Program-made: the position numbers and the translations under genes
Assembly (NCBI RefSeq): GCF_000214355.1
Contig: NC_015577.1
Coordinates: 1,692,453-1,756,452 of the forward strand
Source: Leadbettera azotonutricia ZAS-9
GTDB taxonomy: Bacteria; Spirochaetota; Spirochaetia; Treponematales; Breznakiellaceae
Direction of reading: 5' to 3'
DNA length: 64,000 nt
Shown here: one piece after another, positions 1-64,000 of the stretch
Layout: every line of letters starts with the position of its first letter
How positions within the stretch are numbered: position 1 is the first letter of the stretch
Notes under the pieces: generated by a model
What the model was told of the DNA's origin: nothing
What the model saw: the letters and a program-made list of their open reading frames with translations, nothing else
Database searches by the model: none

Positions 1-644
1 TTCATGAAAGGCGCCCCGGCGATCTTGATCCGCTCTTCAAGAATGCCAAACGAGGATTCAAGCCGCTCCAGAGAGTCCATCCAGAAATTAATCCGGAAGG
101 AAAGGATCTGGTCCTGGGAAATGGAACGGATGGCTTTCCGTGTTTTCTTCCCGAAGATGTATTCCTTGATAAAAGGATACAGGTTCTCTTTTAGAAGCGA
201 ATGTATGCGGTTTTTGGTTTGGGTAATCTGCTTCCTGATAATCCTGTAGCTTGCAAAGAGGGAACGCAAGTCGCTGATCTCCTTGGGAGGTATCGTAACG
301 CCGACGATAAGCTTTTCCCCGCCCAAAACCTGGAGCTTGAGCATCCTGGCCAATTTGTCGGCGTCAACCTTGTCCGTCTTTTTGTCCGACAGATTGATGT
401 TTTTAAGCTGATAGGTATTGGCTATAATGACTTCCTGGACCGCGTGCCGAAACAGCTTCGCGAAGTCAAAGGTGTTTACGGTCGCTTCGATAAGGACAAT
501 GGTATCCCTGGTCAAAGTCTTGTAGAACCCCTTCAGATCCTCCGGACTGAGCTCGAAAGTCCTCATGGTTTTCTCCTTGCCATCCTCATTCAGATAGCAG
601 CACGTGAACCGATTGGTGTGCAAATCAATCCCTACAAATTGCAT
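1..644 (-). CDS. IS110-family transposase, 3' end cut off by window edge
   Basis: The minus strand is open from an ATG at 644 to the window edge (214 codons, no stop). The N-terminus carries the DEDD-type RuvC-like nuclease domain of IS110 transposases: an opening MQFVGIDLHTN with Asp7, an acidic motif LIEAT with Glu53, and KTDKVDADKLA with Asp91/Asp94/Asp96. The C-terminal catalytic-serine (transposase_20) region would lie left of the window. A GGAGGG ribosome site sits five bases before the ATG. Members of this family recombine DNA through a serine-dependent reaction guided by a bridge RNA encoded in the element's own non-coding end. The plus-strand frame at 201-716 is only its antisense shadow. 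Whether the element is intact cannot be judged here. Confidence 0.9.
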   Translation of the reverse strand, partial: MQFVGIDLHTNRFTCCYLNEDGKEKTMRTFELSPEDLKGFYKTLTRDTIVLIEATVNTFDFAKLFRHAVQEVIIANTYQLKNINLSDKKTDKVDADKLARMLKLQVLGGEKLIVGVTIPPKEISDLRSLFASYRIIRKQITQTKNRIHSLLKENLYPFIKEYIFGKKTRKAIRSISQDQILSFRINFWMDSLERLESSFGILEERIKIAGAPFM

Positions 645-880
645 AAAACCCTCCAGACAAATAAAATCAAGATTCGGAAGAAAAACGGCATATTGCCAAA
701 CGTCTATACGGGGTAATAATGTGATTAGGACTATTCCCCAAAAAGCGATGCGGTCGCCGGCTGTTATTCGTTAGTACGGGGTCAAGTTTCCTTGCCTCAG
801 TTCTGGCTACAACCAGCAATCGTTCTTACCGAATTGCCTTTATTATACCAGTTTCCGCATCTTCTTTCATCATAGCTTCG
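645..880 (-). ncRNA. Candidate bridge-RNA region in IS110 non-coding end
   Basis: This non-coding stretch lies just upstream of the IS110 transposase start, where IS110-group elements encode their bridge RNA. It contains hairpin potential: GGGG(t)AATA at 710-718 pairs with TATTCCCC at 732-739 around a 13-base loop, CTGG/CCAG pair at about 803-816, and GGCA/TGCC lie near 687-697. The outer boundary of the element is not visible because IS110 elements lack long terminal repeats. The assignment is positional inference, not a match to a known RNA model. Confidence 0.3.
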
Positions 881-929
881 TTATATGCAATAGGGGCTGA
901 AAATTTGTTTATAAATTGTGTAAAAACAC

Positions 930-958
930 TTGACATAAAATAAAATTATGTGTTTAAT
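930..958 (+). promoter_or_regulatory. Sigma-70-type promoter for the TPR lipoprotein
   Basis: TTGACA at 930-935 and TTTAAT at 953-958 are separated by 17 bases. The predicted start near 965 leaves a short leader holding the GGAG ribosome site at 971-974 before the ATG at 985. Confidence 0.6.
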
Positions 959-984
959 AAAATTATGAAGGAGACAATTGATTT

Positions 985-2079
985 ATGACTAAAAGCAGAA
1001 TTTGGAACATGTTTACGATAGTGTTATTTGTAATTATCTTAACAGGGTGCGCTAAAGAAGTTAAAATTCTTCCTCCTTTAGATAAAAAAATGGCTGAGGA
1101 AGAATGTGCGGTTTTAATTATTCCTGCCGATGCAAAAGTCATGCGCATCAATGGCGAAAAGCGAGGTTTGTTCTCATCATGGGGGGTTGGATTCTGGTCA
1201 TCGGGGCTATTGGGATCAAAAGCCGTAACACTACTCGTACCTCCTGGTAAGTATACTATACTCTTCAAATATTCCCATCCGCTAGATGGGTGGTCAGTCA
1301 AGAACTTGGAATGTATAGAGGATATGGTTGCAGGAAAGATGTATATGATATCGGTTTCGTTAGATGAAAAGGCTGAACATGGAACAACTTTTTCTGCTAT
1401 CAACGTAGCTACTTCGTTTGTTAGAGACCAAATCGTCGATCTTATACCTCTTATTGAACATATACCTCGTCCAAACCCAAAAGGGGTAGTTTACCATATT
1501 AACGAAATAGACCAAGTAGCATTTAACCAGTATCTGCTCGAAGAGAACATTTATAGGAAAAATGCTACAGGTATATTATTATTAGGTTTACTTGTAGGTG
1601 TACTGTGGTTTTTTATTATTTCTTTTGGATTACGTTTGCTCGGGTATTTCCTGTTTATGGGGAAATTTGAGAGCAGCCATACAGTTGCCTCATTTATGCT
1701 CGCTATTGGTATGGTTGTAGCCGGTATTTTCATAGTAAACTATAACTCAAGCGGCACTTTTTCTCTTTATTTATTATCAACCTTTCTTATAGGTATTGGT
1801 ATTTCAAGATGGAATGCTGGCGCTGATTCTAACAAAAGTGGCATTGAAAAACAAAAGAAGGAAGATTGGTACGGAGCTGTTTCTAATTTTACTGAGGCGA
1901 TTAAGGTGGCTCCTTATACCGCGATATATATTTACAATCGCGGTATTTCTTATACACATTTACAGGAATGGGGGAAAGCTATCGCTGATCTTACCTATGC
2001 TGCGAAGCTCAGTCCGAATAATAATAAGATAAAAAAAGATCTTGAGCAGGTGCAAGACCTTGTTGCACAAAAGGGGTGA
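985..2079 (+). CDS. Lipoprotein with membrane helices and C-terminal TPR
   Basis: 364 residues. The N-terminus is a lipoprotein signal with lipobox LTGC near residue 22. A globular domain of about residues 35-150 contains the stretch AVTLLVPPGKYTILFKY, a beta-rich VPPG/Y motif that recurs in the gene remnant at 34370-34606. Hydrophobic helices lie at about 195-220, 230-255 and 260-275. Residues 285-355 form roughly two TPR repeats (WYGAVSNFTEAIKVAP, WGKAIADLTYAAKLSP). It is probably an inner-membrane or envelope-anchored protein whose TPR part binds a partner. It is clearly AT-richer than the backbone and lies between two insertion sequences, so recent acquisition is plausible. The specific function is not recognised. 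Confidence 0.75.
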   Translation: MTKSRIWNMFTIVLFVIILTGCAKEVKILPPLDKKMAEEECAVLIIPADAKVMRINGEKRGLFSSWGVGFWSSGLLGSKAVTLLVPPGKYTILFKYSHPLDGWSVKNLECIEDMVAGKMYMISVSLDEKAEHGTTFSAINVATSFVRDQIVDLIPLIEHIPRPNPKGVVYHINEIDQVAFNQYLLEENIYRKNATGILLLGLLVGVLWFFIISFGLRLLGYFLFMGKFESSHTVASFMLAIGMVVAGIFIVNYNSSGTFSLYLLSTFLIGIGISRWNAGADSNKSGIEKQKKEDWYGAVSNFTEAIKVAPYTAIYIYNRGISYTHLQEWGKAIADLTYAAKLSPNNNKIKKDLEQVQDLVAQKG

Positions 2080-2109
2080 GTTTGTATCAGGATATTATTT
2101 TTTATAAAG

Positions 2110-2129
2110 AGAGCCGATTTCAAAATCAA
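2110..2129. repeat. Left terminal inverted repeat of the IS
   Basis: Reads AGAGCCGATTTCAAAATCAA and is the exact reverse complement of 3309-3328. Base identity stops abruptly on both sides. Confidence 0.85.
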
Positions 2130-3235
2130 GCCAAACAAGGCTTAAAGTAGTGTAGATATTTTTGCGCCGCCAAACATAGTACGGCAATCATCAAGACAAA
2201 AGTAACCTTGCGATTGCCTTTGACATATATTTTCCCCGGTATCAAATTGTCTTTTAAATGCGAATAGGCCCTTTCGACTGTCGTGCGAATTTTATACCGT
2301 TCCTGTTTCGCCGGATCAAGGGGTGCGCAGATTTTATCATTTCTGGAATTGGGATCGATAACGGGAACCCGGCGGTGACGGCGTATAAATTGTTTAATGT
2401 CTTTTGCGTCATAGGCCGCATCCATTACAGAATATAAATGTCTGACTTTCCCCATGGTCATTTTCTCCAGCAGTATCGCCGCCTGGCTGTCATGGACATT
2501 TGCCCCGCTTACAAAGGCGCTTACCGGAAACCCTGTGTCGGTAACATCAAGATGCAATTTGTATCCTTTCCAATAACTCACCTTGCCCTGACTGTTTTTC
2601 TTGCAGCCCCAGGCGCATTCCTGGTTTAATTCCCTCGTGATTTCAGAAATATCCTTTTTGGCCTGTTGCGCAAGAACGGTTGGTTCTTTTATCGTTTTTG
2701 GAGCGTCTTTGGGCCTTCTTTCCCGCTTTTTAAGCGCTTTTGGGACTGTTCCTTTGGTTTTCTCCTTCGGACTTTCCCGGGATTCTATCGCGGTTGAATC
2801 CCGACAGATATGGATAACCGGTAAATCTTTGTATGCCTGTTTTACTAATTCATCCAATATATCATTCAGTACATCCGCCTTACTGATATCGTTAAGACGC
2901 CGTGAAAATGTTGACCTGCTGGGGACTTTTTTAAATCCGCAGAGCTGGCGTAGATTGGGGTCTGACCGTAATGTTTCCACAAGCGCCTTCATGTTCGGTA
3001 TGCCAAAATGGTTCACCGCAAAAAAGGCCCGGAAGAAATTCATATAATCATACGCCTTCCTTCCGACACCCCGGTAGGTATGAATCAGGCGAGGAGAGCA
3101 GCTTTCTATGACTTGCAGTATTAAGATAAAGTTCCTTTGTTCGCCGCCTAAATGTTCCTCGAAAAACTGCTGTAATTCATGGAACCCTTCAAAAAGACCT
3201 TGTTTCCCGCCGACGATTTGTGTTATGCTCTTCAT
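2126..3235 (-). CDS. DDE transposase of IS4/IS5 superfamily
   Basis: 369 residues. An N-terminal InsH/DUF772-like region (about 1-125, with RNFILILQVIESC and PSRSTFSRRL) is followed by a DDE catalytic domain. Candidate catalytic residues are Asp in HICRDSTAIESRE (about 145), Asp in YSVMDAAYD (about 270) and Glu in TTVERAYSHLKD (about 325). A basic linker around 155-190 (KEKTKGTVPKALKKRERR) separates the first two blocks. Translation starts at the ATG at 3235 after a GGGAG site. The enzyme would cut and join DNA at the element's 20-bp ends. The exact IS family (IS5, IS1182 or related) cannot be fixed without a search. Confidence 0.88.
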   Translation of the reverse strand: MKSITQIVGGKQGLFEGFHELQQFFEEHLGGEQRNFILILQVIESCSPRLIHTYRGVGRKAYDYMNFFRAFFAVNHFGIPNMKALVETLRSDPNLRQLCGFKKVPSRSTFSRRLNDISKADVLNDILDELVKQAYKDLPVIHICRDSTAIESRESPKEKTKGTVPKALKKRERRPKDAPKTIKEPTVLAQQAKKDISEITRELNQECAWGCKKNSQGKVSYWKGYKLHLDVTDTGFPVSAFVSGANVHDSQAAILLEKMTMGKVRHLYSVMDAAYDAKDIKQFIRRHRRVPVIDPNSRNDKICAPLDPAKQERYKIRTTVERAYSHLKDNLIPGKIYVKGNRKVTFVLMIAVLCLAAQKYLHYFKPCLA

Positions 3236-3308
3236 ATGAGGACTCTCCCTTTGATATTTTGGTGGTTCAAATTATCTTAGCGGGTTGTCCTCATTTTTTC
3301 AATCTATT

Positions 3309-3328
3309 TTGATTTTGAAATCGGCTCT
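3309..3328. repeat. Right terminal inverted repeat of the IS
   Basis: Reads TTGATTTTGAAATCGGCTCT, the exact reverse complement of 2110-2129. Confidence 0.85.
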
Positions 3329-3360
3329 TGTAATAAAATAATTCAAAGGAGCATATTATT

Positions 3361-3786
3361 GTGGCCGGTATTGTAAAAGACCTCATGGATGCAGATAAAG
3401 TCAATGAATTATATGAAGATATTGAATCGGTAAAAATATTAAACAGAAATTTCAGAAATCCGAAATTATCCCATACCTATGGTTCTAAAAAAATAGTTAA
3501 GAATAGGGAAGAAGAAAATTATTTTAATCAAAAAGAAAATCAATACGTCCAAATTTATGCATTTATTCGTGGCGAGGGGGTTAATACCCCGCCCCTTGGG
3601 GCGGTTAAAAAGGTATTAAGCCCCGAGTCCAATTCCTTAAGAGAACAACATACCTCGCGGCTTGCCGCGGGGTTGTTGATTTTATGTAAAAATGTAACAG
3701 ACAAAAAAATTCTGGAAAGAAAAAGCACGGAAATTATAAAGAAAAAGAGCGCACAAGCCCTTCAAAATAGTGCTTTCCCGCCCTAG
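3361..3786 (+). CDS. Small hypothetical protein carrying an in-frame repeat
   Basis: A 141-codon frame from GTG with a good AAGGAG site at 3346-3351. The first 67 residues look like an ordinary AT-rich gene start (MAGIVKDLMDADKVNELYED). From codon 68 the frame runs through the 121-bp repeat at 3562-3682, giving a peptide with NTPPLGAVKKV and SRLAAGLLI that has no relation to the start. The last 34 residues are lysine-rich and antisense to the end of the neighbouring pseudogene. The most likely history is a short gene truncated or rewritten by repeat insertion, as with Rickettsia palindromic elements. No function is recognised, and it may not be expressed. Confidence 0.35.
   Translation: MAGIVKDLMDADKVNELYEDIESVKILNRNFRNPKLSHTYGSKKIVKNREEENYFNQKENQYVQIYAFIRGEGVNTPPLGAVKKVLSPESNSLREQHTSRLAAGLLILCKNVTDKKILERKSTEIIKKKSAQALQNSAFPP
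3562..3682. repeat. 121-bp structured dispersed repeat, copy 1
   Basis: Identical over 121 bases to 9825-9945. It contains two strong stem-loops. The first is nested: TTAATACC pairs with GGTATTAA, enclosing CCGCCCC-TT-GGGGCGG. In the second, CCTCGCGGC-TT-GCCGCGGGG is extended by AACAA/TTGTT. This copy lies inside an open reading frame. Confidence 0.85.
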
Positions 3787-4442
3787 AAATCCGTTTTTGG
3801 TACAGTCTGCCTTTGTACTCAAACTGAAATTTGTCGCAAACCACATCAAAGGACATGGAAACAAGAAGCCGGTTATCCGCATCGTACCAGAGAATTTCAC
3901 CCTGAATGCCAAGCCCTTTAACAATAGACGCATTAAAAATGCTGATAAAACCGGCTATGCTTTTTATTTCCGTCATTTTGGTAATTTCTATGGTACGCTC
4001 ATTGCAAACGCCCATAATCATATTTCCCTCCACTTTCCAGTCATGGATGGAGAGGGTTATTTTTTTTGTTTTGAGCAGCAGTTCTTTTTTATAGTTCATG
4101 AGTATCCTTTTAGCGGGCCTTAAACCTGCTTTGGCTGTAAAGGCTTCCACATCGGCGGTGTAGCTGGCGAAAGTGTAATCCAGCGTTTCGCCGAATAGTG
4201 CATAGCGGCTGCTCTTTTCTTCATTATAGACGGTAAAAATTCCTCGGTATATTCGGGATACGCTCCGCCTTTAAGCCAGGAACGGACTTCGGCCCAAAGG
4301 TCTCGTGCTCGGGGATAATGGCTAAATTCCGCGCCTCCTTTGGTTTTGCAATAAAATAGAGCTTTTTGCCGCCGGGTAATTTACGGTGTATGTTCCCATC
4401 ACGATCGTCTATCAATAGTTCTACAAAGTCTTTCCTGGTCAT
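3734..4442 (-). pseudogene. Hypothetical gene broken by two frameshifts
   Basis: Three minus-strand frames join into one plausible protein of about 235 residues. Frame one starts at ATG 4442 after a GGAGG site (MTRKDFVELLIDDRDGNIHR...). A second frame takes over near 4335 and reads GGAEFSHYPRARDLWAEVRSW and then AYPEYTEEFLPSIM. A third takes over near 4215 and reads EEKSSRYALFGETLDYTFASY before continuing into the final 138 codons (KKELLLKTKKITLSIHDWKV ... GLVRSFSL). Both shifts are the same sign and fall at or beside short A-rich runs. Each segment alone ends abruptly, whereas the joined product has even, coding-like composition. Family not recognised. A real pseudogene or two sequencing errors would look the same. 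Confidence 0.6.
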
Positions 4443-4513
4443 AAACGCCTCCTTATGGCTCCATGTGTCATTATACATGATTTTTAAGCTCCGTGTCAAA
4501 AATGATCGAAGTA

Positions 4514-4542
4514 TTGAATTGATAAAATAAATTCGGTATAAT
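4514..4542 (+). promoter_or_regulatory. Promoter of the WGR/WG-repeat operon
   Basis: TTGAAT at 4514-4519 and TATAAT at 4537-4542 with a 17-base spacer. Transcription would start near 4549, upstream of the AAGGAG site at 4575-4580. Confidence 0.65.
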
Positions 4543-4585
4543 GCTCCGATCCCGTTTAAAGGATGAGGATTCACAAGGAGCTTAT

Positions 4586-5398
4586 ATGAAGCGTTATTTT
4601 ACCTACAGGGATGAAAAATCCGACAAGTTTTGGGTTATCGAAACCAACGAAGACGAGATGATTATTCTTTACGGCAAGAGTTATGATAGAGCGAATGGTT
4701 ACAGTAAAATGAACCCTAAACTTTGTTCGGCCGGTACAAAGACAGGAAAACTTTTCGACACCGAAGCAGAATGTGCAAAAGAGGTGGAAAAGGCTATTGC
4801 CAAAAAAATTAAAGACGGATATTCGGAACAGGAAGAAGTGTTTATCAATCTGTATAACGAAATTAAATACCTCCACCATCACAAAGAAAATTCGATATTG
4901 CCTCAGGTGCTGGCGGAGCTGGACAAGCGGGATAAACCGCTGCGGGTAAACTACGGGATTGCAGACCTTGTGTGGAGTTTGTTTTCGGCTTTTTATTTCA
5001 GGGTTGAGTGTCACGGCGAAGTAAAATTCGATGCCATCGCTGATTTTGCCTACCGCCTTCCCAAACTGGAGGGCGCCGATGATAAGACGGCGAATGATCT
5101 TGTAAGCCTTTACGGATACGGCCTGCGGGTTGCTGCCATTCAGAACGATGAAAAGCTGGACAGTTTTATCCGCAGCCATGTTCCCTCAGAAACTGAAAAC
5201 AGCCAGCTTGCTATAGGACTGGCCTATTCCGCAGCCCGGTGGAACCGGAAAGACGAAATCGAAAAATACGTGATGGTCGAAATTAACGACAGAAACGCGT
5301 TGTATATGGGCTGCCGTCCCAAGACGGAAAAATTCAGGCTGGAAGCTTTCTTTAAACCCTATCTGGACATTTTGGCGGAGTGCGACAAAAAGCGATAA
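4586..5398 (+). CDS. WGR-domain protein
   Basis: 270 residues from the ATG at 4586, chosen because AAGGAG lies five bases upstream; an earlier in-frame start has no such site. Residues 1-80 resemble a WGR domain (MKRYFTYRDEKSDKFWVIE, YGKSYDRANGY, FDTEAECAKEVEKAIAKKIKDGY), a nucleic-acid or protein-binding module found in PARPs and in bacterial MolR-like proteins. Here it has the YGK/G variant rather than the textbook WGR triplet. Residues 90-270 are helical with no recognised domain. It begins a likely operon: the WG-repeat gene follows after 58 bases and a kinase-like gene follows that. The composition looks like the backbone rather than the flanking IS DNA. Confidence 0.75.
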   Translation: MKRYFTYRDEKSDKFWVIETNEDEMIILYGKSYDRANGYSKMNPKLCSAGTKTGKLFDTEAECAKEVEKAIAKKIKDGYSEQEEVFINLYNEIKYLHHHKENSILPQVLAELDKRDKPLRVNYGIADLVWSLFSAFYFRVECHGEVKFDAIADFAYRLPKLEGADDKTANDLVSLYGYGLRVAAIQNDEKLDSFIRSHVPSETENSQLAIGLAYSAARWNRKDEIEKYVMVEINDRNALYMGCRPKTEKFRLEAFFKPYLDILAECDKKR

Positions 5399-5456
5399 TA
5401 ACTGCGCCATGCATCTCTGGTAATTAAATGAACACTGAAGAAATAAGGAGCTTTCC

Positions 5457-8400
5457 ATGGAACTCTATCCCTTTGATGACGCTCGTCCTTTTACCAAGGC
5501 GGGTCCGGGTCTGCCCGCGCTTGCACGGGTGGAAAAAGATAAACGCTGGGGCTATATCAATACCAAGGGCGAGATGCCCATACCTCTTCAATTTGAAGTT
5601 GCGGGCCCCTTCTCCGAAGGGCTTGCGCCGGTCATGTTAAACGGCGCCTGGGGTTATATCAATACCGATGGAAAACTTGCGGTGGAGCCGGATCTTGACT
5701 GGGCGGGGCGTTTTTCCTGCGGCCTTGGATCGGTAAAGAACCGGAGCAAATATTATTTTATACGCTCCGATGGGAAACCCGCCTTTGAAGGACGCTTTGA
5801 CGACGCCAACCCCTTCTCCGAGGGATTGGCCGCAGTGGTGGTGGATAACAAACTTGGGTTCATTGACACCGATGGAAAAACGGTAATCGGATTTCAATAT
5901 AAGAATGATGACTGGCTGGAGGATCGCCACGATTTTAAAGAAGGCTTCGCCATTGTCCAGGCAGAAGACGGAACCGTTATGTATATCGATAAAAGCGGCA
6001 AAGCCCTTTGGAGCGACCGCAAAGAGGTGAATAATGTTTCATCCTTTTCCCAGGGGCTTGCGGCGGTCAATCTAAAGGGTAAGGGCTGGGGCTTTATCAA
6101 CACCAGCGGTGAAATCGCCATACCCTGCGCATATGAAGAAGCGGCTTCCTTTTCTGACGGCCTTGCCTGGGTGGAAAAACACTATACCCGTTATGTGATA
6201 GACCAGACAGGAAAAGAGCTGCTTGAATCTTACGCGGGTTCATTTTCCGAGGGGCTTGCTTTTAATAAAGGTGATGGCTTTATCGACAAGAGCGGGGCTG
6301 TCGTTCTTCCCCTGGAGGACATCGAAGCCAAAGCATTTGCGGAGGGTTTTGCCGTAGTCAAAGAGGATAAAAAATATGGCTATATAGACAAAACCGGAAA
6401 GCCCCTGGACTGCGTTGTGCGTGTCGCCGAAAAGCCCGCGGACGATACAGATGATGCCGATGCCTTTATCTTTGAATCAATTAACCATATTGCCGAAGAA
6501 AGGGCGGCGGTAAAGCTGGACGGTAAATACGCTTTTCTGGATACTTCGGGTCTGGGCCCCGCAGGCAGGTTTATCACGCCCTTCATGTACAAAAGTGCAT
6601 CGGCCTTTTCCGAAGGGCTTGCCTCCGTAAAAATAGACAAACAGCGCATCTTTATCGATCCCGAGGGCAAGGAAGTCTTTACTCTGGAAGGACGATCCTC
6701 CGATGAATTTGTGGAAGGCATGCTGCGGGTGTACGGGGACTCAGGCGACGGCTTTGTTGGCAGGAGCGGAAAAATAACCGTCCCCTGTATCTATGATATG
6801 ACCAGCAATTTTTCCTGCGGACTTGCGGCGGTACAAAAGGGGAAAGACTGGGGTTTCGTCAACAAAAAGGGGGAAATTGCAATCCCCGCCGTTTATAAAG
6901 GGGTCTGGAATTTTTCCGAAGGGTTCGCCGCGGTGGATACGGGGAAGAAAGGCAAGGGCTTTATCGACACCACAGGAAAGCTCGTTTTTAAGGCAGACTT
7001 TGACGCCGCCCATGGTTTCTTTCAGGACAGGGCGGGAATCAGTAAAGATGATAAATGGGCCGTCATAGACAAGACAGGGAAACTGCTCACCGGCTACGAG
7101 TTTGACTCATTCGAAAATTACAGTGAAGGACGCGCCCTTGTTTCTCACGGTGACTGGTACGGATATATCGATGTAGACTGCAAAGTCGTCATACCCTTTG
7201 AATACAGCAAGGCCGAGAGCTTTAGCGAAGGGCTTGCGGCGGTCTACAAAGACGGCCGCTGGGGTTTTATCGACCAGTCGGGCAATACTGTTATCTCCTT
7301 TGACTATAACGATGCCGTGAGTTTTTCCTGCGGGCTTGCCATGGTGGAGAAGCGGGGGAAATACGGCTATATCAATACCAAGGGCGAAGCCGTTATCTCC
7401 CTGCGCTTTGCTGGCGCATCCAAGCGTTTTGTTTCCGGAATTGCGGCGGTGCAGAAGGGCGGCGCCTGGGGCTTCATTCGCAAAGACGGACAATTACTGC
7501 GTGATTATCAATTTATGACGATTGCTCCCGCTGATATTATTCTGAGCGACAGCGATATCCACAAGCTGGTACATTCCCATATCGCCAAAAAGGATATAGA
7601 GGCGTTTACGGAAGCCGTCAAAACTATTCCTTCCAGGGGGAAGCTTTCGCCCGACGCGATAGAAAGCCTTTCTATTAATACAGGCAATATCCTCATAGCC
7701 AACAGTAGGAAAAAAAATCCTCAGGAGGCTTTTCCGCTGATAGAGACCTTTGTCAAACTTTTCGGCACTGCGGAATATTTTCGTATCAATACCGCCAGTG
7801 TCTTTATTGATAACCTGAAAGGCCATGAGGATTTCTATCCCGAGATAAAAAAGGCATGGCTCTCAAGTCCGCTGAAAAAAGATGAGGCTCTCGGAGTTTA
7901 TTATCTTGCCAGGGATCTCGCCGATATTGGTTTGCACAAAGAGGCGATGGTTGAATTGCGCCGCGCAGTGGACGCGGGGCTGACCTATTGGGATGTAGAC
8001 CCTGATATTTTCCCCGAAGCGATACGCGTCGAACTTGAACCTATTAAAAATGAACTTGAAACGGTTTGGAAAAAACAAAAGGAAGAACGCGATAAAGATA
8101 TAGAAAAGGAAAAAGTTTTAACGGGCAGCTCCGAAACCTGGTGGCCCCTTGCCGCTGCCCTTGTTGGAGACGTAGACGAAAAGCGACGCGGACTGTTCAC
8201 GCAGCACCTTGCGCCTTGGGCTTTAACCGATGAATGCCGAGCGCTGCTTGACCGTCTTGCAGAACGCCTAACGGGAACGATCCTGAAAGATAACACCCTG
8301 TTCATCTTTTTTTTAAATGACAAAAAGAAGGGAGTGAAACTTACCCTTGCGCCGCCCCTGCAGTATATTTCGCCCAAGCTGGCGGATATTCCCCAAAGCT

Positions 8401-8765
8401 ATCTTGACCTTGTAACCCTTCACAACGGCGTTACGATAAATGATGGTGTACCCGAATACCCCCAGATCTGCGGCGTACAGGGCGGCGAGCCTCTGGCAAA
8501 CATTGACGATGAATGGGACGAAGCGCGGTACAAACCCTTTGCCGATGCGGGGCAGAACTGGTGGTTCTGGGATTACGTACAGAAGAACGCCCTGGGTGAA
8601 CCTCTTATGGTTTTTTGCGATCACGGTGAAGGCATCGAGGCCGCCCGTCCCATCCATGGACAGGACGTAACGGCTTTTGGCGTTGGTGGCCTTGTCCTAC
8701 GTTCCCTTGCCCGGACGGTTTTTAATACCGATGAAGACCTGAATTACAATTATTCGTGGGGATAA
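5457..8765 (+). CDS. Giant WG-repeat protein with SMI1/KNR4-like C-terminus
   Basis: 1,102 residues, ATG at 5457 after AAGGAG. Residues about 15-690 consist of roughly 19 WG (KWG) repeats of about 33 residues with cores such as WGYINTKGE, WGFIDQSGN and YGYIDKTGK alternating with FSEGLAAV. These repeats fold into beta-propeller-like scaffolds and are common in Leptospira and treponemes. There is no signal peptide, so it is likely cytoplasmic. Residues about 700-880 are helical. The C-terminal 200 residues (ISPKLADIPQSYLDLVTLHNG, then WWFWDY, then LMVFCDHGEGIEA) resemble the SUKH (SMI1/KNR4) superfamily, whose members often act as immunity or partner-binding proteins. The kinase-like gene follows almost directly. 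Repeats are sure; the SMI1 assignment is moderate. Confidence 0.88.
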   Translation: MELYPFDDARPFTKAGPGLPALARVEKDKRWGYINTKGEMPIPLQFEVAGPFSEGLAPVMLNGAWGYINTDGKLAVEPDLDWAGRFSCGLGSVKNRSKYYFIRSDGKPAFEGRFDDANPFSEGLAAVVVDNKLGFIDTDGKTVIGFQYKNDDWLEDRHDFKEGFAIVQAEDGTVMYIDKSGKALWSDRKEVNNVSSFSQGLAAVNLKGKGWGFINTSGEIAIPCAYEEAASFSDGLAWVEKHYTRYVIDQTGKELLESYAGSFSEGLAFNKGDGFIDKSGAVVLPLEDIEAKAFAEGFAVVKEDKKYGYIDKTGKPLDCVVRVAEKPADDTDDADAFIFESINHIAEERAAVKLDGKYAFLDTSGLGPAGRFITPFMYKSASAFSEGLASVKIDKQRIFIDPEGKEVFTLEGRSSDEFVEGMLRVYGDSGDGFVGRSGKITVPCIYDMTSNFSCGLAAVQKGKDWGFVNKKGEIAIPAVYKGVWNFSEGFAAVDTGKKGKGFIDTTGKLVFKADFDAAHGFFQDRAGISKDDKWAVIDKTGKLLTGYEFDSFENYSEGRALVSHGDWYGYIDVDCKVVIPFEYSKAESFSEGLAAVYKDGRWGFIDQSGNTVISFDYNDAVSFSCGLAMVEKRGKYGYINTKGEAVISLRFAGASKRFVSGIAAVQKGGAWGFIRKDGQLLRDYQFMTIAPADIILSDSDIHKLVHSHIAKKDIEAFTEAVKTIPSRGKLSPDAIESLSINTGNILIANSRKKNPQEAFPLIETFVKLFGTAEYFRINTASVFIDNLKGHEDFYPEIKKAWLSSPLKKDEALGVYYLARDLADIGLHKEAMVELRRAVDAGLTYWDVDPDIFPEAIRVELEPIKNELETVWKKQKEERDKDIEKEKVLTGSSETWWPLAAALVGDVDEKRRGLFTQHLAPWALTDECRALLDRLAERLTGTILKDNTLFIFFLNDKKKGVKLTLAPPLQYISPKLADIPQSYLDLVTLHNGVTINDGVPEYPQICGVQGGEPLANIDDEWDEARYKPFADAGQNWWFWDYVQKNALGEPLMVFCDHGEGIEAARPIHGQDVTAFGVGGLVLRSLARTVFNTDEDLNYNYSWG

Positions 8766-8770
8766 GCGCA

Positions 8771-9709
8771 GTGCGTATTCATATCTGCGGCCCCGCAGGC
8801 TGCGGGGCAACAACCCTGGGGCGGCATCTTGCGGAATCCCTTATGCTGCCCTATTTTGACAGCGATGATTTTTCCTGGGAAAAAACAGATCCGCCCTTTA
8901 CAAAAGCAATAGAAATGCCTGAACGTTCTAGGCTATTGCTCAAAGCACTGGACGGAAATAGTTCCTTTGTTTTAAGCGATTCCGTACTTGGCTGGGACAA
9001 AGCCTTCCTTGAACCGAAACGTTTTGACCTTGTGATATACAAATATGTTCCTCCCGATATACGTTTAGCCCGTCTGCAAAAGCGTGCGGAAGCGCTGTAC
9101 GGCAGCCGGATCAAAGAAGGCGGCGATATGTTTGAAATTCACCGCCGTCTGCTTGCCTGGGCCGAAAGTTACGAAAGTGGCGGCATGGACGACCGCAGCA
9201 TTACAAGCGAGGAGCATTTTCTCGCTCAGCTTTCCTGTCCGGTCATGCGGATTGGAAGCGAAGAAAACCCCGAAAAAGAAGCGGCTGATGTACTGACCCT
9301 GCTCCCTCTTTATCATTATGAAGGAAAAAATACACATATCCCGCAAAAACATTTTCCTTCTTTTCGTAAATTCATACCAGCCTTTTTTCAGCGCCTTTAC
9401 CGGCGGAGCCATGCCGCCGACATAGACCTCTGGAACATGGATGTTCATCTTGCCCGGATCATACTCCCCAAACTTAATAGTTTTCGTGAGCAGGAATTTG
9501 ACGGCTATCCCGGCGAATTGGGGAGCCTTGAAGCCTGGCTTGCGGCGCTGGACGAAATGATCTACGCAATGGAATGGAAAATCCGGGACTATCAGGGAAA
9601 TACCACGCCCTTTAAATTGAGCTTTGCCCCCGACACAACCGAAGAAGAAGCCCGGGCCCAGAGGGGCTTTGAATTATTCGGCAGATATTTTAACTGGCTT
9701 TGGAATTAA
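8771..9709 (+). CDS. P-loop NTPase/kinase-like protein with extra C-terminal domain
   Basis: 312 residues from GTG 8771 (an in-frame GTG at 8756 has no ribosome site, whereas GGGGA precedes 8771). Residues 1-170 resemble adenylate-kinase-like AAA_18 proteins: RIHICGPAGCGATTLGRHLA, then LPYFDSDDFSW as the usual substrate Asp motif, and RLQKRAEALYG as a lid-like basic helix. The P-loop lysine is replaced by alanine (GCGATT), so ATP binding may be altered. Residues 190-312 form a separate helical domain (DIDLWNMDVHLARIILPKL, ALDEMIYAMEW) not recognised. It is five bases downstream of the WG-repeat gene and surely co-translated with it. Confidence 0.75.
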   Translation: MRIHICGPAGCGATTLGRHLAESLMLPYFDSDDFSWEKTDPPFTKAIEMPERSRLLLKALDGNSSFVLSDSVLGWDKAFLEPKRFDLVIYKYVPPDIRLARLQKRAEALYGSRIKEGGDMFEIHRRLLAWAESYESGGMDDRSITSEEHFLAQLSCPVMRIGSEENPEKEAADVLTLLPLYHYEGKNTHIPQKHFPSFRKFIPAFFQRLYRRSHAADIDLWNMDVHLARIILPKLNSFREQEFDGYPGELGSLEAWLAALDEMIYAMEWKIRDYQGNTTPFKLSFAPDTTEEEARAQRGFELFGRYFNWLWN

Positions 9710-9721
9710 GCGTACTATTAG

Positions 9722-9751
9722 GCGTATAGCTTGTTAGGCGCAAGTTTACGC
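9722..9751 (+). terminator. Possible hairpin after the WGR operon
   Basis: GCGTA (9722-9726) pairs with TACGC (9747-9751) and CTTG with CAAG inside it, twelve bases after the operon's last stop. No T-run follows, so intrinsic termination is doubtful. Confidence 0.25.
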
Positions 9752-9824
9752 TGAATATATTTGAAAAATAAAAAAATATAGTTTTTACAATATATTATTT
9801 ACAATGTAACAGTTGTTTGATATT

Positions 9825-9945
9825 TTTATTCGTGGCGAGGGGGTTAATACCCCGCCCCTTGGGGCGGTTAAAAAGGTATTAAGCCCCGAGTCCAATTCCT
9901 TAAGAGAACAACATACCTCGCGGCTTGCCGCGGGGTTGTTGATTT
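9825..9945. repeat. 121-bp structured dispersed repeat, copy 2
   Basis: Identical to 3562-3682 and in the same orientation. It lies in the AT-rich gap 9710-10015 between convergent genes. That gap holds nothing else recognisable. Confidence 0.85.
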
Positions 9946-10015
9946 AAACAGAATGATGGAGGCATAAAGCAACCCATACTTCGTATAACCAGATTGTAGA
10001 ATAAATCCCTATACA

Positions 10016-12010
10016 TCAATATATAAGAAAAACACTATATAGACTATAGGATAAAACAAATTTTCTGTTTTTAATTAAAATGCCCAACTTTTTTACGTTC
10101 AGGTTTTTTTGCCAATAGGAAAATTCTTCGTAAAAATCTTTAAAAGCTTTTTCTTGGGTATCGCCGTAACCGTCTCCCCAGCCATAGACACTGACACACC
10201 AGGGTTCGACTTCATCGGAAAAAACATTAAAGACATCAGTACGGATTTCCGCTTTGACCAAAACTTTGTGACCAAGGAAGGGCAATGTCAATTCCTTATA
10301 GGAATGATGGATACCTTCGCGGCCTATTGACTGGTTAATTATCGTATATTTGCTTTCATCCATAGGAGGGGCCTTTGCATGGACGCTGTCGTCTCTATGG
10401 CCAAGGCGCAATGCGGTAAAAGGTATATTGACGGCGGCCCAATCCAGGAGAGCTTTTAGGGCTTCCTTTTCGTATTCTTTGCCGCTGGTATTTTCACGGG
10501 AACAAAAGTTCTGATCCAGTTCGTATTCTCCGCTGTCTATATGATAGAGGTTCACCAAACCCAAAAGCGCATAGTCCGGCTTTCTCAAGACCGCCATGCG
10601 GAGACTTTTCTTTCTGTTGAGGTCGTCAAGGGAGTGCTGTAAATACTGCAAGGCATTTTCCGAGTATGCGTAGGGCACCCCTCCGCCTATGGCTACTACG
10701 TGTTCCAACATCATTCCCAGTTCTATCAGGCTGATATAATTGCAGCCAAGGGGTTTTAGAAACAGCCGGCTGGTAGATAATGAAAGTTCCAGAAAGTTTA
10801 CAAAAAGGGGCCGCTCCTCTATAAGGCAGACTGCGGGATCGTATTTCCATGATGGTGTCTCTTCGCTTGTCAAATATTTTTCCACATTGGTATCAGAGGT
10901 ATGGTAAAAACAATGATGTTCCAGGTGGTAACCCCATTCATCGGTGATATCCGAAATATGGCGAAGGATTTTTCCTTCAATGTCGATGACGTATGCGCCT
11001 CTGGAAGAAAGGGCTATGAGGGAACTTTCGCCCTTGTCTTCGTAATTGTCCATGTCATAAAAAAGTTTGCCTTTTACTTCGCCATGTTCGTTGATGTCAA
11101 AAATATCCGTATCCAGAATCTTAAAAGGTTCCAGATAGCCCCGGTATTGGGATTTGAGCGATGCCGGAGCCTTGGCATCCGAAAGGCGGTAGAAAAGAAG
11201 CTGATGATATTGGTATGCCGCTTTTTCTTCTTCTTCCAGATCGGTGGTTTTATCGTCTGCGGCAATCACAAAGATATCGTCGCTTATAAAGGCGCATGGG
11301 CGATCCCAATTGTACCCGCCCTGAAAGTCAAGGGCATAGGCTGAGCTTTCCCCTTCCCTCAAAAAATCGTCCATCTTATATGCGGAAATTATATTAACCG
11401 GATGCCATACCCAGCCGTTGCTGAGAAAATAGTTCTGCTCAGGAGAGATGTGGATAAGGCTGTGAAAGTAATCGAAGCCGTCTGCGGCCTCTACCGCTTC
11501 GGCGGGATGCTGTGCAATGACTTCGCCGGTTTCAAGGTCCGTAATGTCGAGGCGGTTCCACTTGGTCTGATGGATTAAATGACCGCGCCCGCTTCCCTTG
11601 TGTACCCATTCGCCGGGGGTGTATATTTCAAGAAAGCCGATGGAGTAACTGGTTACCCTGGCCTCAGGGTTTTCTCGGGAGAAAGTGCGGACAGTGCCGT
11701 CACGGACATTCACCACCGCAGCGTTAAGGCCATAACGTTCGGAAACGCAGATATAGGGATAGCGGCAGTTGAGTTTAATTTCAAACGTGGGCGGCGGCAG
11801 TATAATGCCGTCCTTATTCGGTTTTGGCGGCTCGGGCATTTTGATATTGGGGATCTTTGCCGTCAAGACAAGAGTTTTGTCCATTTTGTCGTAATGGTAT
11901 AAACCCATGTCGGAGCAGAAAACCGCATATATAGCAGGACCATCGCAGGAGGGCTCTACGGCAAGTATTTTAAGCGGCAATCCGTCTTTCCCTTGTATAT
12001 CCAAACCCAT
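10016..12010 (-). CDS. Large hypothetical protein, beta-rich
   Basis: 664 residues from the ATG at 12010 (MGLDIQGKDGLPLK), which follows a GGCGGGGA site; an in-frame TTG seven codons upstream lacks one. No signal peptide or membrane helix. The first 380 residues contain repeated short strands ending in aromatic-Asp patterns (AIYAVFCSDMGLYHYD, RLDITDLETGEVIAQH, AYVIDIEGKILRHISDITDE) suggestive of a beta-propeller. The remainder is mixed alpha/beta, with VYGWGDGYGDTQEKAFKDFY near the end. The last 20 residues are AT-rich and hydrophobic, possibly because an original stop was lost. It follows the DUF4139 gene by 38 bases in the long minus-strand run. Function not recognised. Confidence 0.75.
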   Translation of the reverse strand: MGLDIQGKDGLPLKILAVEPSCDGPAIYAVFCSDMGLYHYDKMDKTLVLTAKIPNIKMPEPPKPNKDGIILPPPTFEIKLNCRYPYICVSERYGLNAAVVNVRDGTVRTFSRENPEARVTSYSIGFLEIYTPGEWVHKGSGRGHLIHQTKWNRLDITDLETGEVIAQHPAEAVEAADGFDYFHSLIHISPEQNYFLSNGWVWHPVNIISAYKMDDFLREGESSAYALDFQGGYNWDRPCAFISDDIFVIAADDKTTDLEEEEKAAYQYHQLLFYRLSDAKAPASLKSQYRGYLEPFKILDTDIFDINEHGEVKGKLFYDMDNYEDKGESSLIALSSRGAYVIDIEGKILRHISDITDEWGYHLEHHCFYHTSDTNVEKYLTSEETPSWKYDPAVCLIEERPLFVNFLELSLSTSRLFLKPLGCNYISLIELGMMLEHVVAIGGGVPYAYSENALQYLQHSLDDLNRKKSLRMAVLRKPDYALLGLVNLYHIDSGEYELDQNFCSRENTSGKEYEKEALKALLDWAAVNIPFTALRLGHRDDSVHAKAPPMDESKYTIINQSIGREGIHHSYKELTLPFLGHKVLVKAEIRTDVFNVFSDEVEPWCVSVYGWGDGYGDTQEKAFKDFYEEFSYWQKNLNVKKLGILIKNRKFVLSYSLYSVFLIY

Positions 12011-12048
12011 ATAGGTGTCCCCGCCAATCAAAAAATGCGAGTGCTCTT

Positions 12049-14160
12049 TTAAAGCTTCAAGCTGCCCAAATATGCCTCGTAGTCCTTCTTCGCTGCCTGG
12101 GCCTTGTTGTCCGCGGCGGCAATGGACGCATTAAGCGCATCAATGTCGGTGTCCATGGCTGCCATGCGGCGGAGGTATTCCTGTCCCTGGGGGGTCTGGC
12201 TGCCTGCTGCCGCAAGGTTCTGCCGGATGCGATCCTGCTCGGAGATGAGGCGGGTTCTTTGGGTCTCAAGGGTCTGGACGGCTGTGGCCGCATTGTCAGC
12301 GATTTTCTTGAATTCGATGGCCCTTGCCAGGGCTGAACGGACGTTGGCAGGTATTTCCTGATTGGTGCTGTAGCTCAGGAAAGTTTCGGGTCTCAGCTGG
12401 ATAAGGCTGATGCGTTCCGAGACGGGGGTTTCTTCGCGGACCGTGAATTTCAATTCCTGGCTGGCGGGAAGCTGGCGGATAAAGCGGTAGAGGGCGGGGG
12501 TGCGTTCATCATAACTAGTTGGCTCCGCCAGGCTTGCCCCTGATATTGCGGGGTGTTCAATGATGATACGCTTGGCCTCGGAAGAAGCATTCCTCAAGGT
12601 ATAGGTCTTTTCGTAATTCTGCCTGCGCGTAATGGTCATGATCCCATCCGCAACGGTTACAGCCGTAACAAAACGCGAATTGGCCGCGCTGACGCTTCCT
12701 GAAACCGAAAGATCGTCGCCGTAGGAGATAATGCGTTTTTCGTTTTCCGGGAAGAATTCGATGAGGGCGTCTCCTGCATAGGTGTTGCCGTCATACACGG
12801 TGATGGGCCCCGCAGGGAGTTTCATGCCTGTAGTATTGGTGAGTTCAGCGCTTATGGAGGGGTTTATCGAGCTTGTCGAAGATGCCCGTGCGCCGGAGAA
12901 GACAAGGGCCTTCTCGGCTTTTACCTGGGCTTCCACAAGGGGAAGCATTGCGCTCTGCCGCCTTTCAAGGGTTACGGGATTTTTCAGGGTGTATTCAAAT
13001 TGATCGCCCGCAGCGCTTCCGCTTGCTGTCTGGAGGGTTGCGCCGCCTGACAAAGGAGGAGCAGCAGCGGGGGCAGGGGCTTCTCTGATATACATAGAAT
13101 CGGCTGACTCAGCCATGGCCATGGATTTGCTTCTGCTCTGCATGGGGCTGTTGGCGGCTTTGGCGTCTTCATAATCAGCATAGCCGTAGCCAGCTTCGCT
13201 GTAATTTCCCGATTCATACGTTTGCGCCTGGGCAATTCCTGCTATTGCCAGGGGCAGCACAGGGCGCGAAGTCCGGTAAGGCGCATAGAGGTTCTGTATA
13301 AACGAAACAGGCCTCCCTGTTACAAGGGATAATGCCACATTGTTCCAGTCAGTATCGCTGTCATTGTCTATGATAGCCCATCCCTGCAGCTTTGGCGTTC
13401 CTGCCGACAGATCCAGCCTGTAAGAAACCTTCCATACAGGAGTGGGGATCACATAGCTTAAAGAAACTTGCCTGCTTCCATTACCCGGGAGGGTGAGGAG
13501 CAGGCTGCGTTTTTCCGTACCCCTGGTTTCCATGAGGAGATCCAAAGCGCGGCTTAAATCAGTGTTAATCGAACTATCTTTGAATGCAAAAGAGGAAATA
13601 TCCTTGATCGCGATGACCCGTATGCCCTGGGCAGTGAAGAGCGAAAGATACGCTTCGCTAGTATCACTGCCGGAAAAAGTTATGCCTGTTTCCCTGAATT
13701 CGACCCCGATGATCCTGCCCGAAATAGGGGAGGGGGCTGCAATCTCAAGCTCTGCCCCTTTAAGCGAATTGAGGATTTCCCCGATCCCCGGATTCCCGGA
13801 CAAATCTATCTTTAAGCTCCGCAAAGCTTCTGCCAACGCTGAAGACGCGGCATAGCGCACTGTGGGAAAATCCGAAACAGGATCGTTCACTGTCAATGAT
13901 TTAAGCGCATCGTTGACAGATGCTATGCTGAAGGGCAGGTTGATATAGGCAGGCGAGGAACCTGAACCGCTCACTGTTCCCGAATGTTCAAAGAAGCCCA
14001 CTCCCGAAGAAAAGAGCGAAAGCCGCTTTAAGGGCAGGGCCGTCTCGGCCCCGGCTTGCCTGGAGCTGTCCTGATTCGACTGGGCAAAAGAGGGCAGGGC
14101 AATGAAAGCCGTTAAAGTCGCAAAAAAACAAGCAGCCGAAAATCTCGATATTTTTTTCAT
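12049..14160 (-). CDS. Secreted DUF4139-domain protein
   Basis: 703 residues from the ATG at 14160, which gives a clean Sec signal peptide ending ALPSFA-QS and has AAGGAA upstream; the longer frame is not credible. The body matches DUF4139 (mucoidy inhibitor A-like) proteins: LKRLSLFSSGVGFFEHSG near the start, then WKVSYRLDL and WNNVALSLVTGRP in the central beta domain, and FTVREETPVSERISL later. Residues about 330-400 are a low-complexity Ala/Ser/Tyr linker. The C-terminal 90 residues are coiled coil (LETQRTRLISEQDRIRQNL). It is probably exported to the periplasm or surface. Role unknown in this family. It is 26 bases downstream of pfp. Confidence 0.85.
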   Translation of the reverse strand: MKKISRFSAACFFATLTAFIALPSFAQSNQDSSRQAGAETALPLKRLSLFSSGVGFFEHSGTVSGSGSSPAYINLPFSIASVNDALKSLTVNDPVSDFPTVRYAASSALAEALRSLKIDLSGNPGIGEILNSLKGAELEIAAPSPISGRIIGVEFRETGITFSGSDTSEAYLSLFTAQGIRVIAIKDISSFAFKDSSINTDLSRALDLLMETRGTEKRSLLLTLPGNGSRQVSLSYVIPTPVWKVSYRLDLSAGTPKLQGWAIIDNDSDTDWNNVALSLVTGRPVSFIQNLYAPYRTSRPVLPLAIAGIAQAQTYESGNYSEAGYGYADYEDAKAANSPMQSRSKSMAMAESADSMYIREAPAPAAAPPLSGGATLQTASGSAAGDQFEYTLKNPVTLERRQSAMLPLVEAQVKAEKALVFSGARASSTSSINPSISAELTNTTGMKLPAGPITVYDGNTYAGDALIEFFPENEKRIISYGDDLSVSGSVSAANSRFVTAVTVADGIMTITRRQNYEKTYTLRNASSEAKRIIIEHPAISGASLAEPTSYDERTPALYRFIRQLPASQELKFTVREETPVSERISLIQLRPETFLSYSTNQEIPANVRSALARAIEFKKIADNAATAVQTLETQRTRLISEQDRIRQNLAAAGSQTPQGQEYLRRMAAMDTDIDALNASIAAADNKAQAAKKDYEAYLGSLKL

Positions 14161-14186
14161 GCATTCCTTAATTTGGAACAGGCCCG

Positions 14187-15842
14187 TTATTGATGTTCCA
14201 ATTTCAAGGTCTTGGTTGGCTGATCGCAAACCTCGGGGGGACCGTAATACTGAATCGCCCCGGGGAAGAGGAAGCTGGTCTTTACTGCCCAGGTATCCCG
14301 TACCGCGTCAAAAGCCTTGAAGGGCCCTCCGTCAAGCTCGACCAGGGCTTTCCTGATGACAGGCTTTTTGCTGCCATGGCGTTGTTCCATATTCATCATC
14401 ATCGTCAGGGGAACCCCGCCGGCAACCCATTCGGAAGCGGGGGCCACCAGATTTTTCACGCTCGAAAGATAGCCCGTCAATCCCAAAGCGATGAGCAGGA
14501 ACGCTCCGAAGCCCAGAGAGTAGCAGTAATCGGCATCGAAGTTCGAGGGGAAGGCGCAGCGGCCTTCATAGCCGAAGAAATGGCCGAGACCTGAAAATTT
14601 GCCCTTGTAGACGCCTTCGGCTTTAAGCTTTGCAAGGCGTTTTTCCACCATGCCGATGAGCAGTTTTTCTGTCTCGATGCGGGAAACCTGTACATTGCCG
14701 TGGGGGTCCCTATCCATAAGAAGCTCCCGCGCAATTTCGGGAGGCAGGGTCTGGAGGAACTTGTAGGAATCTTCGGAGATTTCATGGGAGAGCCAGTAAA
14801 GCTGATCGATGAACGACGAAAGCTCGACGAATTCAGCCCCCTTGAGGCCCATGGCATCGTTGAGCTCATCGATGAGCTTTTTCATTTCGGGAATGAATTC
14901 CACAAGCCCCTCGGGGATAAGCACCACCCCGAAGTTCTCCTTGTTCTCGGCCCGTTTAATGACGGAGGAACAGATCTGCTCCACCACCTGGTTCAGGCTG
15001 ATCTTCTTTTCCTGCACTTCTTCGGAGATAAGGCAGATATTCGGCTGGGTTTGGAGGGCGCACTCAAGGGCAATGTGGCTCGCTGCCCGCCCCATGAGCT
15101 TTACGAAGTGCCAATATTTTTTGGCGCTGTTGGCATCCCTCTCGATATTGCCGATGAGTTCGCTGTAGGTTTTGCAGGCCGTATCAAAGCCGAAGGATGT
15201 TTCGATATGCTCGTTCTTGAGATCCCCGTCGATGGTCTTGGGGCAGCCTATCACCTGAATGGCTGAGCCTTTCTCAAGGAAGTATTCAGCCAAAAGCGCA
15301 GCGTTGGTATTTGAATCGTCCCCGCCTATGACGACCACCGCGTTGAGGTTCAACTTTTTTGCAGTCTCCAGGGAAGCGGCAAACTGCTCGGGGGTTTCGA
15401 TTTTGGTGCGCCCCGAGCCAATGATGTCGAAGCCGCCGGTGTTCCGGTATTCATCAATGAATTTATCCGAAAAGACCATGGTTTTGTTTTCGATCAGCCC
15501 AGAAGGCCCGCCCAGAAACCCGTAAAGCCTGGACGCGGGGTTTCCTTTCTTGAGCCCGTCATAGAGGCCCGCGATAACGTTGTGGCCGCCCGGCGCCTGG
15601 CCGCCCGATAGTATGACCCCTACAGTCAGCTCTTTTTTGTCCGCATCGCCTTTCCCCTTCGCAAAAACCGCCAGGGGTTTTCCGTAGGTATGGTTAAAAA
15701 GCTCCTTCAAAGCAGCCTGATCAGCCACGGAATCCGTGGGCTTTCCCAGTTCAACGGCGATATCGCTGATTGCGCCGGCTATGTTTGCAGGCAATTTTGG
15801 CTGATAGGCATAGCGGGCTTTCTGCAGTGCTGAAATTTCCAT
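14187..15842 (-). CDS. pfp: Pyrophosphate--fructose 6-phosphate 1-phosphotransferase
   Basis: 551 residues, the long form known from plants (beta subunit) and spirochaetes. It reversibly phosphorylates fructose 6-phosphate using pyrophosphate in place of ATP in glycolysis. Motifs seen: [20 protein letters not shown] for phosphate binding, [19 protein letters not shown] where Asp in GGDD is the PPi-type residue (Gly in ATP enzymes), [12 protein letters not shown] with the PPi-type Lys and catalytic Asp, and [16 protein letters not shown] for the sugar phosphate. Start ATG at 15842. It is 66 bases downstream of pyrH, in the same direction. Confidence 0.96.
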
Positions 15843-15908
15843 TCACGACTCCTCTCGAACAATGCGATTCTTATAAGCAGTCTCTTATTTTATCCCAAAA
15901 GAAGGGTT

Positions 15909-16595
15909 CTAGGCAATAATGGTAGTGCCCTTGAACTCTTCGCCCGCGAGTATTTTCCGCAAATTGGGGAGGTCCCTGCCCGCAGCGCAGATCACCTTGA
16001 GCCCGATTTTTGCCGCATGGCGGCTTGCCACAGGGTCAAAGGGCACGTTCTTCCCCGGGGTCCAATCGTCCCCTACGATTGCCCTGAATTCATCCCAGGT
16101 GATCTTGTCAATGGGTTTTGCGTCGGGGTTCTTTTTGGGATCATCGGTGTAGACCTGCTCTATGTTGGAAAGATTGATAACCGCGTCGGCCTGAAAACGT
16201 TCAGCCAAAAGAACTGCGTCATAGTCGGAGGAAAAGCCCGGCTTCCACCCGGAAGCCACCATCACCTTCCCTGTAAGGGGGCCCACCTGGGTAGGGTCTG
16301 TTACCACGTCCTGGGAGCACCATTCCCCCATGATCGCCCTGACAAGCTGGGCATTGAGCCGGGTCGCCATGATACCAATCCAGTCGGCCTGCTCATCAGC
16401 CCCGCCGGGGACAATGTTCCGGTATGCCTTCTGCCAAACCCTCGCAGGGCTTCCGCCGCCTACAACAAAAATAAAACGCCGCTTCTCGTCCTGGGCAAGC
16501 AAGTCCCTGACAAGGGCTGTAAAATCTTTTAGGAACGCCTCGTCCACACCATCGGGGGCGACTATCGAACCCCCCAGGGAAATAACCGTTACCAT
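15909..16595 (-). CDS. pyrH: UMP kinase, archaeal/spirochaetal type
   Basis: 228 residues from ATG 16595, with AGGGG five bases upstream. An amino-acid-kinase fold protein converting UMP to UDP with ATP. Motifs: VTVISLGGSI at the N-terminus, FVVGGGSPARVW for the phosphate loop, MATRLNAQLVRA, and DAVINLSNIEQVYTDDPKKNPDAK around the nucleotide site. This short form, with TDDPKK and FDPVASRHA, resembles the archaeal-type PyrH subgroup found in spirochaetes. It follows the transglutaminase-fold gene by 12 bases, so it probably shares its mRNA. Confidence 0.92.
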   Translation of the reverse strand: MVTVISLGGSIVAPDGVDEAFLKDFTALVRDLLAQDEKRRFIFVVGGGSPARVWQKAYRNIVPGGADEQADWIGIMATRLNAQLVRAIMGEWCSQDVVTDPTQVGPLTGKVMVASGWKPGFSSDYDAVLLAERFQADAVINLSNIEQVYTDDPKKNPDAKPIDKITWDEFRAIVGDDWTPGKNVPFDPVASRHAAKIGLKVICAAGRDLPNLRKILAGEEFKGTTIIA

Positions 16596-16607
16596 AACCA
16601 CCCCTTT

Positions 16608-18236
16608 TTATTGAACATACATTCCCGTAATTGTAACATCGCTCCATAAGGAAGAATAGGACTCCAGCCCTCCGGTAGCTTCTTCCCAAAGGCTTTGCAG
16701 GGCATATTCCCTGGGGCGGGAGGCAACCCTTCCCCTGGGGTCCATCTGGGAGAGGAAATTCTGGCCCTGCGAAAAAGCCACCCGCTGGTTATCCATGTTC
16801 CCGAAGTAGTACTCACTGTGATCGTCCCTCAGGTTGAAGTCCTGCGGCGCGGCACCGGCCCCCAATGCAGGATCAAGGGGTATCCAGCCAAAGGAATCGA
16901 TCCAGAACTCGGCCCAGTAATGCTTCACTGTGCGCCTGGCCCTGTTCACCAAAACCCCGGATATTGGCAAAGCCGGAACCCCCGCAGCCCGGGCAAGGGA
17001 GCAAAAGAGCATAGCTGCCTGGTACGAATCGGCCTGCAATTCGTCCAGCGCTTCCAACGCTTCCCCGGACTTGGGGGAATTTTCGATTTTCACCTGCTTG
17101 AGGATCCAGTCATATATGAGCTTTGCCTTGTTATAGGGATTCCGCTCCCGCCCGATGATTGCTGCAGCCTGGGCCGCAATCTTCGGATTGTCGGCAGGGA
17201 GTATAGGCGTGGGCAGGGTATAGACCGATTGAATGGGCGATCCCGGCTCCTGCTTGATACTCTGCTGCTTCACGCTGGTTTCGACAGCGAAAACCTCGGC
17301 CACATAGGAAAGGGTAATCTGCTGCCCTGACCCGGCTTGAAGATCCAAAAGCTGATAAAGGGATGTGCCCCGGTAATTCTCCACAAAAGGCTCGATATTT
17401 CGGGAGAGGAGCCTCACGTTTTTTTGGGAAGACGAAAAAATCGGCTTTGGCAGCCAGAGGTAAAGGGCATTGGGCATGCCCGCAATATCCGCCCGTATAT
17501 CCACAGAAAAGGAAAGAGTATAGCTCCTCTTGTCCTTAAAAATCTTGACCCCCGGTTTCCCGGTGATTTCAAAAAAAACGGGCCGGGAATTGCCCCTGGG
17601 GGTGCGGATTTCGATATTCCCCGAAATAGCGCCGTCAGGTATCCTCACCCTGATCTCCCTTTCGCTCCAAAGCTCATAGCCGAAGTCGCTGTCCGGAACC
17701 TCCACCGCGTCAGGGGTCTTGGTCTCCGCAGGGGCCGAGCTTTCAGCATCCCATGAAAACCACACCCCCGCATTTTCCCGGGAAGATCCGAAATTGCTCC
17801 CCATAATGGTCACCAGGGAACCTATTGCCCCGGCTTCGGGCGTCACCGACGCGATGCGGGGGCCGCTCCCGGTTTCGGCGCCCCGCACCTGCTCGGGCAT
17901 GGATGCTTTGTTGGAGAAGAGGGCAGGGTTGCTCTTGTTGGTTCCCCTGTACACATACACGAGGCCCGCGTCGGCAAATTCAGGGATCTTTACCGTGATT
18001 TGATCGTCCTTCCACGAAACATAGGCAGAGCTTGTGGGGGGCGCTCCCGCAATGGTGATATAGGATTCATTCCGCTCCGGGCCGAAATTCTTTCCATATA
18101 TATTGAGGATATCCCCTATGCGCCCTATGCGGGGATCGATATGACTGATGGAAGGCATCTCTTCTTTGCACGAAAGGCATAAAAAGGGGAGGAATACGAG
18201 AAAAGCCAGGAAGGTCTTAGTGCAGGGGCTTTTCAT
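16608..18236 (-). CDS. Lipoprotein with two IPT/TIG domains and inactive-looking transglutaminase fold
   Basis: 542 residues. The signal peptide has lipobox LSCK near residue 23. Residues about 27-107 and 125-225 are two IPT/TIG immunoglobulin-like domains (GDILNIYGKNFG, GSLVTIMGSNFGSS). Residues about 355-460 match the transglutaminase-like fold: DSYQAAMLFCSLARAAGVPA, then VKHYWAEFW with His439, then GWIPLDPALG with Asp455. The position of the catalytic Cys, two residues into the helix motif, is Ser404; a Cys lies eight residues later. It is therefore probably a binding protein or uses a different nucleophile. It is anchored in the membrane facing outward. Its start overlaps the end of the preceding gene by a base, so the two are translationally coupled. 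Confidence 0.88.
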   Translation of the reverse strand: MKSPCTKTFLAFLVFLPFLCLSCKEEMPSISHIDPRIGRIGDILNIYGKNFGPERNESYITIAGAPPTSSAYVSWKDDQITVKIPEFADAGLVYVYRGTNKSNPALFSNKASMPEQVRGAETGSGPRIASVTPEAGAIGSLVTIMGSNFGSSRENAGVWFSWDAESSAPAETKTPDAVEVPDSDFGYELWSEREIRVRIPDGAISGNIEIRTPRGNSRPVFFEITGKPGVKIFKDKRSYTLSFSVDIRADIAGMPNALYLWLPKPIFSSSQKNVRLLSRNIEPFVENYRGTSLYQLLDLQAGSGQQITLSYVAEVFAVETSVKQQSIKQEPGSPIQSVYTLPTPILPADNPKIAAQAAAIIGRERNPYNKAKLIYDWILKQVKIENSPKSGEALEALDELQADSYQAAMLFCSLARAAGVPALPISGVLVNRARRTVKHYWAEFWIDSFGWIPLDPALGAGAAPQDFNLRDDHSEYYFGNMDNQRVAFSQGQNFLSQMDPRGRVASRPREYALQSLWEEATGGLESYSSLWSDVTITGMYVQ

Positions 18237-18775
18237 CAGGGGCTTGCATTCCCCTGATCCCCTTCAGGCTCCTGCCCACTGGCGAGAGGGGGGTCTTCAA
18301 TATAGGGATGGAGAACCAGCTGTATCTCTATGCGCGAATGATCCGGAGAATCCATAGAGCCCAGGGGGAAGAAATATATCAGCTCACCGAATTCCATGGG
18401 TATGGTCTGCATAGTGGTCTGATAGCTCATGCCCTTGTCCGGGACATTGATCCAAATCTGGCCCTGGGCCACCAGCACATTGTTGCCGTTGCGCCTGAAA
18501 TAAGGAGTGAACTGCACCGCCACCACCACATTGGCGCCTACAAGCTTGAGCCCCACCGGCCTTCCGGGGATAGTGACCCTGGAATTCTCGGAATTCCACA
18601 CTACCTCCTGGTTCTGCTCCACAATGCGGGCCGCAATATCCATGATCACCGCTTTTTCACGCAGCCCTGGGAGCAAATCCTCCAGGCTTGGCTCCTGGGC
18701 AGGGACTGCCGCCGCAGCAGCCAAAAAGAACAGGCTTCCCAGAAGGGTAAACCGGCAATGGGAGATACGGGTCAT
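18236..18775 (-). CDS. Small secreted hypothetical protein
   Basis: 179 residues with a Sec signal peptide (hydrophobic TLLGSLFFLAAAAAVPA, cleavage before QEP). The mature part is a beta-rich single domain (VGLKLVGANVVVAVQFTPYF, VLVAQGQIWINVPDKG, MEFGELIYFFPLGS). The C-terminus is acidic and disordered. It lies between the anti-sigma gene, overlapping by four bases, and the transglutaminase-fold lipoprotein, overlapping by one, so it is part of the ECF sigma operon and likely acts in the envelope with them. Family not recognised. Confidence 0.8.
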   Translation of the reverse strand: MTRISHCRFTLLGSLFFLAAAAAVPAQEPSLEDLLPGLREKAVIMDIAARIVEQNQEVVWNSENSRVTIPGRPVGLKLVGANVVVAVQFTPYFRRNGNNVLVAQGQIWINVPDKGMSYQTTMQTIPMEFGELIYFFPLGSMDSPDHSRIEIQLVLHPYIEDPPLASGQEPEGDQGNASP

Positions 18776-19356
18776 CTGGAAGCGCTGCTCCTTGGAATGG
18801 CAGAGCTTTGCTTTGAATAATCCGCCGCACGGAGCAAGGCAGGCTCGCCGTAGCTTGAGAAGTTAGTGGTCTCGGGAAGCCTGATGATCATGTATTCGGA
18901 AGTGTCCTGGCTCGAAAGGTACTGGAGTATCCCGTCCATATCTGTCATCGGCGCTATGTCGTGCAGATCGCCGCCAATATCGGACACCGCCACTGTATCC
19001 TGATTCAAGACAGCCTGGGGCGATCTTGCCCCCATGGCAGCCAAGAAGGCAGCCAGCACAAAGGCAGCGGCAGCCGCGGCCGCCGCAGGGAGGGGCAGGG
19101 AAATCCGGCGGCGCCAAACTACCGGCCTCGTGCTCCCGGCAGCGGGCAAGCCTGAAATTTTGGCCCAAACCCGCTCCTGTGCCGCATTCAGGCCATCTTC
19201 GGGGGAAGAAACCAATGCTGAACGCACTGCCTGGTAATTCCTCATCTGGGATTGGCAGTCTTCGCATGATAAAAGATGGACTTCCATCTTTTCTTTCCAG
19301 GGGGAAGGCAATTCCCCATCCGCATACAAGGACAAAATTTGACGATCAGGACACAT
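18772..19356 (-). CDS. Membrane anti-sigma factor with zinc finger
   Basis: 194 residues from ATG 19356. The N-terminus is a zinc anti-sigma domain: MCPDRQ with Cys2, then HLLSCEDC giving His27-x3-Cys31-x2-Cys34. An Ala-rich transmembrane helix lies at about 84-110 (LPLPAAAAAAAAFVLAA), and an extracytoplasmic tail of about 85 residues follows. It overlaps the sigma gene's end, the usual arrangement for a sigma/anti-sigma pair. By family, it holds the ECF sigma factor inactive until an envelope signal releases it. Confidence 0.88.
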   Translation of the reverse strand: MCPDRQILSLYADGELPSPWKEKMEVHLLSCEDCQSQMRNYQAVRSALVSSPEDGLNAAQERVWAKISGLPAAGSTRPVVWRRRISLPLPAAAAAAAAFVLAAFLAAMGARSPQAVLNQDTVAVSDIGGDLHDIAPMTDMDGILQYLSSQDTSEYMIIRLPETTNFSSYGEPALLRAADYSKQSSAIPRSSASR

Positions 19357-19915
19357 GTGAACCATCCTTGAGGTGTACTTCCTCTTCTAAAAGACCGGCC
19401 AGACGTTCCCGGGCCCGGAATACCCGCACCTTGACGTTGCCCTCGCTGATTCCCAGGGCACGCCCGATTTCCTTATAATTAAGTTCACCATACTCTTTTA
19501 AAATTAATACAATTCGCAGATTTTCCGGCAGTTTCTCCAGGGCTTCCAGCACTTTTTCCCTGGTCTCCTTTTTAAGGAGCTCATCTTCGCCGGTATCCGC
19601 TATCCTGACGTCCTCCCGAAACGCCTTTTGGTAGGCTTTCCTCTCCCGGACTTTTCGTTTGGCATAATTCAAGGCGGCGTTTTTAACCACCCTAATCAGC
19701 CAATACTTAGCCTCGTCGGGACTGGGAAAAACCATTTTTTTTTCATGGAGGCGGGAGAAAGCTTCCTGGCAGAGATCTTCGGCAGCTTCCTCGCTTCCTG
19801 CGATACGGTAAGCCACCCTGAACAGGATAGGGAACACCGTCACATAGAGTCTGCGGAATTCCTTTGCCTGTTCCCGGTTTTGCCTCTCCGGCTCTCCTGA
19901 TACCTCATCACTCAT
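19346..19915 (-). CDS. ECF-type RNA polymerase sigma factor
   Basis: 189 residues with sigma region 2 (FRRLYVTVFPILFRVAYRIAG, AAEDLCQEAFSRLHE) and region 4 (LEKLPENLRIVLILKEYGEL, NYKEIGRALGISEGNVKVRVFRARERL with the helix-turn-helix). Region 3 is absent, as in all ECF factors. It lies 40 bases downstream of cysS and directly upstream of its anti-sigma gene. The downstream envelope genes are natural members of its regulon, and self-activation is likely, though I see no ECF-style promoter that I can defend. Confidence 0.93.
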   Translation of the reverse strand: MSDEVSGEPERQNREQAKEFRRLYVTVFPILFRVAYRIAGSEEAAEDLCQEAFSRLHEKKMVFPSPDEAKYWLIRVVKNAALNYAKRKVRERKAYQKAFREDVRIADTGEDELLKKETREKVLEALEKLPENLRIVLILKEYGELNYKEIGRALGISEGNVKVRVFRARERLAGLLEEEVHLKDGSHVS

Positions 19916-19955
19916 ACCTTAAAACACTCGTTTCCCAAAATTGTTACAGTATTCT

Positions 19956-21437
19956 TCATCTTCGCCGCCATGTGGTGCCGGCGGGAGAATCCTCAAGCAG
20001 GATGCCCCTGTCTTTGAGCTTGGCGCGTATCCCATCGGCTTTGACGAAGTCTTTGGCTTGTTTCGCGGCCAGGCGCTCTGCGATGAGGGTTTCAACCTCA
20101 TTTGCCAGGGCCAAATCTTCGCCTGTCTGGGGTTTTGCGGCGGTTTCTGCGGCTTCCTGGGCTGTTTTTGCCAGATCCAGGCCCAAAACCCTGTCCATAT
20201 CGAAGGCCGCGAGGAGGACATCGGCGGGCCTGGCCTCGGCATCCTTTAAAAGGCCCCAAAGTTCTGCCAAAGCTCTTGGGGTGGAGAGATCGTCTTCCAA
20301 AGCCCTGTCGAAAGCAGCCAGATATTCGCCGGCCTTGGTGTTTTTGATTGAATTTGCATTATTTTCGGCTGTAGTATCAATTTTTCCCTGTAATTCAGCG
20401 CATCCCTGAACCGCCAGGGCTTTTATCCTGTCCCCCAGGGCTTTTCGGGCGTTTTTGGCGCCTTCAAGGGCAGACCATGAGAACTGGAGCTGGCTCCGGT
20501 AATGGCCGCCCAACAGGAAATAACGGTAATCCAAGGGGGCGAAGCCCTCGTCAATAAGCGATTGAAGGGTCAGGAAGCCGCCTGAGGACTTGGACATTTT
20601 CCCCTTGTCCAGCACCAGGAATTCATTGTGAACCCAGTACTTCACCCAGGGGTGCTTGCCTGTGGCAGCTTCGCTCTGGGCTATTTCGTTGGTGTGGTGT
20701 ATGGGGATATGGTCAATGCCGCCGGCATGTATATCGAATTGTTCCCCCAGGTACTTGATGCTCATGGCTGAACACTCGATGTGCCAGCCGGGATAGCCTC
20801 TTCCCCATGGGCTGTCCCAGACCAGGGCCTGGTTTTCAAATTTGCTCTTGGTGAACCAGAGCACAAAATCGCCTGCGTTGCGCTTGTTCTCGTCCAGGCC
20901 TGTCCTGGCGCCTGCCTTAAGCTCGTCAAGGCGGAGCAGGGCAAGCTCCCCATAGGCGGGGAATTTCGAGATGTCAAAGTAGAGGTTGCCCCCGGAAGAA
21001 TAGGTAAAGCCCGAGGCTTCGATTTTTTTGATGAGGCTGATCATATCCTGGACATGATCGGTAGCCTTACAGACTACTGTGGGGCGCACAATGTTGAGCC
21101 TTTCAGTATCCTTAAAAAAAGCCTGGGTGTAGAAATCCGCGATTTCCAGTACCGACTTGCCCCGTTCTTCGGCGGAACGCACCATTTTGTCGTCGCCCTG
21201 ATCGTTGTCCCCTGACAAATGCCCCACATCGGTGATGTTCATCACATGGGTCACCTCGTTCCCCAGGCGGCGCAAGGTCCTTGCCAGCACGTCGTGGGTT
21301 ACATAGGCCCTGAGATTCCCGATATGGGCATAGTTATAGACCGTTGGACCGCAGCCGTAGAAACCGATTTTTCCTGGTTTAAGGGGTTCAAAGGGCTGCA
21401 AAGCCCGCCCCAGGGTGTTATATAAGGTTAGCGCCAT
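19956..21437 (-). CDS. cysS: Cysteinyl-tRNA synthetase
   Basis: 493 residues, class I aminoacyl-tRNA synthetase charging tRNA-Cys. GFYGCGPTVYNYAHIGNLR holds the first zinc Cys and the HIGH-like motif (HIGN). MNITDVGH, GWHIECSAMS and HTNEIAQSEAATGKHPW follow, with further zinc ligands. KGKMSKSSGG is the KMSKS loop. The C-terminus carries the usual DALR/anticodon region, ending in arginines. Start ATG at 21437. No clear ribosome site precedes it. A TAAACT -10-like hexamer only ten bases upstream of the ATG hints at a very short leader. It opens the long minus-strand run that ends near 10,016. Confidence 0.97.
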   Translation of the reverse strand: MALTLYNTLGRALQPFEPLKPGKIGFYGCGPTVYNYAHIGNLRAYVTHDVLARTLRRLGNEVTHVMNITDVGHLSGDNDQGDDKMVRSAEERGKSVLEIADFYTQAFFKDTERLNIVRPTVVCKATDHVQDMISLIKKIEASGFTYSSGGNLYFDISKFPAYGELALLRLDELKAGARTGLDENKRNAGDFVLWFTKSKFENQALVWDSPWGRGYPGWHIECSAMSIKYLGEQFDIHAGGIDHIPIHHTNEIAQSEAATGKHPWVKYWVHNEFLVLDKGKMSKSSGGFLTLQSLIDEGFAPLDYRYFLLGGHYRSQLQFSWSALEGAKNARKALGDRIKALAVQGCAELQGKIDTTAENNANSIKNTKAGEYLAAFDRALEDDLSTPRALAELWGLLKDAEARPADVLLAAFDMDRVLGLDLAKTAQEAAETAAKPQTGEDLALANEVETLIAERLAAKQAKDFVKADGIRAKLKDRGILLEDSPAGTTWRRR

Positions 21438-21541
21438 GAATATAGATAGTTTACGTGAAATTCAGGAAAAAAGCAACCTGTGTTTATGAGCGTCCGGGGT
21501 TTATGCTGTTTAGGTATAATGCACGTCAATTTTTTTCGCCG

Positions 21542-21570
21542 CTGTCATGCTTCTTTTCCTCGTTTATAGT
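21542..21570 (+). promoter_or_regulatory. Likely murB promoter
   Basis: CTGTCA at 21542-21547 and TATAGT at 21565-21570, spacer 17. Predicted start near 21577, just before a GTG at 21583 in the alternative murB frame. A second TATAAT at 21515-21520 lacks a matching -35. Confidence 0.45.
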
Positions 21571-21659
21571 ATAACAGAGATAGTGAATTTACAGGATTTT
21601 TTGAAAATTTCAATGCCTCCGGGATAAATTTTAAGGGTGAATTCCGCTATAACGAGCCC

Positions 21660-22535
21660 ATGGCAAACCACACGACTTTCAAGGTAGGCGGCCCTGCGGA
21701 TATTTGGGTGAAACCCGAAGCTGGCTGTTTCCCCGATTATGCAAGTTCCCTGCTGCAGGCCGCCAAAATCGAAGGTATACCTGTCTTTGTTCTCGGAGCT
21801 GGCGCGAACCTCGTGGTGTCCGATAAGGGCATACGCGGTATTGTGCTGGATACCTCAGGGTGGACGGGCCTGGAACCTTCTGCTGAGGATTCTGCCTGGG
21901 ACAGCCTTGTTTTCCGTACGGGAACCTCTGTGGACGATGCCATAGAAACAGCAGCACGTCTCAGCCTTTCCGGCCTTGAGTTCCTCGCAGGCATGCCTGG
22001 CACCATTGGCGGGGCCGTGTGGATGAATGCCCGATGCTATGAAAAATCCATTTCCGATGCGCTTTTGGAAACTGAAATTTTGGATGAGGGTTTTTCACGC
22101 CAAAAGATACCTTTTAATAATGATGATTTCGGGTATAAAAAAAGCCCTTTCCAGAACCGGGGTGTTTTAATTTTAAGGGCTTCGTTTAGGTTAAAGAAGG
22201 GCGATCTCAACTTAATAAAGCAGGAGATGGAAGCCCATATTCAGGATAGAAAAGAAAAGGGCCATTACCGGTTTCCTTCGGCCGGATCGGCCTTCAAGAA
22301 CAATCGGGCTTTCGGCGAGCCCACAGGCAAGATTATAGACACTCTGGGCCTCCGGGGCTTTAGCATGGGGGGAGCCCAGGTAGCGCCATGGCATGGCAAT
22401 ATCATTATTAACACCGGAAATGCCGCCGCTTCAGATATCCGGGCCCTGGCAGAAGAAGTTACACGACGGGTTAAAGCTGAACGGGGCTTTGATCTGGAGC
22501 CGGAAATACTCTTTGTTGGGGATTGGGATGTATAG
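21660..22535 (+). CDS. murB: UDP-N-acetylenolpyruvoylglucosamine reductase
   Basis: 291 residues from ATG 21660. MurB reduces UDP-GlcNAc-enolpyruvate to UDP-MurNAc with NADPH and FAD in peptidoglycan synthesis. Motifs: TTFKVGGPADIWV, VLGAGANLVVSDKGI for FAD, LEFLAGMPGTIGGAVWMNA, and RFPSAGSAFKN with the catalytic Ser of the type II enzyme, then APWHGNIIINTGNAAASDI. The same frame continues upstream with plausible MurB-like sequence (INFKGEFRYNEP) but meets no normal start codon; a GTG at 21583 in the next frame gives VNLQDFLKISMPP. A one-base slip near 21622 would join them, so the annotated start may miss about 26 residues. Confidence 0.93.
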   Translation: MANHTTFKVGGPADIWVKPEAGCFPDYASSLLQAAKIEGIPVFVLGAGANLVVSDKGIRGIVLDTSGWTGLEPSAEDSAWDSLVFRTGTSVDDAIETAARLSLSGLEFLAGMPGTIGGAVWMNARCYEKSISDALLETEILDEGFSRQKIPFNNDDFGYKKSPFQNRGVLILRASFRLKKGDLNLIKQEMEAHIQDRKEKGHYRFPSAGSAFKNNRAFGEPTGKIIDTLGLRGFSMGGAQVAPWHGNIIINTGNAAASDIRALAEEVTRRVKAERGFDLEPEILFVGDWDV

Positions 22536-22559
22536 AACCCGAGTATTCGAAAACGCTTT

Positions 22560-23171
22560 TCAATATATTTTCAATGCCCCCGCTATGCACCCCGTGAGCA
22601 CTGCCAAGGGCTCGAATTCCAAATAATCCGAAACACTTTTGTCATAGTAAATTTTTATTTCGCAGGGGAATTCCTCGTCCGCTTCAAAATAAGCGATCTG
22701 CACAGGAATACACGGAAGGACTGGGCCGCGCCAGGAAAATTCGCCTCTTTTGGTTTTTTCCAGAGGAAGAAATCCCAGGACTTTTGCGGCGGCACAGAAA
22801 CCAGGATAGTCGGAACTATAACGCTGAGCCAGGGAGGAGGTCATCCACTGGTTCCCGCTTCCTGTAAATATGGGACCAGCGAAGTTATGGAGAAGCCTGA
22901 AGTCGCTGCCCGGTTTTGCGTTTCCCCGGGAGGCTGCATAATACACCAAAACACTTAGGGAATTGGGGTTCACCGGGAAACCGTCCAGGGGCCTTACCCC
23001 GGTTTTGGAAATCTCGTATCTCCTCCCCAAAAAGTCGGCCTCCATACGGCTTGGCGAGATCAAGTCCAGACCCAGCCGGAGGGCAGCATCGGGGAAATCG
23101 CAGGCTTTGAGTTTGGGCCGAACAGCCTCGTAGGTAAGTTCGTATCCATTGGGCATGGGGTATTCTACCAT
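22560..23171 (-). CDS. DUF3786 protein
   Basis: 203 residues, soluble. It resembles DUF3786 proteins, which are frequent in anaerobes: an opening YELTYEAVRPKLKACDF, central LSVLVYYAASRGNA, then FTGSGNQWMTSSLAQRYSS and VQIAYFEADEEFPCEIKIYYD, with conserved aromatic and acidic residues. Function of the family is unknown; it often occurs near corrinoid or cofactor genes elsewhere, but nothing here supports that. It is convergent with murB (24 bases) and divergent from the cyclic-nucleotide-binding gene. Confidence 0.75.
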   Translation of the reverse strand: MVEYPMPNGYELTYEAVRPKLKACDFPDAALRLGLDLISPSRMEADFLGRRYEISKTGVRPLDGFPVNPNSLSVLVYYAASRGNAKPGSDFRLLHNFAGPIFTGSGNQWMTSSLAQRYSSDYPGFCAAAKVLGFLPLEKTKRGEFSWRGPVLPCIPVQIAYFEADEEFPCEIKIYYDKSVSDYLEFEPLAVLTGCIAGALKIY

Positions 23172-23195
23172 AAAGAATGGCTTAAAATAGTGTCA

Positions 23196-23225
23196 TTGAC
23201 AAAGCCTTGTATGGCTCCGTATAAT
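23196..23225 (+). promoter_or_regulatory. Consensus sigma-70 promoter, leaderless geometry
   Basis: Perfect TTGACA (23196-23201) and perfect TATAAT (23220-23225), spacer 18. Transcription should start around 23232-23234, one to three bases before the ATG at 23235. Confidence 0.8.
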
Positions 23226-23234
23226 TTGACCGGA

Positions 23235-24470
23235 ATGGCGGGTCAATTACAGCTTATATTTGTAAATTTCAAAAAAGGCTCCTATATAGTGGTGGAGGGA
23301 AAGCTGAATGCCGACCGTTTCTTCATCATACGCCAGGGAAAGGTAAGGGTTTCCAAGGAAGTGGAGGTAGTGGAAGAGGAGGGGGGCAATGTGCTTGGCC
23401 CTGGCGACTTTTTCGGCGTTGTTTCGACCATGTCATCCCACAGCCACATTGAGACAGCCCAGGCTTTGACAGACGTTACTTTAATCTCGGTGCAAAAAGA
23501 ACAGTATGGCCAGCTCATCCAGAACAATACCCCTGTGGCCATGAAGATTATCCTCCAGTTTTCCAAGAGGCTCCGCTACCTGGACGCTGCCCTTTCGCGG
23601 CTCACCCTTAAAAACGCATCTGATGCCGAAGCCAACCCTTCCCACCTCTTCAACGTGGGGGAGTATTACGCCAAGCAGAGCCAGTATAACCAGGCGTATT
23701 ATGCCTATCATCAATATATAAAATACTGCCCCAAGGGCGATCATGTGATGGCTTCCCGGGAAAAAATGATGAAGATAGCCCCCTTCGCAAAATCCGTAAG
23801 GATTGAATTCAAGGCCGATGAGTTCAACCGGGCCTATCCCAAGGGCAGCATGCTCTTTTCCGAAGGGGAGCCTGGGGAAGAGCTTTATATCATACAGCGT
23901 GGTTCGGTAAAAATCGTGAAGATCATGGATGCCAAGGAAGTGCTTCTGGCAGTGCTCAAGGCCGGGGACATTTTCGGGGAAATGGCACTTCTGGAAGCCA
24001 AGCCCAGGGCAGCCAGCGCCGTGGCTTACGAGGACTGCATGGTTTTGGCGGTGAACCGGGCTAATTTCGAGCGCATGATAGGCACCCAGCCCCAGATTAT
24101 AGCCCGCTTGACGACCCTGCTTTCGGAGCGCATCTGGTTTATCTACAAGCAGCTTGCCAATACCCAGATCAACGATCCCATAGGCAGGATGTACGATGCC
24201 CTCCTCATACAGCTTGAAAAGAACCGGGCGCCCCTGCACACAGCCAATGACTATACCTTCGATTTCGGCCCCACCGAGCTGACCAATATGGTGGGCATAC
24301 CCCAGGCTGACGCCAATTTTGTCCTGAGAAAGCTGCTGGAGAACAAAAAATTCAGGCTCGTCAATAACAAGCTCCAGGCCCTGGATATTTCCGAAATCGC
24401 CAAGCAGACTGAATACTACCGCAAGATGCAGCGCATAGAAAAAACCCGCCGCGAGGGCGGGGTGCGCTGA
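23235..24470 (+). CDS. Regulator with two cyclic-nucleotide-binding domains
   Basis: 411 residues from ATG 23235; an upstream in-frame GTG at 23190 lies before the promoter and is rejected. Residues about 8-115 form the first cNMP-binding domain (KKGSYIVVEGKLNADRFFII ... GPGDFFGVVSTMSSHSHIE). Residues about 135-170 form one TPR-like hairpin (VGEYYAKQSQYNQAYYAYHQY). Residues about 200-310 form a second cNMP domain with a complete phosphate-binding cassette (GDIFGEMALLEAKPRAASAV, cassette Glu and Arg present). The C-terminal 90 residues look like a Crp-type winged helix (FGPTELTNMVGIPQADANFV). The first cassette is degenerate, so only the second may bind cAMP-like ligand. It is probably a transcription factor or signalling adaptor. 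Confidence 0.88.
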   Translation: MAGQLQLIFVNFKKGSYIVVEGKLNADRFFIIRQGKVRVSKEVEVVEEEGGNVLGPGDFFGVVSTMSSHSHIETAQALTDVTLISVQKEQYGQLIQNNTPVAMKIILQFSKRLRYLDAALSRLTLKNASDAEANPSHLFNVGEYYAKQSQYNQAYYAYHQYIKYCPKGDHVMASREKMMKIAPFAKSVRIEFKADEFNRAYPKGSMLFSEGEPGEELYIIQRGSVKIVKIMDAKEVLLAVLKAGDIFGEMALLEAKPRAASAVAYEDCMVLAVNRANFERMIGTQPQIIARLTTLLSERIWFIYKQLANTQINDPIGRMYDALLIQLEKNRAPLHTANDYTFDFGPTELTNMVGIPQADANFVLRKLLENKKFRLVNNKLQALDISEIAKQTEYYRKMQRIEKTRREGGVR

Positions 24471-24498
24471 TTGCCGGGCCGCTGACGGGACAAGGGAG

Positions 24499-25839
24499 AT
24501 GAAAAATTTGCCCTTGCTTTTTGTTTTTCTCGTCCTTTTTTCCGCCCTTTCCGGGTGCAAAACCGCGGGCCAGGCAGGCAGCCTGGATTCCGCGATCTCC
24601 TTGGACAAGGCCATAGAAATCGCCGCCCACACTATCGGCAGCACCCTTCCCGAAGGGACCGTGGTGGCGGTCATTAATTTCGGTTCCCCTGCCCCGGAGC
24701 TCTCGGACTATGTTATCGAAGAATTAATGGGACGCCTGATACGCGATGGAAAGCTGGTTGTGGTTGACCGCGGCAACCTTGAGCTGATCCGCGGCGAAAT
24801 GGACTTTCAATTGTCCGGTGAAGTGAGCGATGAATCCGCCCAGTCTATAGGGAAAAAACTTGGGGCCGAGAATATAATCACCGGTTCCCTCACCAGCATA
24901 GGGAATAATTACCGGTTCAGAATGTATACCCTCAATGTGGAGAGCGCCGCGCGGAAAACAGCGACCATGGAAACAGTGCATCTGGCCGGGGGTTTGGAAA
25001 GCCTGGCGTCATCCGGGGCACAAGCCTCGCCTGCAGTCGCGCCTCCGGCAAAAACTGCAGCCGCAGTTCCTGCTTCCCCGCCCCAAGCTGTTTCGGGCGA
25101 TTTTGTCAGAATCCCCGGCGGCGTTTTCATGATGGGCAGTCCCGAGTCCGAGGCTTCCAGGCAGGATGACGAAGTTCTCCATCAGATTGCCATAAGCCCG
25201 TTTTTATTGAAGCGCCACGAGGTAAGCCAGGAAGAATACGAGGGCGTCATGGGTGTCAACCCAAGCTATGCCAAAGGAAAGAATCTGCCCGTGGAGAAGG
25301 TGAGCTGGGACGACGCGATAGACTTCTGCAACCGCCTGAGCGAGCTGGAAAAACTGACCCCTGTCTACACCCGTTCGGGAGATCTGATTGCCTGGAATGC
25401 AAAAGCCCCAGGTTACCGTCTGCCCACGGAAGCGGAATGGGAATACGCCTGCCGGGCAGGGACCACAGGCCCCTTCAGCACGGGGGACAATATTACCACC
25501 CACGAGGCCAATTACAACGGATATTATCCCTATAATAATAATGCCAGGGGAAGCTATATGCGCACCACCATGCCCGTAGGCTCCTATCCGCCTAATCCCT
25601 GGGGATTGTACGATATGCACGGGAATGTAACCGAATGGTGCTGGGACTGGTATGCGGATTATAATACCGCGCCCCAAACCGATCCCCACGGCGCATCAGG
25701 AGGCAGAAGGGGCCGGATAGCCCGTGGCGGCAGTTACAGCGACGGCGGCAGCGACCAGCGTTCGGCTGTCCGCTTTTACGGCGAGCCTTCCTTCCGCCTG
25801 GATCAGCTGGGCTTCCGCATAGTCAGGCAGACGCCGTAA
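24499..25839 (+). CDS. Lipoprotein with CsgG/LpoB-like and FGE-sulfatase domains
   Basis: 446 residues. Lipoprotein signal, lipobox LSGC at about residue 20. Residues about 45-165 resemble the CsgG/LpoB-type domain of envelope lipoproteins (VVAVINFGSPAPELSDYVIE, LVVVDRGNLELIRGEM, LGAENIITGSLTSIG). An Ala/Pro linker at about 170-195 leads to a formylglycine-generating-enzyme-like domain (FGE/SUMF1 fold, about 200-446): FVRIPGGVFMMGSPESE, VSWDDAIDFCNRLSELE, RLPTEAEWEYACRAG, GLYDMHGNVTEWCWDWY, LGFRIVR. Two Cys that bind copper in true FGE are not seen in place, so a binding or scaffolding role is more likely than catalysis. It follows the regulator by 28 bases. Confidence 0.88.
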   Translation: MKNLPLLFVFLVLFSALSGCKTAGQAGSLDSAISLDKAIEIAAHTIGSTLPEGTVVAVINFGSPAPELSDYVIEELMGRLIRDGKLVVVDRGNLELIRGEMDFQLSGEVSDESAQSIGKKLGAENIITGSLTSIGNNYRFRMYTLNVESAARKTATMETVHLAGGLESLASSGAQASPAVAPPAKTAAAVPASPPQAVSGDFVRIPGGVFMMGSPESEASRQDDEVLHQIAISPFLLKRHEVSQEEYEGVMGVNPSYAKGKNLPVEKVSWDDAIDFCNRLSELEKLTPVYTRSGDLIAWNAKAPGYRLPTEAEWEYACRAGTTGPFSTGDNITTHEANYNGYYPYNNNARGSYMRTTMPVGSYPPNPWGLYDMHGNVTEWCWDWYADYNTAPQTDPHGASGGRRGRIARGGSYSDGGSDQRSAVRFYGEPSFRLDQLGFRIVRQTP

Positions 25840-25890
25840 GGGCGGACTTCATTCCCCGCTTTGCAAAGTTTTTTAAAAGCCGATAATAAA

Positions 25891-26490
25891 ATGATGAAAA
25901 CTCTGAAATCCCCCCTTTTTTTAGGGCTCTTGTTGATAGCCTTTTTATGCCCTGTTTCGGCCCAGGAAACCTTCGATGTCATAATTCAGGAACCGCAAAA
26001 GCCGCACCTTGCGCCGGAAACCCCCGAGCCTTTGCCCCGGACATACCGGGAGCTTTCCCTGGGGATGGGGCTGGACGATCTTAAGGCTGCCCTGCAGAAA
26101 GACAGCCTCTTTACCTTTAGGGGCGACCGGGATGTGTCCTTCCTCCCGGTGAGGGAACAGACCCTCATCGAGACCACGGGCCTGTCCTTTATCAGGCGGG
26201 CCTTTTTCCAGCTGGTGGACGGCAAGTCCTTTATCATGGCCTTTGCCCTGGACACCCGCCTGGTGGATCATTATTCGGTCTTTACCTCCTTTGTGAAAAA
26301 GTACGGCGAACCTTCCGCCCTGAGCCCCTCCGAGACAGTGTGGGAAAACGATGAAACCAGGGTGTCCATTGAACGGCCCTTGACGGTAAAGTACATAGAC
26401 AAGGCGGTCTTTAATGGCCTCATAGACGAATCCAAAGCATTGGAATCCCGTCAGCTTTTCCTGCGCCAGGAGTTTCTCAATGATTTTTAA
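25891..26490 (+). CDS. Secreted hypothetical protein
   Basis: 199 residues from ATG 25891, which gives a signal peptide (SPLFLGLLLIAFLCPVSA, cleavage before QE); a TTG ten codons earlier is rejected. After a proline-rich linker (EPQKPHLAPETPEPLPR) comes a single domain beginning YRELSLGMGLDDLKAALQKD, a pattern typical of small periplasmic recognition domains in spirochaetes. The end reads RQLFLRQEFLNDF. It overlaps the next gene by 11 bases, so the two are translationally coupled. Not recognised beyond this. Confidence 0.78.
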   Translation: MMKTLKSPLFLGLLLIAFLCPVSAQETFDVIIQEPQKPHLAPETPEPLPRTYRELSLGMGLDDLKAALQKDSLFTFRGDRDVSFLPVREQTLIETTGLSFIRRAFFQLVDGKSFIMAFALDTRLVDHYSVFTSFVKKYGEPSALSPSETVWENDETRVSIERPLTVKYIDKAVFNGLIDESKALESRQLFLRQEFLNDF

Positions 26491-26938
26491 ATCCCGTTTT
26501 TATGTCCGCTTGTGCTTGCTTGCCTTAATAGCGGTTTCTATAACCACAGGCTGTTCAGCCCAGGGGAATATTAAATTTGAAAAGCGGGATCTCACCATCG
26601 AAGGGGCAGGCGGGCAAGTGGCAATGACCATTGAAATTGCCCGCAGCGACGAGGAACGGAGCAGGGGGCTCATGTTCCGCAAGGAATTGAAAGACGGCGA
26701 AGGCATGCTCTTCATTTTTGAGCGGGATCAGGTCCTTTCTTTCTGGATGAAGGACACCCTCATACCCCTTTCCATAGCCTTCGTTTCCGCCGACGGCAGG
26801 ATCATCGAAATCCGGGACATGGAGCCCCGGAACCTCAACGCGGTCCGTTCCAGCCGTTCTGCCCGCTATGCCCTTGAGGCGCCCCAGGGCTGGTTTGCCC
26901 GGGCAGGTCTTGCCCCTGGGGATAAATTGAAATTATGA
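26480..26938 (+). CDS. DUF192 lipoprotein
   Basis: 152 residues. Lipobox TTGC at about residue 24. The mature part is a complete DUF192 domain: IEIARSDEERSRGLMFRKEL, GMLFIFERDQVLSFWMKDTL, IPLSIAFVSADGRIIEIRDM, and YALEAPQGWFARAGLAPGD. DUF192 proteins are small beta-fold envelope proteins of uncertain function. It overlaps the upstream secreted gene and precedes clpC by 41 bases. Confidence 0.9.
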   Translation: MIFKSRFYVRLCLLALIAVSITTGCSAQGNIKFEKRDLTIEGAGGQVAMTIEIARSDEERSRGLMFRKELKDGEGMLFIFERDQVLSFWMKDTLIPLSIAFVSADGRIIEIRDMEPRNLNAVRSSRSARYALEAPQGWFARAGLAPGDKLKL

Positions 26939-26979
26939 TTGTATAAGGGAACCTCCACCGCAGGTTCAAGGAGTCCGAG

Positions 26980-29532
26980 GTGTTTAAAGGTTTGACCCAG
27001 AGAGTGCAGAGGATAATTTCCATTGATGCCCAGGAAGAAGCCCGCCATTCCGGCGCGGATGAGCTTCTGCCTGAGCATGTGATCATCGCCCTTTTAAAAG
27101 ACGGGGCCGGGACTGCCTGCAAGATTCTTCAGACCGCCAAGGTGGACTCTGTGGAATTCATCCGGGCCCTGGAAACCACCCTGTCCCGTTCTTCGTCCAT
27201 AATGGTGCGCGGGGATGTGCCGCCTTCCAAACGCACTAAAATTCTCCTTGACACAGCCACCGACGAAGCCAGGATACTTGGCACTGATTATATAGGCACA
27301 GAGCATATACTTTTTGCGGCCCTGAGGGAAAAAGATTCCCTTGTGCATGCTTTTCTCCATCAGCTTGATGTGGAGCTGGAATTCCTGCGGGTAATAGCCC
27401 AGACCACTTTTTCGAACCGGGGGAATTTTCCCAATGCCCAGGATATTTCCAGGGAGGCTTCGCGGTCATCGTATGGCCATGAGCATCCTTTTTACGCGCG
27501 CAGGGAAGAGGGCAGGGACAATCCCCGGATTAGGACTGCCTCTTACCCGGTGCTGACCCCGACCCTGGATGAATTCAGCCGGGATCTTACCGCGTTGGCC
27601 CGGGCAGGCAAGCTCGATCCCATGGTGGGGCGCCAAAAGGAAGTTTCCAGGGCTCTGCGCATTTTGGCCCGGCGCAGCAAGAATAATCCGGTGCTGGTAG
27701 GTGAACCCGGAGTGGGGAAGACCGCCATCGTGGAGGGCCTTGCCCAGCTCTTTGCGGGGAACATGGTTCCCCAGGCACTGGCGGGGAAAAGGATACTTTC
27801 CCTGGACATGGGTTCCATTATAGCCGGAACCAAGTACCGGGGCGAATTCGAAGAACGCCTCAAGAAGATCATGAGGGAGATAGGCCAGGCCAAGAATGTC
27901 ATCCTTTTTATCGACGAGATCCACACAGTGATAGGGGCAGGGGGGGCGGAAGGGACCATCGATGCGTCCAATATGCTCAAGCCCGGTCTTTCCCGGGGCG
28001 AGATCCAGTGCATAGGCGCAACCACCCTGGCCGAATACCGCAAGCATTTCGAGAAAGACGCTGCCCTGGAACGCCGTTTCCAATCCATACTGGTGGAAGA
28101 GCCCAGCCTGGACGAAACCATCGAAATACTCGAAGGCATTAAGAAACACTACGAAGAGCATCACGGGGTGACCTATACCCCCGAGGCAGTGGACGCTGCG
28201 GCCCGGCTTGCCCAGCGCTATATCACTGGCCGCTTTATGCCCGACAAAGCCATCGACATATTGGACGAGGCAGGGGCCATGAAGAAGCTCGCCCCTCCCG
28301 TTATCCCGCCGGAAATTTCGGGCCTCGAAGACGAGATACGGAAGCTCACCGATGAAAAGGTATTCATGGTGACAGCCCAGGATTACGAAGGCGCAGCTGA
28401 ACTCAGGGACAAGGTGAGGGGCCTCCGGGGCCGGCTCGAAACCATGAAGGTCGCCTGGGAGCAGAGCACCAGGGCAGAAAAGCTCAAAGTAGACGAGGCT
28501 GACATAAGGCGCATAGTGGCTGAGATTACCGGCATTCCCCTGACCCATCTTGAAGAACAGGAATCCCGGCGTCTCCTTAAAATCGAAGAAGAACTCCACC
28601 GGGGGGTTATTGGCCAGGACGATGCAGTAAAGCGCATTGCTTCTTCCATACGGCGCTCACGGGTGGGGATCTCGAACCCCCACAGGCCCATGGGTTCCTT
28701 TATCTTTTTGGGGCCTACAGGCGTCGGCAAGACCCTCCTGGCAAAGCGGCTTTCAGAATATCTCTTTCAAACCCCCGAATCCCTGGTACGCATAGATATG
28801 TCGGACTATATGGAGAAGCACAATGCTTCCCGCCTTGTCGGCGCGCCTCCGGGCTATATCGGCTATGAAGAGGGCGGGGTGCTTACGGAAAAAATACGCC
28901 GCAACCCCTATAGGGTGGTGCTTTTTGACGAGATCGAAAAAGCCCACCGGGATGTTTTCAACCTTCTTTTGCAGGTACTTGAAGAGGGCGAGCTTAAAGA
29001 CAACCTGGGCCATACCATAAGCTTCCGCAACACGGTTATTATCATGACCAGCAACGCGGGGGTACGGGAAATTTCAAAAGATTCGCGCCTTGGCTTCGGC
29101 GCCGGGAGCGGCCTCATGAGCTTCCAGGAAATAGAATCCCAGGCGCTCTCCGAGCTCAAGCGTTTCCTTAACCCCGAATTCCTGAACCGTGTTGACGATG
29201 TGGTGGTCTTCCATCCCCTGGAAAAGGAACAGGTTGAATCCATCCTCGGCCTGCAGCTTGACGAACTTGGCCAGCGTATGGCAGAGCAGGGCTATGCAAT
29301 CGAAGTCGATCCCTCGGCCCGTTCCATACTCATAGAAAAAGGCTGGGATCCCAAATTCGGCGGAAGGCCCTTGCGCAGGGCAATTCAGAAGGAACTGGAA
29401 GATCCTATTTCCCTTAAGATACTGGAAGGGGGTTTGCCCATAGGCACATCTTTCAAAGCCGAGGGGGAAAACGGGAAGATTCTTTTGACTGTCCAGGCAC
29501 TTCCTGTAGAATCCGGAAGCCTAACGCTTTAA
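26980..29532 (+). CDS. clpC: ATP-dependent Clp protease ATPase ClpC
   Basis: 850 residues from GTG 26980, with AAGGAG six bases before. Clp N-domain repeats lie at 1-150 (HSGADELLPEHVIIALL, LGTDYIGTEHILFAAL). The first AAA domain has GEPGVGKTAIVEGLA and VILFIDEIHTVIGAGG. A UVR motif within the middle coiled domain (FMVTAQDYEGAAELRDKVRG, about 460-490) identifies ClpC rather than ClpA/B. The second AAA domain has GPTGVGKTLLAKRLSE and VVLFDEIEKAH. It unfolds proteins for ClpP; a clpP gene is at 57361-57975. Its last four bases overlap the convergent glgC end. Confidence 0.96.
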   Translation: MFKGLTQRVQRIISIDAQEEARHSGADELLPEHVIIALLKDGAGTACKILQTAKVDSVEFIRALETTLSRSSSIMVRGDVPPSKRTKILLDTATDEARILGTDYIGTEHILFAALREKDSLVHAFLHQLDVELEFLRVIAQTTFSNRGNFPNAQDISREASRSSYGHEHPFYARREEGRDNPRIRTASYPVLTPTLDEFSRDLTALARAGKLDPMVGRQKEVSRALRILARRSKNNPVLVGEPGVGKTAIVEGLAQLFAGNMVPQALAGKRILSLDMGSIIAGTKYRGEFEERLKKIMREIGQAKNVILFIDEIHTVIGAGGAEGTIDASNMLKPGLSRGEIQCIGATTLAEYRKHFEKDAALERRFQSILVEEPSLDETIEILEGIKKHYEEHHGVTYTPEAVDAAARLAQRYITGRFMPDKAIDILDEAGAMKKLAPPVIPPEISGLEDEIRKLTDEKVFMVTAQDYEGAAELRDKVRGLRGRLETMKVAWEQSTRAEKLKVDEADIRRIVAEITGIPLTHLEEQESRRLLKIEEELHRGVIGQDDAVKRIASSIRRSRVGISNPHRPMGSFIFLGPTGVGKTLLAKRLSEYLFQTPESLVRIDMSDYMEKHNASRLVGAPPGYIGYEEGGVLTEKIRRNPYRVVLFDEIEKAHRDVFNLLLQVLEEGELKDNLGHTISFRNTVIIMTSNAGVREISKDSRLGFGAGSGLMSFQEIESQALSELKRFLNPEFLNRVDDVVVFHPLEKEQVESILGLQLDELGQRMAEQGYAIEVDPSARSILIEKGWDPKFGGRPLRRAIQKELEDPISLKILEGGLPIGTSFKAEGENGKILLTVQALPVESGSLTL

Positions 29533-30800
29533 ATCACTGTTCCCGGGTAAAGCACTGCGTTCTTGGGAATCACGATGATCCCGTCCACAACGTAATAATT
29601 CCCGAAGTTGCCATCTTTTCTGGCGATGTCGTCCACCCCAATGCGGCAGCCCTCGCCTATGCAGGCGTTCTTGTCGATGATCGCCCTTTTGACTATGGTG
29701 CCCCGCCCTATGCCCACATTGGGAACCCGTGCCTCGGCGTTATGCAGTTTCTGTATATCCGATTCATAGAAGTCCGCGCCCATGCAGACCACGCCGTTGA
29801 GGCTCGATCCGGATTCGATTATGGTACGCACCCCGACTATGGAATTGGTGATGGACGCGTTGGTGATGATGCAGCCCTCGGCAGCTATGGACTGGTTCAT
29901 ATTGCTGAAATTCATCTTTGAAGGGGGCAGGCAGCGGGAGTGGGTGTAGATGGGATGGTTTTCATCATAAAAATCGAAGCGGGGCTTCAGGGTGGTCAGC
30001 TCCAGGTTGGCCTCGTAGAAATTGCGAATGGTGCCTATGTCTTCCCAATACCCGTCAAAAGCATAGGCGTTCACCTTGAGGCGGCTGATGGCCGCCGGGA
30101 TGATCTCTTTGCCGAAATCGGTAAGCTCGTTGTTAAGGCTTGCTTCCATGGTGGCTGCGTTAAACACATAGATGCCCATGGAGGCCAGGAATTCTCCCCC
30201 CTTGGCCTTGTTTTTTTTGAGTTCAGAGGGGGCCCTGAAATCGGAAATGTCTTTTGTGGGGCCCGGTTTTTCAAGGAACTCGGTGATGATATTGTTTTTG
30301 TCGGCCTTGAGTATGCCCAGCTGGCTCGCGTCTTCGCGGCTTACCGTGGTGCATGCGATGGTGATGTCGGCCCCCGAATCCTTGTGCTTCTGGAGGAAAT
30401 CTTTCAGGTTCATGCGGTAAAGCTGGTCCCCCGAAAGTATAAGGTAGTAGGAAGGGTTCTGGGTCCTGAAGTGGACAAAATTTTTGCGCACCGCGTCGGC
30501 AGTCCCTTCGAACCAGCCTGTATGCTCAAAAGTCTGCTCCGCCGCCAGGATTTCAACGAAGCCCTTGGAGAAGGTGTCAAAGTTGTAGGTTTGAGAGAGG
30601 TGGAGATGGAGGGAAGCCGAGTTGAATTGGGTGAGTATGTAGATCTGCCGCAAGTCCGCATTGATGCAGTTGGATATAGGAATATCAACCAGGCGGTACT
30701 TTCCCCCAAAGGGGACCGCAGGTTTTGCCCTCTCCTGGGTCAAAGGGAATAACCGTGTTCCCTTGCCGCCGCCCAATACTATCGATAAGACTTCGGACAT
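29529..30800 (-). CDS. glgC: Glucose-1-phosphate adenylyltransferase
   Basis: 423 residues. It makes ADP-glucose from ATP and glucose 1-phosphate for glycogen. N-terminal nucleotidyltransferase signature VLGGGKGTRLFPLTQERAKP, then KYRLVDIPISNCINAD, YYLILSGDQLYRMN, FLEKPGP, and YWEDIGTIRNFYEAN. The C-terminal 120 residues are a left-handed beta-helix (CIITNASITNSIVG, GTIVKRAIIDKNACIGEG). Start ATG 30800, with GAGGAGG upstream. Convergent with clpC. Confidence 0.97.
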   Translation of the reverse strand: MSEVLSIVLGGGKGTRLFPLTQERAKPAVPFGGKYRLVDIPISNCINADLRQIYILTQFNSASLHLHLSQTYNFDTFSKGFVEILAAEQTFEHTGWFEGTADAVRKNFVHFRTQNPSYYLILSGDQLYRMNLKDFLQKHKDSGADITIACTTVSREDASQLGILKADKNNIITEFLEKPGPTKDISDFRAPSELKKNKAKGGEFLASMGIYVFNAATMEASLNNELTDFGKEIIPAAISRLKVNAYAFDGYWEDIGTIRNFYEANLELTTLKPRFDFYDENHPIYTHSRCLPPSKMNFSNMNQSIAAEGCIITNASITNSIVGVRTIIESGSSLNGVVCMGADFYESDIQKLHNAEARVPNVGIGRGTIVKRAIIDKNACIGEGCRIGVDDIARKDGNFGNYYVVDGIIVIPKNAVLYPGTVI

Positions 30801-30923
30801 AAACTCCTCCTCAAAGCCTTGCTATGTCCCCCCACCGCAATAGTATATGCCATGATTTCATTTGTGTCGATAGGATTTTGTCTGCGCGTAGAATTTATTT
30901 CCAAATTAAGATAGTATGCTGAA

Positions 30924-33224
30924 ATGGATAGCCCCCAGGCTCTGGAAAACATCCTGAAAGACCCGAGTTTTGCCCCAAATATCGTGGTGGAGCGCCTGCT
31001 CCAGGCGACCGAAGGCAGCTTCGCCCCCTTTCCCCAGGATGTGGAACCCCGGATCGCGGAAGCCTGCAAAGCCCGGGGCATAGACAGGATCTACACCCAC
31101 CAAGCCGAGGTTTGGGCAAACGTCAAAAAAGGCCGCCATACCGTGGTGGTTACCCCCACGGCATCAGGAAAGACCCTCTGCTATAACCTTCCGGTGCTGG
31201 ACGCCCTCCTGCGGGACGACAAAGCCAGGGCGCTCTATCTTTTCCCCACAAAGGCCCTCTCCCAGGATCAGCAGTCGGAACTGAATGAACTGGTCGGCGC
31301 CCAGGGCGAAGATGCAATCCCGGTCAAGGTCTCCACCTACGACGGGGATACCCCCGACAGCCTCAGGGTCGCCGCCAGGGACACGGGGCGCATAATCATT
31401 TCCAACCCCGACATGCTCCATGCGGGCATACTGCCAAACCACCCCAAATGGATAAAGTTTTTTTCAAACCTCAAATACATTGTTATAGACGAAGCCCACG
31501 CGTACCGGGGCGTGCTGGGAAGCCATGTGGCGGATCTCATACGGCGGCTTAAACGCATCGCCTCATTCTACGGCTCCAGGCCTGTGTTCATACTCTGCTC
31601 CGCCACTATCGGGAATCCCAAAGAGCTGGCCCAGACCCTTATAGGCGAGGAAGTTGCCCTGGTGGACAAAAACGGCGCCCCCCGTGGAGAGAAGCGCATC
31701 ATACTCTACAACCCGCCCCTGGTGGATTCTGTCCAGGGCATACGGAAAAGCGTGGTGGACGAAAGCCGCCGCTGGATGCTGGCCTTTCTCAAGGCAGGCA
31801 TCAAGACCATACTGTTTGCCCATTCCCGCGTAAAGACCGAAGTGGCCGCCTCCTACGTGAACGAAGATCTGGCCAACATTTTTACCGACAATTCCCGCAT
31901 CAAAGTTGAAGCATACCGGGGAGGGCTCCTCCCCAACGAAAGGCGCGAAATTGAAAGGGGCCTTAGGGAAGGCGCCATACAGGGTGTGGTGTCCACCAAT
32001 GCTTTGGAACTTGGCATAGACATAGGAGGGCTGGACGCTTCTGTTGTAGCCGGCTTCCCCGGTTCGTTTAGCAGCTTCTGGCAGCAGTCGGGCAGGGCAG
32101 GACGGCGGGGAGGAACTTCTATAGCGGTTTTTGTTGCCTCCGCCTCGCCCATAGATCAATTCATCATGGAAGATCCCGAATGGTTTTTCAGGAAGAACGC
32201 GGAAGAAGCCCGCATCGATCCTGACAACCCCTATATACTGGCGGATCACATTAAGTGCGCCGCATTTGAGCTTCCCTTTAGGGACGATTTTTTGGAAAAC
32301 GGCGAAGACTCATTCACTTCTGACGAAGCTGTCCCTGTATTGGAATTCCTTGAAGAAGAAGGCATAGTCAGGCATACATCAGGCAAATGGCATTGGGCCG
32401 ACCGCTCCTTCCCTGCCGAGGGCATAAGCCTCCGTTCGGCAACTGCGGACAATGTGGTAATCATTGATGTTACCAAGGGACGCAATACGGTCATTGGCGA
32501 AATGGACAGGCCCAGCGCCAAAGAATTGATCTTTGAAAATGCGGTTTACATACACCGAGGCAATCAATACCTGGTAGAAAAGCTGGATATAGAAAACAGG
32601 AAATGCCTGGTACGGGAGGCGGAGGTAAATTATTTTACCGATGGCCTGGTAAAAACAGATATCAAGGTACTTACCGAGGATGCAAATTTTGAATATCCTG
32701 AAAACACTGCCCGTGGGGTGCTTGGGGATGTGCTGGTACGATCCCAGGTTGCGAAATTCAAGAAAATCCGCTTCCGTACCAACGAGAATATAGGGTATGG
32801 CCAAATAGACCTCCCCGAAGAGGAGATGCAGACCCGTGCATTGATGCTTCTTTTTGATTCTGAAAGCAGGGGAGGGAAAGTCCTTGATGGCTTTGACGAG
32901 GCTGCGGCAGGGGCGGCCCTTTCAGGGACAGGGACACTGATAAAAAACATCGCCCCGGTGTTCCTCCTCTGCGACCCAAGGGATTTAGGCATTGCAGAAC
33001 GGGTACGGGACCCCCATTTTGGAATCCCTGCCCTTTACATTTACGATAAATACCCCGGCGGAACAGGGCTTGCGGAAAGCCTTTCCCACAGGACAACGGA
33101 GCTTTTTAAATCGGCTTACAGGGCAGCGGAAAATTGCCCTTGCAAATCGGGCTGCCCTTCCTGTGTAGGGCCTGGGGGGAACAAGACGGCGTCTTTGGAG
33201 TTTTTAAAAACTCTTAGTGCTTAG
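30924..33224 (+). CDS. mrfA: MrfA-type DEAH helicase (YprA/Hrq1-like)
   Basis: 766 residues. A superfamily 2 helicase: YTHQAEVWANVKKGRHTVV, Walker A TPTASGKTLCYNLP, DEAH box IVIDEAHAY, SAT motif LCSATIGNP, and motif VI QQSGRAGRRGG. The C-terminal DUF1998-like part ends with a four-cysteine cluster (NCPCKSGCPSCVG) that defines the MrfA/Hrq1 group of 3'-5' DNA helicases. In Bacillus, MrfA works with the exonuclease MrfB in excision of mitomycin-type DNA lesions, and a MrfB-like gene is at 36026. No ribosome site precedes the ATG; TATGCT ends three bases upstream of it. Confidence 0.9.
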   Translation: MDSPQALENILKDPSFAPNIVVERLLQATEGSFAPFPQDVEPRIAEACKARGIDRIYTHQAEVWANVKKGRHTVVVTPTASGKTLCYNLPVLDALLRDDKARALYLFPTKALSQDQQSELNELVGAQGEDAIPVKVSTYDGDTPDSLRVAARDTGRIIISNPDMLHAGILPNHPKWIKFFSNLKYIVIDEAHAYRGVLGSHVADLIRRLKRIASFYGSRPVFILCSATIGNPKELAQTLIGEEVALVDKNGAPRGEKRIILYNPPLVDSVQGIRKSVVDESRRWMLAFLKAGIKTILFAHSRVKTEVAASYVNEDLANIFTDNSRIKVEAYRGGLLPNERREIERGLREGAIQGVVSTNALELGIDIGGLDASVVAGFPGSFSSFWQQSGRAGRRGGTSIAVFVASASPIDQFIMEDPEWFFRKNAEEARIDPDNPYILADHIKCAAFELPFRDDFLENGEDSFTSDEAVPVLEFLEEEGIVRHTSGKWHWADRSFPAEGISLRSATADNVVIIDVTKGRNTVIGEMDRPSAKELIFENAVYIHRGNQYLVEKLDIENRKCLVREAEVNYFTDGLVKTDIKVLTEDANFEYPENTARGVLGDVLVRSQVAKFKKIRFRTNENIGYGQIDLPEEEMQTRALMLLFDSESRGGKVLDGFDEAAAGAALSGTGTLIKNIAPVFLLCDPRDLGIAERVRDPHFGIPALYIYDKYPGGTGLAESLSHRTTELFKSAYRAAENCPCKSGCPSCVGPGGNKTASLEFLKTLSA

Positions 33225-33255
33225 CACGCAATAAATACTATGTAGGAGTAATTTG

Positions 33256-34383
33256 ATGAAAAAGTTTATCTCTGCTTGTGCGCTTTTGCTTTTCTTTGCT
33301 GCCTTCGCATTCGGGCAAATAGAAATCGGGCTTGCTGTCCAGGATACCCCTGGTACAGAAACCTGGAGCGCCGGCCATGCAAATCTTCCTCTGGGCACCC
33401 AGCTGCGGATTACCAATTTGGAAAACAGCAAGCAAGTGACCGTTATGGTTGACAACCGCATCCCGGAAAACCCCAATAAATTGGTCCAGCTTTCCCACCG
33501 GGTAGGCGAAGCCCTTGAGATGCCGATTACCGGCATAGTTGAGGTGAGCATCGAAGTAATAGACAAAGATGTCCCCCTGGGCGAACTCACCATGGCGCCG
33601 GAACCCCGGGACTCCGCTCTGCCTGAACCCCGCAGCGCGCCGCAGCCCAGGCCTGTTGCGCAGCCTGCGTCAGGCGGCGCAACGCCTGTGCCAAGTGCCA
33701 CGCCTGCCCCGGCATTCACGCCTGTGCCCGCAGTGCAGCCTGCGCCAGGCGCATCTCTTCCCCCCGGACCGGTGGCAGCTTCCGGGCTTGCGACGGCTCC
33801 TGCGGCTTCAGCCGCGCCGGTACCAGTATCAGCTCCGGCGTCCCTGCCTCCGCCCGCTTCCCCGCTTGCGCTTGGGCCGGTTGTGCCTATTGCATCCCAG
33901 CCAAATCCCGCAGCCGCAGCGTTCGAGGCGCCCAGATCCCAGGTAGTGCCGTCGGCGACTTCTGCGCCAATAGCGGCGCCTGCCGCGCCGGTACCGGCTG
34001 CAAGGCCGGTTGCGTATCCTGCTGCGCCTCCCGTGCCTGTAGCAGCTCCTGCAACCCAGGCAGCTCCTATAGCCCCGGCGTCAAGGCCGGCCCCGCAGCA
34101 GTCAGTGATGAGCTATCCTGTTGAATCGGTAAAAGTAATACCCCGCATTCCCGATCCATCCAGCACAAGGCCCTACCGCTTGCAGGTTGGATCTTATAAA
34201 AGCGCAAGCATTGCCGCAGGGATGGTGCAGAAAATGCGCAGCAATGGGCTTAACGCGTATATAGAGCCTTTTGGGGAGTATCACCGTGTTGTGGTTCCGG
34301 GAACCAGCGCCAAGGACATCCCCGCCCTAATCGACCGTATAGGTCAAACCGGCTTTAATGAGGTATGGATCAGGAACGAATAG
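33256..34383 (+). CDS. RlpA-like/SPOR envelope protein
   Basis: 375 residues from ATG 33256, after AGGAG. Signal peptide FISACALLLFFAAFAFG. Residues about 25-105 resemble the double-psi beta barrel of RlpA proteins (AVQDTPGTETWSAGHANLPLG, VTVMVDNRIPENPNKLVQLS). Residues about 115-290 are Pro/Ala-rich low complexity. The last 75 residues are a SPOR domain (YRLQVGSYKSASIAAGMVQK, YIEPFGEYHRVVVPG) that binds denuded peptidoglycan at division sites. The catalytic Asp/His pair of lytic RlpA enzymes is not evident. The final bases overlap a minus-strand gene remnant. Confidence 0.88.
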   Translation: MKKFISACALLLFFAAFAFGQIEIGLAVQDTPGTETWSAGHANLPLGTQLRITNLENSKQVTVMVDNRIPENPNKLVQLSHRVGEALEMPITGIVEVSIEVIDKDVPLGELTMAPEPRDSALPEPRSAPQPRPVAQPASGGATPVPSATPAPAFTPVPAVQPAPGASLPPGPVAASGLATAPAASAAPVPVSAPASLPPPASPLALGPVVPIASQPNPAAAAFEAPRSQVVPSATSAPIAAPAAPVPAARPVAYPAAPPVPVAAPATQAAPIAPASRPAPQQSVMSYPVESVKVIPRIPDPSSTRPYRLQVGSYKSASIAAGMVQKMRSNGLNAYIEPFGEYHRVVVPGTSAKDIPALIDRIGQTGFNEVWIRNE

Positions 34384-34606
34384 AAATAGCGCAGCCAGCT
34401 TTAAAGCTTATTTTTTGCAGGGTAATGCGGTAGCTGTGACCGGGGAGGAATTCCTGGGTAATTGTGGTCGGGACTGCAAAAGCCTCCATCATACCCAGGT
34501 ATTCCCGTTGTTCAGGATAGGTGACTATGAAGGTATGATTCCCCGGAGAGAGGATTATGCTTACCTTGTTGTCTGAGGATGTAAACTTTTCCGGCCTCGA
34601 ATTTAT
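34370..34606 (-). pseudogene. C-terminal remnant of a VPPG-type envelope protein
   Basis: 79 open minus-strand codons ending TGA at 34370, with no usable start and a stop immediately upstream. The translation is clearly protein-like: VSIILSPGNHTFIVTYPEQR, then EAFAVPTTITQEFLPGHSYR and ITLQKISFKAG. The SPG-N-HTFIV-Y pattern parallels VPPGKYTILFKY in the lipoprotein at 985-2079, suggesting the same domain family. The adjacent frame upstream reads IDKFEAGKVYIL, so a frameshift may also be involved. Confidence 0.45.
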
Positions 34607-34685
34607 CTATTGATTTTTATGGCCCGTCAAGCATATTTTAGGGGAAGTCCGGGCCAATTTATTATTCCATTGTAAATGAAATAAA

Positions 34686-34728
34686 TATTCCACTATGACT
34701 GGAATAAACTATATTGCTATAGTATACT
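34686..34728 (+). promoter_or_regulatory. Promoter with dyad operator for DUF4143 ATPase
   Basis: TATTCCA (34686-34692) and TGGAATA (34700-34706) form a perfect inverted repeat with a 7-base spacer, overlapping the -35 position of a TATACT -10 at 34723-34728. The predicted start falls at about 34735, adjacent to the ATG at 34736. Confidence 0.5.
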
Positions 34729-34735
34729 TAGCCTC

Positions 34736-35980
34736 ATGAAATATTCGGAAATTAAGGAAGTGGCAGGCTCCCAGCAGGATGCATTGGAAAAGCGGAATTT
34801 TGGGCTTTTGCGGGATATGCTGCCTGAACTTCCCAATATCAAAAATCATGCACTCATCGTGGGCGGTATACGCCGCTGCGGAAAAAGTACAATTCTTCAT
34901 CAATTTGCAAAGAGGTTAAAAAAACCATTTTTTTATTTTAATTTTGACGATCTGCGGTTTGTTAATTTTTCCCAGGGAGATTTTGCGCTTTTGGATCGGG
35001 CAATTAAAGAATCCGGTTCACGGTTGCTGTTTTTTGATGAAATTCAATCAGCCGAAAATTGGGAACTCTATATCAGGCAGAAATTGGACGAAGGTTATCA
35101 GCTTGTCACTACTTGTTCAAACGCGTCTCTTTTAAGAGGCGAATTGGGGGGCAAGCTCACCGGGCGGCATATAAGCAAAGAGCTTTTTCCCTTTTCGTAT
35201 AACGAATTCTGCCGGTTTACCCGCAGGAAGGCCGGCGCTTCCTCGCTGGGTATTTATCTGGAAAAAGGAGGTTTTCCGGAATACCTTAAAATGGATAACC
35301 GGGAAATTCTTGTTCAGCTTCAGCAGGACATATTATACCGGGACATAGCCTCCCGGTATGGACTGCGGGATGTTTCTTCCCTCAGGCAGCTCTACGCGTA
35401 TCTTGTATCCAATCCTGCCCAGCTGATTTCCCCAAGCAAGCTGCTGACCGCTGCCGGAGTCAAATCGGCAACAACAGTGCTGGAATATTTTTCATATTTT
35501 GAAACCGCATACCTTACCTATATGGTTCCCCATTTTGCATGGTCAGCCAAGGCCCGCAGCCTAGCCCCAAAAAAAATATATATTGCAGATCCAGGAATAA
35601 TCCAAACCGGAAGTATTTCGTTCACTCCCAATCACGGCGCCCTGCTTGAAAATTTTGTGTTTCTGAATTTGCGCAGTAAAAGCCGGGATATTTATTACTT
35701 TACGGATAAAAATAATAACCAGTGCGACTTTATCGTAAATCCCAGGAGAAAGCCCCCGCTCGATCAGGATGCTCTTCATGGGCTTGCTCCAACTCAATGC
35801 ATACAGGTGTGTTGGGAATTGACTGCGGACAATCAGGACAGGGAGATAAAAGGCCTTCTTGCGGCAATGGAATTTTTCGGACTTGACGAAGGGCTTGTCA
35901 TCACCTTTGATCAACGGGATCTGATACTGGAAAAAGGGAAACGGATTGAAGTGGTTCCGGGCTGGTATAAATCTATTTAG
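34736..35980 (+). CDS. DUF4143-type AAA ATPase
   Basis: 414 residues. N-terminal AAA_14 ATPase: GGIRRCGKSTILHQFAKRL (Walker A), then FYFNFDDLRF, LLFFDEIQSAENWE (Walker B), and TGRHISKELFPFSYNEFC. C-terminal DUF4143 with LYRDIASRYGLRDVSSLRQL, YFETAYLTYMVPHF, and a nuclease-like end YFTDKNNNQCDFIVNP. These proteins are numerous in termite-gut and other anaerobe genomes, and their function is unsettled. A second, different member begins at 62832. It has its own promoter and dyad and no ribosome site. Confidence 0.88.
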   Translation: MKYSEIKEVAGSQQDALEKRNFGLLRDMLPELPNIKNHALIVGGIRRCGKSTILHQFAKRLKKPFFYFNFDDLRFVNFSQGDFALLDRAIKESGSRLLFFDEIQSAENWELYIRQKLDEGYQLVTTCSNASLLRGELGGKLTGRHISKELFPFSYNEFCRFTRRKAGASSLGIYLEKGGFPEYLKMDNREILVQLQQDILYRDIASRYGLRDVSSLRQLYAYLVSNPAQLISPSKLLTAAGVKSATTVLEYFSYFETAYLTYMVPHFAWSAKARSLAPKKIYIADPGIIQTGSISFTPNHGALLENFVFLNLRSKSRDIYYFTDKNNNQCDFIVNPRRKPPLDQDALHGLAPTQCIQVCWELTADNQDREIKGLLAAMEFFGLDEGLVITFDQRDLILEKGKRIEVVPGWYKSI

Positions 35981-36025
35981 TGTCTGTCCATAAAGCCAAT
36001 AATTGGGTTATTATTCATCTATATC

Positions 36026-37348
36026 ATGGGACAGAATCTGCGCGCCAGGCTGGGCAGAATCAGGGCGGCCCAAAAAAACGAAGAAAAAATCCCGTCCGAG
36101 AACTCCCGTCGGGATTCGTCAGGATCGAGGTCTCCCTCCGGTACTGAAAAAGCCGCTGATCCCGATTCAATTCTGCCCGGTTGGAATCAGTCTGGTTATA
36201 AAACCTTGCGCCGTACTGTGCAGTCGGATCTGCCTTTTGACGCGCCTGAAATTTTGCTTCAGGCCCTGGCTATCTTGGTGCCGGATTTTTTCCGCTGCAG
36301 CGCGTCCAAATCCATGCCCGTCCCTGGGGATCTTCTCTTTTTCGATCTTGAAACCACGGGCCTTTCTGGCGGTGCCGGTACTGTTGCCTTCCTTGCCGCC
36401 TTTGGACGGTTCCGCAAACAAAAACTGGAAATAACCCAGTACCTTCTTTTGGATTATCCCGGAGAAGCCGATTTTATTGAGGCTGTCTTAAAGGAATTCA
36501 AGATTCCGGGTGAGGCAGCCGGGAACTCCCGCCGAGAGCCTGTTGTGGTAAGCTATAACGGCAAAAGTTTTGACTCTCAAATTTTAAAGACCCGCTGCCT
36601 CATGAACGGCGTCATGGCCCCTGATTTTTTCCATGCAGATCTTCTCCACCCTGCGCGGCGGCTCTGGAAAACCCGCCTTCCCGATTGTTCCCAGGCGACC
36701 ATTGAGACGCAGATCCTCGGCCTGGATCGTACAGGGGATATCTCGGGCGCCGAAGCCCCCGAGATATGGTTTAATTTTCTTAAAACCGGAGAGACAGAGG
36801 CTCTGCTTGATATTTGCGAGCATAACAAAAAAGATATATGCGGCTTGGCTTCTATTTTAATTGCACTTGCGGAAATCGCTGCATCCCCCCTTGGGACACG
36901 GGAAAAATTCAATTTTGATTTTGAAGCCTTAAGCCTGCGCTGGAGAGAAACAGCTCTTAAGAGAACTTCATTTTTAAACGAAACGGAAATATCCGCAGGA
37001 AAAGAATTATTGCTAAAGGCCTCGGAAGAGGGCCTTCCCCGTGCAATGTTTGCAAGGGCTTTGGATTTATTAAGAGAAGCCGAATTCAAAGAAGGAAAAC
37101 GTCTTCTTAAGCGTTTAATTTCTTTAAAAAATATTCATCCCGGCACTGCCGAAATAAAACTCTTGGCTCTCCGCACTCTGGCAATGGACGCCGAATGGCG
37201 GGTATGCGATTTGCAGGAAGCCCTGATTCATACCGAGGCCGCCCTGTCCCTTGAATGTCTCAGGGAAAGCATGAAGGCTGAATTTATCCGCCGCCGCGAA
37301 AGGCTGCTAAAAAAATTGGGGAACCCGGAGGTACTTAATGGAAATTAA
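36026..37348 (+). CDS. mrfB: MrfB-type RNase H-fold exonuclease (YprB)
   Basis: 440 residues. After a basic, disordered first 60 residues comes a DEDD exonuclease domain of the YprB/MrfB type: LLFFDLETTGLSGGAGTVAF with Asp/Glu, VVVSYNGKSFDSQILKTRCL, FFHADLLHPARRLWK, CSQATIETQILGL, and HNKKDICGLASIL with the last Asp. The C-terminal 120 residues look like helical TPR-type repeats. In Bacillus, mrfB is next to mrfA; here two genes lie between them. No ribosome site precedes the ATG. Confidence 0.85.
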   Translation: MGQNLRARLGRIRAAQKNEEKIPSENSRRDSSGSRSPSGTEKAADPDSILPGWNQSGYKTLRRTVQSDLPFDAPEILLQALAILVPDFFRCSASKSMPVPGDLLFFDLETTGLSGGAGTVAFLAAFGRFRKQKLEITQYLLLDYPGEADFIEAVLKEFKIPGEAAGNSRREPVVVSYNGKSFDSQILKTRCLMNGVMAPDFFHADLLHPARRLWKTRLPDCSQATIETQILGLDRTGDISGAEAPEIWFNFLKTGETEALLDICEHNKKDICGLASILIALAEIAASPLGTREKFNFDFEALSLRWRETALKRTSFLNETEISAGKELLLKASEEGLPRAMFARALDLLREAEFKEGKRLLKRLISLKNIHPGTAEIKLLALRTLAMDAEWRVCDLQEALIHTEAALSLECLRESMKAEFIRRRERLLKKLGNPEVLNGN

Positions 37349-37769
37349 AGTTATGGCCATGGATGATTATCCTGATGTTTTTGAACTTTGGAATTCAACC
37401 GCCGGTATGGGTATGCGGAGTCTTGATGATTCGGAAGCCGGCATCCGCAAATTTATAAACCGGAATCCTTCCACCTGTTTCATTGCCAGGGAAGGAAAAG
37501 AATTGGCCGGAGTACTGCTCGCAGGCCACGACGGCCGCCGGGCGTATATCTACCATACTGCGGTCAGGGAAAATTACCGGAAGCACGGCATAGGCCGGGC
37601 CCTGGTAAAAGCCGTAGAGAGGGCTGTGAAGGCCGAGGGAATACACAAAATAGCCCTGGTCGCCTTCGGCTCAAATGAAAACGGCAACCGCTTCTGGGAA
37701 AAGATGGGGTATATAGTACGGCAGGATCTTGTGTATAGGGATAAAAGTTTGAATGACGAGAATAAATAA
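37338..37769 (+). CDS. GNAT-family N-acetyltransferase
   Basis: 143 residues. Acetyl-CoA-dependent acetyltransferase fold: VFELWNSTAGMGMRSLDD at the start, ELAGVLLAGHDGRRAYIYHT, the acetyl-CoA loop VRENYRKHGIGRALVKAVER, and FGSNENGNRFWEKMGYIV. The small size and WNSTAGM motif resemble RimI/YpeA-like stand-alone enzymes. The substrate cannot be told. It overlaps the mrfB end by 11 bases, so it is co-translated with it. Confidence 0.9.
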   Translation: MEIKVMAMDDYPDVFELWNSTAGMGMRSLDDSEAGIRKFINRNPSTCFIAREGKELAGVLLAGHDGRRAYIYHTAVRENYRKHGIGRALVKAVERAVKAEGIHKIALVAFGSNENGNRFWEKMGYIVRQDLVYRDKSLNDENK

Positions 37770-37803
37770 GGCAACGGACGCATGAAAAATGGCCGTCGGT
37801 TTT

Positions 37804-39801
37804 TTAAAGTAAACTCACCGGGTCCACATCGGTTTCGAGATAGACCTTTGCATCCTTTCCTTTTTCGTAACGGCTGAGTATGGTTCCTGCTGCGGCGTGG
37901 AGGCTGCCCATGGATTTGCCCCTAAGTATTAATTGTCTGCGGTGATTGCCCGAGATAATGCCCAGGGGACATTCGGCAGGGCCCAGGGCGTCTGCGCCTT
38001 TTGGGAGCAGGGGGAGGGCGATGGAGGCGAGACGGGCGGCTGCCTTGTCGGCGCGTTCCGCTTCTTTGGAACGCAGGGTAAAACGTATGAGCCGTGTATA
38101 AGGCGGAAAGGCGAGCATTTCCCGCTGCTGTAATTCGGCTTCAAAAAAGCCGTCCACATCAAGGGCGCAGGATTTGACAATCGCCGGATCCTGGGGCCGC
38201 AGTGTTTGAACTATGACTTTGCCATCCGGGAAGTAGCGGCCCGAGCGGCCCGCCACCTGGACCACCAAAGAAAAAGTCCGCTCCGCCGCCCTGAAGTCCG
38301 GGAGGTGGAGGCCCGTGTCCGCCAGCACAACACCCACCAGGCGCACGCCGGGAAAGTTAAGCCCCTTTGCAACCATCTGGGTTCCCAGGAGTATGTCGAT
38401 TTCGCCTGCGCGGAAACGGTCGAGGGTATCTTTGAGGCTCCCTTTTTTTACCGTTGTGTCGGCGTCGGCCCTGGCTATGCGCAAATCGGGAAACGTGCGC
38501 TTTACTTCTTCTTCGATCATTTCAGTACCGAAACCGGTAAAGCCCGCTTCAAGGGAACCGCACTGGGGGCACGCATTGGGAGGCGTCACAGAATAGCCGC
38601 AGTAATGGCACACAGCCCTGCCGCGGCTCTTGTGCCAGGTGAGGGATACTGAACAGTGCTTGCAGGTCAATTCATACCCGCAGGATTTGCAGTGATAGAA
38701 ATAGGCAAAGCCCCTGCGGTTGAGGAATAAGATGGTCTGCCGTTTCATGCGGGCTGTTTTGAATATTTCTTCTTTTAATTCATCCGTCAGGCAGCCATTG
38801 GTTTTTTCAAGGCTCACGGGGATTATTTCGGGCGTGCTGCCCCCTGAAAGCCTCCGGGTGAGATTGAGCCGTTTAATGGCGCCGTCTCCCATGAGCTTCC
38901 ATGCTTCTGCCGAGGGGGTGGCTGACCCCATTACGAGCCTTGCGCTTTCTGTTGCACAGCGCTTCATGGCGACCTGTCGGGCATGGTACCGGGGAGTGTT
39001 TCCCGATTTGTAGGAACCGTCCTGTTCTTCATCAATTATGATGAGGCCCAAATCTTTTACCGGTGCAAAAACCGCGCTCCTGGGGCCCACTACAATCCGC
39101 GCTTCCCCGCTGCGTATGCGCATCCATTCGGTAAGACGGTTTGAAGGAGTCATCCCCGAATGGATGGTGGCCGCGGCAGTACCAAAACGTTTACCTATGG
39201 CGTCCGCTGTCTGATGGGTAAGGGAAATTTCGGGCACCAGATAGATGACTGATTTTCCCTGTTTCATCATATATTCCGCAGCCCTGAGAAAAACTTCTGT
39301 CTTTCCCGATCCTGTGATGCCGTACAAATAAAAAAGCGGTGCTTCATCACCGGGAGCAATAATCACATCCAGGGCATTCTGCTGCTCACCGGAAAGATCC
39401 AAAGCAGTTTCGGTGATCTCCTCGGACCCTGCAATGGTGGGGTAGTCGCCAGTGCGCTTCCCTGAGGGGATCATCGCCGACAGAGCCTGGCCCGTACCGC
39501 AGAAATAGTAGCCTGCTATCCATTTTGCAAGCTCCAGATCCCGGTCGTCAAAAATCGGCTCCGCATCCACCACGCGGCGTATAGCCTTGAGGCTGCTTTC
39601 GCTCATGCCTTCGGGCATTGTATTTCGGCTGCCTATAATGTAGCCCAGGGTATCGCGCCTGCCGAAAGGGACCATGGCGCGTTTCCCGGGAGCGGCCTGT
39701 TCTGTGGTCTTTGCGTCTTCTCCGTCAAGGCGGTATGTAAAAACCTGATTAGAAGGAATGTCAAAAACAAGATCGAGGTACATTTTTTCAGGAGACGCCA
39801 T
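37804..39801 (-). CDS. priA: Primosomal protein N' (replication restart helicase)
   Basis: 665 residues. PriA reloads the replisome at stalled forks. N-terminal DNA-binding domain (YLDLVFDIPSNQVFTYRL). Helicase motifs: FYLYGITGSGKTEVFLRAAE, LIIIDEEQDGSYKSG (DEEQ box), VMGSATPSAEAW. Zinc-binding region with eight cysteines (YHCKSCGYELTCKHCSVSL, VCHYCGYSVTPPNACPQCGS). Then GTEMIEEEVKRTFPDLRIAR and VAGRSGRYFPDG. It is slightly shorter than the 730-residue norm at the N-terminus. Start ATG 39801, with GGGAGA upstream. It overlaps the end of the uracil-DNA glycosylase-like gene by 14 bases. Confidence 0.96.
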   Translation of the reverse strand: MASPEKMYLDLVFDIPSNQVFTYRLDGEDAKTTEQAAPGKRAMVPFGRRDTLGYIIGSRNTMPEGMSESSLKAIRRVVDAEPIFDDRDLELAKWIAGYYFCGTGQALSAMIPSGKRTGDYPTIAGSEEITETALDLSGEQQNALDVIIAPGDEAPLFYLYGITGSGKTEVFLRAAEYMMKQGKSVIYLVPEISLTHQTADAIGKRFGTAAATIHSGMTPSNRLTEWMRIRSGEARIVVGPRSAVFAPVKDLGLIIIDEEQDGSYKSGNTPRYHARQVAMKRCATESARLVMGSATPSAEAWKLMGDGAIKRLNLTRRLSGGSTPEIIPVSLEKTNGCLTDELKEEIFKTARMKRQTILFLNRRGFAYFYHCKSCGYELTCKHCSVSLTWHKSRGRAVCHYCGYSVTPPNACPQCGSLEAGFTGFGTEMIEEEVKRTFPDLRIARADADTTVKKGSLKDTLDRFRAGEIDILLGTQMVAKGLNFPGVRLVGVVLADTGLHLPDFRAAERTFSLVVQVAGRSGRYFPDGKVIVQTLRPQDPAIVKSCALDVDGFFEAELQQREMLAFPPYTRLIRFTLRSKEAERADKAAARLASIALPLLPKGADALGPAECPLGIISGNHRRQLILRGKSMGSLHAAAGTILSRYEKGKDAKVYLETDVDPVSLL

Positions 39802-40351
39802 CAGCGTCTCCCGTGTTCAGGGTATTTAATTTTGCCTTCAATGTTTTGAGATCTTCCCAGGCCGGACGCTTCAAGGATTCGTCTTTAAGTATATCCGAGG
39901 GATGATAACTGGGCAGTACAGGTATAGCATCTCCGCCGCTGCTCTTGTATTCGTCAAAATTACCCCGGAGGCTGTTTATATCTTCTTCGGTTTTGAGCAG
40001 ATGCCGGACTGCGGCTTCCCCCACGCAGAGCAGGCAGAAGGGCTTTGAACGTTCAATTTGCCGATCAAGGAAATCAGCGCCCTCTGAGATACCGGCAACA
40101 AGGCAATTTTTGTCCCGGTAAAGCCCAATGGATGCAAGCATCTTGTCCAGAAGCTGCCCTGCCGGGCCTTCATCCTTTTCCAAATCTTCGCCAATGATTA
40201 TGACCTGGGGACGGGCAGTGTTTTCGCTTTTCTGTCCTTTTGTATCATCAGAAAATGTATAAGCTTCCCTGAGCCGGGCATAGCCGTCCCTGAGATAATC
40301 ACCTGTAATATCGATAAAACCCGCAAGGGCTGTTTTTTCTTCTGAGGTCAT
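39788..40351 (-). CDS. Diverged uracil-DNA glycosylase-like protein
   Basis: 187 residues with the UDG superfamily outline of family 4: PQVIIIGEDLEKDEGPAGQL in place of the GEAPG loop, then DKMLASIGLYRDKNCLVAG, CLLCVGEAAVRHLL, NSLRGNFDEY, and SYHPSDILKDESLKRPAWED for the HPS motif. The usual family 4 N-terminal Cys pair for the iron-sulfur cluster is missing, and GEAPG is altered, so glycosylase activity is uncertain. It is translationally coupled to priA, consistent with a DNA-repair role. Confidence 0.7.
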   Translation of the reverse strand: MTSEEKTALAGFIDITGDYLRDGYARLREAYTFSDDTKGQKSENTARPQVIIIGEDLEKDEGPAGQLLDKMLASIGLYRDKNCLVAGISEGADFLDRQIERSKPFCLLCVGEAAVRHLLKTEEDINSLRGNFDEYKSSGGDAIPVLPSYHPSDILKDESLKRPAWEDLKTLKAKLNTLNTGDADGVS

Positions 40352-40408
40352 GCCTTAATTGTCCCCGGAAAGGGGGAGGAGGGTCAAGTTCCTGCGAACC
40401 TGGCTTTT

Positions 40409-40873
40409 TTAAGGATGATAACTAAAGAACATAGCGTTTGGCGGTAAACGGAACCCATTGGCTCTAAGCTTCACAATCATTGAATGAAAATCAGGGATAA
40501 GCCCCTTTTTATTTGCTTGAATCAGGACACCCAAAGTACCGGTGATTTCAAGCCCCAGGCTCATTGCAAACTGCCGGGCATGGGAATCATCCAGAATAAT
40601 CAGGGAATTTTCCGTCTCCATGGCCAGGGCGATTGAACTAGATTCCCCAAGGTCTATGTATTAGTTGTAAACTGCTATTTTCTGGGTATCCTCTACAGCC
40701 TTGACCGTGATCCAGCTTGGCAACAGTTCTCCATATTCAGCGGCAATTTGCGGAGTGACGGTAACAGACTGATACACTTGCTGCAATACATCAAGCAATC
40801 CAATATTTGTCAGGCTGATCAAGCAGCTCGTGTCTGAGATAATAACCCGGCCTTCATAGGTATTTTTAGGCAT
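40409..40873 (-). pseudogene. DUF3368 PIN-like toxin gene with in-frame stop
   Basis: The ATG at 40873 opens a DUF3368 protein (RVIISDTSCLISLTNIGLLD, then QIAAEYGELLPSWITVK). A TAA at 40661-40663 ends it after 70 residues, but the very same frame continues with the expected second half: YIDLGESSSIALAME, then SLIILDDSHARQFAMSLGLE and ITGTLGVLIQANKKGLI. A single point mutation therefore interrupts an otherwise complete PIN-like RNase toxin of about 155 residues. Its start overlaps the antitoxin-like stop. Two separate translated halves cannot be excluded: an ATG at 40621 lies in the second part. Confidence 0.75.
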
Positions 40874-40970
40874 TCTCCACTTCCATCCGTACATCATCCT
40901 CGGTCATGGTAATGATGGGAACATCATACTTAATGAGAAGCTCATGAAAGGTACGAAAGGTAAGCTGCAT
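40866..40970 (-). CDS. Short UPF0175-like antitoxin remnant
   Basis: 34 residues from ATG 40970 with an excellent AAGGAG site. The product reads QLTFRTFHELLIKYDVPIIT and MTEDDVRMEVENA, which matches the C-terminal end of UPF0175 antitoxins (usually 80-90 residues), partners of DUF3368 toxins. The N-terminal DNA-binding part is missing. It overlaps the toxin start by eight bases, the normal coupled arrangement. Confidence 0.55.
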   Translation of the reverse strand: MQLTFRTFHELLIKYDVPIITMTEDDVRMEVENA

Positions 40971-40990
40971 CTTTTATCTCCTTACCCTAT

Positions 40991-41020
40991 AAGATAAAGC
41001 CCAATCCTTTCTCCTGTCAA
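40991..41020 (-). promoter_or_regulatory. Promoter of the toxin-antitoxin remnant
   Basis: On the minus strand, TTGACA (41020-41015) and TATCTT (40996-40991), spacer 18, placed upstream of the antitoxin ribosome site. Confidence 0.55.
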
Positions 41021-41096
41021 GCAGACCCGCAAACTTAACTCTTTTAGGGATACGGCCAGATATGATACAATACGACCGGATAAGGAGAAAAGACAG

Positions 41097-41948
41097 ATGA
41101 AAAGAGTTACCATCACCGGAGCGGCCGGTTTATTGGGTCCCTATGTGGTACAGCATTTTGTTGAGCAGGGTTATGATGTGCTCAGTACGGACATTAAAAA
41201 ACCGGAGAAGCCCTTGTCCCGTTTTATGTTTGCCGATCTGAATAATCTTGGTGAATGTTACGATGTATTGGAGTCTGCGGATGCGGTAATACATTTAGCG
41301 GCTATTCCCGCGGCATACATGTTTCCCAATGATGTTACTTTCAGGAATAATACCGTGGCCGCTTATAATATTCTGGAAGCTGCGGCAGGCAGGGGCATCA
41401 AGAAGGCGGTTATTGCCTCCAGTGAGTGTATCTATGGGGTGGTAACGACTCGGAAGGGGCTGACCCCGGCCTACGTTCCCATGGACGAGGAACATCCCAT
41501 CCTTCCCGAAGACGCCTACAGCCTCTCCAAAATTTGCAGTGAAGCTATTTCCGATACAATGTACCGCCGCAAGGGTATGCAGGTCGTCTCGTTCCGTCTC
41601 GGGAATGTGATCAGCAAGGAGAAATACCTTAATTTCCCCAATTTTATTCATAATCCCAAAGAACGGTTTATGATTCTCTGGAGTTATATTGACGCCCGGG
41701 ATATCGCCACAGCCTGCCGCCTTGCTATCGAGAAGGATGGCCTTGGTTCGGTAAAACTGAATCTGGCAGCTGATGAAACAAGTATGGATATCACCACCGG
41801 AGAACTTTTAAAAGCCGAATTCCCCACAGTAACGGATATCCGCTGTCCCGTAGATGGGTACCATACCTTGTTGAGCAATGAAAAGGCAAAAAAAGTCCTG
41901 GGATGGAAGCCGGTGCACCACTGGCGGGATAATGTACCGAAAGTATAA
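41097..41948 (+). CDS. NAD-dependent epimerase/dehydratase (extended SDR)
   Basis: 283 residues. Rossmann start VTITGAAGLLGPYVVQHFVE, then FADLNNLGECYDVLESADAV, IHLAAIPAAYMFPND, and active-site YSLSK following IASSECIYGV. It resembles sugar nucleotide epimerases or uronate dehydrogenases of the short-chain dehydrogenase superfamily; the substrate is not determined. AAGGAG lies ten bases upstream of the ATG. It is convergent with nrdG, nine bases away, and divergent from the toxin-antitoxin remnant. Confidence 0.88.
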   Translation: MKRVTITGAAGLLGPYVVQHFVEQGYDVLSTDIKKPEKPLSRFMFADLNNLGECYDVLESADAVIHLAAIPAAYMFPNDVTFRNNTVAAYNILEAAAGRGIKKAVIASSECIYGVVTTRKGLTPAYVPMDEEHPILPEDAYSLSKICSEAISDTMYRRKGMQVVSFRLGNVISKEKYLNFPNFIHNPKERFMILWSYIDARDIATACRLAIEKDGLGSVKLNLAADETSMDITTGELLKAEFPTVTDIRCPVDGYHTLLSNEKAKKVLGWKPVHHWRDNVPKV

Positions 41949-41957
41949 GTATCCAAA

Positions 41958-42680
41958 TCAGTATCTTCCTCCTGTTGGACTGATACCCTTTTTCCCCAGT
42001 TCCTTTGCTTTATGAGCTAGTGCGTTTGCTTCTTCCATGCCCGGAACTTCCATGGCATCCCATCCTGGATCAAGGCAGTTCCCGGGCCTGAACAACCTGA
42101 AATACCAGGGACTTTCGTCAACCAGGGGGGCAAGCTCCTCTATATCCTTTGCAGTGATAAAATTATTCGGCAAAGCCAAAGTACGGTATTCATGGGGGAT
42201 CTGTGAACTTTTGATAAATTCCGCGCCATGCAGGAGTTTTTCAGAAACGGTAGGCGTGCTTTGCGGGTTTACCTCAGCCAGCAATTCAGCATAACGGGAA
42301 GGAGCAAGTTTTAAATCCAGTGCAATATAATCCGGCCTGGTTTCAGCGTCGCTGCAGATTTTTTCCAGCGCTGCAGGATTAGTACCATTAGTGTCAATTT
42401 TAACCGCAAGCCCCAAGCTTTTAATTTTCCGTATTACTTGAGGCAGCCCATAAAACAGCAGCGGTTCCCCGCCGCTTAAAACCACGCCGCCCAAAACCTG
42501 TTTGCGTTTTGAAATAAAGCCAAGGGCCTCTTCAATATCAATAAGCCCATCCTCTCCGCCGACAACAAGCTCCCTGTTATGGCACCAGGGGCAGCGCAAG
42601 TTGCATCCCGGAAAAAACAGAACCCCAGCCACTTTCCCCGGATAATCTACAAGACTCGTTTTCCGCAGAGATACTTTAAT
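41958..42680 (-). CDS. nrdG: Anaerobic ribonucleotide reductase activase (radical SAM)
   Basis: A radical SAM activase that generates the glycyl radical of class III ribonucleotide reductase. The 4Fe-4S motif is FFPGCNLRCPWCHNREL (Cx3... variant CxxxCxxC), followed by GGVVLSGGEPLLF for SAM. The first standard start is GTG 42632 (VAGVLFFPGCN), but the frame continues upstream with KVSLRKTSLVDYPGK, the conserved family start. The only sensible codon there is an ATT at 42680, overlapping the end of the preceding gene. I therefore extend the gene to 42680 with caution. It is the last gene of the nrd operon. Confidence 0.9.
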   Translation of the reverse strand: MKVSLRKTSLVDYPGKVAGVLFFPGCNLRCPWCHNRELVVGGEDGLIDIEEALGFISKRKQVLGGVVLSGGEPLLFYGLPQVIRKIKSLGLAVKIDTNGTNPAALEKICSDAETRPDYIALDLKLAPSRYAELLAEVNPQSTPTVSEKLLHGAEFIKSSQIPHEYRTLALPNNFITAKDIEELAPLVDESPWYFRLFRPGNCLDPGWDAMEVPGMEEANALAHKAKELGKKGISPTGGRY

Positions 42681-42681
42681 T

Positions 42682-43224
42682 TTAAACCGCTACCAGCCTG
42701 TCCAAAGCCGCGATGCCCTGGCTGTCCCAGGCCCTTTCGAGTTCCCGGCCTTCGCGGCTAAAGAGTATGGCCGTGGGGGTGGCGAAAACCTGATGTTCCG
42801 CCGCCCTGGCAATGCCGTCTTCCGTGTCGGCGTTCACGAGGTCAATTGGGATACCCAATTGGCCGGCGGCTGTTTTGGCCTGGGGACACGCAGGGCAGCT
42901 TGTCCGTACAAAAAGGAGAAGCCTGGCTTCGTCCCCTGCCGAAATAGCAGACGCCGCCGGTTCGGCGGAAACCGGGGAATGGGTCTGCTGGGTTTTTCCG
43001 GAACCAAGGGAAGCTTTTTCTGCAGAGAGGTAAGTCAGTTCACCGGCATTGATGCGGTAAAGCTTTCTTTCTCCGTACTCTTCGCGCTTCCCCTTGTTCC
43101 AGTTCCGTACGGATCGGTAATAACCTACGATACGGCTGTACACTTCCGTCGGCGTCCCTTCCACATGTGTAAGGGTCTCCCTCGCCGCCGCCAAATCCTT
43201 GTCAATTGCCTCAAGAGATCTCAT
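42682..43224 (-). CDS. Glycyl-radical domain of class III RNR fused to thioredoxin-like domain
   Basis: 180 residues. Residues about 20-58 match the C-terminal glycyl-radical segment of NrdD: EVYSRIVGYYRSVRNWNKGK with RxxGY and candidate radical Gly34, then REEYGERKLYR. A disordered Ser/Ala linker (about 68-97) leads to a thioredoxin/glutaredoxin-like domain: LLLFVRTSCPACPQAKTAAG with redox pair Cys110/Cys113, then FATPTAILFSREG with the cis-proline. The large NrdD next door lacks the RxxGY segment, so this protein probably supplies the radical glycine and possibly the reducing thiols. Start ATG 43224. It sits between nrdD (15 bases) and nrdG. Confidence 0.8.
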   Translation of the reverse strand: MRSLEAIDKDLAAARETLTHVEGTPTEVYSRIVGYYRSVRNWNKGKREEYGERKLYRINAGELTYLSAEKASLGSGKTQQTHSPVSAEPAASAISAGDEARLLLFVRTSCPACPQAKTAAGQLGIPIDLVNADTEDGIARAAEHQVFATPTAILFSREGRELERAWDSQGIAALDRLVAV

Positions 43225-43239
43225 TTTTTTCCGGCTCCT

Positions 43240-45285
43240 TTATATCTTTGCAAGCATTGCTGCTTCCCGTTCTTGCTCAAGCTTTGCTATACGCTGTTTG
43301 ATTTCAGCTTCTTTTTCTGCCTTGCACTTGGGGCATGAAAAATGTTCGCCCTTTAAATAGCCGTGAACCGGGCACACCGAGAATGTGGGCGATATGGTGA
43401 AGTAGGGGATGCGGTAACGGTGGGCGATGGATTTTACCAGGTCCCGGCAGGTGCGCCAGTCCTCGACAGCTTCGCCGAGGAAGGTGTGGAAAACTGTGCC
43501 CCCCGTGTAGGCAGCCTGGAGGTTTTCCTGGAGATCCAGTGCGTCGAAAATATCTTCGGTTTCCATAACCGGAAGCTGGGTGGAATTGGTGTAGTAGGGT
43601 TCATCGGTACCGGCAGTGATGATGCGGGGGAACTGTTCCCTGTCGTGTTTGGCAAGGCGGTACGAGGTGGACTCCGCCGGCGTGGCTTCAAGGTTGAAAA
43701 GCTCGCTGGTCTCCTCCTGGAAGTCTGCCAGTTTTTTGCGCATAAATTGCAATACTGCCAGGGCAAAATCGCGGCCCTTTTCGTCCGCAATGGTAAGATC
43801 GGGGTTCAGGAAATTTTTGATGCACTCGTTCATGCCCACAAGGCCGATGGTGTTGAAGTGGCTGTCAAGGTTTTTAAGGTAGCGTTTGGTATAGGGGAAG
43901 AGGCCGTTTTCCAAAAGCCGGGAAACCACCTTGCGTTTTATGAGGAGGCTTTCTTTCGCCAGGCCCATGAGCTTTTCAAGGCGGCGGTAAAAATCTTTTT
44001 CGTCTTTTGCAAGGAAGCCTATGCGAGGGAGGTTGATGGTAACTACCCCCACGGAACCGGTGAGTTCGTCGGAACCGAAAAGGCCGCCGCCGCGCTTCCG
44101 CAGTTCCCGCTTGTCAAGCTGGAGGCGGCAGCACATGCTCCGCACGTCAGAAGGGTCCAGGTCGGAATTGACGAAGTTCTGGAAGTAGGGGGTGCCGTAG
44201 CGGGAAGTCATTTCAAAGAGGAGCCGGGCGTTGTCGCTCTCCCAGTCAAAATCGGCAGTGATATTATAGGTGGGTATGGGGTACTGGAAGCCCCGGCCTT
44301 CGGCGTCGCCCGCAAGCATGAGCTCGATGAAGATGCGGTTTACCCGGTTCATTTCTTCCTGGCATTCGCCGTAGGTAAAATCGGTTTCCCTGCCCCCTAC
44401 CACGGCTTTTTTGTCCTTGAGGTCCGCGGGGCAGATCCAGTCCAGGGTGATGTTGGTAAAGGGCGCCTGGCTCCCCCAGCGGCTCGGGGTGTTCACGCCA
44501 AAGACAAAGCTTTGGAGGCACTGGGTAAGCTCCTTGTCGCTCAAATCATCAATTTTGACAAAGGGCGCCAGATAGGTGTCGAAGGAGGAGAAAGCCTGCG
44601 CCCCGGCCCATTCGTTCTGGAGGCAGCCCAGGAAATTCACGGCCTGCTGCATCAGGGTGCTGAGGTGTTTGGCAGGCTTGCTCGTGATCTTGTCCGCTAC
44701 GCCCCCGAGGCCCTCGGCGATGAGCTGCCGCAGGGACCAGCCCGCGCAGTAGCCCGAGAACATGGAAAGGTCGTGGATATGGAAATCCGCGTTCCTGTGG
44801 GCAGAGGCAATTTCTTCGGGGTAGATATTTTTGAGCCAGTAATTGGCGGTAATACTCCCGGAATTGTGGAGTATGAGGCCCCCCAGGGAATAGTTGACGT
44901 TGGCGTTTTCGTTGACCCGCCAGTCCGACTGCTTGAGGTAGCCGTCCATGGTGGAATCTATGTCCAGCATGAGTTTTTTGGCGTCCCTCATGGCCTCGTG
45001 CCTGGCACGGTAAAGTATGTAGGCTTTGGCGGCTGCTGTTTCCTTGCCTTCGATAAGGGCTGTTTCCACCAGATCCTGGATCTCCTCGATAGCCGGGATC
45101 GAATGGGGATGGCGGTCGCTCATCATCTCTTCGATGAGGAATTCCACCCTGGAGGTAATTGCCTCTTGCCTTTCCTCAGCCTTGACGCTTCCCACGGCAG
45201 CAAAGGCTTTGCCAATAGCGTTTTTTATCTTTTCGCGGTCATACTCCTCGATTTCGCCTGATCGCTTCACCACATTCTTAATCAA
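43240..45285 (-). CDS. nrdD: Anaerobic ribonucleoside-triphosphate reductase, large subunit
   Basis: 681 residues. N-terminal ATP-cone (VVKRSGEIEEYDREKIKNAI) for allosteric control, then the glycyl-radical enzyme barrel: GSITANYWLKNIYPEEIA, FSGYCAGWSLRQLIAEGLGG, FSSFDTYLAPFVKIDDLSD, SMCCRLQLDKREL with active-site cysteines, GSVGVVTINLPRIGFL. The end reads FSVCPVHGYLKGEHFSCPKC, a zinc site, followed by a charged helix and stop. The RxxGY glycyl-radical motif expected after the zinc site is absent and is found in the next gene. It reduces NTPs to dNTPs without oxygen. Confidence 0.95.
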   Translation of the reverse strand: MIKNVVKRSGEIEEYDREKIKNAIGKAFAAVGSVKAEERQEAITSRVEFLIEEMMSDRHPHSIPAIEEIQDLVETALIEGKETAAAKAYILYRARHEAMRDAKKLMLDIDSTMDGYLKQSDWRVNENANVNYSLGGLILHNSGSITANYWLKNIYPEEIASAHRNADFHIHDLSMFSGYCAGWSLRQLIAEGLGGVADKITSKPAKHLSTLMQQAVNFLGCLQNEWAGAQAFSSFDTYLAPFVKIDDLSDKELTQCLQSFVFGVNTPSRWGSQAPFTNITLDWICPADLKDKKAVVGGRETDFTYGECQEEMNRVNRIFIELMLAGDAEGRGFQYPIPTYNITADFDWESDNARLLFEMTSRYGTPYFQNFVNSDLDPSDVRSMCCRLQLDKRELRKRGGGLFGSDELTGSVGVVTINLPRIGFLAKDEKDFYRRLEKLMGLAKESLLIKRKVVSRLLENGLFPYTKRYLKNLDSHFNTIGLVGMNECIKNFLNPDLTIADEKGRDFALAVLQFMRKKLADFQEETSELFNLEATPAESTSYRLAKHDREQFPRIITAGTDEPYYTNSTQLPVMETEDIFDALDLQENLQAAYTGGTVFHTFLGEAVEDWRTCRDLVKSIAHRYRIPYFTISPTFSVCPVHGYLKGEHFSCPKCKAEKEAEIKQRIAKLEQEREAAMLAKI

Positions 45286-45290
45286 TTTTG

Positions 45291-45749
45291 CTAATCCTTC
45301 TCCATTTTCTGTATTTCGTGCACAAATTCGTCCAAATCTTCAAAATGCCGGTACACCGAGGCAAAACGAATGTAGGCTACCCTGTCCAAAGCCCTAAGCT
45401 TCTCCAAAACCAGGTCGCCTATCACCCCTGCGTCTATCTCATGGTTCACTTTGCCCAAAATGGCAGCCTGATCCTCGATTTCGTTGACCAGGCTTTCGAT
45501 GCCCATGGGCGAAACCGGGCGCTTTTCCACAGCCCGTTCCACGCCCCGCTCGATCTTGCGCCTGTCAAAAGGCTCCCGCCTTCCGTCCTTCTTTACCACC
45601 ATGAACTGCTTGTCCTCTATGCGTTCATAGCTGGTAAAGCGGTATCCGCAGGCATTGCATTCCCTGCGGCGCCGTATGGCGTCACCATTGGCCAGGGTCC
45701 TGGATTCTATCACTTTGTCGTCAAAATTGCCGCAATGAGGGCAGCGCAT
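45291..45749 (-). CDS. nrdR: Transcriptional repressor NrdR
   Basis: 152 residues. N-terminal zinc ribbon (MRCPHCGNFDDKVIESRTL with RRRECNACGYRF) and an ATP-cone (MVVKKDGRREPFDRRKIERG) that senses dATP/ATP. NrdR represses ribonucleotide reductase genes. AGGTGA lies six bases before the ATG at 45749. A matching NrdR box lies in its own promoter, so the operon nrdR-nrdD-(glycyl/thioredoxin)-nrdG is probably autoregulated. nrdD begins five bases after its stop. Confidence 0.97.
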   Translation of the reverse strand: MRCPHCGNFDDKVIESRTLANGDAIRRRRECNACGYRFTSYERIEDKQFMVVKKDGRREPFDRRKIERGVERAVEKRPVSPMGIESLVNEIEDQAAILGKVNHEIDAGVIGDLVLEKLRALDRVAYIRFASVYRHFEDLDEFVHEIQKMEKD

Positions 45750-45818
45750 CTAGTGTCACCTCATATATATCATCGGTATATAGCGCCGCACAGATAGCGG
45801 GTTTTTCTCAACCCTTTC

Positions 45819-45847
45819 AGCATAACACGCTATAGATTGTGTCGCAA
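45819..45847 (-). promoter_or_regulatory. nrd operon promoter with embedded NrdR box
   Basis: On the minus strand, TTGCGA (45847-45842) and TATGCT (45824-45819) with a 17-base spacer. The spacer region holds ACACAATCTATAGCGT (45842-45827), matching 14 of 16 positions of the NrdR-box consensus ACACWATATATWGTGT on its complement. Binding there would block RNA polymerase. I did not find a second box at the usual 31-32-base distance. Confidence 0.65.
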
Positions 45848-45968
45848 GAGGAAAAAGCCCGAATTTTCGAATTTCATATGAAATTATTAAAAAACGTAAG
45901 GGACTGCTATTTTAGGCATCTGGCGTTGTCCCGAGATATAGGCTATACTGCAAGCTCAAGGAGCACAT

Positions 45969-47303
45969 ATGGCTAAATTCGCATTTATCGGCGCCGGGAG
46001 CTTCGGCTTCACCAGGGGGTTGGTTAAGGATATCCTTTCTTTCGACGCCTTCAAGGATGCCACTATCGCACTCATGGACATCAATGACGAGAGGCTGGCG
46101 TACATCACCAGGGCAGTGGAAAAGATCATAAAGGCCGGGAACTATGCGGCCAAGGTCGTCTCCACCAAGAGCAGGGCGGAGGCCCTCGCAGGGGCCGACG
46201 GCGTGCTTTGCACCATACTTAACGGCGACGTGGACGTGTGGCGCTATGACATTGAAATCCCCAAGGAATTCGGGGTGGACATCAACGTGGGCGACACCCG
46301 GGGGCCTTCGGGCATATTCAGGGCCCTCCGCACCATCCCGGTGATGCTGGATATTTGCAAGGACATTGAAAAGTACTGCCCCAACGCAACCTTCCTCAAC
46401 TACACCAACCCCATGGCCATGCTTTGCCGTGCCATGCAAAGCAAATTCCCCAAATTGAGGATTTCGGGCCTCTGCCACAGCGTGCAGGGGACTGCGGAAA
46501 TGCTTGCCAAGTGGATAGGCGCCGACCCTGGCGACATCAGCTTTACCTGCGCCGGCATCAACCACCAGGCTTTTTACCTGGATTATCGCTGGAAGGGCGT
46601 CGACGCCTACCCCAGGATCAGGGAAGCCCTGAAAGACCCGAAAGTCTACAATGAGGAAATCGTGCGGAACGAGATGTACCTGCTCCTGGATTACTATCCT
46701 ACCGAATCTTCGGGGCACAACTCGGAATACAACGCATGGTTCCGCAAGCGGCCCGACCTGATTGAGAAATTCTGCATCCCGGGCACAGGGTGGAACCCCG
46801 GCGCCTATGCCTATATCCTCAAGGAATACGAGAACCGCAAGGGCACCTGGAAGAAGGATTGGGACGAATGGCTTGCGAACCCCGAGGTGGATCTGAAGCG
46901 GGGCCATGAATACGCGGCCTATATATTCAATGCCGTTTTCGGGGACAAGACCCTTTTCAAATTCAACGGGAATGTGCTGAACAAGGGTTTTATCGACAAC
47001 CTCCCCCAGGATGCCTGCGTGGAAGTGCCGGTGCTGGCTTCCCCCCACGGGCTTGAGGCCATCAAGGTGGGGAAGCTCCCCAACCAGCTCGCGGCCCTGG
47101 TGCATACCTCGGCAATCTGCGAGGAGCTTGCAGTGGACGGCTCCCTCACAGGGGATCCCCGCAAGGTGTACCAGGCCATTGCATTCGATCCCCTGACTTC
47201 GGCAGTCCTGGGCATACATGAAATCAAGGATATGACCGAAAAGATGCTCCTCCGGAACAAGGATTACCTTCCCCAATTTTCAACTTATACGGTTGGCAAA
47301 TAA
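45969..47303 (+). CDS. melA: Alpha-galactosidase, glycoside hydrolase family 4
   Basis: 444 residues. GH4 enzymes cleave glycosides by an NAD- and Mn-dependent redox mechanism in the cytoplasm. Seen here: Rossmann start [46 protein letters not shown], the metal and substrate motif [18 protein letters not shown] typical of Mel[11 protein letters not shown], and [20 protein letters not shown] near the end. AAGGAG five bases before the ATG; TATACT at 45944-45949 may be its -10. It begins a three-gene sugar cluster. Confidence 0.93.
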
Positions 47304-47306
47304 AGG

Positions 47307-48440
47307 ATGAGGATAGGCGTAGATACCTTTGCCTGCGACAGCGGGAAATCGGCAGTTGGGTCATACCTGATACAGCTCCTCAAACGCATCCCTCCGTCGG
47401 GGGCGAATTATGAGCTTTTCGGCTATGATTATGACCGTTTTGCCTACAGCGAAGCGGCGCCGAATATGGAATTCATCCCCCGGTGCTCGGTGAATGGCAA
47501 GATCGCCAATTCACTGTGGCATATTTTCAAGTACCCCGAATTCGTGCAGAGCCGAGGCTGGGATGCTTGTTTTTTCCCTGCCGCCCATAAAAGGCTCCCC
47601 TATAAATCCCCATGCCCCTCCATCGGCGCTGTCCACGATATGGCAGCCTGGTGGGGTTCCCACAAAACCCGACAGCAGCTTGACGTGGTAATCCGCATGA
47701 TGCTCCCCAACTCGCTGCGCCATCTTGACCGGATTATAGCGGTTTCGCAGTGGGTCAAGGAGGAGCTTGTGGAGCATGCGGGGGTAAAGGAATCCCGCAT
47801 CGAGGTAGTGCCCAACGGCATTGATCTTGCTGCCTTTCATCCCCGCCCCAGGGGCGAGGAAAGCGTAGTCCTCATCCAGCCTTTCAGCTTCAGGCGGCCC
47901 TATGTGCTCTATGCATCCCGCCTGGAGCATCCCCTTAAAAACCACGTGCGCCTTATCAAAGCCTTTGGCATTTTCAAGGAAAGGACCAAATACCCCCACA
48001 GGCTGGTGCTTGCTGGCGCGGACAGCCACGGAGCCGAAGCGATTAAGAAAGCGGCGTCAGAAAGCAAATACCGGAACGACATATTTTTTACCGGACATTT
48101 CCCCTCGTCAAGCCTCCCGGAACTTTACGCCGGCGCCGACATGGTAGTCATGCCCTCCATGCACGAAGGCTTCGGCATGGGCGTCCTCGAAGCCATGGCG
48201 TCAGGGGTTCCTGTGGTCTGCGCCAGGGCAGCATCCCTTCCCGAAACCGCCGAGCACGCGGCCCTTTATTTTGATCCCTTGCTGGTCGAGGATATGGCTG
48301 ACCGCATGGTTACCATGACCACCAACCGCGACATCTATCGCGAAAGCGTGCGCCTTGGCCTGGAGCGTGCTCAGAATTTTTCCTGGGATCGCTGCGCCGA
48401 GAAGACTTTGCAGATTATTCAGGATACTGCAGGGCATTGA
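47307..48440 (+). CDS. Glycosyltransferase family 4 (GT-B fold)
   Basis: 377 residues. It transfers a sugar from a nucleotide donor. The N-terminal half is a GT4 acceptor domain (RIGVDTFACDSGKSAVGSYL, SIGAVHDMAAWWGSHKTRQQ). The donor half carries RIEVVPNGIDLAAFHPRP, VLYASRLEHPLKNHVRLIKA, and the EX7E motif MPSMHEGFGMGVLEAMASG. No membrane segment. It starts three bases after the alpha-galactosidase stop, so it is co-transcribed. The acceptor is unknown; a cell-surface glycan or glycolipid is the usual role. Confidence 0.9.
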   Translation: MRIGVDTFACDSGKSAVGSYLIQLLKRIPPSGANYELFGYDYDRFAYSEAAPNMEFIPRCSVNGKIANSLWHIFKYPEFVQSRGWDACFFPAAHKRLPYKSPCPSIGAVHDMAAWWGSHKTRQQLDVVIRMMLPNSLRHLDRIIAVSQWVKEELVEHAGVKESRIEVVPNGIDLAAFHPRPRGEESVVLIQPFSFRRPYVLYASRLEHPLKNHVRLIKAFGIFKERTKYPHRLVLAGADSHGAEAIKKAASESKYRNDIFFTGHFPSSSLPELYAGADMVVMPSMHEGFGMGVLEAMASGVPVVCARAASLPETAEHAALYFDPLLVEDMADRMVTMTTNRDIYRESVRLGLERAQNFSWDRCAEKTLQIIQDTAGH

Positions 48441-48453
48441 CGGGAGGTTCAAG

Positions 48454-49482
48454 GTGAGACTTCATGACCGCAAACCGGATATCGAAAACCTCTACAAGGT
48501 TTTAAGAAAGGAGAAGCCCCCGCGGCCGACCCTTTTCGAGCTTTTTATGAACCGCCCCCTTTACGAAAGGCTTGCCGGGAGGGAACTTCCCAAAACAGGG
48601 GACCCTGCCCTGGAAAATCTGAAGCTCGTGGTGGAAGCTTACGCGGCCGCAGGCTACGATTATGCCACTGCCCACGGAAGCGATTTCTTTTTCGATTCCA
48701 ACCGCCGCCAGGAAAAAAAGACCATATCCCTTAACGAAGGTTTTGTCATTGCCGACGAAGCCTCTTATGAATCCTACAAATGGCCCGAACCGGAGGATTT
48801 TGATTTCTCCCGGCTCGAAAAAATACGCCCTTTTCTCCCCGAAGGCATGAAGCTCATGTGCATGGGCCCCGGCGGGGTGCTTGAGAATGTCATCACCCTC
48901 ACCGGGTACGACAACCTCTGCCTCATGCTCTATGACAGCCCCGATCTGGTCAAGGCAATTTTCGATCATGTCGGGGAGCGGCTCCTCAAATACTACGAGA
49001 TTGCCCTGCAGTACGATACCGTGGGCCTCCTCATGTCCAACGACGATTGGGGCTTCAAGACCCAGACCTTCCTCGCCCCCGAGGACATGCGGAAGTACGT
49101 TTTCCCCTGGCACAAAAAATATGTTGACCTGGCACACAAACACAATATACCCGCAGCCCTCCATTCCTGCGGTTACTTCGGCGAAGTAATGGAAGACACC
49201 ATTGCGTACATGGGCTTCGACGGCAAGCACTCCTACGAGGACACCATCCTTCCGGTGGAGGATTCCTACGAAAAGTGGCAGGGTCGCATCGCCATCCTTG
49301 GGGGCATAGGCGTCGATTTCGTGATTCAGAAATCCGAGGAAGAGATTACCGCCCGCTGCAGGGCCATGCTCCAGCGCGCCGAGGGCAGGGGAGGCTACGC
49401 CCTGGGCACAGGCAACAGCGTTCCGGAATATATACCCCAGGATCATTTTATTGCCCTGCTTAAATCGGCGCTGGAGTATTAG
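48454..49482 (+). CDS. Uroporphyrinogen-decarboxylase-fold protein
   Basis: 342 residues from GTG 48454, with GGGAGG six bases upstream; a longer in-frame start lies inside the glycosyltransferase gene. It shows the UroD/MtaA-fold outline used by methyltransferases and related enzymes: RPTLFELFMNRPLYERLAGR, LMCMGPGGVLENVITLTGY, MSNDDWGFKTQTFLAPEDMR, ALHSCGYFGEVMEDTIAYMG, ILGGIGVDFVIQKSEEE. Histidine and cysteine in LHSCGYF are typical zinc ligands of the methyltransferase branch. No haem genes are near, so haem synthesis is unlikely. It may act on a methylated or sugar-derived compound. Confidence 0.85.
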   Translation: MRLHDRKPDIENLYKVLRKEKPPRPTLFELFMNRPLYERLAGRELPKTGDPALENLKLVVEAYAAAGYDYATAHGSDFFFDSNRRQEKKTISLNEGFVIADEASYESYKWPEPEDFDFSRLEKIRPFLPEGMKLMCMGPGGVLENVITLTGYDNLCLMLYDSPDLVKAIFDHVGERLLKYYEIALQYDTVGLLMSNDDWGFKTQTFLAPEDMRKYVFPWHKKYVDLAHKHNIPAALHSCGYFGEVMEDTIAYMGFDGKHSYEDTILPVEDSYEKWQGRIAILGGIGVDFVIQKSEEEITARCRAMLQRAEGRGGYALGTGNSVPEYIPQDHFIALLKSALEY

Positions 49483-49559
49483 AGCCTGTGCATCCTAATG
49501 GGCGGAAAAGTTCGATTTGCTCTGCTGTTCGAGCTGGTTCTTCCTGAGCATTTTATTGA

Positions 49560-50404
49560 GGATACGGTAAAGGTCATTTCGGTCTTGTCGTGGGTGCCAT
49601 TGCCGCCCATAATGCCGGTATCATCGAATTCTGCTCCTTTGAAGCCGGAAGCATAAAAGCGCATTTGGATAATATGTCTTCGGAGCCAATGCAAATCCTT
49701 CTTGGCGGCATTTGCGGACATAACGGCGGATATATTTTCTGCTGCAGGGTATATGCTATCAAGCTTAATGCTGAAAACATGAACGAATCGGATCTTTCAT
49801 GGTCTTTGGCAGGCGGAATCGCGGGCCTCAATTATTCATACGCCTCGATAAAGCACTGTTATTCTGCCCCCGGCGGCAATACCCCGCAAACCAGTGTTAT
49901 AGAAAGTTCCGTAGTATCCACCGGGTCGGGCAATATTAGTATGTCCGGTGGTATTGCCGGCATGTCTTCCAGCGCCTGGATCGTTAACTGCTGGAGCAGC
50001 GCAAAAATTGTATCCGATCCTTTATCTGGCGCAGGAGGCGGCATAGCTGCATTTTTGTCCACGCCCAATATTATCCAAAAATGCGTCGCCCTGAACGATG
50101 AAATTTCCGGGAAAGTCCTGGGGAGAATTGTCGGGGCAAACATAAGCGGCGAAGTTTCAACTATTACCGAGGTCTTCGGTAATAAGAATATGATCCTGAG
50201 CCCTGGATCAAATACCAGCGGGGGAATTAATTCTCCCCTGGTATCAATTGCGGACCGGAAAAAATATTACTGGTAGTATACTACCGGAGGGTGGCAGCTA
50301 GTGCATCCCGACTTTTTGGAGACCGCTAAACCTGAGAGAAACCCCTGGGTATGGTATGAAACCGATCTGGTGCCCTACCTTTATTGGGAACCTGTTTGGC
50401 AATG
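49560..50404 (+). pseudogene. Remnant of a GLUG-type repeat surface protein
   Basis: An open frame begins after a stop at 49557-49559 with no true start (GYGKGHFGLVVGAIAAHNAG) and runs to TAG 50274-50276. Glycine-rich units (LLGGICGHNGGYIF, AGGIAGLNYSYASIKHCYS, SGGIAGMSSSAWIVNCWSS) resemble GLUG motifs of secreted adhesin-like proteins. After the TAG the same frame continues with GGWQLVHPDFLETAKPERNP and WVWYETDLVPYLYWEPVWQ before TGA, the typical C-terminus of such proteins. It has therefore lost its 5' end and signal peptide and gained an in-frame stop. Positions 49483-49559 hold no gene that I can support. Confidence 0.6.
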
Positions 50405-50427
50405 AACTTTGCCATGGAGATAATTTT

Positions 50428-50729
50428 ATGAACAAATTAGGTATTTTTTGCATGTTGGTTATTCTTTCACTGCCTGTCCATGCCCAGACCGGCGTGCAAT
50501 TCAATTGGTCTCTTGCCCTTTTGAATCAAAGAAACAATTCTTCAATCTCAATTGAAAAACCTGTTCCCATGAAATGTACGCATTACGGCGGGATATCTCC
50601 CGCCTTGACGAGAAGCCCGAACAGCCTGTCTATATGGGAGGTACTTTTCGGGGAACCGACTTTTCCATAGAGGGCATTATGTTTTCAGGCGTCGATGTTT
50701 ATGTCAAAACAGTCAGCATCAGCCATTAA
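50428..50729 (+). pseudogene. Small secreted protein gene with a frameshift
   Basis: ATG 50428 opens a signal peptide (LGIFCMLVILSLPVHA, cleavage before QTG) and about 30 further residues (VQFNWSLALLNQRNNSSISI). Around 50560-50585 the sensible sequence moves to the next frame: MYALRRDISRLDEKPEQPVY, then MGGTFRGTDFSIEGIMFSG and VDVYVKTVSISH, ending TAA at 50727-50729. Joined, it would be an exported protein of about 100 residues. Family not recognised. It sits in the same decayed stretch as the GLUG remnant. Confidence 0.5.
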
Positions 50730-50746
50730 ATCAAGCCAAATCACAT

Positions 50747-52831
50747 TCACCGGCTGCGTATCTTAAAGGGATTAATCGATTTTTCCAGGTTTTCTACGCC
50801 GTATTTGATGTTATCGGCACCCATCACCATGGCCTCGGAATTTCCCGACAGGGACTTGGCGCCAACGTCGCACTTGCTGACTTTCTCGTCCACCTCGCCG
50901 CTCAGTGCAGTGAGATCCCGGCAGGCTGCCGCAGCTTCCGCAGCGCCGGCCTTCATGGCGGCCGCGCCTTCTTCCACATTCCGCGTGATGGCATTGATGG
51001 CCTCAATCGACGAAAGAAGCTGCCCCGAGCCTATGCTCTGCTCTTCGGTGGCGTTTTTCAGATTATCCGTAACTTCCTCGACCTGGTGTATCATATCGAT
51101 CATGCCGTCAAAGGATTCCACTACATGGAAGGCGCTTTCAGCAATTTCCTTGATATGCTTCTGTATGGAAACAAGAGCCTCTTTTGAACTTTTGGATTGC
51201 CGGGCCGTGGTCTCGGCAAGCTTGCGTATTTCCTGGGCCACAACGGCAAAACCCCTGCCTGCCTCGCCGGCATGGGCCGCCTCGATGGCGGCGTTCATGG
51301 AGAGTAGGTTGGTCTGGGTAGCCACATTGGCAATCACCTGGTTCATTTCGACAAGGGAAAGGGATTCTTTTTCCACCGTCCGTGCCGCTTCAGCGGTTTC
51401 GGAAAGGCGCTTCTTTTGTTCTTCCGAGGAATTCACCAGTTCGATGATGCGGTTGTTTGCCTGGGTGGTGCTGTTCTCTATCGAATGAATATTGGCCACC
51501 ATTTCCTCAATGGCCGACGAGGCGCCGGAAATCTGGCTCACCTGATCCCGTATTTTCCTGTCAAGGTTTTCGATACCGTTCATTACGCCGGTAACCGACA
51601 CCTCGGTTTTTGCAATGGAGTGGTTCTCGCGTTCAACATTGCTGCGTATCTGATTCACCTCTCCGGTTACGGCGGCAATGGTTCCCTTTGTTTCAACAAC
51701 AGAGTCCGCCAGATCTTCGGCAACCTTGCGGAGACTTGAGGCGGAGTCCTTGATTTCCCACATGAGAGTACTGATACCATTAGCGAAACTGTTAAAACCG
51801 CCTGAAAGGGCAGATGCTTCCAGGGAAGAAAAATCGGGAGACGAAACGGTAAGATCCCCGGAGGAAATCGCGCTGAAAGAAACCACAAGCTGCCTGAAAG
51901 GCCGTGTAAGGATGGTAGTTATAAAAACGGCAATCGCGCTTGCCACGAGGGCGAGAATCAGAACCGCGACAATAACGATCCTCAAAAGCCTCAGAGCAGT
52001 GGCGCGGAGGGAGGTGAGTGATCCGATAGAAACCAGGAACCATTCGGTCCCTGCCACTGGGGAAGAACTGATATATTCGTTGCTATGGAAAGAGACCGTC
52101 TGCGAAGCGGAGAATATTTCGTTTCTGTTAAGGTCTTTGATTTCGTCAAAGATGTTTTTTTCAAGCACATAATCCGCATTTTCATGCACAATGTATATTC
52201 CCGATGAGTCGATAAGCACTGTGCTGCCGTCTTCGGTAATTTTCCTCGACGTTACAATCTCCGATATGATATCAAGAAAAACATCCACCGCCATGACCCC
52301 GGTGATTTTTCCCGCTGAATCAGCGGCTGTTTTGGAGACGGTAATGACCGTGCGGTGGGTTTCTGCGTCAACATAGGGGTCAACCAGGACTGTGGTTCCC
52401 GGTTTTGCCATAGCCGCCTTGTACCAGGGCCGGTCCGGCGGGTCCCAATCGGAGTCAGGAACCCAGCCCCCGGCATCGATATAATAACCATTGGGGGCAT
52501 ACATGGATTCCAATGTGCCGTAGTAAAGATCAAAAACATCAGGCACAGTTTCCATTATATTAACCATCATGTCATTCATGATTTCATGATCATCAATGTT
52601 ATTGACAATGGCCGCAGTATTGGTAACCATATCCGTGAAGGGAGTGATAGCATGCAGCAAATCCGCATTAAGATATTGCATGGTAACGGAAGCAACACTT
52701 TTAATATTGTCTTCTGTCATGCGGCTGATATTGTTCATGAAAATTGCCGTTATGGCGGCGGATATGATCAATACAAGGCTAAGGCACAGAATCGAAATCT
52801 GCACAACCAAAGGAAAATGTCCTTTCTTCAT
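50747..52831 (-). CDS. Methyl-accepting chemotaxis protein
   Basis: 694 residues from ATG 52831, chosen because AAAGGAG lies six bases upstream. Transmembrane helix 1 at about 5-33 ([20 protein letters not shown]), a periplasmic dCache sensor domain (about 35-280, [29 protein letters not shown]), transmembrane helix 2 ([20 protein letters not shown]), HAMP, and a long coiled-coil signalling domain with the conserved hairpin tip [20 protein letters not shown]. It senses small molecules outside and drives the CheA pathway. No pentapeptide tether is present. Single gene, divergent from the FMN reductase. Confidence 0.95.
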
Positions 52832-52927
52832 ACCCGCTCCTTTCAACAGTCCAACGCCCAAGACTACATCCTGAATATAGCAGTATCGTACGGAAATGTC
52901 GAGTGGCACACCGTATTCCACTGCCTT

Positions 52928-52956
52928 TTGACTTTATCCATCCCCCGGCTTATACT
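52928..52956 (+). promoter_or_regulatory. Near-consensus promoter, leaderless geometry
   Basis: TTGACT (52928-52933) and TATACT (52951-52956), spacer 17. The expected start, six to seven bases after the -10, coincides with the A of the ATG at 52962. No ribosome site exists. Confidence 0.7.
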
Positions 52957-52961
52957 AAAGC

Positions 52962-53522
52962 ATGAGTAAATTACAAATTGGCGTTTTGGTTGGCAGTTTA
53001 CGGAAGGAATCTTTTTCCAAAAAAACCGCCTTGTACGTTTCGAGCCTGATGCCCGATACCTTTGACATGAAGCCGCTGGAAATCGGCAATCTGGCAATGT
53101 TCAATCAGGATTACGATGACGAGGGGAAGACCCCCGGGGAATGGACCACCTTTCGCGAGGAAGTCCGCGCACTGGACGGGGTGCTGCTGGTAAGCCCGGA
53201 GTATAACCGCTCCATTCCCCCGGTGATAAAAAATGCCCTGGACATTGCTTCCCGCCCCTACGGGAAAAACGCATGGAGCGGCAAACCCGGCGGCATCATA
53301 AGCGTTTCTCCGGGAAAGCTGGGCGGCTTTGGCGCCAACCATCAACTGCGCCAGGCGGTGGTTTTTCTGAATATTTTTTTGCTCCAGCAGCCCGAAGCCT
53401 ACATCGGCGACATTGCTTCTCTTTTTGACGAGAAGGGAGGGATAAGCAACCAGGGAACAGCGGATTTTCTGCGGATATACGCCGATGCTTTTGCGCAGTG
53501 GGTGTTGAAATTCAGGGGATAA
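52962..53522 (+). CDS. NAD(P)H-dependent FMN reductase, flavodoxin fold
   Basis: 186 residues. ChrR/YieF-like reductase: LQIGVLVGSLRKESFSKKTA binds FMN phosphate, MPDTFDMKPLEIGNLAMFNQ, and VLLVSPEYNRSIPPVIKNAL gives the SPEYN signature. WSGKPGGIISVSPGKLGGFG follows. It reduces quinones, chromate or flavins with NAD(P)H. It may help with oxidative stress in an anaerobe. It is convergent with lon (44 bases) and divergent from the chemoreceptor. Confidence 0.93.
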   Translation: MSKLQIGVLVGSLRKESFSKKTALYVSSLMPDTFDMKPLEIGNLAMFNQDYDDEGKTPGEWTTFREEVRALDGVLLVSPEYNRSIPPVIKNALDIASRPYGKNAWSGKPGGIISVSPGKLGGFGANHQLRQAVVFLNIFLLQQPEAYIGDIASLFDEKGGISNQGTADFLRIYADAFAQWVLKFRG

Positions 53523-53566
53523 AAGCAAGCAGGGGTCCGTTGCGAGTTCCTAAACCCACGCCTGAA

Positions 53567-56113
53567 TTACTGTTCGCGTATCTTAATCCGCTTATCCCGG
53601 CTCTTCTTCTTCCCGTTCCCCTTGTGAATCTTCTCGTCAAACAAAAGCCCAAAGGCTTCGTCCGCGTTTTCCACAAATTCCACCTTCAGGGCCTCGCGCA
53701 CATCCTTGTCGAGCTCTTCCCAATCGTCCCGGTTGTCCGACGGAAGCAGCACCTTCTCCATGCCGTTCCTTATGGCGGCCAGCAGCTTTTCCTTCAATCC
53801 CCCGATGGGGAGTATGCGGCCCGTGAGGGTAAGCTCGCCGGTCATGGCGATGCCGGGCTTGGGCGCAATGCCGCAGATTGTGGAGAGCAGCGAAGAGGCG
53901 AGGGTGATGCCTGCGGAAGGTCCGTCTTTAGGAATGGCTCCTTCGGGTACGTGAATATGGAAATCGGTTTTGCCTATATTGTCTACTAAATAGTTGTAAC
54001 GGTTTTGGGCGCTGCGGAGGTAGGAAAGGGCGATGCGGGCGCTTTCCTTCATCACGTCTCCGAGGTTACCGGTGATGATAAGTTCGCCCTGGCCTTCGAA
54101 GCTCGATGTCTCTACGGGAAGCATGGTGCCGCCGGTTTCTGTCCAGGCAAGGCCGTAGGTTACGCCTATACGGGCCTCTTTGAACACTAAATCGTTTTTG
54201 TACTTGCCCCTGCCCAAAAGTTTTTCGAGGTCGTCTTTTTTGACGACCTTCTTAAAAGATTCGATGGGCTTGTCTTTGGACTTGCCGTATTCCTTGTCCA
54301 CTGCTTCACGGGCAATGCGGCGGGAACAGCGGGCTATTTCGCGTTCAAGTCCGCGCACGCCGGATTCCATGGTCCAGCGGCGTATGATTTCCAGTACTGC
54401 ATCGTCCTTAAAAGAAATGTTTGCTTTTTCAAGGCCGTTCTCTTTCAATTCCTTGGGGATAAGGAAATTTTTTGCGATCGCGAGTTTTTCATTTTCACCG
54501 TAGCCGGGTATCTCGATGATCTCCATGCGATCAAGGAGAGGGTAGGGTATGGTGTGGAGGGAATTGGCGGTAGTGATAAAAAGCACTTTGGAAAGATCAT
54601 AGGGGACTTCCATATAGTGATCGGTAAAAGTGGAATTCTGTTCGGGGTCCAAAACTTCAAGGAGCGCCGATGCGGGGTCGCCCCTGAAATCGGTGGAGAG
54701 CTTGTCTATTTCGTCGAGGAGAAATACGGGGTTCATAGCCTCTGCCTTGCGCATGGACTGGATTATTTTTCCCGGCAGGGCGCCCACATAGGTTTTCCTG
54801 TGGCCCCTTATTTCAGCCTCGTCCCGAACGCCTCCAAGGGAGATGCGCACAAAACGGCGGCCCAAAGCGCGGGCTACTGATTTTCCCAGGCTCGTTTTGC
54901 CTGTCCCGGGAGGGCCTACAAAACAGAGAATGGGGCCTTTTATGCCTGTTTTTTCAGGCGGCGGGGGCGCCTCGTCTGAGCCTGCATCCTCCGCAGAAAT
55001 CCCTGCGGAACTTCCAGCGAAGCTCCCCGCGGAAAGCTGGCGGACTGCGATAAATTCTATGATCCTTTCTTTGGCCTTCCTCATGTCAAAGTGATCTTCG
55101 TTGAGGATTTTTTCCGCATCCGCAAGGCTCACTGAATCGGCGGAATAATTGCTCCAGGGGAGGTCGGCTATCCACTCAAGGTAGCCCCTGAGTACGCCCG
55201 CCTCGGGGGAGAAGGGCTGGAGCTTGCGGAGACGGGCGGTTTCTTTTTGGGCCTTGAGGAGCACCTCTTCGCCTGGCGCTTTGGCGGCAATAGCGCGTTC
55301 AAGTTCCGAGAATTCGTCTTCTGTGGTATCTTTACCCAGCTCTTTATTGATTTCCCGGATTTGCTCGTTGAGTATGTATTCCCGCTGGTTTTTTTCCATC
55401 CGGCTTTTAACTTTTCCGGAAATATTTTTCTGGATGCCGAAAATTTCATTTTCCATTTCCAGGGTTTCAAGGAGGGCTTCGAGCCTGACGCCGGGATCAA
55501 CGATTCGCAGCAATTCTACTTTTTTTTCTGCCTTCACTGCCAGAACGTTGCTGATAATATTGGCAAGCCTTTCGGCATTTTCGGCTTTTTCCACCGCTGT
55601 CAGGAGTTCAGCCCCGACTTTTTTTGAAAGCTCCGCGTACTGGACAAATGATTTCTGCACCGCCCGCATGAGGCCCGAAATTTCGGGGCTTACGGTCCCG
55701 GGGCTTTCTTTCCCCGGCGCCTCTTTGGCCGGGCGAAGATCCGCCCTTAGGGGTTCGACATTTACCAGCAGCGATTCGTTTGGGTCCCATTTGGACACAA
55801 GTTTCGCCCTGTATTCGCCCTGAAGCACCACCCGGAACGTGCTGTCCGGGAGGCGGAGATGCTGGATGATCCTCACCACAGTCCCGGCTTCCCAAACTTC
55901 GCCGTCGCTGTTTTTCTGGCATACCGCAAAGACCCTCTGGTTGCGGCCCAGGGCTTCTTCCAGTGCGTTGATGCCTGTTTTGTAGGTGATAAAAATAGGC
56001 ATCATGGTCTGGGGGAAAATAACCAATTCCCGTAAAGGGAGGAGGGGGAATTCATTCTCGACCCCTGCAGCGGATTTACCGCCCAGGGACCTTGGAATTT
56101 TAAATAATTTCAT
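53567..56113 (-). CDS. lon: ATP-dependent protease Lon
   Basis: 848 residues. N-terminal substrate domain (FPLLPLRELVIFPQTMMPIF), coiled middle region, AAA domain with Walker A CFVGPPGTGKTSLGKSVARA and Walker B NPVFLLDEIDKLSTDFRG, and the C-terminal serine protease domain: HIHVPEGAIPKDGPSAGITL with the catalytic Ser, and GGLKEKLLAAIRNGMEKVLL with the catalytic Lys. An insert around residues 365-390 is rich in Ala/Gly/Ser and Pro (AGSFAGSSAGISAEDAG) and unusual before Walker A. It follows clpX by ten bases in the protein quality-control operon. Confidence 0.97.
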   Translation of the reverse strand: MKLFKIPRSLGGKSAAGVENEFPLLPLRELVIFPQTMMPIFITYKTGINALEEALGRNQRVFAVCQKNSDGEVWEAGTVVRIIQHLRLPDSTFRVVLQGEYRAKLVSKWDPNESLLVNVEPLRADLRPAKEAPGKESPGTVSPEISGLMRAVQKSFVQYAELSKKVGAELLTAVEKAENAERLANIISNVLAVKAEKKVELLRIVDPGVRLEALLETLEMENEIFGIQKNISGKVKSRMEKNQREYILNEQIREINKELGKDTTEDEFSELERAIAAKAPGEEVLLKAQKETARLRKLQPFSPEAGVLRGYLEWIADLPWSNYSADSVSLADAEKILNEDHFDMRKAKERIIEFIAVRQLSAGSFAGSSAGISAEDAGSDEAPPPPEKTGIKGPILCFVGPPGTGKTSLGKSVARALGRRFVRISLGGVRDEAEIRGHRKTYVGALPGKIIQSMRKAEAMNPVFLLDEIDKLSTDFRGDPASALLEVLDPEQNSTFTDHYMEVPYDLSKVLFITTANSLHTIPYPLLDRMEIIEIPGYGENEKLAIAKNFLIPKELKENGLEKANISFKDDAVLEIIRRWTMESGVRGLEREIARCSRRIAREAVDKEYGKSKDKPIESFKKVVKKDDLEKLLGRGKYKNDLVFKEARIGVTYGLAWTETGGTMLPVETSSFEGQGELIITGNLGDVMKESARIALSYLRSAQNRYNYLVDNIGKTDFHIHVPEGAIPKDGPSAGITLASSLLSTICGIAPKPGIAMTGELTLTGRILPIGGLKEKLLAAIRNGMEKVLLPSDNRDDWEELDKDVREALKVEFVENADEAFGLLFDEKIHKGNGKKKSRDKRIKIREQ

Positions 56114-56123
56114 TCGGGTACGT

Positions 56124-57377
56124 TTAAGCGGTTTTCTGCAAAAGCTGAATTTCAGGAGGTTCGGACTTTTCTACCACTTCCTGGGTGATGATGACCCGCT
56201 TGTGCCCTTCCATGGAAGGTATCTCGTACATGATGTCGGTCATGAGTTTTTCGACAATGGCCCTGAGGCCCCGGGCGCCTGTCTTTTGTTTGATGGCCAT
56301 ATCGGCGATAGCGTCGATGGCGCCCTCGGTGAATTCCAGCTCCACATCGTCAATCGCCAGGGATGCCTGGTACTGCTTGACTATGGCGTTTCTCGGTTCG
56401 GTGATGATGCGCTTAAGGTCTTCCCTCTTAAGCTCCTCGAGGCTCACGGTGATGGGGAGGCGCCCTATGAATTCGGGGATCATGCCGAAGTGTATGAGGT
56501 CGTCCGGATGCAGAGCATCGAAAAGTTCCTTGAGGTTCTTTTGGGTATGCTCTTTTGCGTCAGCCCCGAAGCCCATGGGATGCTCCACTACACGCCGCTC
56601 GATGTATTTGTCCAAGCCCACGAAAGCGCCGCCGCAGATAAAAAGTATGTCCGTGGTGTCGATGCGGATCATCTCCTGGTTGGGATGCTTCCTGCCGCCC
56701 TGGGGCGGTACAGACGCTATAGTGCCTTCGATGATTTTAAGGAGGGCCTGCTGGACGCCTTCGCCCGACACATCCCTGGTGATGGAAACGTTCTCGCCCT
56801 TTCTGGCGATTTTGTCTATCTCGTCAATGTAGACTATGCCCCGCTCGGCAGCGGGTATGCTGCCCCCGGCGTTCTGTATCAATTTGAGGAGTATGTTTTC
56901 AACATCCTCGCCCACATAGCCTGCCTCGGTGAGGGTGGTGGCGTCCACAATGGCAAAGGGCACTTTGAGTTTTTTTGCCAGTGTCTTGGCCAAAAGGGTT
57001 TTGCCTGTGCCTGTGGGGCCAATGAGGAGGACGTTGGATTTTTCAATTTCCACATCCCCCTGTTCCTTGGAAGTGTTGGATATGCGTTTGTAGTGGTTGT
57101 ACACGGCCACGGAAAGGGCTTTCTTGGCAGGGTCCTGCCCGATTATGAACTGGTCAAGGTAGTTCTTGATGTCTTTTGGCGTGGGGATATCCCCGGTGAA
57201 CTGGGTCGAAAGATCGTGGTCTTCTTCGGCCAGGATCTTCCGGCAGACCTCCACGCATTCGTCGCAGATGAAAATGTCCGCCGGGCCCGCGATGAGGCGG
57301 CGGGAAATTTCCGCGCTTTTTCCGCAGAAGGAGCAGACCCGTTCTACCGCATTTGGACCATTACGAAGTCTTGCCAT
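56124..57377 (-). CDS. clpX: ATP-dependent Clp protease subunit ClpX
   Basis: 417 residues from ATG 57377, with GGAGGG upstream. N-terminal zinc-binding domain ([30 protein letters not shown] with four Cys), then AAA ATPase with [20 protein letters not shown] and [17 protein letters not shown], the [16 protein letters not shown] pore-side loop, sensor [15 protein letters not shown], and the IGF-like ClpP contact replaced by a local variant. It unfolds substrates for ClpP. It overlaps the clpP end by 17 bases. Confidence 0.97.
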
Positions 57378-57975
57378 TGTTTTCCCTCCTGAGGATGGAA
57401 TCCGCCACCCCGTAAACCACTGCGTCTTCTGCGGATATGTAGAAATCCCTCTCCATATCCGAAGCAATCTGGGCAAGGCTCTTGCCCGTGTGCTTTGCAA
57501 AATATTCTATAGTGAGCTTCTTAAGCCGCACAATTTCTTTGGATTGAATCCCGATGTCCCGGGCCTGCCCCTGGGCGCCGCCCCAAGGCTGGTGTATCAG
57601 CACCCGTGCCGAAGGGAGTATGTGGCGCTTGCCCGCGGCCCCTGCGGTGAGGATCAAGGCCGCCATGCTGGCAGCCTGCCCAAGGCAGATGGTCTGGACA
57701 TCGCATTTGACGTACTGCATGGTATCGTAAATGGCAAGCCCAGCGGTAACAGAGCCCCCCGGGGAATTGATGTAGAGGTTGATATCCTTCTCCGTATCCT
57801 GGCCATCCAGGAAGAGAAGCTGGGCAACTACAAGATCGGCGGTAAGGTCGTTGATCTCGCCGTCAACAAAAACGATGCGGTCTTTGAGGAGACGGGAGTA
57901 TATATCATAGGACCTCTCCCCGTTTCCGCTCTGCTCAATGACATAGGGTATCAGATTGTTCATTTGTTCTTTCAT
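57361..57975 (-). CDS. clpP: ATP-dependent Clp protease proteolytic subunit
   Basis: 204 residues. Serine protease with the Ser-His-Asp triad: [20 protein letters not shown] with the catalytic Ser, [17 protein letters not shown] with His, and [19 protein letters not shown] with Asp. The N-terminus ([20 protein letters not shown]) is the usual processed start. It sits directly between tig and clpX, nine bases after tig. Confidence 0.98.
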
Positions 57976-57984
57976 AGTTTAAAG

Positions 57985-59358
57985 TTACCCATTATTCGAG
58001 ATGAGGTCTATATATTTTTCCTTTTTTCCGGGCTTTATCGTGTTTTCCTGAAGAAGCCGGTCGAAAAGCTTGCGTTCCTTGATATCTTCCTTAAGATATT
58101 CCCTCATCTGCTCCTGCTCATAGTACTTTTTGAACTCTTCTATCGTTGCCCCGCCTGCCTCCGCCTGGGTCTCTATCTCCTTTTCAACTTCTTCATCGGA
58201 GGCCTCAAACTTGAGCTCTTCCATAAGGGTCTCCACGATGAGCCGTGAATGGAGGGCCCTGTTGGCATCGGGCTTCCAGCCGTCAAGGATCCCCTGCACC
58301 CCGTTGGGGCTGTTCCCCATCATCTTGTACAGGCCGTCCGAGTCGGTATTGAAACGCCTGGCAAGGTTCCTCCAGCGGGAATCAAGCTCGAGCCTGGTCA
58401 TGGATTCGGGGATCTCCACCGGGGTGGTTTCCATTATCTTCTCCAAAAGCTTGCTGACCTTGATCTCCCTGACACGCCTGTCCAAATCCTTGTCCAGCCT
58501 TTCCTGTATGCTCTGCTTGAGATCCGCGAAGGTCTTGAACTTTTCGTCCACATCCTGGGCAAAATCGTCATCAAGGTCGGGAAGTTTCTTTATTTTGAGG
58601 GCAGTCAAGTCAACCCTGAGCTTCTTGGTTTGGCCCGCGAAGGTCTTGTCCTCGGCATCTTCGGCATAGGTCTTGGTGATTTCCCTGGTGTCGCCTTTCT
58701 TCATGCCCACAAGGTCATCGTCGATCTTATAGATGTTGAGGCCCGAACCGAGGGTGAACGCAAAGTCCTGCCGCTCCGAATTGGGGAGGACTTCGCCGCT
58801 ATCGCCCAGCTCGCAGTAATTGATGGTAACCACATCGTCTTTGGCGGCCGCCTGCCCCTCGTCCTTGTCCATGACAATGGCATTGCGGTCCCGTATCTTC
58901 TCGAGTTCCCGATCCAAATCTTCGTCCGTGATGGCTATATCGGGCACTTCGATTTCGAGGCCCTGCCATTTGCCTACGGTCAGCTTGGGGAGCACGTCGT
59001 AAACCACGGCGAACTGGAAATCCTTTTCGAGATCCAGGGCCAGATCTTTTTCGTCCTGAATCTGGGGTTGGGAATAGGGAAGGGGCTTGTCCTCTCTGGC
59101 AAAAGTCTCGTCATCAAGGACCTCGCCCACGGACTTTTCGACGATGCGGCCCAGGGCTTCGCCCTTAAGGGCGTCCCCGAATTTCCTCACCAGCACTTCC
59201 CGGGGCACTTTGCCCTTGCGGAAGCCTGGCATCTGGATATTTTTGGAATATTCAGCCAAAAGCCCGTCATATTCCGAACGGACATCGTCCTTTCCTACAG
59301 TGAGGGTCAATTTTACGCTTGAGTGTTCCAGCCGGGTAATTTCTTTGTTTACAGTCAC
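57985..59358 (-). CDS. tig: Trigger factor chaperone
   Basis: 457 residues from GTG 59358; a longer frame would run through the tRNA gene and is rejected. AGAGG lies seven bases upstream. Ribosome-binding tail (RLEHSSVKLTLTVGKDDVRS, MPGFRKGKVPREVLVRKFG with the GFRxGxxP signature), then the FKBP-type middle domain (DDVVTINYCELGDSGEVLPN, FAFTLGSGLNIYKIDDDLVG), then the helical C-terminal arms. It shields nascent chains on the ribosome. It starts 28 bases after the tRNA-Leu end and heads tig-clpP-clpX-lon. Confidence 0.96.
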   Translation of the reverse strand: MTVNKEITRLEHSSVKLTLTVGKDDVRSEYDGLLAEYSKNIQMPGFRKGKVPREVLVRKFGDALKGEALGRIVEKSVGEVLDDETFAREDKPLPYSQPQIQDEKDLALDLEKDFQFAVVYDVLPKLTVGKWQGLEIEVPDIAITDEDLDRELEKIRDRNAIVMDKDEGQAAAKDDVVTINYCELGDSGEVLPNSERQDFAFTLGSGLNIYKIDDDLVGMKKGDTREITKTYAEDAEDKTFAGQTKKLRVDLTALKIKKLPDLDDDFAQDVDEKFKTFADLKQSIQERLDKDLDRRVREIKVSKLLEKIMETTPVEIPESMTRLELDSRWRNLARRFNTDSDGLYKMMGNSPNGVQGILDGWKPDANRALHSRLIVETLMEELKFEASDEEVEKEIETQAEAGGATIEEFKKYYEQEQMREYLKEDIKERKLFDRLLQENTIKPGKKEKYIDLISNNG

Positions 59359-59385
59359 TTGTTTCCTCTTCGATGTTGTCGAATA

Positions 59386-59466
59386 TGCGAGAGAAGGGAC
59401 TCGAACCCTTAAGCTTTTGGCACCAGATCCTAAGTCTGGCGTGTCTACCAATTTCACCACTCTCGC
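59386..59466 (-). tRNA. tRNA-Leu (anticodon UAG)
   Basis: An 81-nt cloverleaf. Acceptor stem GCGAGAG pairs with CTCTCGC; D-arm GTGAAATTGGTAGACAC; anticodon stem CCAGA/TCTGG around loop CTTAGGA with anticodon TAG; long class II variable arm; T-arm GGGTTCGAGTCCC; discriminator A. CCA is not encoded. It reads CUN leucine codons. Confidence 0.97.
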
Positions 59467-59501
59467 AAAGCGGTCTTGGAAAAGGGTTATCCCACTAATA
59501 T

Positions 59502-59531
59502 AATGTACTAAAATAAGGTGATGGCTGTCAA
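59502..59531 (-). promoter_or_regulatory. Promoter for tRNA-Leu and the tig-clpPX-lon operon
   Basis: On the minus strand, TTGACA (59531-59526) and TACATT (59507-59502), spacer 18. It lies 35 bases upstream of the tRNA 5' end. I see no terminator between the tRNA and tig, so the two are probably co-transcribed. Confidence 0.6.
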
Positions 59532-59639
59532 TATGAAATGTGCTTAAAATATTGCATATAATTCCTATCTTTATACTAGGGTACTTGAAACATATTTATC
59601 TCTGTGGTATGCTTTCCTCACCTGATAAGGAGGTGTTTT

Positions 59640-60197
59640 ATGGCAGATAAGAGAATTATTTCGGTAAGGACGGTGGTGGCCATCGGGATTGGCGCTGCCC
59701 TTATGTTTGTGCTCATGCGATTTGTGGCTATCCCTTCGGGGGTGCCCAATACTACCCTCAATTTGTCCTCGGCTATTGTGGCTGTTTTCGCCGCGCTCTT
59801 CGGGCCTGTCGCGGGCCTCCTCATTGCCTTCATAGGCCATACCCTTACGGATCTGACCTTGGGTTATGGGATATGGTGGTCCTGGGTGATTGCCGACGCT
59901 ATCTTTGGGCTTCTTGTTGGCATCTTCTGGAAACTCTATAGAATAGAAGAAGGCGAATTCGGACTTAAGAATTGCCTTGTTTTCAATGCCATACAGATCC
60001 TTGCCAATGTGGTGGCATGGGTCGCGGTGGCGCCTACTCTGGATATCCTGATTTATCAGGAGCCTTCTGACAAGGTTTACCTTCAGGGGCTGGTTGCGGG
60101 CGGGCTCAATGCCGCAGTGGTGCTGGTACTGGGTTCCCTTTTGGCCTTTGGCTATGCCAAGACCAAAACCAAAGCAGGCAGCCTCAAGGCGGAGTGA
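59640..60197 (+). CDS. ECF transporter substrate-binding (S) component, UPF0397-like
   Basis: 185 residues from ATG 59640, after AAGGAGG. A membrane protein with about five helices: SVRTVVAIGIGAALMFVLMR, LSSAIVAVFAALFGPVAGLL, LGYGIWWSWVIADAIFGLLV, ILANVVAWVAVAPTLDILIY, LQGLVAGGLNAAVVLVLGSL. The IPSGVPNTTLNLSSA and LTLGYGIWWSWVIADA segments match UPF0397, an S-component group of energy-coupling-factor transporters. The substrate, probably a vitamin or metal, is unknown. It overlaps the ATPase gene and forms an operon with it and ecfT. Confidence 0.85.
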   Translation: MADKRIISVRTVVAIGIGAALMFVLMRFVAIPSGVPNTTLNLSSAIVAVFAALFGPVAGLLIAFIGHTLTDLTLGYGIWWSWVIADAIFGLLVGIFWKLYRIEEGEFGLKNCLVFNAIQILANVVAWVAVAPTLDILIYQEPSDKVYLQGLVAGGLNAAVVLVLGSLLAFGYAKTKTKAGSLKAE

Positions 60198-61938
60198 CCT
60201 GACTCCTGCCCTCTGTTTTAAGAATTTCTCCTTTCAATACAAGGCCCAATCTGAACCTACCCTTCATTCTATAGATCTTGCAATAGAGAGGGGGGAAAAG
60301 ATCCTCGTTCTGGGCCCTTCGGGGTCGGGGAAGTCTACCCTGACCTATTGCATCAACGGTCTTATACCCCATGCCTTCCCGGGCCGCGCCGAAGGCAGCA
60401 TTTTCCTCATGGGGGAGGATATAAGCAGCCTGTCCATTTTTGATATTTCCAAAAAAGTGGGGACTGTTTTGCAGGATACCGATGGCCAGTTCGTGGGCTT
60501 GAGCGCTGCCGAGGATATTGCCTTTGCAGCCGAGAACGACTGCGTTGGCCAGGCAGAAATGCGGCGCCGTGTCCTCGGGGCTGCCAGGCTTGTGAACATG
60601 GAGGGGCAGCTTTCGAAGTCGCCGCAGGATCTCTCGGGGGGCCAGAAGCAGCGCATCTCTATTGCCGGCGTGCTCATCGACGATGTAGACATACTTCTTT
60701 TTGACGAACCCCTTGCGAACCTTGATCCTGCCTCGGGAAAAGACGCCATGGAAACCATTGACCGTCTTCACAAGGAGACAGGCAAGACGGTGATCATTGT
60801 GGAGCACCGCCTGGAGGATGTCCTGCACCGGCCTGTGGATCGCATTATCGTCATGGACGAAGGGCGCATAATCGCGGATCTCCCCCCCGGCGCTCTTTTG
60901 GCTTCATCCATATTGAGGAATGCAGGCATACGGGAGCCCCTCTACCTCACGGCCCTCCGCTATGCAGGCGTTAGCATTACTGCTGAAACCCATGGCGATG
61001 ATATCAACAGGATTGCATTTGACAAAGCAAAGCTTCAGGCATGGAACAGCGGGCTTGGGGAGAAGCCGCCGCCGCCGGATGCCAGGCCCCTTCTGGAAAT
61101 AAAGGATCTTTCATTTTCCTATCCCGGCGACAATGGTTCGATCTGGGCTTTGGAGCATATTGATTTTGCAATACCCCAGCGCGCGTCGGTGAGCCTGGTA
61201 GGAAAAAACGGCGCCGGCAAATCCACCTTGGCAAAGCTTATCTGCGGTTTTGAAAAGCCCGCTTCCGGTTCGATTTATTTTGAAGGCAGGGACATTTCGG
61301 ATCTTTCCATTAAAGAAAGGGCGGAGCGCATAGGCTATGTAATGCAGAATCCCAACCAGATGTTTTCATTTCCCCTGATCTTTGACGAGGCAGCTCTTGC
61401 CTTAAGAAACCGGGGGGCAGGGGAGGCTGAGGTGAAGGACAGGGTTTACAATGCGTTTCGCATTTGCGGCCTTTACCCCTTCAGGAATTGGCCTGTCAGC
61501 GCCCTGAGCTATGGCCAAAAAAAGCGGCTTTCCATTGCTTCAATTTTAGTGATGGATGTGAAGCTCCTCATTCTGGATGAGCCCACCGCCGGCCAGGACT
61601 TCCGGCATTATACGGACATAATGGAATTCCTCCGCAGGCTGAACCTTGAACGGGGCCTTGCGATTCTCATGATAACCCACGACATGCACCTCATGCTTGA
61701 GTATTCTGACAAGGCGGTGGTCATTGCCGACGGGAAGCTCGCCGTCAGGGGGGACGCGGCAGGACTGTCCGATCCCCGGGACATACTTACTGATGATGGG
61801 GTAATAGAAAAAGCGAACCTTAAGCGCACGAGCCTTTATGATCTTGCCCTCAGGGCCGGTATTGAAGATCCCCGCAGTTTTGTGAAGCGGTTCATTGATT
61901 ACGACAGGCAGGGGCGTGAAGCAGGGGGCGGGCAATGA
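60154..61938 (+). CDS. ECF transporter ATPase, two ABC domains in one chain
   Basis: 594 residues from ATG 60154, overlapping the S-component gene by 44 bases; no ribosome site is clear, and a CTG near 60199 is an alternative start that gives almost the same protein. Two complete ABC modules: the first has GPSGSGKSTLTYCINGLIPH (Walker A), QDLSGGQKQRISIAGVLIDD (signature) and ILLFDEPLANLDP; the second has GKNGAGKSTLAKLICGFEKP, ALSYGQKKRLSIASILVMD with a diverged signature, and LLILDEPTAGQDFRHYTDIM. Fusion of the EcfA and EcfA' subunits as in YkoD/CbiO-type proteins. It powers uptake with EcfT and the S component. Confidence 0.92.
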   Translation: MPRPKPKQAASRRSDLTPALCFKNFSFQYKAQSEPTLHSIDLAIERGEKILVLGPSGSGKSTLTYCINGLIPHAFPGRAEGSIFLMGEDISSLSIFDISKKVGTVLQDTDGQFVGLSAAEDIAFAAENDCVGQAEMRRRVLGAARLVNMEGQLSKSPQDLSGGQKQRISIAGVLIDDVDILLFDEPLANLDPASGKDAMETIDRLHKETGKTVIIVEHRLEDVLHRPVDRIIVMDEGRIIADLPPGALLASSILRNAGIREPLYLTALRYAGVSITAETHGDDINRIAFDKAKLQAWNSGLGEKPPPPDARPLLEIKDLSFSYPGDNGSIWALEHIDFAIPQRASVSLVGKNGAGKSTLAKLICGFEKPASGSIYFEGRDISDLSIKERAERIGYVMQNPNQMFSFPLIFDEAALALRNRGAGEAEVKDRVYNAFRICGLYPFRNWPVSALSYGQKKRLSIASILVMDVKLLILDEPTAGQDFRHYTDIMEFLRRLNLERGLAILMITHDMHLMLEYSDKAVVIADGKLAVRGDAAGLSDPRDILTDDGVIEKANLKRTSLYDLALRAGIEDPRSFVKRFIDYDRQGREAGGGQ

Positions 61939-62765
61939 GCCGTTTCATGCTTTCCTATATCGATCGTCCTTCCCCTGTTCATTCCCTGTCGGGGGCTACG
62001 AAGCTCATCGTGTTCCTTCTCTGGTCCGTGCTGGCCATGGCAGGTTATGACACGAGGATTATGTGCGTTATGACTGTGCTGGCCATCATCATTTTTGCTG
62101 TCTCCGGTATTAAAATAAGCGAAATGTCGTTTATTTTGAAATTGCTTCTTTTTTTTATGGTTTTGAATCTTGTTACCATTTATCTTTTTGCCCCGGAACA
62201 GGGGGTAAGCATTTATGGTACCCGCCATGTTATTGCCGAAGGCAAGGGCCGTTTTACACTTACCTGGGAACAGCTTTTCTACGAATTGAATGTATTCCTG
62301 AAATATACCACAGTGTTGCCCCTTGCAATGCTTCTTATCGCAACAATACAGCCCAGCGAATTTGCAGCCTCCCTTAACCGTATAGGCGTGCCCTACACCA
62401 TAGCCTATGCAGTGAGCCTTACCTTCCGTTATATTCCTGATGTGCAGCGGGACTTTGAAAACATCTCCCAGGCCCAGCAAGCCAGGGGTATCGAGCTTTC
62501 AAAGAAGCAATCGCTCTTGAAAAGATTCAAAGGCACTGCCGCGATACTGTTGCCCCTCATCTTTTCATCGATAGACCGTATAGATGTGGTAAGCCGCGCC
62601 ATGGAACTCCGGAGCTTTGGCAAGCACAAAAAGCGTACCTGGTACAATTACCGGCCCTTTTCCAGGGGCGACATAACAGTGCTCATAATCGCGGTTCTGC
62701 TTTTCGCCTTAGGCATATGGATCACCTTTAAGGACGGAAGCAGGTTCTGGAACCCATTTGTCTGA
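61935..62765 (+). CDS. ecfT: ECF transporter transmembrane component EcfT
   Basis: 276 residues. Hydrophobic helices at the N-terminus (LIVFLLWSVLAMAGYDTRIM, CVMTVLAIIIFAVSG), then the coupling region RYIPDVQRDFENISQAQQAR with the ARG motif and MELRSFGKHKKRTWY with a second Ala/Arg-type motif, and a last helix ITVLIIAVLLFALGIWITF. It couples the ATPase to the S component in the membrane. Its ATG overlaps the ATPase stop (ATGA-like). Confidence 0.93.
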   Translation: MSRFMLSYIDRPSPVHSLSGATKLIVFLLWSVLAMAGYDTRIMCVMTVLAIIIFAVSGIKISEMSFILKLLLFFMVLNLVTIYLFAPEQGVSIYGTRHVIAEGKGRFTLTWEQLFYELNVFLKYTTVLPLAMLLIATIQPSEFAASLNRIGVPYTIAYAVSLTFRYIPDVQRDFENISQAQQARGIELSKKQSLLKRFKGTAAILLPLIFSSIDRIDVVSRAMELRSFGKHKKRTWYNYRPFSRGDITVLIIAVLLFALGIWITFKDGSRFWNPFV

Positions 62766-62772
62766 TGTGCCA

Positions 62773-62821
62773 TTGACAATGTCTTTCGACCAATTTACTA
62801 TTGAAAAGTGAATTAGTCGAA
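62773..62821 (+). promoter_or_regulatory. Promoter with dyad operator for the second DUF4143 ATPase
   Basis: TTGACA (62773-62778) and TACTAT (62796-62801), spacer 17. TTCGACCAATT (62785-62795) is repeated inverted as AATTAGTCGAA (62811-62821), 10 of 11 matching, with 15 bases between and the -10 inside. The arrangement suggests a repressor site. Confidence 0.6.
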
Positions 62822-62831
62822 GGATGGGTAT

Positions 62832-64000
62832 ATGTATATTTATCGCCATGCGGCGGAAACACTTGCCGGGTTAAGGAAACATTTTGGCGCAGTCCTGGTA
62901 ACCGGACCAAGGCAGGTGGGTAAAACAACTCTGCTGGAAGAATCCGTTATTAGAAAAAGCAAGGGGAAGATAGGCAGGGTAACCCTGGACGATCCTGTAA
63001 GCCTTGAAGCCGCACGAGATGACGGCGGCCGCTTTCTGCTGGATCACAAGCCTCCGGTGATGATAGATGAAATCCAGTACGCTCCCAACCTTTTCTCTTT
63101 CATAAAAATGGCCGTGGACACGGAAAAGAAGAGCGGCCTGTTTTTTATGTCCGGCTCGCAGCAGTTTTCCCTGATGAAGGGAGTAAGCGAATCTCTGGCA
63201 GGCAGAGTTGGAATTATTGATATTTTAGGACTGTCCATGCGGGAAATCTCCGGAGACCCCTGCACAGAACCATTTTGTCCAACTGCCGATTTTCTGAAAA
63301 TCCGGGGAAGGTCTATCCCGGATTTCAATTATGATAAATTGTGGGAGATTATCTGGCGGGGAAGTATGCCGAAATTATACGCTGATCCTTCAACGCCGAT
63401 ACAGGCTTATTATGGAACCTATCTTCGTACCTATATTGAGCGGGATGTGCGTTCCATCGTCAATATCGGGGACGAAAGAAAATTCCTGTCCTTTATCAGG
63501 GCTTGCGCAGCCAGGACAGGGCAGATGCTGAATTTGGTAAAATTGGCGGAAGATGTCGATGTTTCCCGGACTACTGCGGAACGGTGGCTTTCGATACTTA
63601 TCTCCGCCAATCTCATATTTCTCTTAAAACCTTTCCATGTAAATATTGGAAAAAGAGAAATCCAAACGCCCAAGCTCTACTTCCTTGATACCGGCCTTGC
63701 TGCGTATCTTATCGGCTGGGACACTCCTGCGGTATTGCGAAACGGCGCCATGAACGGAGCGTTTTTTGAAACTTTCGTCATAGCCGAAATCATAAAGAGC
63801 TATATTAACAAAGGTATCCAGGCGCCGGTTTATTATTACCGGGACAAGGATCAGCGGGAAATCGACCTGCTTATCTGGCACAATGGGCATTTATACCCTG
63901 TGGAAATAAAGATGACAGCCAATCCTACCAGGGCCCGAATTGAAGCCTTCAAAGTTCTTGATGGTCTGCCATCGCCTTATGAGCGCGGAGAGGGCGCCCT
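62832..64000 (+). CDS. DUF4143-type AAA ATPase, cut by window edge
   Basis: 389 codons, no stop before the edge. Walker A AVLVTGPRQVGKTTLLEES, Walker B PPVMIDEIQYAPNLFSFIK, FFMSGSQQFSLMKGVSESLA, then DUF4143: YYGTYLRTYIERDVRSIVNI, then DVDVSRTTAERWLSILISAN, LYFLDTGLAAYLIGWDTPAV, and a nuclease-like end YYRDKDQREIDLLIWHNGHL followed by PVEIKM. It is more complete and more typical than the member at 34736, to which it is only distantly alike. A GAAGGATGGG site precedes the ATG. The function of the family is unknown; roles in toxin-antitoxin or defence settings have been suggested only by context. Confidence 0.88.
   Translation, partial: MYIYRHAAETLAGLRKHFGAVLVTGPRQVGKTTLLEESVIRKSKGKIGRVTLDDPVSLEAARDDGGRFLLDHKPPVMIDEIQYAPNLFSFIKMAVDTEKKSGLFFMSGSQQFSLMKGVSESLAGRVGIIDILGLSMREISGDPCTEPFCPTADFLKIRGRSIPDFNYDKLWEIIWRGSMPKLYADPSTPIQAYYGTYLRTYIERDVRSIVNIGDERKFLSFIRACAARTGQMLNLVKLAEDVDVSRTTAERWLSILISANLIFLLKPFHVNIGKREIQTPKLYFLDTGLAAYLIGWDTPAVLRNGAMNGAFFETFVIAEIIKSYINKGIQAPVYYYRDKDQREIDLLIWHNGHLYPVEIKMTANPTRARIEAFKVLDGLPSPYERGEGA

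Follow-up and report, generated by a model that had tools for sequence, protein, structure and literature searches.

Systems with comparable components have been described in several contexts. MoxR-vWA ternary conflict systems combine TPR, HEAT and beta-propeller scaffolds with kinase domains carrying disrupted catalytic residues (Kaur et al. 2020, PMC7159879), and in polymorphic toxin systems the SUKH proteins form the immunity superfamily of greatest breadth (PMC3482391). In Deinococcus, the DR2173 and DRA0166 proteins rise upon DdrO depletion (PMC8533742). A yeh-type cluster with MoxR, VWA, SWIM and WGR genes is present also in Escherichia coli K-12, and in the literature we found no function reported for the yeh row. 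Here we consider three adjacent genes (gene 1, gene 2 and gene 3, together the trio) in a window of 64,000 nt, the whole stretch of DNA analysed, which comes from a spirochaete genome of 3.86 Mb.

Genes and domains of the trio

In the ORF listing of the window all three ORFs are present and intact, at the coordinates given for them in a preliminary description of this DNA. Gene 1 (4586–5398, plus strand) encodes a 270-aa WGR protein, gene 2 (5457–8765, plus strand) a 1,102-aa WG-repeat protein, and gene 3 (8771–9709, plus strand) a 312-aa kinase-like protein. The genes are, as described, tightly spaced, with intergenic gaps of 58 nt between genes 1 and 2 and 5 nt between genes 2 and 3, and Shine-Dalgarno-like AAGGAG or AGGAG is found ahead of the ATG in both gene 1 and gene 2. 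The start of gene 3 was set at GTG 8771, a better candidate than 8756, because its relatives start there. Tight same-strand spacing together with good ribosome-binding sites suggests co-translation of the trio, and the initial view of an accessory operon-like set is retained. The claim of one good promoter at 4514–4542 (plus strand) holds in part: this candidate sigma-70 site matches 10 of 12 positions and is plausible, but statistically it is weak and not special, the enrichment of sites of this kind being mild (14 observed vs 9.7 +/- 3.0 in shuffles). An opposing promoter lies next to it, a perfect 12/12 sigma-70-type promoter with an 18-nt spacer (4499–4470, minus strand), pointing away from the trio and preceding a small minus-strand ORF (4224–4574) to which no function is assigned.

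The product of gene 2 carries 19 WG repeats (5514–7508, plus strand; Pfam and motif positions), presumably blades of beta-propellers; they were counted as FID/YIN-type anchors from the motif list, with two added by eye (YAFLDTSG and YIDVDC), and the count is the same as that made previously for this 1,102-residue protein (Pfam WG_beta_rep, E 2.5e-139). A presumably helical linker (7509–8100, plus strand) has no family match and no relative in the upstream cluster, and is followed by a SUKH-like C-terminal domain (8151–8762, plus strand), identified via a Tenacibaculum homologue and a profile match to 27 SUKH-1 domains.

The earlier assignment of this C-terminus as SUKH-like stands at the level of profiles, but not at that of the Pfam threshold. 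SMI1_KNR4 scores 14.5 bits (E 0.056) against the C-terminus alone, below the Pfam cut-off of 25.4, whereas hhalign of the C-terminal family profile against the 27 SUKH-1 domains yields scores of 28–31 (E 1e-4 to 5e-4), above the best of 100 column shuffles (15.8) and the reversed profile (12.5–14.1), with E 2.5e-17 for the positive control. This set supersedes a first comparison with six poorly aligned SUKH sequences, where no signal was obtained. The P..Y, G..W..D and H motifs of the gene 2 C-terminus and of SUKH-1 are in register. Searches of solved structures with the domain and its family gave no SUKH match, a small SUKH-1 profile does retrieve known SUKH structures, and AlphaFold models of the domain with one or two input sequences have pLDDT 34. 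The sequence-profile comparison supports a remote relationship of the gene 2 C-terminus to SUKH.

Relatives of the domain were found as standalone proteins in Tenacibaculum ovolyticum (37% identity, E 4e-35) and in another spirochaete genome, at the N-terminus of a protein encoded on a Leptospira plasmid, and as further flavobacterial copies. In a second flavobacterial genome, WD-type propeller matches and a similar N-terminal region are combined in one gene, whose product weakly resembles the Leptospira protein (E 2e-4). Judging from these relatives, the gene 2 C-terminus is a domain of its own, standalone in Tenacibaculum and found with propeller-like regions in Leptospira and the second flavobacterial genome; standalone or propeller-joined in three lineages, it makes up a small unnamed family. 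At one locus (L063, 194–2109) a standalone SUKH-like gene has as a near neighbour a gene in which a similar domain is combined with WD-type propeller matches. Nothing was found in a scan of the genome collection with the gene 2 C-terminus alone or in five viral-contig scans, and the standalone SUKH-like protein of genome G141 has no match among plasmids and phages; the wider scans used short peptide patterns, with which relatives can be missed.

The first 178 residues of gene 3 are near the PRK06217 adenylate-kinase-like family (NCBIfam NF004861; E 1.3e-51, 174.6 bits, below the curated cut-off of 203), with a Pfam AAA_18 match just over its cut-off, and retain DD.W, R..R..R and other motifs common to PRK06217-type proteins. 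The variant P-loop GPAGCGATT (8789–8815, plus strand) has Ala in the usual place of Lys, as noted previously (GCA, 8807–8809). In the family alignment, Rhizobium, Deinococcus, Phyllobacterium and Cupriavidus relatives have Thr or Val at this position, and Lys is kept in three Spirochaetota relatives. A degenerate P-loop was considered and dropped, since non-spirochaete relatives are also without this Lys; by the alignment, the Lys-less P-loop is a trait of the wider family of gene 3 rather than decay. The last 130 residues (9317–9706, plus strand) match phage proteins and the phage family phrog_11543 (E 7.7e-9). Homology shows that gene 3 encodes a PRK06217-type, nucleotide-kinase-like P-loop protein with a phage-type domain attached. 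In another genome (G138, L041 6519–8387) a relative of the phage-type domain adjoins an RNA ligase gene.

It is improbable that gene 3 is a true housekeeping nucleoside or nucleotide kinase and the operon metabolic. The strong similarity to PRK06217-type proteins, with conserved DD.W and R..R..R motifs, is what such a role would predict, but the Walker A Lys is missing, gene 3 carries a fused phage-type domain, and neither gene 1 nor gene 2 has metabolic relatives.

The same phage-type domain, together with the SUKH-like end of gene 2 and the known toxin immunity of the SUKH superfamily (PMC3482391), might be seen as agreeing with the sensing or immunity module that the preliminary description had proposed. 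In such a module, the SUKH-like domain would neutralise a toxin or detect a phage protein and the WG propellers would form a display scaffold. The search for partners and for known systems did not bear out a stand-alone system of this kind. By annotation and by eye, no toxin gene was recognised next to the trio in the window or next to the inspected SUKH-like relatives, whose neighbours look unrelated to toxins. Against PADLOC-DB the trio gives no match to a defence system beyond a weak one to IetA in the P-loop (E 0.04), and it does not recur in the genomes surveyed below. An immunity role is possible but unsupported, and we consider it unlikely.

Distribution and mobile surroundings

The preliminary description had proposed a survey of gene neighbourhoods in other spirochaetes, taking a failure of the three genes to co-occur elsewhere as an argument against its module. 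In a sample of 393 Spirochaetota genomes, the source genome included, the trio was not found in any of the approximately 390 others, which within this sample counts against the module on the terms of that description. A single-sequence search of the 393 genomes with the gene 2 C-terminus gives a match in the source genome only, gene 1 matches outside it are short or partial and mostly confined to WGR, and gene 3 matches are to single domains. The parts of the trio are of known kinds, and their combination is unusual and unique within the sample.

A DDE transposase gene (2126–3235, minus strand; Pfam DUF772 and DDE_Tnp_1) with 30-nt inverted repeats at 2100–2129 and 3309–3338 lies upstream of the trio, and two 100% identical copies of a 121-nt repeat, at 3562–3682 and 9825–9945, bracket it (3562–9945), the right copy containing a terminator-like hairpin. 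This repeat family has 27 matches genome-wide, nine of them near-identical, and gain or loss of the trio by recombination between the copies is possible. Of the location between insertion elements suggested earlier, the upstream transposase and the flanking repeats are confirmed, but no transposase was identified immediately downstream. The product of 10016–12031 (minus strand) is 671 aa long; a GNAT-like match in its C-terminal half falls just short of the cut-off, and its N-terminal half is propeller-like by eye.

These observations bear on the possibility that three unrelated accessory genes with separate jobs came together by chance in an insertion-rich, repeat-flanked stretch and form no joint system. 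The lack of co-occurrence in the sampled Spirochaetota, the identical 121-nt repeats and the nearby transposase agree with it, as do the standalone occurrence of the SUKH-like domain elsewhere and the unrelated plasmid contexts in which the kinase relatives of gene 3 are found. The tight same-strand spacing of the trio and the relationship of gene 1 to genes of the upstream island, considered in the next section, do not. We regard chance grouping as a serious possibility, nearly as likely as the reading that we prefer.

Upstream island and interpretation of the trio

Just before the window, MoxR AAA+, DUF5682, VWA and SWIM genes stand in a row, in the order of K-12 yehL-yehM-yehP-yehQ, with identities of 47% to YehL, 25% to YehM, 40% to YehP and 27% to YehQ (partial). 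The island, which ends approximately 9 kb upstream of gene 1, also holds WGR, WGR-DUF4132, ankyrin and TPR (tetratricopeptide) proteins and three large paralogues. The row that marks a yeh-type MoxR cluster is found in this island and not in the trio itself. Its MoxR protein has a sub-threshold bpMoxR match.

On the minus strand of the island (L039 13385–13405, genome position approximately 1668390), a 721-aa HEAT/WGR-type ORF overlaps a 651-aa WGR-DUF4132 ORF, and at CAA AAA AAG in the overlap a –1 shift on A_AAA_AAG carries the WGR domain on into the second ORF. This may reflect programmed frameshifting, or a YehI/MolR-like gene may have been split by an indel; RNA folding behind the candidate site gave no unusual structure.

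The island is linked to the trio via gene 1. The WGR module attributed to gene 1 is recovered by Pfam (E 6e-6, above the cut-off; approximately aa 1–84), and is followed by a 186-aa region common to two full-length small WGR proteins of the island (genome positions 1673535 and 1672411; 42% and 29% identity). The similarity extends through the C-terminal part of gene 1 (phmmer E 1e-41 and 2e-10), so the comparison shows gene 1 to be a duplicated member of the small WGR family of the island. With E. coli YehF, gene 1 has only WGR in common, and it has no match in plasmid sequences.

As gene 1 copies island WGR genes and no sampled relative has the whole set, we read the trio as a local add-on to the island: an accessory, lineage-restricted cassette at the edge of a yeh-type island, with a probability of about 0.4. 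Counting for this reading are the homology of the island proteins to YehL, YehM, YehP and YehQ in K-12 order, the gene 1 paralogues matching into the C-terminal part, and the TPR and ankyrin proteins and three large paralogues crowding the same stretch. The recurrence of the SUKH-like domain with propeller-like regions in Leptospira and the second flavobacterial genome also counts for it, as does, by analogy, the presence of comparable scaffolds and disrupted kinases in MoxR-vWA conflict systems (PMC7159879). Counting against it, the trio is on the strand opposite to the MoxR operon and approximately 9 kb away, with two transposase genes and other genes in between, and two same-family genomes with MoxR and DUF5682 genes (G416 and G400, a VWA gene being also in view in one of them) have no relatives of genes 1–3 in the stretches fetched.

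In such a cassette, which would act as an adaptor and in client recognition, the WGR module would tie the trio to nucleic acid or to other WGR proteins of the island, the gene 2 scaffold with its SUKH-like end would most likely recognise protein partners, and gene 3 would contribute a step that depends on nucleotides or modifies a substrate. In this proposal the scaffold would present its clients to the MoxR-VWA pair of chaperones. A more specific proposal, where the WG scaffold and SUKH-like reader form a client receptor for yeh-type MoxR-VWA chaperones and receptors are swapped as repeat-flanked cassettes, is in our opinion a long shot; if true, the island would be a system for sensing or conflict with exchangeable receptors.

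Comparison with known systems

The MoxR-vWA conflict systems resemble the island in having a MoxR-VWA pair near scaffolding repeats and propellers, but their description makes no mention of DUF5682, DUF4132, SUKH or WG repeats (PMC7159879), and the VWA protein of the island has no propeller match. With the SUKH superfamily (SMI1/KNR4) the gene 2 C-terminus shares remote profile similarity, but differs in its larger N-terminal part, its fusion to WG repeats and its score below the Pfam cut-off. The Deinococcus proteins DR2173 and DRA0166 are likewise WGR and DUF4132 proteins with no role assigned, with no link to WG repeats reported (PMC8533742). Gene 3 is below the curated cut-off of the PRK06217 family (NF004861), has Ala in the P-loop and an added phage-type C-terminal domain, but its entire N-terminal domain aligns with the family. 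The E. coli cluster yehF-yehH(molR)-yehI-yehL-yehM-yehP-yehQ has, over the stretch annotated, no gene of the WG-repeat or kinase-like kind, but its MoxR, DUF5682, VWA and SWIM genes are ordered as in the island, and it has WGR and WGR-DUF4132 proteins as well. In the spirochaete island, the WGR proteins of the yeh-type cluster seem to multiply and to travel with WG/SUKH-like and kinase-like partners, and this gives concrete interactions to test for the yeh-type cluster.
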